Below, one piece after another: positions 1-35,746 of a stretch of DNA of 35,746 nt. Made by a program: the position numbers and the translations under genes. The stretch comes from Solirubrobacterales bacterium (GTDB lineage Bacteria; Actinomycetota; Thermoleophilia; Solirubrobacterales; Solirubrobacteraceae): contig JAFAPR010000051.1 of NCBI GenBank assembly GCA_019247075.1, positions 1-35,746 of the forward strand. Direction: 5' to 3'. Positions within the stretch are counted from its first letter, which is position 1, and each line of letters begins with the position of its first letter. The notes beneath the pieces are model-generated. The model did not search any database and was not told the DNA's origin. It worked only from the letters and a program-made list of their open reading frames with translations.

Positions 1-420
1 CCCGAACACACCGCGGCTCGAAGCATCCGCGATCGTCCGGTAAGCGCCGTCGACGTGCGGAATCACGTCGTCCAGGACGTACTGCTCGAAGTTGCCCGTG
101 ACCGGCGAGTCGACCCACTGGCCACATCCGTACCGACACACGCCGTCGGGGATCACACTGATCATCGGCACCGCCCCCATCCGACCGAACACCGGGTCAA
201 GCACATCCTCAACCGGGGGACGCCAGCGCTGTCCGTCGGTCTCCGGAGTCACCTCCAACTCCGCGCTGCTACCGAGCGCATGCAACAGGTACGCCGTCGG
301 ATAACGCCTGTCGGACTCCTCATAGCCCGGCGGCAGATACACGAACAGATCCCGCTCCGTCGGATCCCCTAACAGGTTGCCTGCGAGTTGCTTGCCCTCA
401 ATGCGCGAATGAACGATCAC
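1..420 (-). CDS. putative esterase (esterase D-like alpha/beta hydrolase), 3'-truncated by the window edge
   Basis: The frame reads leftwards from a GTG at 420-418, and GGGGGAG (431-425) four bases upstream is the likely ribosome site. The 140 visible residues fit the N-terminal half of the PF00756 putative-esterase family. They include DLFVYLPPGYEES, then YLLHALGSS (about residues 44-52, the oxyanion-side strand and loop), an IPDG strand, and DVIPHVDGAYRTIADASSRG near the edge. In this family that last segment directly precedes the nucleophile elbow (GxSxGG). The catalytic Ser, Asp and His therefore lie outside the window and cannot be checked. The family hydrolyses carboxylic or thio-esters, and some members act as acyltransferases; the substrate here is unknown. 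I see no signal peptide, which suggests a cytoplasmic enzyme. Confidence 0.7.
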   Translation of the reverse strand, partial: MIVHSRIEGKQLAGNLLGDPTERDLFVYLPPGYEESDRRYPTAYLLHALGSSAELEVTPETDGQRWRPPVEDVLDPVFGRMGAVPMISVIPDGVCRYGCGQWVDSPVTGNFEQYVLDDVIPHVDGAYRTIADASSRGVFG

Positions 421-961
421 GATGCTCCCCCGGGGTTGGCCTACCGCCGAGGGCGAACCTACACCCCGAGCTCTCTGAGGGCAAGACGGCCGCAACCACC
501 GCCCCTCAGACATCAGATCCAGCGAGGACCACCGCGCCGGCTGGGTAGGCAGCCGCGCTCCCGATGCCTTGCGGCACCGCCGCGATATCGCAGGACCACG
601 CAAGCAGGTACCAGGCGTCCAAGCGGGGACATCTCGATCACTCCGGTTGTCGCGTCGTGGCACGCGGCGGTGATTGCTTTCGCGTCGGATGGGGTGCCGG
701 CCGCGCTACAGCAATGCCACGAACGAGCGCTCTCGGCTGCAGTTTGCGGCTCAGCGGGACCTGGCCCGGCGCGCTGGTGGCGAGCGACTCGTGCCGCGTC
801 ATCCGGGCTAGCCCATTCGTATCGCGGAAAAGCAACACGCGGGCGGCGGTCGAGCCTGATGCAACGATCATCAAGCGGGAACCGAGCGCAGGCTGCTGAT
901 CACACGCGTTCAGGTAGCACGTATGCGAGCGAGCTCTACCGCTCGCGAGCGAATGCTCGGG
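421..961. other. 540-base stretch with no recognisable gene
   Basis: Several open frames cross this stretch on both strands, as expected at this GC content. None gives a product I recognise, and none has a convincing ribosome site. It lies between the esterase start and the end of the alpha/beta hydrolase. It may hold the promoter of the esterase and decayed sequence. Confidence 0.5.
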
Positions 962-1729
962 CTAATGCGCGTCGCGTGCTGTCTGCGTCCACCATGAGTT
1001 GATCGCGGACGCGACTGCGTCCGGTCGTGTCAAGGGTGGTACATGACCGGCGTCGTCGATCACGACGAGCTGTGCGCCGGGGATCGTGTCTGCCAGTTCG
1101 TGTGCGCCTGCGACCGGCGCCACGACGTCGAGCGCTCCATGGATCACCAGTGTCGGAACCGCGACCGCCTCGAGCTCCGGGGCCGTTCCAGCGAGAGCCG
1201 CGCTCATACGCGCCGCTGCCTCGGGTCCGGACGGAAGCAGCGTGCCCTCCGCAAACCGATGCATCGGCGCGGCGTCCGGTTCCGGCAAGCAAGCGTCGAC
1301 GAACTTTGCGATCCGGATCGGCCAATCGACGGGATCGGCGACGGCCGCCTCGCCCCGCTGCTCCGGCACGCGCGGGCCCCCGCCCACCGTAATGAGGCCC
1401 AAGAACCGCGAAGGGTCGCTCAGCACCGCCCCTAGGCACACCATGCAACCCAGTGATTCCCCCGCGATCACGGCCTGCTCAATGGCGAGCGCGTCGAGCA
1501 CGCGGAACAGGTCATCAACGAGTGCCTCTGCTCTGATCGCCTCTGGCGGGAACGTACTCGCGCCGGTCCCGCGGTGGTCATATCCGACGCACCGCCATCG
1601 GGTCTGCAGACGTTCGACAAGCGGCAGCCACAGTCCCCAGGACGCGACCCAACCACTGTGCAGCACCAGCGGCGTGCCCTGACCGAGATCCACCGTGTGG
1701 AGATGATCTCCCTCGACAGCCAGCAGCAT
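962..1729 (-). CDS. alpha/beta-fold hydrolase, 255 aa
   Basis: This is a complete single-domain alpha/beta hydrolase of about the usual length. The triad is visible: nucleophile Ser92 in GESLG (90-94), acid Asp201 in HGALDVVAP, and His229 in DAGHVPP. The segment YDHRGTGAS (50-58) is the family's conserved strand-4 turn. The oxyanion loop is HSGW (24-27) instead of the commoner HGxxG. The sequence resembles 3-oxoadipate enol-lactonase and other small esterases, but the substrate cannot be told. The ATG at 1729 has GAGAGG 11 bases upstream, a weak but acceptable ribosome site. There is no signal peptide. The gene stands alone; 219 bases separate it from the SnoaL-like gene upstream, and I see nothing in that gap. 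Confidence 0.85.
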   Translation of the reverse strand: MLLAVEGDHLHTVDLGQGTPLVLHSGWVASWGLWLPLVERLQTRWRCVGYDHRGTGASTFPPEAIRAEALVDDLFRVLDALAIEQAVIAGESLGCMVCLGAVLSDPSRFLGLITVGGGPRVPEQRGEAAVADPVDWPIRIAKFVDACLPEPDAAPMHRFAEGTLLPSGPEAAARMSAALAGTAPELEAVAVPTLVIHGALDVVAPVAGAHELADTIPGAQLVVIDDAGHVPPLTRPDAVASAINSWWTQTARDAH

Positions 1730-1948
1730 GCCGGGCGCATCCTCTCACAGCCCCGCAGCAAACCATCAGGCATGATCATTCCGCGATTTCGGTGGACCAA
1801 ACGGCAAGCGATAAGGCCGAGTCCGCGGGCGCTAATCAACCAGGGGCTTCGTTTCGCTGGCTAGACGACCGCTGTCGCCGGAATTGGCCCCGCTCACGCT
1901 CAAACGCTGTCGTCGGCTGTGGCGTCCACTGACCCCACATCCAAGCCA

Positions 1949-2350
1949 CTAGGTGACAGCGCCGATGCCGTGCTGGAGCTGGCGGTCGAGTTCGGCTTGA
2001 TCGAAGTGACCGCGCGACTCGGCGATCAGGCCCTCTGGCGAAATCATCCACTCCTCGTATCCCCGCACGCGCACGCGCTTGCCGGTCTCGGCGCTGGTGC
2101 CGGTGAACGTCCACCGATACTCGACGCTGCCGTCGTCCCGGAATACGAGTTCGTCCTGGGAGACCTCGATGTCCGGGAAGGCCGCGATGAATGCTGCCGC
2201 CACGTCGGTAATGCCGGTCGCATCGCCGCCGTTGATGGCGATCGTGCCTCCCGACACGTAGTGGCGAGCCACCTGCGCGGGATCGCGGCTGCACCACGCC
2301 TCGGTATACGAGCGTGCGAGCTGCTCGATCGGCTGCCGGAATCGGGCCAT
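1949..2350 (-). CDS. SnoaL-like / NTF2-fold protein, 133 aa
   Basis: Length and pattern fit the SnoaL-like NTF2 superfamily. There is an N-terminal helix (PIEQLARSYTEAWCSRDP), a turn ending in HYVSGGTIAING, then beta strands with the family's WTFTGT and GYEEWMISPEGLIAESRGHFD near the C-terminus. Members act as small isomerases, hydrolases or polyketide cyclases, or simply bind small ligands. The residues do not allow a choice. The ATG at 2350 has no strong ribosome site, but a -10-like TAAGGT sits nine bases upstream, so a near-leaderless message is plausible. The neighbour at 2590-3480 is an F420-type oxidoreductase on the same strand. The two could serve one catabolic or tailoring step, which is inference. 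Confidence 0.8.
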   Translation of the reverse strand: MARFRQPIEQLARSYTEAWCSRDPAQVARHYVSGGTIAINGGDATGITDVAAAFIAAFPDIEVSQDELVFRDDGSVEYRWTFTGTSAETGKRVRVRGYEEWMISPEGLIAESRGHFDQAELDRQLQHGIGAVT

Positions 2351-2359
2351 GGCCTAGCG

Positions 2360-2388
2360 ACCTTAACCGTTGCCGTTCGCCAAGGCAA
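2360..2388 (-). promoter_or_regulatory. candidate promoter of the SnoaL-like gene
   Basis: On the minus strand TTGCCT (2388-2383) is followed after 17 bases by TAAGGT (2365-2360). The ATG begins nine bases further on. Spacing and hexamers fit a housekeeping-sigma promoter giving a transcript with almost no leader. Confidence 0.4.
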
Positions 2389-2589
2389 GACGCGCCTTCG
2401 CGCGATGCTCTGGATCTACGCTGACCGACCGTCCCGGCCGGGTCCCCGAGTCGGCCTCTCGGCACCTGTCTGGTCTCACGCTAAGGAGTCGGCGAATCGG
2501 CGGCGAGAAACTCGCGGGCTAGGCGCCAGGCGGCAACGTTCGTCTTATTGCGCAGCACCATGAGAAGGCGCATGTTGGCAGCGGCGCGG

Positions 2590-3480
2590 TCAGGCGATCC
2601 GGAGTGCGGGGAGGTTCTCGGTCACGAATGCCAACAGTTCTTCGATCGAGCGGTTGCCACTCGGGGGCCAGCCCCATGCGATGCATTCGTCGTAGCCCAG
2701 CTGCGACATCCGTACCACAAGGTCACCGAGCTCTCCTCTGTTTGGTGGTTGCAAGCCAGGGGCGACGTCGAAGGCAATCGAGCGCTGAACCTTCCCGCTA
2801 CGTCCGTGCAGGGCGCAGCGATCCTCGAACGCGTCGATGAGCCGACGAAGAGCTCCGTCAAGGTCCTCGGCGCGGTCGACGCCGGGTGGGTAGTAGATGT
2901 TCCAGCGATCGCCCACCCTCGCGGCGACGTCGATCATGCGCGGTCCGTGTCCTCCGATGATGATCGGTGGTCGAGGGACTTGTACACATGGGGTCGAGAG
3001 CCGGACCGACTTTGGGGAGCTCCGCTCACCCTTCATCGGGACCTCAGCAAGCGTCAGGGGCTCGTCGTTCAAGATCCTGATCAGTGAGTCCAGACCGTCC
3101 TCGAACCGGTCCGCGAGCTCCGCTCCGCGCTCGAATACCGAGCTCGCCGAGCGACAGATGGGCGCGCCGCCCATACCGAGTCCGAGATCCAGCCGCCCCT
3201 CGCTGATCGCGTCAAGCGTGGCGGTCAACCTCGCCATCCGCAGCGGCGAATGCAGTACGAAATTGGAAACCAGTGGGCCCAACCGGCAACGGCTGGTCCT
3301 CTCCGCCATCGCCGCCAGGACAGTCCACCCGTCAAACCAGCAGGAGCTCTCGGCGGATGGCGGGGCGAGATGGTCGGCGACGAACAACGAATCCGCGCCC
3401 GCCTCATCAAAGCGCTCGGCCCAGTGCAAGAGGTCGGCCATCGGCCGCTCCTGCTGGAGGAAAACGCCAAACGACCGCAT
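2590..3480 (-). CDS. LLM-class (luciferase-like) F420-dependent oxidoreductase, 296 aa
   Basis: The whole length matches the bacterial luciferase-like TIM-barrel family. The N-terminus has ADLLHWAERFDEAGADSLFV and ADHLAP (about 15-40). It is followed by RCRLGPLVSN, the barrel segment RLTATLDAISEGRLDLGLGMG (about 83-103), and RPPIIIGGHGPRMIDVAARVGDRWN (about 169-193). Members in actinobacteria usually use coenzyme F420, and sometimes FMN, to oxidise or reduce a carbonyl or alcohol; the substrate is unknown. The ATG at 3480 is six bases from TAGGGT, which could serve as a -10 box or, as AGGG, as a ribosome site. The gene ends 239 bases before the SnoaL-like gene on the same strand. Confidence 0.88.
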   Translation of the reverse strand: MRSFGVFLQQERPMADLLHWAERFDEAGADSLFVADHLAPPSAESSCWFDGWTVLAAMAERTSRCRLGPLVSNFVLHSPLRMARLTATLDAISEGRLDLGLGMGGAPICRSASSVFERGAELADRFEDGLDSLIRILNDEPLTLAEVPMKGERSSPKSVRLSTPCVQVPRPPIIIGGHGPRMIDVAARVGDRWNIYYPPGVDRAEDLDGALRRLIDAFEDRCALHGRSGKVQRSIAFDVAPGLQPPNRGELGDLVVRMSQLGYDECIAWGWPPSGNRSIEELLAFVTENLPALRIA

Positions 3481-3486
3481 CGCGCA

Positions 3487-3516
3487 ACCCTATCCGCGGC
3501 CGGCCACACCCCGCAA
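3487..3516 (-). promoter_or_regulatory. candidate leaderless promoter of the LLM oxidoreductase
   Basis: On the minus strand TTGCGG (3516-3511), 18 bases, then TAGGGT (3492-3487) and six bases to the ATG. A transcript would start at or next to the start codon. Confidence 0.35.
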
Positions 3517-3728
3517 GACGTAGAAGCAGGGCATGAACAGTCTTGCGCCCAGACCCGCTGCTCGCCAAAAGCGCAACCGCGCCTTCATCGACGACCGCTT
3601 TGGCGTTCCCGATCTCGCTGACCTCCCGACGGCTTGGCGACATACCGATCGCTGACTGACCAACCGTTTGCACTGCGTTCGAGTGCTCGGCGTGTTACCC
3701 AGCCTTCATGGAGGTCGGAGCAAACCGT

Positions 3729-3748
3729 GTCCCCAAATATGTCCCCAA
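3729..3748 (+). repeat. two direct repeats of GTCCCCAA, 12-base period
   Basis: GTCCCCAA occurs at 3729-3736 and again at 3741-3748, about 80 bases left of the tRNA 3'-half. Short direct repeats at such a distance from a tRNA-borne junction resemble the arm-type integrase-binding sites of integrative elements. That reading is inference; the repeat itself is visible. Confidence 0.4.
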
Positions 3749-3830
3749 CTCGACAATTCTGACCTCACGCAACTGCTCCAACTTCACCTAAAGCCCACTA
3801 ACCACGGGCAGTTGCACTCCAAACGGCCAA

Positions 3831-3872
3831 CTTGTAATGAAGGGGTTGGGGGTTCGAGTCCCCCGGCGGGCT
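3831..3872 (+). other. 3' half of a tRNA-Thr(UGU)-like gene; candidate attachment-site scar
   Basis: From 3831 the spacing is exactly that of a tRNA. It runs anticodon loop CTTGTAA (anticodon TGT), five bases TGAAG, a five-base variable region, and T arm GGGGG-TTCGAGT-CCCCC. A seven-base acceptor strand GGCGGGC and a T at the discriminator position complete it. The 5' side does not fit. The five bases before the loop (GCCAA) pair with TGAAG at one position only. The best upstream partner for the acceptor (GCCCACT at 3793) gives a 79-base molecule without a usable D arm. Tyrosine integrases often cross over in the anticodon loop, so this looks like the junction (attR type) where an element ended. 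It is not a functional tRNA. Confidence 0.6.
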
Positions 3873-3984
3873 CTAAGACTTTCGCTTCTGAAGCAGCTGC
3901 GGGCAACGGATTGGGTAATGTTCGCAGCCCGAACTTATGTGGGCGCCCCCGCCGGCGCGACAGGGGCGAGGAACGGCGCGGTTG

Positions 3985-4722
3985 CTATACGAGCCGCACG
4001 TTCATCTTGGCGCCGGGCGCAAGCCTCTTTCCGGGCGCGGGCTTCTGCCGCTTGACCCTACCCTTTGTCTGGCCCTTGGGACGCACCCTTCCGAGCGTAC
4101 AGCGGTGGGTTTGAGCGCCTTCTTGGCGGCCTTCATTGTCTTGCCTTTGATGTTAGGCACAACACAGTCCTCGCTGACGACAACCGAGACGGGAAACTTG
4201 AAGCTGTCGACGCCAAGAACGGTTCCATGGTGCCCGGCGGCACATCGCCCACGGCTTCTACGAATGAATCCAAGGCGTCAGGGTCTCGGTGGCGCAATTT
4301 CCGCCGTTCTCGTAGATCCCGATCAGGTCACCGGCTTTCACGGCAATGTGCGTGTTGTACGTGTTGACGACATTCGCCGTCTGTGCACCGGCGGTCGCCT
4401 CCGCGACGATGGTGTAATTCCCGCTCCCGGCGCTGCGGCCGACCTTCAGCTCCAGCGCGGGAACGGGCGTGGCGCCGTCTTGAAACGACCATGAAGTGAT
4501 CACGCCCGCCTTGGGCACGGTATAGGAGTTCCCGCTGGACAACACCGGCGACCAGAAGCGTCGCGTTAGCGTCATATGGAGCGCAATTAGGGTGGGCGGG
4601 AATAGCTGACCGACGGTCACCGTCTTGGCGGCCGCACCGGCCGCGGACACGACCCCGAACGCAGAGACGACCACGAGCCCACGAACGGGGCCCCTACGTA
4701 GCGCTTTCGTCCCGATCGCCAT
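3985..4722 (-). pseudogene. frameshifted secreted protein with C-terminal PASTA domain
   Basis: The start is the ATG at 4722, with GGAGG six bases upstream. A signal peptide follows (RGLVVVSAFGVVSAAGAAA), then a beta-sandwich-like domain (AGVITSWSFQDGATP, LELKVGRSAGSGNYTIVAEA, VKAGDLIGIYENGGNC). That frame stops at 4258, but the rest of the protein continues in other frames: SFVEAVGDVPPGTMEPF, then SFKFPVSVVVSEDCVVPNIK and GKTMKAAKKALKP. The last part is KGQTKGRVKRQKPAPGKRL and GAKMNVRLV, ending at 3985. CVVPN...KAL...G+V...K.AP.K is a PASTA repeat, a domain that binds cell-wall muropeptides or beta-lactams in other proteins. At least three frameshifts (about 4258-4290, 4212-4229 and 4096-4104) fall within 200 bases. 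True decay is likely; clustered sequencing errors are the alternative. It may have been a cell-surface protein. Confidence 0.7.
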
Positions 4723-5413
4723 TTCGAACCTCCAAGCGTTTGACCGCGAGCATCTCGATGACGACAGACGGCGCAAGCCCCGAAATCTTCCCTCCGAATC
4801 CACGACGCCGCGGGACCCCGACGCCCAGCCCTTAGCGACGCTTCGCTCGGTCTGCGGACGGTCTCAGCGAAGCCCTGCCTACTGCTCCGGGCTACAGGCA
4901 AGAGCACCCGAGGCCGCATTCGACTGGGCAGAACTCCTGCCCTCCCGCGCGGCCCAGCGAAAGGGCTGGGACAGCCTGGTGGGGGGATCGCTGGGCACCG
5001 TCAACATGCCGCATTCTCGGGCGCGAGCAGCCGCCGAAAGAAGCACTCGATGCGCGCGCCGCGGCTCGTGCTTGGCGATCGGTTCGACAGCCTGTCAGGC
5101 CCAAGCTCGGCCCCTCTCGTTCGCGTCACAGCACGGTCGTCGCTATGTGTCAGATGACGTGGTAGGCGGGCACGGCGGGTCGTAGCTTGCCTTGCACAGC
5201 GGCCAGCACCGGGTGAGCCGCAAAGACCATGAGCTATCACACCATGCTCTCCCCACACCACATGCTGCTCGATCAAACTGACGGTCGAGTCGTTTCTTGC
5301 GGGTTCGGACACGCGGGCGGTCAGGCAGGCACGTCGGCGGTCGCTGCTACGCCGGTGGCTGTCACCGCAGCTATTTAGCCCAGGCGACCTGCGCTCGCGG
5401 ACGCTGCAAGAGG
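4723..5413. other. 690-base stretch between two pseudogenes, nothing recognised
   Basis: I see no gene, RNA or repeat that I can support here. Short open frames exist on both strands but lack recognisable motifs. Since both flanking genes are decayed, this is probably also degenerate coding DNA. It probably includes the lost N-terminal part of the propeller gene that follows. Confidence 0.45.
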
Positions 5414-6000
5414 GGCCTGAATGTTGGCCCTGGCCTTGCCAGCGGCGGTGTCCGGCCGTTTACGGTGGGGCGTAGGCTGTCGCGCGCCTGGGAGACGTGG
5501 ACGCATTATCCCGGGTTCTCAATTGGCAGCTTGACCACCGGCAAGATTCTCGCCTCGGTGAAGTTCGGCTCTTACACCAGGAGCGACTGCGGCGGCATTG
5601 CGCCGCCGTCGCACGGCATATCAGTGAACCCTGGTGATACTGAGGTGTACGTCCTCGACACACCGAAGAGCAAGGTACGCGTCTACAGCGCTTCCGATAG
5701 GCCAAGCTTCTCGCGAAGATCAAAATTGATCCGTTGTGCGGTCGGAAAGAATCCTCAACGTACTGCCAATATGACTGCCTGAAGTATGGCTGGCTCCAGC
5801 ACACACTCGATGGCAAGTACGTCCTCGTCGGGGACTCGGGCGACATCATTAGAACCTCGACGCGAACCCTGGTCGCGTCAAGCTCGACCGGCAATAAGCA
5901 GCTTCACACTGATCTCGCAAACACGCGCCACGGCTTCATCGTTGTGAACTGGTCGCGCGGTGTTCCGGTGGGCGGCAGTCATTTCGGGGCGGGTCGCTGA
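5414..6000 (+). pseudogene. C-terminal part of a YncE-like beta-propeller protein, frameshifted
   Basis: Two frames together give one protein. Frame one carries GGVRPFTVGR, ETWTHYPGFSIGSLTTGKI, PPSHGISVNPGDTEVYVLD and SKVRVYSAS, then runs out of phase near 5697-5706. Frame two resumes with AKLLAKIKIDPLCG, DCLKYGWLQHTLDGKYVLVG, DSGDIIRT, NTRHGFIVVNWSRGVPVGG and ends at 6000. Repeated strand motifs such as the S-x-D-x-x-x-VYVLD type are typical of seven-bladed YncE/YVTN propellers, which are usually secreted. No start codon or signal peptide can be found upstream, so the N-terminal half is lost. The 264 bases after it, up to 6264, hold nothing I recognise. Confidence 0.6.
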
Positions 6001-6264
6001 TCCGCTACGCATCGCAAACGACAGCGCCCCGACCCGGGGGTACCGTTGCGGGTGCTCGTAGCCAAGGCCCTCAACCGTGGCTACGTCCTGTCGCCACTGG
6101 CGGCACCTCGCCACCGCACGGGAGGGGCCGGTCTTAGCAAGGCCCTCCAAACCGTAACCAGCACCGATCCATCGCTGCCTGAAACGCGAACAACCGGCAT
6201 CGACGAGTACATGACGGGACTGGCTGCTTTCGCCCTGGTGGTGCCAGGCTCGGCGAGCCTGTGT

Positions 6265-7035
6265 CTAGTAGTGGGCGGTTTCCTCGGGGAGCTCATACCA
6301 GCGCTTGCGCTCGCCGATCCGGGCGCGCATCCTCCAGCGGCGGCTCTTGGGCGCGGCCTGCGCGGCATGGGCGAGGGCACTGAGCTGCTCGTTGGGGTCA
6401 AGCCTGCCGCCCCTGATAGCCGCCCGGTCGCCGTTTGAGCTTGCAACCAGGTCCCTGATCCGATCCAGGTTGAGCGTGACGGTCCGCCACCAGCCCCAGT
6501 CTTCGCCCACCAGCCGGCGGAACACCCGGAGGTCCATAACCCCCGGCTCGTCTGAATCCGCCAGGGGGAACGTGACCAGCAGTTGCAGGGCGTCATCGGC
6601 GTCCTTTTCGTTGAGCTCGACGATCTGGAGCTTCGACAAAAGCAGATCGAGCGGATCGAGCGTGTACGGCATGCGCGTCAGCCGATCCGCGAACACGAGC
6701 GTGTGGCTCATCACCAGCCTGTCGATCAAGACGTCCAGCGCCAGTCCCGACTCGCCATGGGTGTAATAGAGCTGCTTGTCGCCGTACAGCGCGTTGAAGT
6801 TCTTGTCCGCAACGAACCCGCGCTCCACCAGCAAGCGATCGAGGGAACGCCGGTGAGAACTCGACGAGGCGAAGTCGAGATCCTGGCCGGTGCGTGTGCG
6901 GGGCGGGAGGTCCCGGCATAGCAGGCGGATCGCGAGGCCGCCTAGGAGCCGCAGCGGGATGTCGCGCTCCGAGGCCAGATCCGTCAGCGCAATCGCCTGG
7001 TCCAGGAGATCGGTGTCTGTAGCCCCCTCAGTCAC
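6265..7035 (-). CDS. AbiEii/AbiGii-type nucleotidyltransferase-like protein, 256 aa
   Basis: The protein carries the marks of the AbiEii (COG2253-like) nucleotidyltransferase family. There is a GG signature in LLGGLAIRLL (31-39), D52-x-D54 in GQDLDFA as metal ligands, and a third acid, D101, in LALDVLID. The downstream family motif is LLLSKLQIVELNEKDADDAL (131-150), with the conserved Lys135 and the KD pair. AbiEii enzymes are the toxin half of type IV toxin-antitoxin or phage-abortive systems and transfer nucleotides to targets such as tRNA. No AbiEi-type HTH antitoxin gene is adjacent, so this copy is an orphan and may have a housekeeping role. The start is GTG at 7035, with a TACCGT box eight bases upstream and no ribosome site, which suggests a leaderless message. 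Confidence 0.75.
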   Translation of the reverse strand: MTEGATDTDLLDQAIALTDLASERDIPLRLLGGLAIRLLCRDLPPRTRTGQDLDFASSSSHRRSLDRLLVERGFVADKNFNALYGDKQLYYTHGESGLALDVLIDRLVMSHTLVFADRLTRMPYTLDPLDLLLSKLQIVELNEKDADDALQLLVTFPLADSDEPGVMDLRVFRRLVGEDWGWWRTVTLNLDRIRDLVASSNGDRAAIRGGRLDPNEQLSALAHAAQAAPKSRRWRMRARIGERKRWYELPEETAHY

Positions 7036-7043
7036 AGCAACAG

Positions 7044-7059
7044 ACGGTATAGCCTACCG
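7044..7059. promoter_or_regulatory. overlapping divergent -10 boxes with an inverted repeat
   Basis: Only 27 bases separate two GTG starts. On the plus strand TAGCCT (7050-7055) is seven bases before the GTG at 7063. On the minus strand TACCGT (7049-7044) is eight bases before the GTG at 7035. The two are embedded in CGGTA-TAGCC-TACCG (7045-7059), a perfect 5-bp inverted repeat. Both messages would be leaderless, and polymerase could serve only one direction at a time. Confidence 0.45.
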
Positions 7060-7062
7060 CCA

Positions 7063-8397
7063 GTGCCGCTGACGGACCTTGAGCGCGGGGTCTGTGATGC
7101 GATCGCCGCGGAGCGTGATCGGCTCGTCGAGCTCGCGAGCCAACTGGTCGGCTTCGATACGACGGCGCGTAACTTGGGAGACCCTCCGCGCCAGGAGGAG
7201 GCGTTTCAGGAGTACCTGGGCGGGCGTCTGTCAGACATCGGCGCCTCCGTTGACGTGTGGTACCCGGACGCAGCGGCGCTTGCGGGCAAGCCGCTCATTC
7301 CGCCGGGGCTGGATTTCACCGGGCGGCCCCAAATGATTGCTTCATTGGCGGGAACTCGGGGCGGCCGTTCGCTGGTCTTCAACGGGCACATCGATGTCGT
7401 ATCAGCGGAACCTGTTGGGGAGTGGACAAGCGACCCGTTCATAGCGTCTGTCCGGGACGGGTTGCTGTACGGACGGGGCGCGTGCGACATGAAGGGCGGA
7501 ATCGCGTCGATGGTGTTCGCGGCGGAGGCGCTGGCGTCGTCGGGGGTCGCCCTTGAGGGCGACCTGCTGGTGGCGACCAATACCGACGAAGAATCGTCGG
7601 GCGCGGGAGGAACGGCACTGGTACAGCACGGCTTGAAGGCGGATGCCGGCATCGTGACCGAGCCGACCGGGTTCGACGTCTGGATCGCGTGCCGTGGGTC
7701 GGAGTATGGGGTGGTCCGGATCCCGGGCCGCCCGGGTCACGCCGAGGTCCGCCAACCCCCATGGCGGGCTGGCGGCGCGGTCAACGCGATCGAGAAGGCG
7801 ATCGCGGTGCTCGATGCCATCTCCGCGCTCCGGGAGGACTGGGCTTCTCGAGACGGTTTGTCGCATCCGGTGCTCTCGCGACCGTCGCTACTGCCGACGA
7901 TGGCCCGCAGCGGCGAGTGGCCCGTGACGTATCCGGCGTCCTGCGAGTTGACGATCGCCGTGATGTACGTGCCCGCTCAAGCCGATGCCGAAGGGTGGGG
8001 CTCGCTGGTTCGTCGCGAAGTGGAGCGGCAGATCGTCGGCGCGGCTCGCGACGACGACTGGCTCGCCGAACACCCGCCGGTGATCGAGTGGTGGCCGAAC
8101 GCAGTGATGCCGCTCGAGATCCCACCCGATCAGCCCGTGGTGTCGGAGCTACTTCACGCTGCTGCGGATGTAGGCCGGCCGGGGAAGCTGGGAGGCCTCG
8201 ATTCTTGGTACGACGGCGCGACGCTGACGCACCTCGGTGGAATCCCGTCCGTCGGATTCGGGCCGCCCGGCTTCGACCAGGATGGGGTCAGCATCGCCCA
8301 CATGATCGATGAGTACGTGCCGGTTGACGGGCTGGTCGCGTGCGCGCAGGCCTTGGCTGTTGCGGCTATGCGCTTCTGCGGAGTGTCCCTCTCGTAA
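7063..8397 (+). CDS. M20-family metallopeptidase (ArgE/DapE-like deacylase), 444 aa
   Basis: All M20 zinc-enzyme landmarks are present. They are GHIDVV with metal His109 and Asp111, GACDMKGG with bridging Asp142, DEESSG with general base Glu176 and Glu177, and TEPT with Glu200. GRPGHAE (His226) lies at the lid domain, and SIAHMIDEYV near the C-terminus supplies the last metal His. The lid (dimerisation) domain lies at roughly 215-330. Members remove acyl groups from amino acids (ArgE, DapE, CPG2-like) or cleave dipeptides. The replacement of the usual lid motif by HAEVRQPP makes the substrate uncertain. There is no signal peptide. The GTG at 7063 sits seven bases after a TAGCCT box. It diverges from the nucleotidyltransferase and converges with the phosphoesterase gene 50 bases downstream. 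Confidence 0.9.
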   Translation: MPLTDLERGVCDAIAAERDRLVELASQLVGFDTTARNLGDPPRQEEAFQEYLGGRLSDIGASVDVWYPDAAALAGKPLIPPGLDFTGRPQMIASLAGTRGGRSLVFNGHIDVVSAEPVGEWTSDPFIASVRDGLLYGRGACDMKGGIASMVFAAEALASSGVALEGDLLVATNTDEESSGAGGTALVQHGLKADAGIVTEPTGFDVWIACRGSEYGVVRIPGRPGHAEVRQPPWRAGGAVNAIEKAIAVLDAISALREDWASRDGLSHPVLSRPSLLPTMARSGEWPVTYPASCELTIAVMYVPAQADAEGWGSLVRREVERQIVGAARDDDWLAEHPPVIEWWPNAVMPLEIPPDQPVVSELLHAAADVGRPGKLGGLDSWYDGATLTHLGGIPSVGFGPPGFDQDGVSIAHMIDEYVPVDGLVACAQALAVAAMRFCGVSLS

Positions 8398-8447
8398 CTT
8401 CGAGGCCGCGGGCCGTTTGCGCGCGCGTAGCAACTGCCGCTTCGCCG

Positions 8448-9413
8448 CTACCCCTCCACCCGCTGCACGAGGTCGATCCCCTTCTTTGAGATGTCGACCA
8501 AGTAGCCCCGCAGGATCCCGTGGTTAGCTTCGCTGCCGGGGTTGATACAGAGCGTCTTACCGATCTTGCGCTCCCCGCCGGACTCGTGAATGTGGCCGTG
8601 AATCGTGAGCAGCGGTTGGTAGTCCTCGACGATCCGACGCACCGCAGTCGATCCGACCGGGCCGCGCAGGACATCTCCCGCGGAGACAGTCGGTCGGAGG
8701 TTTTCGTTGAGGATCGGCGCAGTGTCTAGGCCCGAGTCGTGTGGCGGCACGTGGATCATGAACACCGCGCGCCGCGGTTCCCGAACCTGCTGCGCGAGCC
8801 GGTCGAGCCGGGCGTACAGCTCGTCCTCGCTTTCCTCCCGTGGCGTCTGCCACGGGGTGTAATTCGACCAGCCGGAGGCGAGTAGTTGTAGATCGCCAGG
8901 AATGTCGAGCACCTTCCCCTCGGCATTGATTGGTGCGTGGCCGGGCTCGTCGAGGATGGGATCGATCACGAACTCGTCGTCATTGCCGGGGATCAGATAA
9001 AGCGGCGTAGAGCCCTCGCCGAGCCGCTCGGTCGCGAGGCCCAGCCACGCCTCGACTCGCTCGTTCATCAGCCGATGGAGCAGATCGTCCCGGGCCGCTT
9101 CATCGCTTGCGAGTCGCTCCGCTTCCTCCCCGGTTGTGATGAACGAGTAGTAGCCGACGTCCGCGATGTCGCGCTCGAGCGCAGCGAGCTCCTGCTCCCC
9201 ACGGGCGCTGCGGTGCACGCCGAACAGCTCGGCCTCGTACCGGCCGTTGCGCCGGATGATGGGCACGATCGCCTTGCCCGTGAGGTCGCCCGCAAGCAGC
9301 GCGACGTCGGCCTTGTAAACATTCATCGAGATCGCGTTGAGGAACTTCCGCCACGCCTTCTCGGCTGCGTGGAAGTCGCTGGCGATATACAGGCGCGTGG
9401 CCATGTCGATCAC
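8448..9413 (-). CDS. calcineurin-like metallophosphoesterase, 321 aa
   Basis: The dinuclear-metal motifs appear in order. These are SDFH (Asp13, His15), AGDLTG (Asp43), PGNDDE (Asn144, Asp145), MIHVPPHDSG (His221) and IHGHIHES (His274, His276). A long insert (about 55-135) between the second and third motifs is charged and helical. The product is a soluble phosphoesterase; the substrate (nucleotide, cyclic nucleotide or phosphoprotein) is not evident. The GTG at 9413 has GAGGA five bases upstream and fits better than the ATG at 9404. The gene follows the APC permease by 48 bases on the same strand and probably shares its transcript, which may hint at regulated transport. That link is inference. 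Confidence 0.88.
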   Translation of the reverse strand: MIDMATRLYIASDFHAAEKAWRKFLNAISMNVYKADVALLAGDLTGKAIVPIIRRNGRYEAELFGVHRSARGEQELAALERDIADVGYYSFITTGEEAERLASDEAARDDLLHRLMNERVEAWLGLATERLGEGSTPLYLIPGNDDEFVIDPILDEPGHAPINAEGKVLDIPGDLQLLASGWSNYTPWQTPREESEDELYARLDRLAQQVREPRRAVFMIHVPPHDSGLDTAPILNENLRPTVSAGDVLRGPVGSTAVRRIVEDYQPLLTIHGHIHESGGERKIGKTLCINPGSEANHGILRGYLVDISKKGIDLVQRVEG

Positions 9414-9461
9414 CCAGTTCCTCGGGCGGCGGCTCCGCCGAACGGCATCCCCGCAACCGCC

Positions 9462-11219
9462 CTAGTCGGGCGGTAACTCGGTGAATAGCATCTTCTCGTC
9501 CACGCCGGCTCTCGACGCGCGAAACCGCATGATGAAGTAGATGACGATGCCGATCGCATAGAAGATCGCGGCGTCGAGGATCCCATTTGTCTCCAGATAC
9601 GTCAGCGCGCTCGTGCCCTTTAACGCATTCACGATCGGCTTGACCACGGCGAAGATGTAAATCCACACCGGGAACACGAGCCAGCAAGCACCGATCCATG
9701 GCAGCGCCTTGCGAAACGGAGCGTTTCGGATCAGGTCCGGCCGTCGGAGGCGTACGAGCAGTGCGTTGATCCCCGGCAGCGACCAGGTGAGGATGGCCAT
9801 CATGATCGAGAACCAAGCCGTGCCGGCGAGGTTTAACTTGTGTCCTGTCGTGGCGAGCACCGTAGGCAGCGCCTTGTAGCTCTGGAAGAACAGGAACACC
9901 GCCGTCAGCACGAGTGTGGCGATGATCGCGTTCAGCGGGGCGCGGAGGCGCTCGCTGACGGCGCCAAACCATTCCGGCATCTGCCGATCAAGGCTCCACG
10001 CCAGCTGCATCCGGCTGATGAAGTTGATGTAGACGGGGCACAGCAGGAACGGGAACACCATCCCACCGAGGCTGATCAGGGCCCATACCGGCCACAGGCT
10101 CTTGTTAGCGATCACCGCCAGCAGTGGCATCGCGTTCGGCTGGCCGATTGGGAGCGCAAGGTGGGTATTGAACCCCCAGTAGCTGCCGCCCCAGGCGACG
10201 TTCGTGTCGAACCCGAAGTGAGTCGAGATAGCGTCCACATAGACGGAATTCGCCAGCACGCCGATCACCAGTGCGCCGATCAGCGCGATCAATACTCCTC
10301 GTCTCACGTTCCCGCGCACCTCGCCCGCGATGTATGCCGAGTACTGAAAGCCGATGTACTGGAACAGCAGTACGGAAAGCATCAGCGGGAAAACGGTGGT
10401 CGAGAAGATGTTGCTGATGAAGCTGCTGCTGCCGGTCTGGATAAGCCCGGACGCATGGCCGCTGGCGGCGATCTTTGCGGCCGTCACTCCTCCGGTGTAG
10501 TGGGGCAGGTTCGTCAAGAAACTCGACTTGTGCGTTACCGCGAGGCCCAAGATGAACATGGCGACAAAGCACGCGACGCCGAACCCCGCGAGCGCCGTCA
10601 CGACCCTGTGGAAGGACCGCGTCGGGAGCAACGCGACCACCGCGATGATGAGGAGCACAATGATCGACGCGATAAAGCCGGGCGTGCCTGTGATCGTCCC
10701 CGTCGCGTCCGTGAACCAGGTGTTCGCGCGCGTGAAGAAGTGGCCGCCGGTGCCGATCCCGATGATCCGAGCAGTTATCTGCAAGTTGCGCAGCACCAGC
10801 GGCACCTCGAAGGCGATGATCAGGACCGACGCGATCACGAGGGTCCATGACTCCAGCCAGCCGAGGAATGGGTGCAGGATGCGGCTCGTGAACACGTAGT
10901 CGCCGCCCGATCGCGGCATCACGCTCGTCAGCGACGCGAAGATCAACGCGAGCAGCACACAGAAGGCGCCCGCGATGATGGCCGCCCAGCCGTACGCCGA
11001 GAACGGCCCAGCTCGCCAGACCGGGACGTCGGGAAGGCTGTAGAAGATGGGGTAGAGCGTCAGGCCGACGCCGACGAAGGCCGCAACGTTGAAGAACAGC
11101 GCGTTGGTCACGCTGACGTTGCGGACCAGGCCCGAGGACTGGCGGACGAACAGCTTCGGCGTGGTGGTCGCCGTAGCGGCGCTCGCGCCGGGTTCTCGGT
11201 CTGGGGTCAGCTCCGCCAT
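9462..11219 (-). CDS. APC-superfamily amino acid/polyamine permease, 585 aa
   Basis: A membrane protein with about 12 hydrophobic segments and the profile of the amino acid-polyamine-organocation family. Recognisable parts are the first helix (TNALFFNVAAFVGVGLTLYP), SVMPRSGGDYVFTSRILHP in the helix 2-3 region, and a central QYIGFQYSAYIAGEVRGN. This looks like the family's conserved region around helices 7-8. A late VLATTGHKLNLAGTAWFS segment follows. It would import or exchange an amino acid or amine using ion gradients; the substrate is unclear. The ATG at 11219 has AGGAGG five bases upstream, a strong ribosome site. The long extracytoplasmic loop (about 245-275) carries GHASGLIQTGSSSF. It lies between an ECM4-type gene (141 bases upstream) and the phosphoesterase. 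Confidence 0.88.
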   Translation of the reverse strand: MAELTPDREPGASAATATTTPKLFVRQSSGLVRNVSVTNALFFNVAAFVGVGLTLYPIFYSLPDVPVWRAGPFSAYGWAAIIAGAFCVLLALIFASLTSVMPRSGGDYVFTSRILHPFLGWLESWTLVIASVLIIAFEVPLVLRNLQITARIIGIGTGGHFFTRANTWFTDATGTITGTPGFIASIIVLLIIAVVALLPTRSFHRVVTALAGFGVACFVAMFILGLAVTHKSSFLTNLPHYTGGVTAAKIAASGHASGLIQTGSSSFISNIFSTTVFPLMLSVLLFQYIGFQYSAYIAGEVRGNVRRGVLIALIGALVIGVLANSVYVDAISTHFGFDTNVAWGGSYWGFNTHLALPIGQPNAMPLLAVIANKSLWPVWALISLGGMVFPFLLCPVYINFISRMQLAWSLDRQMPEWFGAVSERLRAPLNAIIATLVLTAVFLFFQSYKALPTVLATTGHKLNLAGTAWFSIMMAILTWSLPGINALLVRLRRPDLIRNAPFRKALPWIGACWLVFPVWIYIFAVVKPIVNALKGTSALTYLETNGILDAAIFYAIGIVIYFIMRFRASRAGVDEKMLFTELPPD

Positions 11220-11360
11220 GGCTGCCTCCTCTCCGACTCGAGAGAACCTGCGCGTCGCAGCTCAAAGTTCAAGATCACGTCTCTCCCCTCTCGGTCGAGA
11301 AAGCGGAGCTTGCTGCACCGGAAACGTACCACTGCAGAGCAGCCCGAGATAGGGCCGTCC

Positions 11361-12317
11361 TCAGCCCAGGACCTCGCGCCCGTGGGGCGCGCCGAGGTCC
11401 TCCGCCGGCCGCAGTGCCACGAGCCCAGTCGGGTTCACCATTGGATGCGTCGTGTAGTAGTGGGCGCGGATTTCGTCGAAGTCGACGGTTTGAGCGATGC
11501 CCGGTTGCTGGTACAGGTCACGGAGGTACGGCCATAGACATTTGTATTCGGTGATCTTGCGAATCGAGCACTTGAAGTGAATGTGGTAGACGGCGTCGAA
11601 ACGCACCAGCGTGGTGAACACCCGCCAGTCGGTCTCGAGCGGCTCCGGCCCGAAGAGAAAGCGGCGGTCCTTCAGACGCGCGTCAAGCTCGTCGAGCATC
11701 GCGAACACCGCCCGTACCTCGCGCTCGTAGACGTCTTGGCGTCCGGCGAAGCCGGCCTTGTAGACGCCGTCATTGAGAGTGTCGTAGATTCGCCTGTTGA
11801 GCGCGTCGATCTGCGTCCGAAGCGGGGCAGGCCACAACTGCACGGGGTGCTCTGCCAGCGGTGCGAACGTCGTGCTCAGCATCCTCAAGATGTCGGCCGA
11901 CTCGTTGTTGACAATCACGCCGCCCTTACAGTCCCAGAGCACCGGTACGGTGACCAGCCTCTGGTTGAAGCCGGTAGACGTCGCCTCATACGCTTCGGCC
12001 AGGAACCGAAAGCCGTTGACCGGGTCCTCATATCGACCGCCGGTGAAGGCCCACCCTCGCTCGTCCCGAAATGGATCGACGAACGAGATGGAGATCGTCG
12101 GTTCAAGACCCATCAGCCAGCGTCCGATGATCGTGCGATGGGCCCACGGACAAGCACGCGACACATATAGGTGGTAGCGCCCAGCTTCGGCGGTGAACTC
12201 GCCAGAACGATCCGCCGTCACCCAGCCGCGGAAGCGGCTCTCCTGACGATGGAACGCCCCATCGTCGCCCACCTCCTCCGGAGCGAGCGAGTAGGCGAAG
12301 GGTGCGGGCCGACTCAT
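11361..12317 (-). CDS. ECM4/YqjG-type glutathionyl-hydroquinone-reductase-like protein, 318 aa
   Basis: The protein is a Xi-class glutathione-transferase homologue. The thioredoxin-fold active site is SRACPWAHR with catalytic Cys56. The RFRGWVTADRSGEF lead-in and LVTVPVLWDCKGGVIVNNES with the cis-Pro and Glu-Ser pair follow. The all-helical C-terminal domain contains LFGPEPLETDWRVFTTLVRF, then DAVYHIHFKCS, which are hallmark segments of COG0435. The E. coli homologue YqjG reduces glutathionyl-hydroquinones. Most actinobacteria make mycothiol instead, so the thiol partner is probably mycothiol, an inference. The start is the ATG at 12317. A TAGAGT -10 box lies seven bases before it, and the upstream open frame lacks any similarity. 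A promoter for the gene would be leaderless. Confidence 0.87.
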   Translation of the reverse strand: MSRPAPFAYSLAPEEVGDDGAFHRQESRFRGWVTADRSGEFTAEAGRYHLYVSRACPWAHRTIIGRWLMGLEPTISISFVDPFRDERGWAFTGGRYEDPVNGFRFLAEAYEATSTGFNQRLVTVPVLWDCKGGVIVNNESADILRMLSTTFAPLAEHPVQLWPAPLRTQIDALNRRIYDTLNDGVYKAGFAGRQDVYEREVRAVFAMLDELDARLKDRRFLFGPEPLETDWRVFTTLVRFDAVYHIHFKCSIRKITEYKCLWPYLRDLYQQPGIAQTVDFDEIRAHYYTTHPMVNPTGLVALRPAEDLGAPHGREVLG

Positions 12318-12324
12318 GGTCGCC

Positions 12325-12371
12325 ACTCTAGAACCCCGCCCGCCGCGCCCCTGCACGCGGCAGGCGCGTGC
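12325..12371. promoter_or_regulatory. divergent regulatory region with inverted repeat GCACGC-N7-GCGTGC
   Basis: On the minus strand TAGAGT (12330-12325) lies seven bases before the ECM4-type ATG. Between the two divergent genes GCACGC (12353-12358) and GCGTGC (12366-12371) form a perfect inverted repeat with a seven-base spacer. It could be an operator or a small hairpin. Confidence 0.3.
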
Positions 12372-12424
12372 GGCTGTAGCATGACTAAGCACCACGGCGG
12401 GGCGACCTTGAAAGGGGCCGAACG

Positions 12425-13251
12425 GTGACAGAAGTTCGTGCGTACTCGCTCGGGGCGTCAGAATCGGAGCTCGCCCGTCTGGACGCGCAGGCCGCGAGCA
12501 TCGCAATGCCGACGGCGTTATTCCTGCGCAGCGCCGGCATCGCAGACGGAATGCGGGTGCTTGATCCGGCACCGGCCTTGGTCACGTCGCCTTCCAGCTC
12601 TCTGAGCTCGTGGGCCCCGCGGGCGCCGTTGTGGGAATCGATCAGGCCGCGGCGACGCTTGCCGTCGCGGAAGAGCGCAGACTCGCTGCCCACATCGAGA
12701 ACGTCCGTTTCGTGGAGGCCGACGCACATGCGTTCCGCGATGACGAGGCGTTCGACGCGGTGGTGGCCCGGCTGATCCTGTTTCACTTATCCGACCCGGT
12801 CAAGGTGCTCCGTCACCACCTCGGCGGCCTCGCCGAGGGGGGTCTGATGCTCGTGATCGATTTCGACGTCGGTTCGGCACGAAGCGAGCCCCCGCTGCCC
12901 CTCTTCACGGCGGCGCGGGACTGGGTGATCGAGGCGTTCAGGCGCGCCGGAGCAAACCCGATCATTGGTACCCAGCTTGGTTTGCTGCTGCGCGACGCCG
13001 GGCTGAGCGGTATCCAGACCTTCGGAATCCAGAGCTATCTGCCTCCGGACGATGCCGCCGGGCCCGCGCTGCTCTCCGCCGTTGTCAGGAGCCTGGCCCC
13101 GGTAATCGTGGCGAACGGAATCGCGACCGAGAAGGAACTGGCCCTCGACTCGCTCCAGGAACGGCTTTCTCGCGAGCTTCAAGCGAGCCGCGCTGTCGGG
13201 CTGATACCGGCGGTCGCTGGGGGTTGGGGGCGACTGCTTGGCGAAGCTTGA
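12425..13251 (+). pseudogene. class I SAM-dependent methyltransferase, broken by a one-base deletion in motif I
   Basis: The GTG at 12425 has AAAGGGG seven bases upstream. Frame one reads ARLDAQAASIAMPTALFLRS, then GIADGMRVLD. After GAT at 12563-12565 only two bases (CC) precede GGC ACC GGC. The phase therefore changes, and frame two continues GTGLGHVAFQLSELVGPAGA, VVGID, VRFVEADAHAF, FDAVVARLILFHLSDPVKVL and GGLMLVIDFD to the stop at 13251. Restoring one base at 12566-12567 gives LD-P-GTGLG, the glycine-rich SAM loop, and a 275-residue enzyme. The rest looks intact, so either the mutation is recent or this is a sequencing error. Substrate is unknown. The stop codon overlaps the -35 box of the padR promoter. 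Confidence 0.75.
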
Positions 13252-13276
13252 CAGGGTCGTACCTAACGGTTATAGT
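13248..13276 (+). promoter_or_regulatory. near-consensus sigma-70 promoter of the padR-ABC operon
   Basis: TTGACA at 13248-13253, 17 bases, then TATAGT at 13271-13276. The -35 box overlaps the TGA stop of the preceding methyltransferase frame. It is the closest match to the housekeeping consensus that I noticed in the window. The left arm of the operator-like repeat fills the spacer and touches the -10 box. Confidence 0.75.
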
Positions 13277-13306
13277 GCCGCTCCTCTGATTAGCTAACCG
13301 TTAGGT
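13261..13306. promoter_or_regulatory. perfect 12-bp inverted repeat, likely PadR operator
   Basis: ACCTAACGGTTA (13261-13272) and TAACCGTTAGGT (13295-13306) are perfect inverted copies 22 bases apart. The left arm lies between the -35 and -10 boxes and the right arm covers the untranslated leader and ribosome site. PadR proteins usually repress their own operon by binding such repeats; this site sits where bound protein would block polymerase. The link to this PadR is inference from position. Confidence 0.7.
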
Positions 13307-13313
13307 GGTCCCG

Positions 13314-13889
13314 TTGGGCCAGGTTGTTCAGCTTGAGAAGATCGAGCCGCTTCAGGGCTACAAGCTCCGGATCGTGCAGGAGGTGGTCCTGGCCTTGCTC
13401 GCCAAGCAGGCGTCGCACGGGTACCAGTTGCAGGCGCGGCTTGCGCTCGCGCTCGGCCCTCTGGGCGGGGCGCTGAACGCCGGCCACATCTACGTGACGC
13501 TCGGCCGATTGGAGAAAGCTGACCTCGTACGCGCTCGGCGAGTCGATCAGGCCGGTCGACCGGACCGGAAGGTCTACGAGCTCACTGCCGCTGGGCGTGA
13601 GCGGGTGCACGAATGGCTGTCGGACACGAGCTGGCCCAAGCCGGCCCCGGCCGAGTTTCATCTGAAGCTGGTCGCTGCGGCGGCGGCGGGATTGGCTGAT
13701 CCGGTGCGACTCATCGACAAACAGCGGGGCGAGCTGCTGGTCGGCCTGCGAGAGGCCCAGCGCGCCGCCCTGGCGGAGCCCGCCGGCTCGGTCGCGGGCC
13801 TGCTGCTCGAAGGAGTGGTCCTAAGGCTGCAGGCCGATCTGCGTTGGCTCGAGGAGTGTGCCCGGTATTGGAATGCGGCGAAGGGATGA
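13314..13889 (+). CDS. PadR-family transcriptional regulator, 191 aa
   Basis: The winged-helix domain reads KLRIVQEVVLALLAKQASHG, YQLQ, then HIYVTLGRLEKADLVRARRV, and KVYELTAAGRERVHEWLSD. These are the classic PadR features: an N-terminal helix, a recognition helix leading to YxTLxRLE, and a wing. A C-terminal helical dimerisation region of the Vir/PadR_C type follows, with LVGLREAQRAALAEPAGS. I chose the TTG at 13314 because AGGTGG (13303-13308) lies five bases upstream. A GTG at 13305 is the alternative, three codons longer and without a ribosome site. The protein probably represses its own promoter through the flanking inverted repeat until an effector, such as the ABC exporter's substrate, is sensed. 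Its stop overlaps the next start (ATGA). Confidence 0.88.
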   Translation: MGQVVQLEKIEPLQGYKLRIVQEVVLALLAKQASHGYQLQARLALALGPLGGALNAGHIYVTLGRLEKADLVRARRVDQAGRPDRKVYELTAAGRERVHEWLSDTSWPKPAPAEFHLKLVAAAAAGLADPVRLIDKQRGELLVGLREAQRAALAEPAGSVAGLLLEGVVLRLQADLRWLEECARYWNAAKG

Positions 13890-14632
13890 CGGTGGAATCT
13901 GAGACTTCAGTCTTGTCGGCACAGGGCCTATGCAAGGAGTATGGGAAAGGCGCCGCTCTTGTGCGCGCGGTTCAGGCGGTGACGCTCGAGGTCGAGCGAG
14001 GAGAGTTGGTGGCGGTCGTCGGTCCCAGCGGGTGTGGGAAGTCGACGTTGCTACATCTGCTGGGAGGGCTGGAGCGTCCCACCGCGGGTTCGGTGCGGTT
14101 GGGCGGCAGCGCGCTGGAGCGGATGCCGGAGGCCCAGCAGGCTCGGATTCGCCGCCGCGACCTCGGGTTCGTGTTCCAAGCCTTCCACCTGGTCGATGAG
14201 CTGACCGCGCTCGAGAACGTGGAGCTGCCCGCGCTGCTCGCCGGCGCGTCGCCTCGGGGCGCGCGGGCCCGCGCGAGCGAGTTGCTGGCGCAGGTCGGGT
14301 TGGCGGACCGCGCCTCGCATCTGCCCTCGGCGCTCTCGGGCGGCCAGCAGCAGCGGGTCGCGATCGCGCGCGCGCTCGCCAATGAGCCGCTTCTGGTTTT
14401 AGCGGATGAGCCGACCGGCAACCTCGACAGTTCCGCCACGACGGAGCTGCTGCGCTTGTTCGAGCAGCTGCACGCCCGAGGCCAGACGGTCGTCGTCGTC
14501 ACCCACGATGAGCGGATCGCGGCGACCGCCGACCGACTAATCTCGATGCGCGACGGCGCCTTCGTCGACGAGACGAAGCTGGCCGGCGGGACAGCCCGGC
14601 CCCTGAGCGCAATGGCAGGGCTCGAGGCCTGA
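13886..14632 (+). CDS. ABC transporter ATPase, MacB/LolD type, 248 aa
   Basis: A full nucleotide-binding domain. Walker A is GPSGCGKST (46-54), the Q-loop is FVFQ (Gln98), the signature LSGGQQQ (150-156), Walker B LLVLADEP (169-176), followed by TGNLD, and the switch is His207. The insert and the FVFQAFHLVDELTALENVEL segment place it in the MacB/LolD/FtsE group, which works with FtsX-fold permeases. The ATG at 13886 overlaps the padR stop by four bases. The 3' end overlaps the permease start (TGATG), so three genes are translationally coupled. The pair probably exports or extracts a hydrophobic or peptide substrate; the tight link to PadR suggests inducible efflux. Confidence 0.92.
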   Translation: MTVESETSVLSAQGLCKEYGKGAALVRAVQAVTLEVERGELVAVVGPSGCGKSTLLHLLGGLERPTAGSVRLGGSALERMPEAQQARIRRRDLGFVFQAFHLVDELTALENVELPALLAGASPRGARARASELLAQVGLADRASHLPSALSGGQQQRVAIARALANEPLLVLADEPTGNLDSSATTELLRLFEQLHARGQTVVVVTHDERIAATADRLISMRDGAFVDETKLAGGTARPLSAMAGLEA

Positions 14633-16425
14633 TGCGGATGGGCCGCCTGTTGCTCATCTACCGCTTGGTCGTGGGCGACATCAAGCGCCGCCCCGTCCAG
14701 TCGGCGCTGCTGGCCGTGGTGATAGTGATCACCGCGACGACGCTGACGCTCGGGCTGGGGCTGCGCAACGTCGCGCAGAAGCCATTCGCACACACCCGGG
14801 CCGCGACCAGGGGTCCCGACATCGTGATCCAAGGTCAGCCGAATCGTGGCGCGCGCGGCACGCCGGCGCGTGCCTTCAGGCCGCTCGCTCACGCGACTGG
14901 CGTCGCGGCGATCGGGGGACCGTTCCCGCTCGCATTCGCGCGCCTGACTGCCCCGGGGATCGACGTCCCGGTGAACGCCGAGGGTCGCACATCCACTCCG
15001 ACCGCCGTCAACCAACCGCTCGTAACGGCCGGACGCTGGGTGCGGCCCGGCGGCGTTGTGATCGAGCAGGGTCTCGCAGGCGCGCTCGGTCTGCACGTGG
15101 GCGACCGGATACGGCTCCGTGGCCGCGCCTTCCGCGTCGTGGGTATAGCGCTGCAGACCGAGCAGGCGTTCTACCCGGCGTGTACGCCCGGCCTGGTCTG
15201 GGTCACGCCCGGCGACGCCGGTCGACTCGCGACTCCCTCGGACCCGCTCGGGTACGAGGTCGATGTCAAGCTCAGGCACCCCTCCGCCGCGCGTGCGTTC
15301 TGGAGCACCGCGGCCGCCAATGCGTTCAGCAAGGCGGCGAGTGGGTCGACGATCTCGCAATCGTGGGAGGCGATCAAGTCGGAGGACTACAGGGTCGTCA
15401 CGATCGACCAGAAGGCGCTGTTGATCGGGAGCTGGCTGCTCGCGCTGCTGGCGATCGCGAGCGTGGCGATCGTGGTCGGCGGCAGGATGACCGAGCAGAC
15501 GCGGCGAGTCGGGCTGCTCAAGGCGGTGGGTGCCACCCCGCGGCTCGTTGCGGTCGTGCTGCTCGCGCAGAACCTGCTGCTAGCGCTGGCGGGTGCTGCC
15601 GCGGGCCTGCTTGTGGGCTGGCTGCTCGTCCCCTCGTTTTCCGATCCCGGCCGCGGTTTGCTCGGGACGCCACCGTCGCCGACGCTGACGCTGGTCTCGA
15701 TGGTTGAGGTGATCTGTGCTGCGATGGTCATGGCGGTGGCGGCGACGTTGATCCCCGCGGCCCGCGCCGCGCGCACGAGCACCATCCGGGCACTAAACGA
15801 CCCGGCGCGGCCGCCCAAGCGACGCCCGCGACTGATCGCGATCTCGTCACGGCTGCCTGTTCCGCTGCTGCTTGGCCTGCGCCTGGGCTCGCACCGTCCG
15901 CGACGCACGGTCCTGACCACCGCCAGTCTCGCGATCGCGGTAACGATGATCGTCGCCGCGGTCACGCTCCAGCACGAGGTAGACCTCAAAGAGCAGACGA
16001 GCAGCCAGAGCGGTCTGTTCATCAGCAGCTCGATCGGCGGCCGCGTCACCCACCTCGTCTGGACCCTCGGCGCCGTGCTCGTCGTGCTCGCTGGGGTCAA
16101 CGCGATCTTCACCATGTGGACGACGGTGATCGATGGCGAGCGGCCGACCGCACTCGCCCGGGTGCTTGGGGCGACTCCCCGCCAGGTGAGCGCCGGACTC
16201 ACCGCTGCTCAGCTGCTACCTGGGCTGGTCGCCGCCTGCATCGGAATCCCTGCCGGGCTTGGGCTCTACGAGCTCGCTGGTGGGCACGTGGCGACCGCCA
16301 AGCCCCCAATCATGCTGTTGCTGGCCATGGTTCCCTGCACGCTGATAGCGGTCGCGGTCCTGACCTACTTCCCCGCTCGGGCCGGAGCACGACGCTCGGT
16401 CGCCGACGTGTTGCGCTCCGAATAG
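14632..16425 (+). CDS. FtsX/MacB-type ABC transporter permease, 597 aa
   Basis: An N-terminal membrane helix (SALLAVVIVITATTLTLGLG, about 24-43) is followed by an extracytoplasmic MacB-periplasmic-core-like domain. This contains a conserved fold segment, VIEQGLAGALGLHVGDRIRL. An FtsX domain begins near residue 260 (SWLLALLAIASVAIVVGGRM) with RRVGLLKAVGATPRLVAVVL, a family hallmark. A second half follows from about 415, with a further helix and a second FtsX-like triplet ending in TYFPARAGARRSVADVLRSE. The C-terminal ARxxxxxRxxADVLR is typical of FtsX permeases. It partners the preceding ATPase. Length is usual for the duplicated actinobacterial type. A 171-base gap follows, holding a possible small reading frame. 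Confidence 0.9.
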   Translation: MRMGRLLLIYRLVVGDIKRRPVQSALLAVVIVITATTLTLGLGLRNVAQKPFAHTRAATRGPDIVIQGQPNRGARGTPARAFRPLAHATGVAAIGGPFPLAFARLTAPGIDVPVNAEGRTSTPTAVNQPLVTAGRWVRPGGVVIEQGLAGALGLHVGDRIRLRGRAFRVVGIALQTEQAFYPACTPGLVWVTPGDAGRLATPSDPLGYEVDVKLRHPSAARAFWSTAAANAFSKAASGSTISQSWEAIKSEDYRVVTIDQKALLIGSWLLALLAIASVAIVVGGRMTEQTRRVGLLKAVGATPRLVAVVLLAQNLLLALAGAAAGLLVGWLLVPSFSDPGRGLLGTPPSPTLTLVSMVEVICAAMVMAVAATLIPAARAARTSTIRALNDPARPPKRRPRLIAISSRLPVPLLLGLRLGSHRPRRTVLTTASLAIAVTMIVAAVTLQHEVDLKEQTSSQSGLFISSSIGGRVTHLVWTLGAVLVVLAGVNAIFTMWTTVIDGERPTALARVLGATPRQVSAGLTAAQLLPGLVAACIGIPAGLGLYELAGGHVATAKPPIMLLLAMVPCTLIAVAVLTYFPARAGARRSVADVLRSE

Positions 16426-16528
16426 CACTCGCGCGAAGCGCTGCGCCCGCATAAGCTGGCGGCCGGGGGCGAAGGTCGGTTCAATGGGGCGCGGGATCGT
16501 CGGCTCGCCAGCAACTAACCGCCCCTAG

Positions 16529-16606
16529 ATGGGCACCTGCCCGACCTGTCATGAATCTACGCCGGAAGGCGCTGACGACATCATCAACTCGGTCCAGTGG
16601 CCATGA
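16529..16606 (+). CDS. possible 25-aa CxxC peptide upstream of the S53 protease
   Basis: The frame is MGTCPTCHESTPEG followed by a short acidic and hydrophobic tail ending QWP. A stop codon (TAG) sits immediately before its ATG, so it is not the end of a longer gene. Its TGA (16604-16606) overlaps the ATG at 16603 by the ATGA arrangement seen in coupled genes. It has no clear ribosome site. It may be a chance frame; CPTC is a metal-binding-like pair but too short to classify. Confidence 0.2.
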   Translation: MGTCPTCHESTPEGADDIINSVQWP

Positions 16607-18294
16607 TGGAAGCGAGCGCGTCGATCCGGTTCGTAATGGGGCGATCGAACAATCGCGTTGCCGCCGCAGTTGTCATAGCGATTGCCCTCGCGGCGGCAGC
16701 GGCCGGGCTCTCCGCTGCGCGCGCTTGGAGGCCCAAACCGACCACGATGGCTCCGCGCCTGCTGGGCCCGGCACCCGCCGGTGAGCGGATCCGATTCACC
16801 CTCCTGATGCGGCTACCGGGCGCAGCACATGCCCGGGCGCTTGTCAGGGCGATCGAAGATCCGTCCTCGCCGCAGTTTCGCCACTTCGTTTCGCCGACCG
16901 AGTACGGCCCCCGCTTCGGGATCTCCACCGCCAGGCTGGCGGCGCTTGAGCGCACCCTACGGGGCCACGGGCTGCGTGTGATCGCGAGTTTCCCTCAGCG
17001 GACAGAGCTGATCGTGACCGGCACCGTGCGCACGGTGGAGCGCCTGCTCCACGTCAAGATCTTGACCTATGCGGACGGAGCGGGCAACCGCTTCCACGTC
17101 CCGCGCGGAACCCCGGTGATCCCGCCGGATCTGAGTGACGGGGTCGCCGTCACGGGACTCGACACACGTCCGCGTTGGCGCCCCAACGACGTACCGATCG
17201 GAGGCTTAACGCCCACGACATCCGACGCGGCCTACGACGTCGGCCCACTGCGCGCGGCCGGATTCGATGGAAACGGAAAGACGATCGCCGTGATCTCGTT
17301 CTCGAGCTCTGACCCGGGCGACCCGGCGGCGTGGATGAACCACTACGGGGTGAACGGGCCGGCGGTGCGCTTTGTGTCGGTGGATGGCGGAGCCAGCCGC
17401 AGCGATGGAGCGGATGAGAACAACCTCGACATCGAGGTGATTCGCGACATCGCTCCGGCGGCGCGGATCATGATGTACGAGTTGCCGCCGACGACCGGCG
17501 CCTACGGCGATGCGGTCAACCGCATCGTGGCCGACCATCAGACGGACATCATCTCCTCGAGCTGGGGCGAGGGGTGCGAGGTCGGACTCGATCGGGCCGA
17601 GCGCGCCGCGACCGATAGCGCCCTGAGCGCTGCGGTCGCGACCGGAGTGACAACGTTTGTCGCGTCGGGTGATTCGGGCGCCTACGACTGTCAACGGAAT
17701 AACCTCTCCGACCACCGCTTGAGCGTCGACTGGCCTGCAGCGAGTAGCAACGTGGTTGCAGTCGGCGGGACCCGTCTCGATGTCGCCGGCAATGGCTCGT
17801 ACCTTGGGGAGACAGGCTGGGAGGACCAGCTCTCAGATGCGGGCGGCGGCGGGGGGTTTTCGGTCACCGATCCGCGCCCAAAGTGGCAAACGGGCCCCGG
17901 TGTTCTCAGCAACCTGTCCAACGGACGCCGGCAGGTTCCGGACGTCTCAGCAGACGCGGACCCCAGCACGGGATGGTCGGAGTACTCTCAGGGCCAGGCG
18001 GGAGAAGCCGGCGGAACGAGCGCCGCGACGCCGCTCTGGGCCGCCTCGATGCTGCTGATCGAGCAGTACGCCTCAAGCCACGGGGTGCCCCGCCTTGGGT
18101 TCGTCGACCCGCTGCTATACACCCTGGCGCGCTCCACGCAGCAGTTCCCTCCGTTCCACGATGTGACCCTCGGCGGCAACCGCCATTACCAAGCCGGACC
18201 GGGGTGGGACCCCGCGACCGGCCTGGGTTCCCCGGATGTGTTCAATCTCGCGCGTGACCTCGTCGCATACCTTCGTGCACATCCGGTCCGGTGA
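16603..18294 (+). CDS. secreted S53 family (sedolisin/kumamolisin-like) serine-carboxyl protease, 563 aa
   Basis: The pro-domain (about 60-190) has the Pro-kumamolisin pattern, with SSPQFRHFVSPTEYGPRFG. The catalytic domain contains ENNLD (Glu272 and Asp276 here), SSSWGEGCE, ASGDSGAYDC (oxyanion Asp357) and GGTSAATP (Ser473). These are the Glu-Asp-Ser triad and oxyanion residue of sedolisins. A C-terminal segment, FHDVTLGGN then GPGWDPATGLGSP, is the family's calcium site. A signal sequence follows a short positively charged stretch (VAAAVVIAIALAAAAAGLSA). The enzyme would be secreted as a zymogen and work at acid pH, degrading proteins outside the cell. No strong ribosome site is visible. 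The ATG at 16603 could be coupled to the small upstream frame; GTG at 16597 and ATG at 16636 are alternatives. Confidence 0.92.
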   Translation: MMEASASIRFVMGRSNNRVAAAVVIAIALAAAAAGLSAARAWRPKPTTMAPRLLGPAPAGERIRFTLLMRLPGAAHARALVRAIEDPSSPQFRHFVSPTEYGPRFGISTARLAALERTLRGHGLRVIASFPQRTELIVTGTVRTVERLLHVKILTYADGAGNRFHVPRGTPVIPPDLSDGVAVTGLDTRPRWRPNDVPIGGLTPTTSDAAYDVGPLRAAGFDGNGKTIAVISFSSSDPGDPAAWMNHYGVNGPAVRFVSVDGGASRSDGADENNLDIEVIRDIAPAARIMMYELPPTTGAYGDAVNRIVADHQTDIISSSWGEGCEVGLDRAERAATDSALSAAVATGVTTFVASGDSGAYDCQRNNLSDHRLSVDWPAASSNVVAVGGTRLDVAGNGSYLGETGWEDQLSDAGGGGGFSVTDPRPKWQTGPGVLSNLSNGRRQVPDVSADADPSTGWSEYSQGQAGEAGGTSAATPLWAASMLLIEQYASSHGVPRLGFVDPLLYTLARSTQQFPPFHDVTLGGNRHYQAGPGWDPATGLGSPDVFNLARDLVAYLRAHPVR

Positions 18295-18306
18295 ATAGAT
18301 CGACCG

Positions 18307-19143
18307 CTAGTCGAGCAAGACCTTGGCGAGCGCCGTCCATGACGCGCGGGGGATGCCCTCCTCGCCCAGGGGCTGCACGCACACGTGATCGGCGCCCGCG
18401 TCGAGATGCGCCCGGACGACCTCCGCGATCTGCTCGGCACTGCCCTGGGGGATCACCGCATCGATCAGACGGTCCGAGCCGCCGTCGGCCACGTCGCCTT
18501 CGGTGAACCCGAAGTCGAATAGGTTTTGCGTGTAGTTGCGAAGCCCGAGGTACAGCTGCGCGTACTTACGGGCAACGGCTTTGGCGCGCACCGGGCTGGT
18601 CTCGATGACGCATGCCAGCTCAGGCGCTACGAGCTTGCCTGGACCGACCCGCTTGCGTGCGAATCTCGTGTGCTCGACAGGCACGAAGTAGGTGTGCGCG
18701 CCGGCGGTGCGCTCGCGGGCGAGGTCGAGCATCCGCGGGCCCAGCGCAGCCAGGCAGCGCTGATCGACAGGGGGAGGACGCGGGGACGCGTCGAGGCCGT
18801 CGAGGAACGCGCGCATCGTCGCCAGCGGTCGGCGATAGTCGCTCGTCACCTCAGGATGTCCGATGCCGATGCCGAGCATGAACCGCCCGGGGAAGTCCCG
18901 GCGCACTGCCGCGTCGGCGGCGACCGTATCGCCAGAGTCGTTGCTCCAGACGTTGAGAATTCCGGTTGCGGCGACAAGCGTCGAGGTCCCCTCCAAGATC
19001 GGGCGCACGTCTGGAACATGAGGTGAGCCGCCCACCCAAAAGGCGCCGTACCCAAGCTGTTCTGCCAGCCTGGCCGCATCGGCTGCACGTTCGATGCCGA
19101 ACGACCGGTAGCTGGTCCAGACGCCGAACCTTCCCATTTCCAT
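18307..19143 (-). CDS. LLM-class F420-dependent oxidoreductase (TIGR03620-like), 278 aa
   Basis: A second luciferase-like TIM-barrel enzyme, distinct from the one at 2590. Its segments are GRFGVWTSYRSFGIERAADA at the start, AEQLGYGAFWVGGSPHVPD, and ILNVWSNDSGDTVAADAAVR. The family hallmark FPGRFMLGIGIGHPEV and a late HLDAGADHVCVQPLGEE follow. These resemble the TIGR03620 group of probable F420-dependent oxidoreductases of actinobacteria, whose substrates are mostly unknown. I chose the ATG at 19143 (GGGGCGC just upstream); ATG at 19137 and the longer GTG/ATG frame to 19176 are alternatives. It converges with the S53 protease with only 12 bases between the two stops, which is tight, and lies 72 bases downstream of the lipoprotein gene on the same strand. 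Confidence 0.87.
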   Translation of the reverse strand: MEMGRFGVWTSYRSFGIERAADAARLAEQLGYGAFWVGGSPHVPDVRPILEGTSTLVAATGILNVWSNDSGDTVAADAAVRRDFPGRFMLGIGIGHPEVTSDYRRPLATMRAFLDGLDASPRPPPVDQRCLAALGPRMLDLARERTAGAHTYFVPVEHTRFARKRVGPGKLVAPELACVIETSPVRAKAVARKYAQLYLGLRNYTQNLFDFGFTEGDVADGGSDRLIDAVIPQGSAEQIAEVVRAHLDAGADHVCVQPLGEEGIPRASWTALAKVLLD

Positions 19144-19215
19144 GCGCCCCAGTCTGACAGCACGGATCGCTCCCAACCGGCCTTACGGGTGAGCGTAGGA
19201 GGTATCGAAGCAGCG

Positions 19216-20226
19216 TCAGGGCGATGCGGCAAAGGCGATGTGGCCTTCGACGTGGGCTCTGGAGGGACCTCCCGCGACGTATTTGACTTTGCAGCCGGGG
19301 GGTGAGCAGCTAATCGCGTCGGTCAGCGCTCCGCCCTCGCCAGCGACGAGGAGGTCGCCTGGCCGTACGCCGGCTGCGTTGAGTGCGGCTGCCTGGATGC
19401 GCAGGACAACGTTGTCGCCAGGGTGCGGGTTGCCCAGCGATACACGATCGGCCACCAGCGCGTCTCGCTTTCCGGACGGCACGAACGCCTCGCTCTCTAC
19501 GCCGATGTCTTGACCCCGCGGCAGCCCGGAGTCCGCGACCACCAGGCTCTTGCCATGAGGCGTGATCGCGAATACCTTCCCCAATTGCTCGCTGGAAGCG
19601 ATGAGGTCACCGGCAAAGCGGCCAAACGTGCCCGGCGCGACCGCGATTCCGCCCTCCACGCGTGGTGCGTTGCGGGCGACCGTGGTGACGCCGCCGTGGC
19701 AATCGATGGCCTCGACGGTGGTTTTTCCGGCAGCGGTGATCGTCACCAGCAGCCGGTGCCCGAACTCGCCGGTTTGATCGAAGGCGATGCCGTCGAGCAG
19801 GCCGCGCGCCCTAATGCGGATGAGACGCCCGACAGCGCGAGGGGTGATTGCGACCATGCCTCGCCCTGCCCTCAGCCGCAACGCGTACACCGTCTGGTTG
19901 CCGAAACAGCCCCCCGAGGCCTGGGTAATGTAAGGCTCGGTACCGCCGGGGCTCGTGTACGCCGGGGCGAAGCGCCGGATTTGGCCTGTGACGCCCAGAA
20001 GCCACAGCCGTCCGGCCGCTTCCAGCACGAGCGAGCCATCGTGGCGGGGGCCGGCTAGATCGAGCGGACCGGTGACATGCACGAAAGTGGTCCAGCGCGC
20101 GGGCTTCGGGGATTTGTGCGCCGTGACCGCTTTAGTCGTGGTGCTGCCGCAGGCGGCTAGCGCGAGCGCGGCGGCGGCGGTCGCGACGTGGATCCCGGCG
20201 TGGCGTGCGCGGGAGCTGGGGGACAC
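19216..20226 (-). CDS. predicted lipoprotein with propeller-like repeats, 336 aa
   Basis: After a basic start the hydrophobic stretch HVATAAAALALAACGST ends in a lipobox (LAAC), so the mature protein should begin with a lipidated Cys and be anchored outside the membrane. The rest is beta-rich with spaced strands such as GSLVLEAAGRLWLLG, FGHRLLVTITAAGKTTVEAI, GDLIASSEQLGKVFAITPHG and GDLLVAGEGGALTDAISC. That pattern suggests a beta-propeller, but I cannot name a family. Four Cys in the mature part (near GGCFGN, AIDCHG and SCSPPGC) could form disulphides. I chose the GTG at 20226, which places the signal sequence at the N-terminus; a longer open frame runs to 20328. No clear ribosome site was seen. 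It is divergent from the second ABC pair. Confidence 0.65.
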   Translation of the reverse strand: MSPSSRARHAGIHVATAAAALALAACGSTTTKAVTAHKSPKPARWTTFVHVTGPLDLAGPRHDGSLVLEAAGRLWLLGVTGQIRRFAPAYTSPGGTEPYITQASGGCFGNQTVYALRLRAGRGMVAITPRAVGRLIRIRARGLLDGIAFDQTGEFGHRLLVTITAAGKTTVEAIDCHGGVTTVARNAPRVEGGIAVAPGTFGRFAGDLIASSEQLGKVFAITPHGKSLVVADSGLPRGQDIGVESEAFVPSGKRDALVADRVSLGNPHPGDNVVLRIQAAALNAAGVRPGDLLVAGEGGALTDAISCSPPGCKVKYVAGGPSRAHVEGHIAFAASP

Positions 20227-20376
20227 GGTGAGGACGCTAGCGAGAGCGGGCGGGGTGGCCGCCAGGGCAGGCGCGGTCAGGTGGACGTCGTGGCGCCGAA
20301 CCGTGCGCGCCAGGCGAAGGTCGACCACTGCCCACGGCTGTTACATTGGGTCGTCGCGTCGCGATAGGAGGGTGCA

Positions 20377-21147
20377 GTGACGGCAGAAGCGGGCTTGACC
20401 GCCCCACCTGGGGTGGGCGTCGACGACAAGGTTGTCGTGGCTAGCGATCTGACGCGCCGCTACGGCGAGGGCGACACGGCGGTCGACGCTTTACGTGGGG
20501 TGTCGTTGCACGTCGATCGGGGGAAACTTGTCGCCGTGATGGGCCCTTCCGGTTCGGGCAAGTCGACGTTGATGCACGCGCTCGCAGGGCTCGACAAGCC
20601 CACCAGCGGGACCGTCCGGATCGCGGGGATCGAGATCACCGGCCTTGACGACGCGCGCCTGACGAGCCTGCGCCGCGAGCACATTGGCTTCGTGTTTCAG
20701 TTCTTCAACCTGCTGCCGATGCTGACCGCAGAAGAGAACGTGGTGCTGCCGCTGTCGATCGCAGGCGAGAGTCCCGACCGGGAGTGGCTCGGGGAGCTGC
20801 TCTCAAGGACGGGCCTGGGCGACCGCAGCCGGCATCTACCTTCACAGCTCTCGGGCGGCGAGCAGCAGCGGGTCGCGATCGCGCGTGCCCTCGTAACTCG
20901 CCCCACCGTCGTCTTCGCCGACGAGCCGACGGGCAACCTCGATTCGAAGACCGGGGCGGAGATCTTGGAGCTGCTCCGCGGCTCGGTGGAGCAGTACGGG
21001 CAGACGATCGTGATGGTCACTCATGAGCCGCGCGCGGCCTCGGTTGCTGAACGCATCATGTTCCTCGCGGACGGTCTGATTGTGAAAGAGCTGACCGACA
21101 CCAACGCGGGCGAGGTTCTCGAGGTCATGAGCGCGATTCAGTCGTGA
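20377..21147 (+). CDS. ABC transporter ATPase, MacB/LolD type (second copy), 256 aa
   Basis: Walker A is GPSGSGKST (56-64), the Q-loop lies in GFVFQFFNLLPMLTAEENVV (Gln108), the signature is LSGGEQQ (158-164), Walker B TVVFADEP (177-184) with TGNLDS after it, and the switch is His216. These match the MacB/LolD group. The GTG at 20377 has AGGAGG (20366-20371) five bases upstream, the clearest ribosome site here. A TACATT at 20342-20347 could be the -10 box. The gene ends in a four-base GTGA overlap with the permease. It differs in sequence from the ATPase at 13886 and is therefore not a recent duplicate. Substrate unknown. Confidence 0.92.
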   Translation: MTAEAGLTAPPGVGVDDKVVVASDLTRRYGEGDTAVDALRGVSLHVDRGKLVAVMGPSGSGKSTLMHALAGLDKPTSGTVRIAGIEITGLDDARLTSLRREHIGFVFQFFNLLPMLTAEENVVLPLSIAGESPDREWLGELLSRTGLGDRSRHLPSQLSGGEQQRVAIARALVTRPTVVFADEPTGNLDSKTGAEILELLRGSVEQYGQTIVMVTHEPRAASVAERIMFLADGLIVKELTDTNAGEVLEVMSAIQS

Positions 21148-23711
21148 GCCGCGTCGCGCTGAAGGGGTTGCTTGGACGCCGCACGCGCGCCCTGCTAACG
21201 GCGATAGCGATCGTCCTGGGAGTCGCAATGGTGAGCGGCACCTACATCCTCACCGACACGATCAAGGCGGCGTTCTCGACTGTCTTCACCCGCGCTTACA
21301 AAAACGCCGACGCCGTGGTCACGGGTAAGAGTGCAGTCGGGACCGACAGCAACAACGCAGGCGCCGCGGTGCCGCGCACCTTGCCGGCATCGCTGCTGAC
21401 GCGGATCCGAGCGCTTCCGCAAGTGGCTCTGGCTGCCGGGGCGATATCGGATACCGCGGGGCTGATCGGACACGACGGCAAGGTGATCTCGCGCGGCGGA
21501 GCGCCCAACCTCGCGTTCAGTCACACCGCCGCGGGCGCGCGCTTCAGCCCGCTGACGCTGTCAGCGGGCCGCTACCCGACCCGGCCGCACGAGATCGCAA
21601 TCGACGCCGAGACCGCAAGCAAGCAGAACTTCGCGATCGGACAGCAGATTGGAGTTGTCGCTCGAGGACCGGTGCAGCGGTTCGAGATCGTGGGGACGGT
21701 CAACTTCGGGGGGGTGTCCTCCCTCGGCGGGGCGACGATCGCGATCTTCTCGCTGCCGACGGCACGGCGCATCTTCCACAAGCAGGGGCAACTGGACCAG
21801 ATCAATGTGGCAGCCCGCCATGGTGTTTCGCCGGAGCAATTGGTGCACACGATTCGTCCGCTGCTGCCGCCAAACAGCCAGGTCAAGACCGGTCGTGCGG
21901 AGGCTCAGCAGCAGACGAAGGACACCAGTGGGTTTCTCAACATCTTCCAGGACTTCCTGCTGGCCTTCGGCGGGATTGCACTGTTCGTCGGGAGCTTTGT
22001 CATCGCGAACACTCTCTCCATCACCATCGCCCAGCGCACGCGGGAGCTCGCGACCTTGCGGACGCTGGGCGCGAGCCGGCGGCAGGTGCTTCGATCCGTG
22101 ATGCTCGAGGCGCTAATTATTGGGCTCCTCGCTTCAGTCACCGGGCTCTTCCTCGGGCTAGCACTCGCCAAAGGGCTCAACAGCTTGCTCGTGTCCTTTG
22201 GTATTGACCTGCCGCAGACCGGCTTGGTGTTCGCGACCAGAACCGTGGTGGTCTCGCTGATCGTCGGCGTGGGTATCACGCTGCTCGCTGCGCTGAGGCC
22301 GGCGCTGCGAGCAACCCGCGTGCCGCCGATCGCCGCGGTGCGCGAGGGGGCCGTATTGCCTCCGTCCAGGTTTGCTCGCTTCGGAGAGCCCGCCGCGATC
22401 GCGACCATTGTCGGTGCGCTGGCCCTGATGCTCGTGGCTCTGTTCGTGTCTGGCCTGTCTACGACAGCGCGCCTTCTCGGCGTCGGCATCGGCGCTCTGG
22501 CGTTGTTCCTGGGTGTCGCGATGCTGGCACCGCGGCTGGTGCCGCCCCTGGGCCGGTTGCTCGGTTGGCCGGCCGGGAGGTTTGGCGGCGGGGCCGGGAA
22601 GCTTGCCCGCAGCAACGCCACGCGTAACCCTGGGCGCACCGCCTCGACGGCAGCCGCATTGATGATCGGACTGGCGCTGGTGACCTTTGTCGGGGTGCTA
22701 GCGGCAGGTCTGAAGACGCGCTTCGAGAGCACCGTTAGCCAGGAATTCGTTTCCGATTACGCGGTTACGGCCACTAACAACTTTGCGCCGATCAGCGTCG
22801 CCTCGGAGAACGCGCTACGACACGTTCCGGGCGTCCTCGTTGTCTCGGGCGTTCGTGCCGGCGATGGGAAGGCCTTCGGATCGAGAATGCACGTGACCGG
22901 GGTCGCCCCAAACGTCAGCAGGGTGATCGCCGTGAACTGGCAGACAGGCAGCCGCCTGACACCGGCGCTGCTGGGCACGGAAGGCGCGATCGTCTCCAAG
23001 GACTACGCCAGCGCCAATCACCTGCGCGCTGGAGCGCCGCTGGCCGTTCAGACACCCACGGGCGCGATGCTTCACCTGGCTGTCCGTGGCATCGCCTCTC
23101 CCCCAAAGGGAGCCATCTCCCCCTTCGGAGACGTGACGATCTCGACCACCCGGTTCGACAGCGCTTACCAGAACCCGCAGAACCTCTACACGTTGATCAA
23201 CATGCGCGGTGGCGTCACCACGGCCAACACGCGCACACTGCAACGGGCGCTTAGCGGCTTTCCCGACGCCAAGGTACAAACCATCGCCCAGTTCGAGAAA
23301 AACCAAGAACAGGGCTTGAACCTGCTGCTGAACCTGCTCTACGTGCTCTTGTCTCTCTCGATCCTCGTGAGCCTGTTCGGGATCGTGAACACGCTGGTGC
23401 TGACCGTGTTCGAGCGCACGCGCGAGCTCGGCATGCTCCGGGCCGTGGGAATGAGCCGCCGCCAGGTGCGCCGCATGATCCGCCAGGAGAGCGTGATCAC
23501 CGCGCTACTAGGCGCCGCCTTCGGCATTCCGCTTGGCATCGTGCTGGCGGTTATGGTGGGCGCGGCGATCAAGTACACGGCCTTCACCGTGCCAGTGGGG
23601 ACGCTCGTGGTGTTCGTGATCGCCGCGGTCATCGCGGGTCTGATCGCCGCGATCTTCCCCGCCCGCCGCGCCGGGCGCCTCAACGTGCTCGAAGCGCTGC
23701 AATACGAATAG
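21144..23711 (+). CDS. FtsX/MacB-type ABC transporter permease, 855 aa
   Basis: A long permease made of two halves. An N-terminal helix (RALLTAIAIVLGVAMVSGTY, about 13-32) leads into an extracytoplasmic MacB-core-like domain. Then FtsX domain one (FLLAFGGIALFVGSFVIANT onward) carries RTRELATLRTLGASRRQVLR. A second helix near residue 510 (ALMIGLALVTFVGVLAAGL) opens a second extracytoplasmic domain. FtsX domain two (about 728-840) carries RTRELGMLRAVGMSRRQVRR and ends in IFPARRAGRLNVLEALQYE. The duplicated RTREL-LR-GxSRRQV motifs are the usual coupling loops to the ATPase. Such 800-900-residue proteins are common in actinobacteria and are thought to move lipids or hydrophobic compounds. It is translationally coupled to the ATPase. 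Confidence 0.92.
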   Translation: MSRVALKGLLGRRTRALLTAIAIVLGVAMVSGTYILTDTIKAAFSTVFTRAYKNADAVVTGKSAVGTDSNNAGAAVPRTLPASLLTRIRALPQVALAAGAISDTAGLIGHDGKVISRGGAPNLAFSHTAAGARFSPLTLSAGRYPTRPHEIAIDAETASKQNFAIGQQIGVVARGPVQRFEIVGTVNFGGVSSLGGATIAIFSLPTARRIFHKQGQLDQINVAARHGVSPEQLVHTIRPLLPPNSQVKTGRAEAQQQTKDTSGFLNIFQDFLLAFGGIALFVGSFVIANTLSITIAQRTRELATLRTLGASRRQVLRSVMLEALIIGLLASVTGLFLGLALAKGLNSLLVSFGIDLPQTGLVFATRTVVVSLIVGVGITLLAALRPALRATRVPPIAAVREGAVLPPSRFARFGEPAAIATIVGALALMLVALFVSGLSTTARLLGVGIGALALFLGVAMLAPRLVPPLGRLLGWPAGRFGGGAGKLARSNATRNPGRTASTAAALMIGLALVTFVGVLAAGLKTRFESTVSQEFVSDYAVTATNNFAPISVASENALRHVPGVLVVSGVRAGDGKAFGSRMHVTGVAPNVSRVIAVNWQTGSRLTPALLGTEGAIVSKDYASANHLRAGAPLAVQTPTGAMLHLAVRGIASPPKGAISPFGDVTISTTRFDSAYQNPQNLYTLINMRGGVTTANTRTLQRALSGFPDAKVQTIAQFEKNQEQGLNLLLNLLYVLLSLSILVSLFGIVNTLVLTVFERTRELGMLRAVGMSRRQVRRMIRQESVITALLGAAFGIPLGIVLAVMVGAAIKYTAFTVPVGTLVVFVIAAVIAGLIAAIFPARRAGRLNVLEALQYE

Positions 23712-23748
23712 ACGCTGCAGAGCTTTCGCGAAACATGGGGCGGTTCGA

Positions 23749-24147
23749 TCAGCTCAGAAGCTCGGAGTCGTGAGCGCGAAATATCGCGGCATAGTCGCCG
23801 ACGCCGGGCTCATGCAGCGCCTTTACGAGGGCGTGGATCTTCGGCGTCATCACAAGCAGATACCGAGCGCGTTGACCGCGCCTGGCGTTGCCGTAGGCGT
23901 GCGGGGTTCCCTTCGCTGCCAAGACCGCAGAGTGAGGACCGGCCTCGCGGATCTGATCGCCAATCCTGAACCGCAACACCCCCTCGAGCACGTACCACGC
24001 CTCATCGTCCGCGTGATGCACATGCAGCGGCGCGATCCACTCCCACTGGGACTCGCCCGAATCCGCCCACTCGACAATCACAAAATCGCTCGCGGGCCCA
24101 CCAAGCTGGCGACCCACCAGGGAAGTAACAAAGTGCTCACTCGGCAC
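23749..24147 (-). CDS. single-domain cupin protein, 132 aa
   Basis: Cupin motif 1 is visible as HVHHADDEAWYVLEGVLRF (42-60), with metal ligands His42, His44 and Glu49. Motif 2 is GTPHAYGN with His83. Together they form a mononuclear metal site in a small beta-barrel. Function in such stand-alone cupins ranges from dioxygenase or isomerase to ligand sensor, and nothing here decides. The GTG at 24147 lies six bases after a TACGAT box and has no ribosome site, suggesting a leaderless transcript. It lies 74 bases downstream of the methyltransferase on the same strand and converges with the ABC permease, 37 bases away. Confidence 0.85.
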   Translation of the reverse strand: MPSEHFVTSLVGRQLGGPASDFVIVEWADSGESQWEWIAPLHVHHADDEAWYVLEGVLRFRIGDQIREAGPHSAVLAAKGTPHAYGNARRGQRARYLLVMTPKIHALVKALHEPGVGDYAAIFRAHDSELLS

Positions 24148-24153
24148 GGCCTG

Positions 24154-24182
24154 ATCGTATTAGGAGCCCGGTCTCCGGGCAA
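24154..24182 (-). promoter_or_regulatory. candidate leaderless promoter of the cupin, overlapped by a hairpin
   Basis: On the minus strand TTGCCC (24182-24177), 17 bases, then TACGAT (24159-24154) and six bases to the GTG. The perfect inverted repeat GCCCGG-TCT-CCGGGC (24166-24180) overlaps the -35 box and spacer. It could be an operator, or the terminator of the methyltransferase whose stop is 42 bases upstream. Confidence 0.4.
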
Positions 24183-24221
24183 TCTTGCCCAGCAGCCGCC
24201 CGCCGCCCGGGTGCAAGGTCC

Positions 24222-25013
24222 TCAGAAGCGGCTTGGCCGACGGCCGTGTGCCACGCAGATGGTTGGAGAAGTGATCGTGGTGCCAGGCTCTTCGAGCAGG
24301 CGCCGCGCCTGGTCGATCTCACTCCTGTCCGCGCCGAGGAGGATCAATTGCTCCCGCAACCGCTCGACCGTTAGCGACAGAAGGCGGCAGGGGAGTGACC
24401 CGCCGGGGTGGCAGCGAGAGATGTGGTCTGCGTGCACTTCGACAAGTCCGGCCGCGCGTAGGTCGCCGCACAGGCGCACGCCGTAAGCGGGATCCCAGCC
24501 CCCGGCCATCGCTGCGTCAAGGAATCGCGACCAAACCCGCTGCCACACCAGATTGGGCGGCGACAGAGCCACCGTGGTGAAGTCCGGAGCGATCGACGCC
24601 ACCCACCCTCCCGGTCGCGCGGCGCTCACAAGTCGCTGCAACGCCCCCAGGCGGGGTGAAAGAAACATCAGCAGCAGACGCGCATGGACGAGGTCAAACT
24701 CGCCTTCGGGCAGCTGGTCGGACAACAGGTCGTGACGGCGCACCTCGACCCGATCGCTCGCGAGCTCGTCGAGCAAGCTGACGTCGAGATCCACCGCAAG
24801 CACCGAGCCCGTGCTCCCGACCCGCTCGGCAAGCATCCGCGTGACCGACCCCCCGCCCGCCCCGGCATCCAGACAACGCCAGCCCTCGCCGACCCCAATC
24901 GCATCAAGCTGACCGGCGCTCAGCGGATCGTGGTACTCCTCAAGCAGCCTCAGCCGCGCCCGCTCCAGGTCAGGCGAACCTTCCTGAGAAAGAACGTACT
25001 CAGCCGTGGTTAC
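24222..25013 (-). CDS. class I SAM-dependent methyltransferase, 263 aa, start codon apparently lost
   Basis: Motif I is CLDAGAGGGSVTRML, followed by VLAVDLD, DLVHARLLLMFLSPRLGAL, and AARPGGWVASIAPDF. This is a standard Rossmann methyltransferase of the ubiE/type 11 kind with a C-terminal lid containing ADHISRCHPGGS. The expected N-terminus VTTAEYVLSQEG begins with GTA at 25013-25011. There is no ATG, GTG or TTG between there and motif I, where the first ATG would delete the SAM loop. Upstream the frame only runs into the DUF1326 gene. The stop of that gene and this codon read TAGTA. A TAGTG junction would give a GTG start in the usual one-base overlap, so one G-to-A change explains the defect. 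The substrate is unknown. Confidence 0.7.
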   Translation of the reverse strand, partial: VTTAEYVLSQEGSPDLERARLRLLEEYHDPLSAGQLDAIGVGEGWRCLDAGAGGGSVTRMLAERVGSTGSVLAVDLDVSLLDELASDRVEVRRHDLLSDQLPEGEFDLVHARLLLMFLSPRLGALQRLVSAARPGGWVASIAPDFTTVALSPPNLVWQRVWSRFLDAAMAGGWDPAYGVRLCGDLRAAGLVEVHADHISRCHPGGSLPCRLLSLTVERLREQLILLGADRSEIDQARRLLEEPGTTITSPTICVAHGRRPSRF

Positions 25014-25636
25014 TAGCGGTCGCTGCCCCAGTCTTGGTTTGAGACGAGCGAGGTGTGAACGCCGCCGTGGCTGAAGGCGATCTCGTCGGTCGAGCGCAGT
25101 GTGTCCGATCTCAGGATCTCGGCGAGACCGTCTCCGCGCGAGTACTCCATCCCTCCGGGAATCGCGACCCGCATGGTCTCTTCCTCGCCGGTGACCGGGT
25201 TTTTGATCGGGGCGAAGCGGTTCTCCATGACATCGCCAACGTTGATCGTGCCGGTGCGGCCCTCGACCTGGAAGTCGATCGGCAGGATCCCCGGGTCCTT
25301 GACCTCGGTGACTATGGTCGCGAGCACCTGGAACCAGGACCCCCCCGCTTGGCCGCTGAGGATCTGGCCGATGCTTTCCATCTGCTCCGAGCTCATCGAC
25401 GGGTCGAGATAGGGCTTGACGGTGCCGTTGCCTTCGTGCAGCGGGCCCGGCCAGTGAAACGCAACGCACCACTTCGATCCCGCCAGCGAGACGCCGTCGA
25501 ACGAGCCCTCGTCGACGCGCATGCCAATGAACCCTTCGCACGGTCCGTAGGTTGGAGGGCTCATGAAGTCGCACGGACACCCCGGCGCGCAGTTGCAGCT
25601 CTTGAAGTAGATCCCCTTCATCCGCCAGTCGGCCAT
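25013..25636 (-). CDS. DUF1326 domain protein, Cys-rich, 207 aa
   Basis: The protein matches the DUF1326 (PF07040) pattern. The N-terminus has C14-x-C16-x3-C20-x-C22 in FKSCNCAPGCPCDFMSPPT and C33 in GPCEG, followed by GFIGMRVDEGSFDGVSLAG, WPGPLHEGN and a C-terminal GGMEYSRGDG. The family has no proven biochemistry that I know. The Cys cluster looks like a metal-binding site. DUF1326 genes are known neighbours of DUF2182 genes, and a DUF2182 gene diverges here. The ATG at 25636 has GAAGGGA eight or so bases upstream. Its transcript, from a -10 box at 25691-25686, would have a leader of about 45 bases. The stop overlaps the methyltransferase. Confidence 0.85.
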   Translation of the reverse strand: MADWRMKGIYFKSCNCAPGCPCDFMSPPTYGPCEGFIGMRVDEGSFDGVSLAGSKWCVAFHWPGPLHEGNGTVKPYLDPSMSSEQMESIGQILSGQAGGSWFQVLATIVTEVKDPGILPIDFQVEGRTGTINVGDVMENRFAPIKNPVTGEEETMRVAIPGGMEYSRGDGLAEILRSDTLRSTDEIAFSHGGVHTSLVSNQDWGSDR

Positions 25637-25685
25637 TGTCTCAATCCCTTCGCCGCGCGCCTTCCCGAGAGGCGCAACCGTGACG

Positions 25686-25739
25686 AGCCTAACGCGATCG
25701 CCGAGGCAGTTGCAACCACTCTGCCTATCGGCCTAGCAT
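25686..25739. promoter_or_regulatory. divergent promoters sharing one palindromic -35 box
   Basis: TTGCAA at 25710-25715 is its own reverse complement. Rightwards it is followed by 18 bases and TAGCAT (25734-25739), nine bases before the DUF2182 ATG. Leftwards it is followed by 18 bases and TAGGCT (25691-25686), upstream of DUF1326. Polymerase could bind in only one direction at a time, so the two genes would be reciprocally or jointly controlled. Confidence 0.5.
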
Positions 25740-25748
25740 CAGCTCGGC

Positions 25749-26615
25749 ATGTCGATGGCAGGTCTGGACCGCGAGTGCTCGGGTCCCCGGCTAGCGCGAA
25801 GTCAGATCGCGCTTGTCGCGGCGCTGCTGGGCTGCGCCGCGCTCGGCTGGGCCGTCACGGACGCCCGGATGCGCGGGATGGATGCGGGTCCCGGCACGGA
25901 TCTGGGGGCGCTTGGCTTCTACACCATCAGCTGGGTGGTGATGATGGCCGCGATGATGTTTCCCTCGGTCGTGCCGATGGTGCTCGGCTACGCCCGTGTC
26001 GAGCGCGGCATGAGAACTCGCGGCCGCGCCGGCTCGTCAGCCGCGTTCGTCTGCGGATACCTCGTAGTCTGGACGGTGTTCGGGCTGCTCGCCTACGGCC
26101 TGTTTGACGGGGTCAAAGCGATGTCGATCGACGCGCTCCGATGGGACCATGACGGAAAGTATTTGGCCGGCGCCGTGATCGTTCTCGCTGCCGCTTACCA
26201 GCTGACTCCCGCCAAGGACGCGTGCCTGCGGCGGTGCCGCGATCCGTTCACCTTCCTGGCCGAGGAGTGGCGCGACGGCCGCGCAGGAGCGCTCAAGATG
26301 GGCACGCTACACGGAGCATGGTGTGCGGGCTGCTGTTGGGCGCTGATGGCCGCGCTCTTCGCGCTGGGGGTAATGAGCCTGGGCTGGATGGCGTTCGTGG
26401 CGGCGATCGTTGCCTTCGAGAAGCTCGTGCCATGGAGACGGATCGCGACGCACGCCGTCGCGGCCACGCTATTGGGCCTCGGCCTCGGCGTCGGGCTCGT
26501 GCCCGGACGCATCCCAGGGCTCACCTTGCCGAGCTCAGCCGCTGCCCGACACGCGATGCAGTCGATGCAGACTGCGATGCCGCGCATGCAGAACCACCGA
26601 ATGCGGGGCAAGTAG
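25749..26615 (+). CDS. DUF2182 integral membrane protein, Cys/Met-rich, 288 aa
   Basis: Fits DUF2182 (PF09948, formerly described as a predicted metal-binding membrane protein). An N-terminal helix (IALVAALLGCAALGWAV) is followed by ISWVVMMAAMMFPSVVPMVL (60-79), the family signature, then helices near 99-119 and 139-152. TPAKDACLRRCRDP has Cys159 and Cys163, and HGAWCAGCCWALM has His188, Cys192, Cys195 and Cys196. Two more helices follow. The C-terminal tail is Met-rich (Met270, 273, 277, 280, 285), a pattern seen in copper-binding proteins. A copper or other soft-metal role, perhaps together with DUF1326, is inference. The ATG at 25749 is nine bases from the TAGCAT box; ATG at 25755 is the alternative. 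It converges with the LAL regulator 55 bases away. Confidence 0.87.
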   Translation: MSMAGLDRECSGPRLARSQIALVAALLGCAALGWAVTDARMRGMDAGPGTDLGALGFYTISWVVMMAAMMFPSVVPMVLGYARVERGMRTRGRAGSSAAFVCGYLVVWTVFGLLAYGLFDGVKAMSIDALRWDHDGKYLAGAVIVLAAAYQLTPAKDACLRRCRDPFTFLAEEWRDGRAGALKMGTLHGAWCAGCCWALMAALFALGVMSLGWMAFVAAIVAFEKLVPWRRIATHAVAATLLGLGLGVGLVPGRIPGLTLPSSAAARHAMQSMQTAMPRMQNHRMRGK

Positions 26616-26670
26616 CGCCCGTCCAAGCCCGCGGAAGCGGGGTGTGTCGCGATGAGTCTGCCTGCTGGCG

Positions 26671-29613
26671 TCATCGCCGCGGCAGTTGCGCGGGCACGTC
26701 AGCTGTCTCGTCGACCGAGGTGATCAGCGTCGCGAGCGCGGCGCGGGAGTGGACTCCGAGCTTGTCGTAGATGCGGGCGAGATGGCTCTCGATCGTCTTT
26801 TCGCTCAGGAACAGGGCGGCGGCGACTTCACGGTTGGTTTCGCCTCGCGCTACATGTTGGGCCACCTCGCGTTCACGGGTGCTGAGCGCCCCCGGGCGCG
26901 AGCGCGCCGCCGTCCGTCGGCGGTGGACGCGTTTACCCAGGCGTCGCAGCTCGCGCGCGGCCGCGTCCGCTTCGCCGGTCGCGCCGCATGTCAGAAACAC
27001 GGCGCGAGCGCGCTCGAGCGCGGCGATCGCCTTGTCGCGTTCGCCCCCAGCAGCCAGGGCGCGACCGGTCAGCGCTCGGGCACGCGCCGCGAGCAACGGG
27101 TTTCCGGCATGCTCCGCCTGGGCGATTGCGGCTTGTGCCGTGCGCTTCGCTGCCTGGTGCTGCGCGCGCGCGAGCAGCACCGCCGCGCGAGCGCAGCCCG
27201 CGGTTGCGCTCTGCTGAGGCAGCTGGGTCGTAGCCGCGCGTGCCTCGGCGCGCGCGGCGGTCTCCTCGGCGGCGGCGAGGTCGCCCAGCGCGAGATGGGT
27301 GCGGGTGAGGAGCTCCCAGCCGTGGGCGCCGGCGAGGTCCAGCAGCTGGCGGGACGGGGTGGCTTCAAGGGACGCGAGCTGCTCACGACAGCCGGCTGCG
27401 TCCCCGGTGGCGTAAAGCGCGCCGGCGAGGCGCAGCTGGGCCAGTGGCGAGAAGAAGCTCTCGCCCAGGCGGTCGGAGTGTGCCACCGCCTCGCGGGCGT
27501 TGGCGAGCGCCCCTTCGCTGTCGCCGGCCCACATCGCTGCCATCGAGGCGGCCTCAGAGGCCCAAACGATCAGCTGGCCGTTGCCCGAGAGCAGCGCCGC
27601 GTCGACGGCCGTGTCGGCGACGCGGACGGCCTCGCTCACACGACCGCAAAGGATCAGTGCTTGGACTTGGAGGTTCAGCAGTCCGGGGATGTTCGATCCG
27701 CCTTGGCCCGAGGCACGCGAGAGCGAGAGCCCGCGTTGTACGGGGTCGAGCACGTGGTTCATCTCTTCCAGTGCGAACGCGGCCATCCCGAGCCAGCCGC
27801 ACAGATCGATCCGCTCGATCAGGTGCTCATCATCGATGGCGTCGAACGCCCCCAACGCGGTTCTCAGGTGGGCTTTCGCCGGCTCGACCTGGACTGTGCT
27901 CGACGCCGCGAGGCTGGCCAGGGCAGCCGCCAGGCAGACCAAGACAGGGTCTCCTCTGGCGCGCGCGTCGGCCAGGACCGCCACCGCCGTGTGCCCCATG
28001 GCGTCAAACTCGCCGCGGAAGTAGCAGTTGATGGAGATCTCGAGCCGCAGTGTGAGCGCATCGGCGGTATCCGTCGCGGGCAATGACCGCAGCGCCTGGT
28101 CGAGCAGGTCCCGCGACTCGAGCGGAAGCCCGGTCTGGCGTTTGACCGCCGCAATCTGGCCGATCAAACGGGCGCGCTGCCGCCGGTGGTCCGCGGGCAC
28201 GAGGTCCAGCGCCCGCATGAGCGCATCCAGCGCCTCCTCGAATACGCCGGCCTGCGCGAGCGCGTCGGCAGCCTCGGTGAGCAGGGTGAGTTGCAGCTCT
28301 GGGGGAGCGTCCGAGGTCAGCAATGCCAGCGCCGCCTGCAGACGGCGTGCAGCGGTCACGGGGGCGCGCGGCGCGACCTCGCGCGCCGCCTCGATCAGCA
28401 ACGCGATCGCCTGCTCGTCGCCCGCCACGGCCGAACGCTCGACATGAGCGGCTCGCGCCGCAAGCGAGTCGCCGGCGGTCTCGAGCGCCGCTGCGGCGCG
28501 GGCGTGCGCGGCAAGTAGCCACCCGCGACCCGTCCATTCGTACACGGCTCGGCGCACGATGGGGTGGCGGAAGCGAAATCGCCTGGGTGCATCTGTCGGG
28601 CGCACCACGTCCGCGTCGAGCAGCACATCGAGGCTTGCGAGGACCTCCGGCTCGGCCAGCTGCGCTATCGCCGCGACCAGCTCCGGCTCGAAGGCCTCGC
28701 CGGCCACGGCCGCGGACTCCAGTACCTTCCGCGTTCCAAGCGGCAACTCCGCAAGCTCATCGCGGATCGCGGCGGCCACGCTCGCCGGCACCTCGAGCTC
28801 GTGCGCCGACGAGAGCATCGACCCGGGTCCTGCTCGCAGCGGTCCATGGTGGGCGGCGCGGCCGAGTTCCTGAAGATAGAAGGGATTGCCGCCACTCTCT
28901 CGATACAGCGCCGAGCGCCTTGCGGGGTCGATCACTGGTTCCAACAGCGCGTCCGCCTCGCCGGCGGTCAGCGGCGCGAGCTCCAGGCGGACACAGCGCC
29001 CCGCGCGCTCGGCGGTGTCCAGAGCCGCGGCGAGGCGCGCTGGGGCCAGGCGGAAAGCGCAAACGGTCAGAAGCGGGCCGTGGAAGCGGCGCAGCAGGTG
29101 GGCGACCGCTTCGATCGAGCCCTCGTCTGACCAGTGCATGTCGTCGAGCGCCAAGACCACCGGCTGGTTGGCGGCCAAGCGCTCGAGCAGCGCGCGGATC
29201 GCGTAGTGCGCGCGGTAACGCTCGGCCTCCAGCCCGGGGCGGGACCGCCCGGTGGAAAGCGCCGCCAGCGAAGGGAAGATCTCCGCCAGCTCGGCGGCCA
29301 CCTCCTCGCCAAGCGCCCGAAGCAGGGCCGGGTCCAGGGCGCCCAAATAGTCGTTCACGGCGTCGAGCAGCACGCCGAACGGCACCGCGCGCTCGAATTC
29401 CGCCGCCCGTCCCTCGAGCACCAGATAGCCGCGTGCCTCGGCGCGAGCTGTGAGCTCGGACAACAGGCGGGACTTGCCGATTCCGGCTTCGCCGACGACC
29501 TCGAGCGCCCCGGGGTGCCCAGCGGCAAGTTGGTCCAGGGCTCCTTCGATCGCGGCCAACTCCTGCGAGCGCCCGACCAGCGCGCTCGCCGCGTGTCGAT
29601 CAGTACTGGGCAT
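26671..29613 (-). CDS. LAL-family (AAA+/TPR/LuxR) transcriptional regulator, 980 aa
   Basis: The domain order is that of MalT-like large LuxR regulators. It starts with LVGRSQELAAIEGAL, then an AAA_16 ATPase with Walker A GEAGIGKS (41-48) and Walker B VVLALDD (153-159), followed by MHWSD. A winged and helical region follows, and then a long TPR-like array (about 400-890) of A-rich helical pairs. The C-terminal LuxR helix-turn-helix (about 908-964) contains LSTREREVAQHVARGETN, REVAAALFLSEKTIESHLAR and IYDKLGVHSRAAL. ATP and an inducer would control oligomerisation and promoter binding. The ATG at 29613 has GAGGGGG about eight bases upstream. Its targets are not evident; it is divergent from the sigma-factor gene pair and converges with DUF2182. 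Length is typical. Confidence 0.93.
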   Translation of the reverse strand: MPSTDRHAASALVGRSQELAAIEGALDQLAAGHPGALEVVGEAGIGKSRLLSELTARAEARGYLVLEGRAAEFERAVPFGVLLDAVNDYLGALDPALLRALGEEVAAELAEIFPSLAALSTGRSRPGLEAERYRAHYAIRALLERLAANQPVVLALDDMHWSDEGSIEAVAHLLRRFHGPLLTVCAFRLAPARLAAALDTAERAGRCVRLELAPLTAGEADALLEPVIDPARRSALYRESGGNPFYLQELGRAAHHGPLRAGPGSMLSSAHELEVPASVAAAIRDELAELPLGTRKVLESAAVAGEAFEPELVAAIAQLAEPEVLASLDVLLDADVVRPTDAPRRFRFRHPIVRRAVYEWTGRGWLLAAHARAAAALETAGDSLAARAAHVERSAVAGDEQAIALLIEAAREVAPRAPVTAARRLQAALALLTSDAPPELQLTLLTEAADALAQAGVFEEALDALMRALDLVPADHRRQRARLIGQIAAVKRQTGLPLESRDLLDQALRSLPATDTADALTLRLEISINCYFRGEFDAMGHTAVAVLADARARGDPVLVCLAAALASLAASSTVQVEPAKAHLRTALGAFDAIDDEHLIERIDLCGWLGMAAFALEEMNHVLDPVQRGLSLSRASGQGGSNIPGLLNLQVQALILCGRVSEAVRVADTAVDAALLSGNGQLIVWASEAASMAAMWAGDSEGALANAREAVAHSDRLGESFFSPLAQLRLAGALYATGDAAGCREQLASLEATPSRQLLDLAGAHGWELLTRTHLALGDLAAAEETAARAEARAATTQLPQQSATAGCARAAVLLARAQHQAAKRTAQAAIAQAEHAGNPLLAARARALTGRALAAGGERDKAIAALERARAVFLTCGATGEADAAARELRRLGKRVHRRRTAARSRPGALSTREREVAQHVARGETNREVAAALFLSEKTIESHLARIYDKLGVHSRAALATLITSVDETADVPAQLPRR

Positions 29614-29777
29614 CCCGAAAGCCCCCTCGCGAAAAGTCTACTTCCCGTTCGGTGGCCAGGCGGCCTTCTTCGCCCCAACGCCGCCCCACCGGATCAGGGG
29701 TGGGCGCCGAAGTCCAGGGATCGCTTCCGGGATTCGCCCCATACCGTTCTGCGGCCCCGGTTGGGACCCTTGAGCCC

Positions 29778-30020
29778 GTGCCGAGGTTCATGCTCACCCA
29801 CGCCCACAGCGCCGATCAGTGCCGGGTCGCGGCCGCCGCGTGGAAGGGGTTCTCAAGCCCTCTGCGCCACGGCCGGACCGTGGGTTCTTGCGCGAGCGGG
29901 GGCCATCGGCTCTGGTGGATGATCGAAGCGCCCGACGTGGCAGGCGCCCTGGCCCAACTCCCGCCCTACCTCGCGTCGCGGACAACCGCCGAGGAGGTGC
30001 GCGAGGTGGAGATCCCGTGA
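29778..30020 (+). CDS. small protein of unknown function coupled to the sigma factor, 80 aa
   Basis: The sequence begins VPRFMLTHAHSADQCRVAAA, then WKGFSSPLRHGRTVGSC, GGHRLWWMIEAPDVAGALAQ and LPPYLASRTTAEEVREVEIP. It looks like a compact alpha-beta domain of the dimeric ferredoxin-like (DUF3303 or similar) kind. I cannot assign a family with certainty. Two His near the start, Cys and a later GGH could form a ligand or metal site. The GTG at 29778 gives the most family-like N-terminus; the ATG at 29790 has GAGG only three bases away. Its stop overlaps the sigma factor's GTG (GTGA), so the two are co-translated. That makes it a candidate partner or sensor for the sigma factor, which is inference. 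Confidence 0.65.
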   Translation: MPRFMLTHAHSADQCRVAAAAWKGFSSPLRHGRTVGSCASGGHRLWWMIEAPDVAGALAQLPPYLASRTTAEEVREVEIP

Positions 30021-30589
30021 GCACCGAGTCTCCTCCCACGGCTTGGCAGAGTCCCTCAGAGGGCCGGCAAGCCCCGCGATGGCATGGCGCAGGCAGAACG
30101 CTCCAGCCGGACGCGCTCGTCCAGCACCTCGACCGCCTCTACCGAGCCGCCTGGGCCCTGTGCGGCTCGCGCGAGGATGCCGAGGACCTGGTCCAGGAGA
30201 CATGCGCGCGGCTGCTGCAAAAGCCGCGACGGCTGCGCTCCGACGACGAGTTCGGCTACCTCCTCCGAACACTCCGCAACACCTACTTCAGCCTGTGCAG
30301 ATCGGCCAGCCGGCGCCCTCGCGTGACGACGACGCTCGAGGACATCGACGCCGCCGATCCAGCCACCCACACGCGACCCGAGCACGCGCTCGCCGCACAA
30401 GAGGTGTACGCCGCGATCGCGGAGCTGCCCGAACCGCTCCGGCTCGCAGTTGTCGCCGTGGACGTGCTTGGATTGTCCTACCGGGACGCCGGCCGCTCGC
30501 TACGCGCGCGCGAGGCGACGATCACCACGCGCCTGTACCGTGGCCGTCAGCGAGTGGCCCGCGTGCTGGACGCGCAAAGTGCCGCCTGA
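30017..30589 (+). CDS. ECF-type RNA polymerase sigma factor, 190 aa
   Basis: Region 2 is LVQHLDRLYRAAWALCGSRE and DAEDLVQETCARLLQKPRRL, with the DAEDLVQET helix that binds the core polymerase and -10 DNA. Region 4 is AAIAELPEPLRLAVVAVDVL, GLSYRDAG and TRLYRGRQRVARVL, a helix-turn-helix for -35 recognition. No region 1 or 3 is present, as in ECF sigma factors. The start is GTG at 30017, inside the small upstream gene. No zinc-finger anti-sigma gene of the usual kind is adjacent. On the opposite strand the lipoprotein gene overlaps the last 90 bases. It probably directs a small stress or envelope regulon; target promoters cannot be named from the sequence. Confidence 0.88.
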   Translation: MSTESPPTAWQSPSEGRQAPRWHGAGRTLQPDALVQHLDRLYRAAWALCGSREDAEDLVQETCARLLQKPRRLRSDDEFGYLLRTLRNTYFSLCRSASRRPRVTTTLEDIDAADPATHTRPEHALAAQEVYAAIAELPEPLRLAVVAVDVLGLSYRDAGRSLRAREATITTRLYRGRQRVARVLDAQSAA

Positions 30590-31243
30590 CCGGCTGGCCA
30601 GAAAGCTCGCGATCGCGTGCTCGATGATCGGCCGCTGGCGAGCCCACTCGCTCGGCGGCGCCGCGCCCAGCACGACAGCGCTGGCCCCGGAGTGGGCGGC
30701 GCCGGCGCCGGAGCGGGCGACCAAGCACGCAATCTCGCGGTAGCGACTTACGGACGTGCGGTACTGGTCGATCACGCAGGACGCTCTCGACCCGTCAACG
30801 CTGAGCCCGGTGGCCGCGGCGAGCGCACGAACATCGCGGTCGCCTTCCTCCCTGTTGTGGGCCGGGCGGAAACGCGACCAGTTCGCCAGTGTCTCGGCGC
30901 CGGAGCGTGGCGTGGCGTTCAAATAGCCGACGATCGCGCCGTGTTCGCGCAGGACGAACGAGACGCTGCCGGGATCGCCCCGAAGCGTTTGCCACCCGGA
31001 TGGACGCAGCAGCACGCCGCCCGCGGTCGCATCGGCCAACGCCGAGGCAGGCGGGGCAGACCCACCCGCGAGCCAGGCAAACGCCTGCCCGTTCTGGGGA
31101 TGTATTGCCGCGGTCGAGTTCGACGGGTGGGCGTTCGCCGTCGCGCGCGATGACTTTGTCGCCGCGATCGTCCCGCAGCCGGCACCCAGCCCGCCCAGGG
31201 CGAGCAGGCCTGTCAGGGAAAGCATCTGTCGGATGAGGCGCAT
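30500..31243 (-). CDS. predicted lipoprotein, 247 aa, tail-to-tail overlap with the sigma gene
   Basis: The N-terminus MRLIRQMLSLTGLLALGGLG is followed by the lipobox GAGC (Cys23), so it should be a surface lipoprotein. The mature region starts with a Ser/Ala/Thr-rich linker (to about residue 55), then a single domain with GQAFAWLAGGSAPPASAL, GVLLRPSGWQTLRGDPGS, VSFVLREHGAIVGYLNATPR and EIACLVARSGAGAAHSG. Two Cys (near RASCVID and EIACLV) may pair. I do not recognise the family. The last 90 bases overlap the sigma factor gene on the other strand, which is unusual and could make mutual antisense transcripts. The start at 31243 is supported by the signal sequence. It diverges from the small Ser/Ala-rich lipoprotein gene 169 bases away. 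Confidence 0.75.
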   Translation of the reverse strand: MRLIRQMLSLTGLLALGGLGAGCGTIAATKSSRATANAHPSNSTAAIHPQNGQAFAWLAGGSAPPASALADATAGGVLLRPSGWQTLRGDPGSVSFVLREHGAIVGYLNATPRSGAETLANWSRFRPAHNREEGDRDVRALAAATGLSVDGSRASCVIDQYRTSVSRYREIACLVARSGAGAAHSGASAVVLGAAPPSEWARQRPIIEHAIASFLASRSGGTLRVQHAGHSLTATVQARGDRRLARA

Positions 31244-31412
31244 TTCAGGAACTCGCTGGAAGCGGTCGCGCGGTAGTGCGACCTAAAGCAAAAGACTCGG
31301 CCCCGCTCTGATCCTTCCCCAATCAATCGCGGAAGGTTTCGCGAAGACCTGCGGTCCTTGGCTGCCAACGGCCGTCCATCCGGGGCGCGCCAACGCACCA
31401 AGGAGAACACAG

Positions 31413-31721
31413 ATGCACATCACGACCCGATCGATAAGGCTCGCGCTGGTCGCCCTCGGAGCAAGCGGCGCGATTGCGGCCGCAGGCTGCGGCGGCACCA
31501 GCCATGCCTCCTCAGGCACGAGCCATGCCGCCATGTCCGCGGTGACCCACGAGGCCTCTTCCGCCAAACCGTCGACCGGCACGTCGGCTGCCAAGCCGGC
31601 CAAGACGTCTGCCGCCAAGCCGGCCGCAAGCGCGTCCACCAGCAAAATCCCGCAAAACAACGGCGGCGATCAGGACAGCGACAACAACGGTGGTCCCAGC
31701 GATGGGGACGGCAACCTTTGA
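31413..31721 (+). CDS. small Ala/Ser/Lys-rich predicted lipoprotein, 102 aa
   Basis: AGGAG (31401-31405) lies seven bases before the ATG. The signal peptide is RLALVALGASGAIAAAGCGG, with a lipobox-like AAGC. After it the protein is low-complexity: SHASSGTSHAAM, then repeats of the KPSTGTSAAKPAKTSAAKP type, and an acidic Asp/Asn/Gly tail ending GDGNL. This is probably an extended surface or wall-spanning linker without a folded domain. No function can be assigned. A GC-rich hairpin begins seven bases after the stop, so it is probably a single-gene transcript. The segment between it and the divergent lipoprotein (31244-31412) should contain its promoter, but I see no clear boxes. Confidence 0.7.
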   Translation: MHITTRSIRLALVALGASGAIAAAGCGGTSHASSGTSHAAMSAVTHEASSAKPSTGTSAAKPAKTSAAKPAASASTSKIPQNNGGDQDSDNNGGPSDGDGNL

Positions 31722-31727
31722 GCCCCA

Positions 31728-31751
31728 GGCGGGCGCCCGAGCGCGCCCGCC
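31728..31751 (+). terminator. strong GC hairpin after the small lipoprotein gene
   Basis: GGCGGGCGC (31728-31736), loop CCGAGC, GCGCCCGCC (31743-31751): a perfect nine-base stem starting seven bases after the stop. There is no T-run, as is common for actinobacterial terminators. It could also merely stabilise the message. Confidence 0.6.
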
Positions 31752-31832
31752 CGCGGCGCGGCAGGTCGCGGGAAGGTCTCCGCGTCCCACGGTGTCTTCG
31801 GGGGAGCACAACCCACCACAAAGGAGTCTCCC

Positions 31833-32129
31833 GTGACCGGATTTCTCAGCCCAACCCACATGGCCCTGCTGCTCGTCGCGCTGCTTATCCTGTTCGGCGC
31901 CAAGCGGCTGCCCGAGCTCGGCCGCTCACTCGGCAGCGGAATGCGGGAGTTCAAGCACTCGATCGCCGGCGAGGCCGGTGGCGAGCGGGCCACGCTCGCG
32001 GCCGTGCACGAGCCCGAGCCGGAGGCGCATCCCACGTCGGCCGCCGAGCCCGCCGCCGTCCAGCCGGCCTTCCGCGAACCCACCGCCGACCAGGCCGCAG
32101 CCGACTCGGGACCTCCTGCCGCCGCGTAG
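31833..32129 (+). CDS. tatA: TatA/E-family twin-arginine translocase subunit, 98 aa
   Basis: The fold is unmistakable: a short N-terminal membrane helix (HMALLLVALLILF, 9-21), the hinge FGAKRLPELGRSLGSG (21-36), and an amphipathic helix (MREFKHSIAGE). An unstructured Ala/Pro/Glu tail follows (about 55-98). TatA oligomerises to form the passage for folded proteins with RR signal peptides. The GTG at 31833 has AAAGGAG six bases upstream. No tatC or tatB is nearby, so this is an orphan or extra copy. The first residues are MTGFLSPTH; the usual polar residue before the helix is present (His9). The neighbours are a lipoprotein gene and a methyltransferase, which do not suggest a dedicated substrate. 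Confidence 0.9.
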   Translation: MTGFLSPTHMALLLVALLILFGAKRLPELGRSLGSGMREFKHSIAGEAGGERATLAAVHEPEPEAHPTSAAEPAAVQPAFREPTADQAAADSGPPAAA

Positions 32130-32220
32130 GACACAGCAGCGCCCACCTGACGACTATTGTTCTTCGACCGGATCGCGGCCCCGGCGAATTCTGGTCCAGT
32201 GAGGCGAGAGGAGATCAGGG

Positions 32221-32835
32221 ATGCCGCCTTACAAATTGATGTACCGGTTTGGGATCGCTCCTTGGGAGTGGCGCGACGTCGCCGGGACCTGGCAACCGAT
32301 CCTCGAGGGTCAAAACGCTTTGGCAGCTGGTCGCGCGCTCGACGTCGGCTGCGGCACCGGACGGGACGCGGTCTATCTGGCCAAGCACGGATGGCGCGTG
32401 ACCGCTGTCGACTTCGCCGAAGACGCGCTGGCGAAGGCTCGGCAGCGAGGAGCCGATGAGGGGGTCCAAGTCGAGTGGATCCAAGGCGACGTGGGTCGAC
32501 TCGATCAGCTTGGACTCGAGCCCGGCTACACGCTGCTCTACGACTTCGGCTGCATCCAGGGCCTTGCCGATGCCGCGAGGCGGGGCGCGGCCACCGGCCT
32601 GACGCGGCTAGCCGCGCCGGGCGCCTCCCTGTTGCTGTTCGCGTTCAAGAGGGGTCGACACATCCTCCTCCCGCGCGGAATGGATCAAGGGGATGTCGGC
32701 GCGCTTCTCGGTGGCGGGTGGCACCTCGCGCAGACCAACTCCGTCAAGGAAGACCGCATGCCGGGATTCGTGGGCCGCGCCGGGCCGACGGTGTATCGCT
32801 TCACCCGGCGCGACGATGGCGGGTTGCCCGCGTAG
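32221..32835 (+). CDS. class I SAM-dependent methyltransferase (TehB-like size), 204 aa
   Basis: Motif I is RALDVGCGTGRDAVYLAKHG (38-57) and the acidic residue at the end of strand 2 is Asp64 in VTAVDFAEDAL. Motif II/III are VEWIQGDVGRL and LLYDFGCIQGL. The opening YKLMYRFGIAPWEWRDV precedes the Rossmann fold as in small thiopurine/TehB-type methyltransferases. It probably methylates a small molecule, perhaps a metalloid or toxic compound; the specific substrate is inferred only from resemblance. The ATG at 32221 follows GAGGAGATCAGGG, with GGAG about nine bases upstream. The last 35 bases overlap, on the opposite strand, the extended 3' end of the FAD monooxygenase frame. Confidence 0.88.
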   Translation: MPPYKLMYRFGIAPWEWRDVAGTWQPILEGQNALAAGRALDVGCGTGRDAVYLAKHGWRVTAVDFAEDALAKARQRGADEGVQVEWIQGDVGRLDQLGLEPGYTLLYDFGCIQGLADAARRGAATGLTRLAAPGASLLLFAFKRGRHILLPRGMDQGDVGALLGGGWHLAQTNSVKEDRMPGFVGRAGPTVYRFTRRDDGGLPA

Positions 32836-34753
32836 GAGCCGCGCCGCTCTGCGAGTTCCCGGCCTGCTGCTGGGTGGCGACCGTCTGCGGGCGGTGTTTG
32901 GCGATTGCGGAGGCAAGGTCATCAAGGAAGGTCTGGATGACGCGCACCTCGCGCCGGCTGTGCCGGGCCAGCAGCTCACCTTCGACGGCGCCCAGGGGTC
33001 CGCCGGCATCCTGATCGACGCGTTCATCGTCCGCGCCTTGCTTGTTCCAGCGCTTGTCTCCCTGTGCGGGCGCTGGAACTGGGTCCTCCCCACCCCCGCG
33101 GCTAGGCTTCTCCGCCTCGCCCCTCCAAGCAGTTAGCTGATGCAGGTATTGCTCGGGGATGTCGGGCCGGCTGAGGGGGGCGCGGCGGGCGAGGTATCCG
33201 TCGGGCCGCACGAGCAGCAGTGCTCCTCGCAGCGCGTGATAGCGACGGTGCGCCCGGAGGTGTGGGTCCGTGATTGCTTGTGCGTGCCGTGTCGCGTCCG
33301 TGATTGCTGGTGCGCGCTGTGTCGCGTCCGTCGCGAGCACGGGAACGATCTGCACGTTGCCGTTGAACCGCGCCATGCGCGCGATCGTCTTCTGGACAGC
33401 CTGCTGGTGGTTGCCGCGGCCGCTGAGAACGAGCAGCGTGTGCGTGGTCGAGCCCAGGAGATCGAGCGTCGAGAGTGGCTTGCCGCCGCCAACCAAACCG
33501 GACACGCTGGGCAACCGATCGCCAGGCGCGATCGACTTGCGCATGGAGCGTCGGCTGGCCGGAGCGAGCGGTCCGCCCCGGTAGGTGTGCGAGATCTGGG
33601 ACAGCCGCGTCGTGTACCGGCGTTCGGCTGCCGGAACCGACATCGCGATCGGCAGTAGGCGGTCGCGCAGCCAGCGCTTGGAGGGTGAGGTGACGCTGAA
33701 GATGCGTACGAGGTTGTGGGTGAACTCAAGTACCCCTGCGGCGATCGGCACGCGCTCGTCCTGATAGGTGTCAAGCAGCGCGGCCGGCGCGCCGCCGACG
33801 ACGAGCGCGAGTTTCCAGGCCAGGTTGGCCGCATCGTGCAGCCCGGTGTTCATTCCCTGTCCGCCTGCCGGGCTGTGGATATGCGCGGCGTCGCCCGCGA
33901 CCATTAGGCGCCCGCGGCGCATGACGGTCGTTTGCCGGCGATAGCAGCGGAACGCTGCCAACAGGGTCGGGTTGGCGAGCCTCATCGTGGCGGGTCCGCG
34001 CGTGGCCGCGATCCGCTGGATCTCCCCTATCTCGGGCGCCTGGCGCTCGCCGGCGCGGTTGGGGACTTGGGGCATGAAAACTCGCCAGCGATCCCCAGGC
34101 AGTGGGAACGCGACCATCGGCGCAGGTGTGTAGGAGAAGACGTGGAAGCGCTCGCGCTCGATCTGCCAGTCGATGTCCACTTCGGCCATCAGCCAGTCTT
34201 GCCCGTAGTCGTCGCCATCGAACGCCGCCTCCAGGTGGCGGCGGACGACACTGTGTGCCCCGTCGCAGCCCACCACCCAGGCGGCCTGGAGCGTTTGGTC
34301 GAGCTGTTCGCCAACACGCCTGGTCGCCAGCTCGACGCCGTAAGCGTGTTGGTCCAGGTTGAGTATTTCCACCCCCCGCTCGATCGTGACCCCGAGCTGT
34401 TCGAGCCGTTGATCGAGGATGCGCTGGGTTTGGTCCTGGCCCAACGTCAGCATGAACGGGTATGGCGAGTCGATCCCGCCGAAGTCCACGCGCGTGCTCC
34501 GCCGTGCGTGCGTGTGGACGGCCATTCCCGTGGCCTTGTGACCCAATCTGAGGAACTCGTCGACGAGGCCTAGCTGGAGAAAGACCTCGAGGGTGCGGGC
34601 GTGGATTCCGATTGCGCGGGTCTCTTGCGAGCGCGCTGGCTGCTTGTCAAGGATCCGCACCTCGACGCCGAGTCGCGCGAGCTCGATCGCGAGCATCGCG
34701 CCCGTCGGTCCCGCACCGATGATCACAACCCGACCATCGTTCTGCCTTGACAC
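32801..34753 (-). CDS. FAD-dependent aromatic monooxygenase (PheA/TfdB-like), with antisense read-through tail
   Basis: Counting from the GTG at 34753, the FAD-binding GAGPTG is at 13-18, the DG motif in WVVGCDGAHS at 159-168, and the second FAD motif GDAAHIHSPAGGQGMN at 287-302. A thioredoxin-fold C-terminal domain (about 413-543) follows. These are the marks of flavin hydroxylases acting on phenols or polyketide rings, using NAD(P)H and oxygen. The family usually ends near residue 540 (YLHQLTAW). Here the frame runs about 108 residues further, with basic low-complexity sequence, across DNA that on the other strand encodes an MMPL remnant. The GTG at 34753 is eight bases from AGGAGG; the ATG at 34759 is only two bases from it. 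The divergent SARP-type gene may control it. Confidence 0.88.
   Translation of the reverse strand: MSRQNDGRVVIIGAGPTGAMLAIELARLGVEVRILDKQPARSQETRAIGIHARTLEVFLQLGLVDEFLRLGHKATGMAVHTHARRSTRVDFGGIDSPYPFMLTLGQDQTQRILDQRLEQLGVTIERGVEILNLDQHAYGVELATRRVGEQLDQTLQAAWVVGCDGAHSVVRRHLEAAFDGDDYGQDWLMAEVDIDWQIERERFHVFSYTPAPMVAFPLPGDRWRVFMPQVPNRAGERQAPEIGEIQRIAATRGPATMRLANPTLLAAFRCYRRQTTVMRRGRLMVAGDAAHIHSPAGGQGMNTGLHDAANLAWKLALVVGGAPAALLDTYQDERVPIAAGVLEFTHNLVRIFSVTSPSKRWLRDRLLPIAMSVPAAERRYTTRLSQISHTYRGGPLAPASRRSMRKSIAPGDRLPSVSGLVGGGKPLSTLDLLGSTTHTLLVLSGRGNHQQAVQKTIARMARFNGNVQIVPVLATDATQRAPAITDATRHAQAITDPHLRAHRRYHALRGALLLVRPDGYLARRAPLSRPDIPEQYLHQLTAWRGEAEKPSRGGGEDPVPAPAQGDKRWNKQGADDERVDQDAGGPLGAVEGELLARHSRREVRVIQTFLDDLASAIAKHRPQTVATQQQAGNSQSGAAPTRATRHRRAG
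33002..33136 (+). pseudogene. C-terminal remnant of an MMPL-family transporter
   Basis: Reading rightwards, about 44 residues are left: GILIDAFIVRALLVPALVSL, then CGRWNWVLPTP and ARLLRLAPPSS, followed by a TAG at 33134-33136. The pattern of a helix with GxLxDxxxVRxLLVPA and a GRWNWW-like segment is typical of the last helix of MMPL/RND-type lipid exporters. Nothing recognisable of the other 700 residues is seen upstream; the segment from 32836 to 33001 is not MMPL-like. The remnant lies antisense to the tail of the FAD monooxygenase frame. Confidence 0.55.
33271..33330 (+). repeat. 30-base tandem repeat inside the monooxygenase gene, two copies
   Basis: Two 30-base units (33271-33300 and 33301-33330) both start TGATTGCT and end GTCGCGTCCG. 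They differ at three positions. The unit adds ten residues (like DATRHAQAIT) without changing frame. It lies in the thioredoxin-like domain of the FAD monooxygenase, between two beta strands. Confidence 0.8.
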
Positions 34754-34830
34754 CGGCATCGCCTCCTCGGCTTCGATGAAGTTGGCCGAGGGAGCGTGCT
34801 GGAGGGCGCTGATCGGCCGCTGAAGGCCGA

Positions 34831-34847
34831 CTGAACCCGGGTTTCAG
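34831..34847. promoter_or_regulatory. inverted repeat in the SARP/monooxygenase divergent region
   Basis: CTGAA-N7-TTCAG with the palindrome AACCCGGGTT in its centre (34831-34847). It lies 31 bases before the SARP-type start and 78 bases before the monooxygenase start. TAGTCT (34851-34856) could be a -10 box for the SARP-type gene. An operator role is a guess from position. Confidence 0.3.
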
Positions 34848-34877
34848 CGCTAGTCTTCGCCACGGGAGCGGGCGAAT

Positions 34878-35746
34878 GTGACACGAATAGAGTTCCGCGT
34901 TCTGGGTCCCCTTGAGGTGTGGCGAGCCGGAGAGCCAGTCGCGGTACGCGGGGGGAAGCCGAGAGCGCTGCTGGCGATGCTCCTACTGCACGCCGGCGAG
35001 GTGGTGTCCACTGACCAGCTGATCGATGCGCTCTGGGGCGAGCGCCCGCCGTCCGCGGCACCGAACGCGCTTCAGGCGCACGTGGCCGCGCTGCGCCGCG
35101 TCCTCGAACCCGGCCGCGCCCACGGTGTAACGGGGGATCTGTTGATCACGCGCTCGCCCGGTTACCTGCTGGCCGTCGACGGGGTCGAGTTCGACGTTCC
35201 CCGGTTCGAGAGCGTCGCCGCCGAGGGCCACGCCTGCCTGGCGCAGGACCCGGCGCGTGCTGCCGGGTTGTTGCGCGAGGCGCTGGCTCTCTGGCGCGGG
35301 CCCGCGCTGGCGGATTTCGCGTACGAGTCGTTCGCGCAGGCGGAGGCTGCGCGCCTCGAGGAGATGCGCCTCGCTGCAGTCGAAGACCGAGTCGAGGCGG
35401 ACCTGGCGCTCGGGTGCCACGCGGAGGCCGTGCCCGAGCTCGAGAGGCTGCTCTCTGAGCACCCGCTGCGCGAGCGTTTCGCCGGTCAGCTGATGGTCGC
35501 GCTGTACCGCTGCGGGCGCCAAGCGGAGGCAACCCAGGTGTTCCACGCAACCCGCTCCCGGCTAGTGGAGGGGCTGGCGATCGAACCAGGGCCGGCCCTA
35601 CGCGCCGTATTTCAGCGGGTCCTCGAGCAGGACCCCGCGCTGGACCGGGCCGCGGCGGACGGCGCGTCCCAGGGCGCCAGGCCGGCTCACAACTTCCCCG
35701 CGGAGCTGACCTCGTTCGTGGGGCGCGAGAAAGAGCTCGAGCAGGT
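34878..35746 (+). CDS. SARP/BTAD-family transcriptional regulator, 3'-truncated by the window edge
   Basis: The start is GTG at 34878, with GGGAG nine bases upstream. The N-terminal OmpR-type winged helix reads FRVLGPLEVWRAGEPVAVRG, GKPRALLAMLLLHAG, STDQLIDALWGERPP and ALQAHVAALRRVLEP (about 5-88). The bacterial transcriptional activation domain follows (about 98-245): EFDVPRFESVAAEGHA, LREALALWRGPALADFAYES, LLSEHPLRERFAGQLMVALY and RSRLVEGLAIEPGP. At the edge, NFPAELTSFVGREKELEQ announces an ATPase domain, as in AfsR/large SARPs. The 289 visible codons have no stop. Such regulators activate antibiotic or secondary-metabolite genes. It diverges from an FAD hydroxylase, which fits that role. 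Confidence 0.9.
   Translation, partial: MTRIEFRVLGPLEVWRAGEPVAVRGGKPRALLAMLLLHAGEVVSTDQLIDALWGERPPSAAPNALQAHVAALRRVLEPGRAHGVTGDLLITRSPGYLLAVDGVEFDVPRFESVAAEGHACLAQDPARAAGLLREALALWRGPALADFAYESFAQAEAARLEEMRLAAVEDRVEADLALGCHAEAVPELERLLSEHPLRERFAGQLMVALYRCGRQAEATQVFHATRSRLVEGLAIEPGPALRAVFQRVLEQDPALDRAAADGASQGARPAHNFPAELTSFVGREKELEQ

Follow-up and report, generated by a model that had tools for sequence, protein, structure and literature searches.

The divergent gene pair and its neighbours

The window, that is, the whole stretch of 35,746 nucleotides that was analysed, contains two divergent genes separated by a gap of 112 bases. The reverse-strand gene (25013..25636) encodes a DUF1326 protein of 207 amino acids (PF07040), assigned from its Pfam match, fold prediction and Cys alignment, and the forward-strand gene (25749..26615) encodes a 288-amino-acid protein of the DUF2182/PpoB2 family (PF09948, COG5486) with seven predicted membrane-length helices. 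The profile matches (E 2.5e-46 and 158.5 bits for DUF1326, curated cut-off 25; E 1.3e-63 and 214.8 bits for DUF2182, curated cut-off 28.7) confirmed the gene pair recognised in a preliminary description of this DNA. That description also held that the biochemistry of the two families was not known. A literature search by name indeed found no paper on DUF1326 or DUF2182, and the statement stands for DUF1326, a widespread family with no published function in the literature searched, but not for DUF2182, in view of the characterised PpoB2 (PMC2855505); the current name of PF09948 is PpoB2, "copper chaperone".

We then considered the genes around the pair. A SAM methyltransferase frame lies downstream of DUF1326 on the reverse strand (24222..about 25010), and it had been proposed to overlap the DUF1326 stop and thereby to extend the unit. 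However, when the frame was scanned for ATG, GTG or TTG from 25200 downwards, the first one reached was an ATG at 24836, inside the SAM domain. In an orthologue with 85% identity the probable start is a TTG; the window has an ACG at the aligned position, about 25007, which is already downstream of the DUF1326 stop. Furthermore, the methyltransferase orthologues (62-85% identity) lie on contigs of four genomes (G006, G007, G008 and G015) without a DUF1326 match, and the other divergent loci gave no methyltransferase match. We thus rejected the methyltransferase as a member of the unit. On the other side, a large LuxR-family regulator with an AAA_16 ATPase domain (26671-29613) lies tail to tail with DUF2182, and in most relatives no close match to it was found near the pair. 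An Rfam scan of 24000-27000 gave no match.

The source genome carries a second DUF1326-DUF2182 pair, in operon order, on contig 38 (L005 7040-8567). A ROK-like gene stands on one side of it and a gene like that of a ribosome hibernation factor on the other; secA and prfB follow downstream, and two adenosylhomocysteinase-like frames stand in tandem upstream of the pair (L005 3173-5920).

Promoters in the intergenic gap

The gap between the two genes contains a TTGCAA palindrome (25710..25715), which is the predicted -35 of both genes. On the forward strand it is followed, after a spacer of 18 bases, by TAGCAT (25734..25739), the predicted -10 of DUF2182, 9 bases before the ATG; on the reverse strand a spacer of the same length leads to TAGGCT (25686..25691), the predicted -10 of DUF1326, 49 bases before the ATG. 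The geometry reported in the preliminary description, a palindromic TTGCAA read in both directions with 18-base spacers to TANNNT boxes, is thus exact in the window. When the 112-base gap was shuffled 40,000 times with its dinucleotides preserved, the shared TTGCAA together with both -10 boxes never arose, a figure that is descriptive because the pattern was chosen post hoc, and any TTGNNN-TANNNT pair on both strands arose in 1.25e-4 of these shuffles. A strict scan for E. coli-type sigma-70 promoters and terminators found none.

The window was compared with the three other divergent members of its clade (L105, L106 and L108). As a result, one TTGNNN-17/18-TANNNT promoter per gene was found in all four members, and both promoters of the window therefore look genuine by this comparison. 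In the three relatives, the DUF1326 promoters consist of TTGCGC, TTGCAC or TTGCCT, a spacer of 17 and TAGGCT or TAGGGT, so that the DUF1326 -10 is one of these two hexamers in all four members. The DUF2182 promoters of the relatives combine TTGCTG, TTGTAG or TTGTCG, again with a spacer of 17, with TACGGT, TAGCGT or TAGGGT, and the TANNNT box stands 9-10 bases before the DUF2182 ATG, compared with 9 in the window. TANNNT boxes of the leaderless class are common in Actinobacteria (PMC3160421), and the DUF2182 mRNA is probably leaderless, as predicted from this spacing. No conserved regulator operator was visible in the gap in the alignment of the divergent relatives. Among further divergent pairs, L171 gave a promoter match for DUF1326 (TTGACA-17-TAGCCT) but none for DUF2182, and L161 gave none for either gene.

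While the promoters themselves are conserved, their sharing of one -35 is not. In the three relatives the two promoters are interleaved with separate -35 boxes, and the DUF1326 -35 overlaps or adjoins the DUF2182 start codon, e.g. GTGCAATG. The DUF2182 start position of the relatives is lost in the window (TTGCAACC), where the start lies about 40 bases further on and DUF2182 re-uses the DUF1326 -35 in reverse. We infer from these alignments a promoter shift in the lineage of the window.

The preliminary description proposed that the shared palindrome could serve as a regulatory link and couple the two genes mechanically, a reading that we consider very improbable. It draws on the exact geometry, which is improbable in shuffles, and on the fact that TTGCAA can be occupied by only one polymerase at a time; yet such occupancy predicts mutual exclusion at most, and not coupling. 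In E. coli bidirectional promoters, where two polymerases likewise compete for one site, no competition occurs at basal activity, and it matters only if one direction is strongly activated (PMC12825309). These promoters share the -10, whereas the window shares the -35; the -10 boxes of the window are 42 bases apart and do not form a shared symmetric -10. Moreover, the closest DUF1326 orthologues (66-67% identity) have their DUF2182 genes in convergent or co-directional orientation. Since each gene of the relatives has its own -35 box and the majority of homologues are arranged otherwise than divergently, the shared -35 cannot be a general coupler. Control by one shared -35 thus holds for the sequence of the window and fails in its relatives; as far as these alignments tell, it is a true but local feature and not a conserved switch. 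The divergent pair differs among close relatives, with interleaved promoters or a shared -35, and this cautions against taking the geometry of a single genome for a conserved switch.

Co-occurrence, arrangement and partners across genomes

The pair is real and widespread. Among the 232 genomes of the order, 48 contain both families, 19 only DUF2182, 2 only DUF1326 and 163 neither (odds ratio 206, Fisher p 1.6e-31, a test that ignores kinship). In the order, 50 DUF2182 loci have a DUF1326 gene no more than 3 kb away; 34 of them are operons with DUF1326 first, 8 have DUF1326 after DUF2182, 6 are divergent and 2 convergent. On a quick tree of 125 DUF2182 proteins, in which many forks are weak, the arrangement changed at least 14 times. 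The pair would thus be kept through at least 14 changes of arrangement on this tree, and only a minority of loci are divergent. The comparison of gene neighbourhoods called for in the preliminary description revealed conservation of the pair, mostly as DUF1326-first operons, but not of its promoter geometry. Proteobacteria have the pair as well, for instance on Cupriavidus pHG1 and in Microvirga and Phyllobacterium. In the operons of Actinobacteria and Proteobacteria (Cupriavidus pHG1, Phyllobacterium, Rhodococcus) the same two families stand side by side, usually co-directional with DUF1326 first, whereas the pair of the window is divergent.

Some loci deviate in gene content. A DUF1326-DUF2182-DUF1326 cluster (L008, G002 contig 281) carries DUF1326 copies that seem to belong to different subfamilies, and on Cupriavidus necator pHG1 (L204) the pair is followed by a gene for a GDCCVxC (seleno)protein. 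In an apparent DUF1326-DUF2182 fusion in G014 (L021 622-1743), a single frame holds DUF2182 and the C-terminal part of DUF1326, but it is broken by an internal TAG and the DUF1326 N-terminus is missing; it looks like a decaying fusion or a pseudogene, and we did not accept it as evidence.

DUF2182 was also found next to other genes. Its 84 loci in the order include the 50 with DUF1326 nearby (up to 3 kb) and 5 with a tyrosinase gene (one of them with DUF1326 too); DUF899, which belongs to the thioredoxin-like clan (PMC3091736), adjoins at least 13 of the 30 loci that lack both. On the tree, the partner of DUF2182 changed at least 11 times, in a set of loci partly picked for lacking DUF1326. 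As its gene neighbourhoods show, DUF2182 swaps partners between DUF1326, thioredoxin-like DUF899 and tyrosinase, which is a new lead. The DUF899-linked loci (PF05988; among them L183, L184, L187, L188, L189 and L195) often contain an ArsR-like regulator and an SRPBCC-like protein. At L190, L191 and L192 (G008, G101 and G188) and at L208, the tyrosinase gene stands beside a diverged DUF2182, resembling the Marinomonas PpoB1-PpoB2 operon; the tyrosinase-linked DUF2182 proteins of the first three, members of the order, lack C159 and C195. A Rhizobium phaseoli plasmid has the same tyrosinase-DUF2182 association as Marinomonas.

Conserved cysteines, fold and a candidate copper module

The CxC-x3-CxC cluster noted earlier in the soluble protein corresponds to C14-C16-C20-C22 of DUF1326. 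All four residues, together with a fifth that the preliminary description omitted, C33, are invariant in 64/64 homologues, and their codons span 25538..25597 on the reverse strand. In the DUF1326 model (pLDDT 90.3), a beta-barrel, this Cys loop joins strand 1 to strand 2. The barrel superposed on acetoacetate decarboxylases and MppR with Z 9.4-9.9 over 153-163 residues and rmsd 3.2-4.4 (for 3bgt, 3c8w and MppR 4jmd, Z ~9.9, 156 residues and 3.8 A); the top seven rows of the search were all of these two kinds, and the next, unrelated, row had Z 7.7. The assignment rests on VIA-align, as Foldseek alone superposed acetoacetate decarboxylase poorly (TM 0.3). In contrast to acetoacetate decarboxylase, which has a Schiff-base catalytic lysine, DUF1326 has no lysine among its invariant or 90% columns (64 homologues) and carries the extra five-Cys loop. 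Furthermore, no sequence similarity was found: the PF06314 profile matched none of the 64 members, and the DUF1326 profile aligned with a single acetoacetate decarboxylase, from the genome itself, at a probability of 0.2% (hhalign). DUF1326 thus appears to share the fold and not to be the enzyme.

In DUF2182, the CxxxC (C159, C163; 26223..26237), in a loop predicted to be cytosolic, the mid-helix HxxxCxxCC (H188, C192, C195, C196; 26310..26336) and the Met-rich C-terminal tail (26538..26612), all on the forward strand, are present as first described. Nearly all of the Cys and Met residues are conserved, the Met-rich tail included, whereas H188 is not (66/105 DUF1326-linked homologues). Of 83 homologous tails, 94% contain at least 10% Met, with a mean of 19% in the tail vs 4% in the core. 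C163 and C192 are invariant in 125/125 homologues, including the tyrosinase-linked ones, and occur in the window together with an MMxxMM motif. Conservation of the Cys and Met residues, on which the preliminary description had made its metal-handling proposal depend, is thus found, for the cysteines in both families and for the methionines in DUF2182. The three residues C159, C195 and C196 are present together in 104/105 DUF1326-linked proteins, in 6/17 with DUF899 or no partner and in 0/3 tyrosinase-linked ones; a relatedness-aware test retained about 2 vs 0 pairs, too few for significance, and that these cysteines may track DUF1326 as partner is a lead from the alignment. Loop charges weakly suggest that the N-terminus and the CxxxC are inside and M41/M44 and the tail outside. 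The DUF2182 model (pLDDT 84) gave a best Z of 5.4, indistinguishable from generic helical bundles, with no usable PDB structure match, and no fold was assigned; PDB sequence searches with single proteins and profiles of the pair also yielded no usable match.

Marinomonas mediterranea PpoB2 belongs to the same family by profile (COG5486, PF09948) and is encoded beside its partner. According to a review, it was the first member of COG5486 to be given a role, and it transfers copper specifically to the tyrosinase PpoB1 (PMC2855505). PpoB2 is co-operonic with the tyrosinase, whereas the partner in the window is DUF1326; no tyrosinase match (PF00264) was found in the genome, which is 87% complete, so that the known client is absent. 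The tyrosinase genes beside DUF2182 in 5/84 loci of the order and on the Rhizobium plasmid match the Marinomonas arrangement. The pair is mostly ordinary and belongs to a copper-related module that is known but as yet poorly understood. The proposal of a metal-handling pair gains from the conservation, the co-occurrence and the copper role of PpoB2, and the metal, which we infer from this family, is probably copper.

On balance, we lean towards a widespread two-gene Cu(I)-handling module with separate promoters. DUF2182 would act as a membrane copper chaperone or conduit, which Cu(I) may enter at the Met-rich outer tail and M41/M44 and pass through by an intramembrane Met/Cys path (M65, M66, M69, M70, C192, C195, C196, M200, M209). 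The cytosolic CxxxC would then hand it directly to the partner, here the soluble barrel of DUF1326, whose five-Cys thiolate loop may accept and carry or buffer copper. Separate sigma-70-type promoters would drive the two genes, DUF2182 probably from a leaderless mRNA, and the common -35 would be a local change whose sole predicted effect is that the polymerases exclude each other under strong transcription.

The GDCCVxC (seleno)protein after the pair on pHG1 and the thioredoxin-like partner elsewhere make other soft-metal or thiol chemistry possible, and a MerR-type regulator and a rhodanese near the pair in Microvirga point the same way. That the pair handles Hg, Zn or Cd, or thiol redox stress, instead of copper is nevertheless unlikely, as the Met-rich path and tail of DUF2182 favour Cu(I) and the sole characterised PpoB2-family member serves copper; DUF899 is no argument against copper, with SCO1/SenC copper proteins in the same clan. 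DUF1326 might instead be an enzyme or client, with an acetoacetate-decarboxylase-like cavity and a catalytic or structural metal in the Cys loop, loaded by DUF2182 as PpoB2 loads tyrosinase. The fold matches extend over the whole DUF1326 chain, and tyrosinase takes the genomic place of DUF1326 in other DUF2182 loci, but the missing conserved lysine and sequence similarity described above make this role quite improbable.

The Cu(I)-handling reading has a further extension, which we put forward as a tentative possibility: DUF1326 may be the first of a novel class of Cu(I)-thiolate carriers in the cytosol, with an acetoacetate-decarboxylase-like barrel as scaffold and direct loading from a Met/Cys conduit in the membrane. 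The PpoB2 family may load copper in general, onto partners that can replace one another (DUF1326, DUF899, tyrosinase), the choice being written in C159/C195/C196. The main additions to the preliminary description are the copper role already known for PpoB2, a fifth Cys in DUF1326, its decarboxylase-like fold, the leaderless promoter and the partner-dependent cysteines; the copper-chaperone link, the fold and these cysteines make the role of DUF1326 directly testable.
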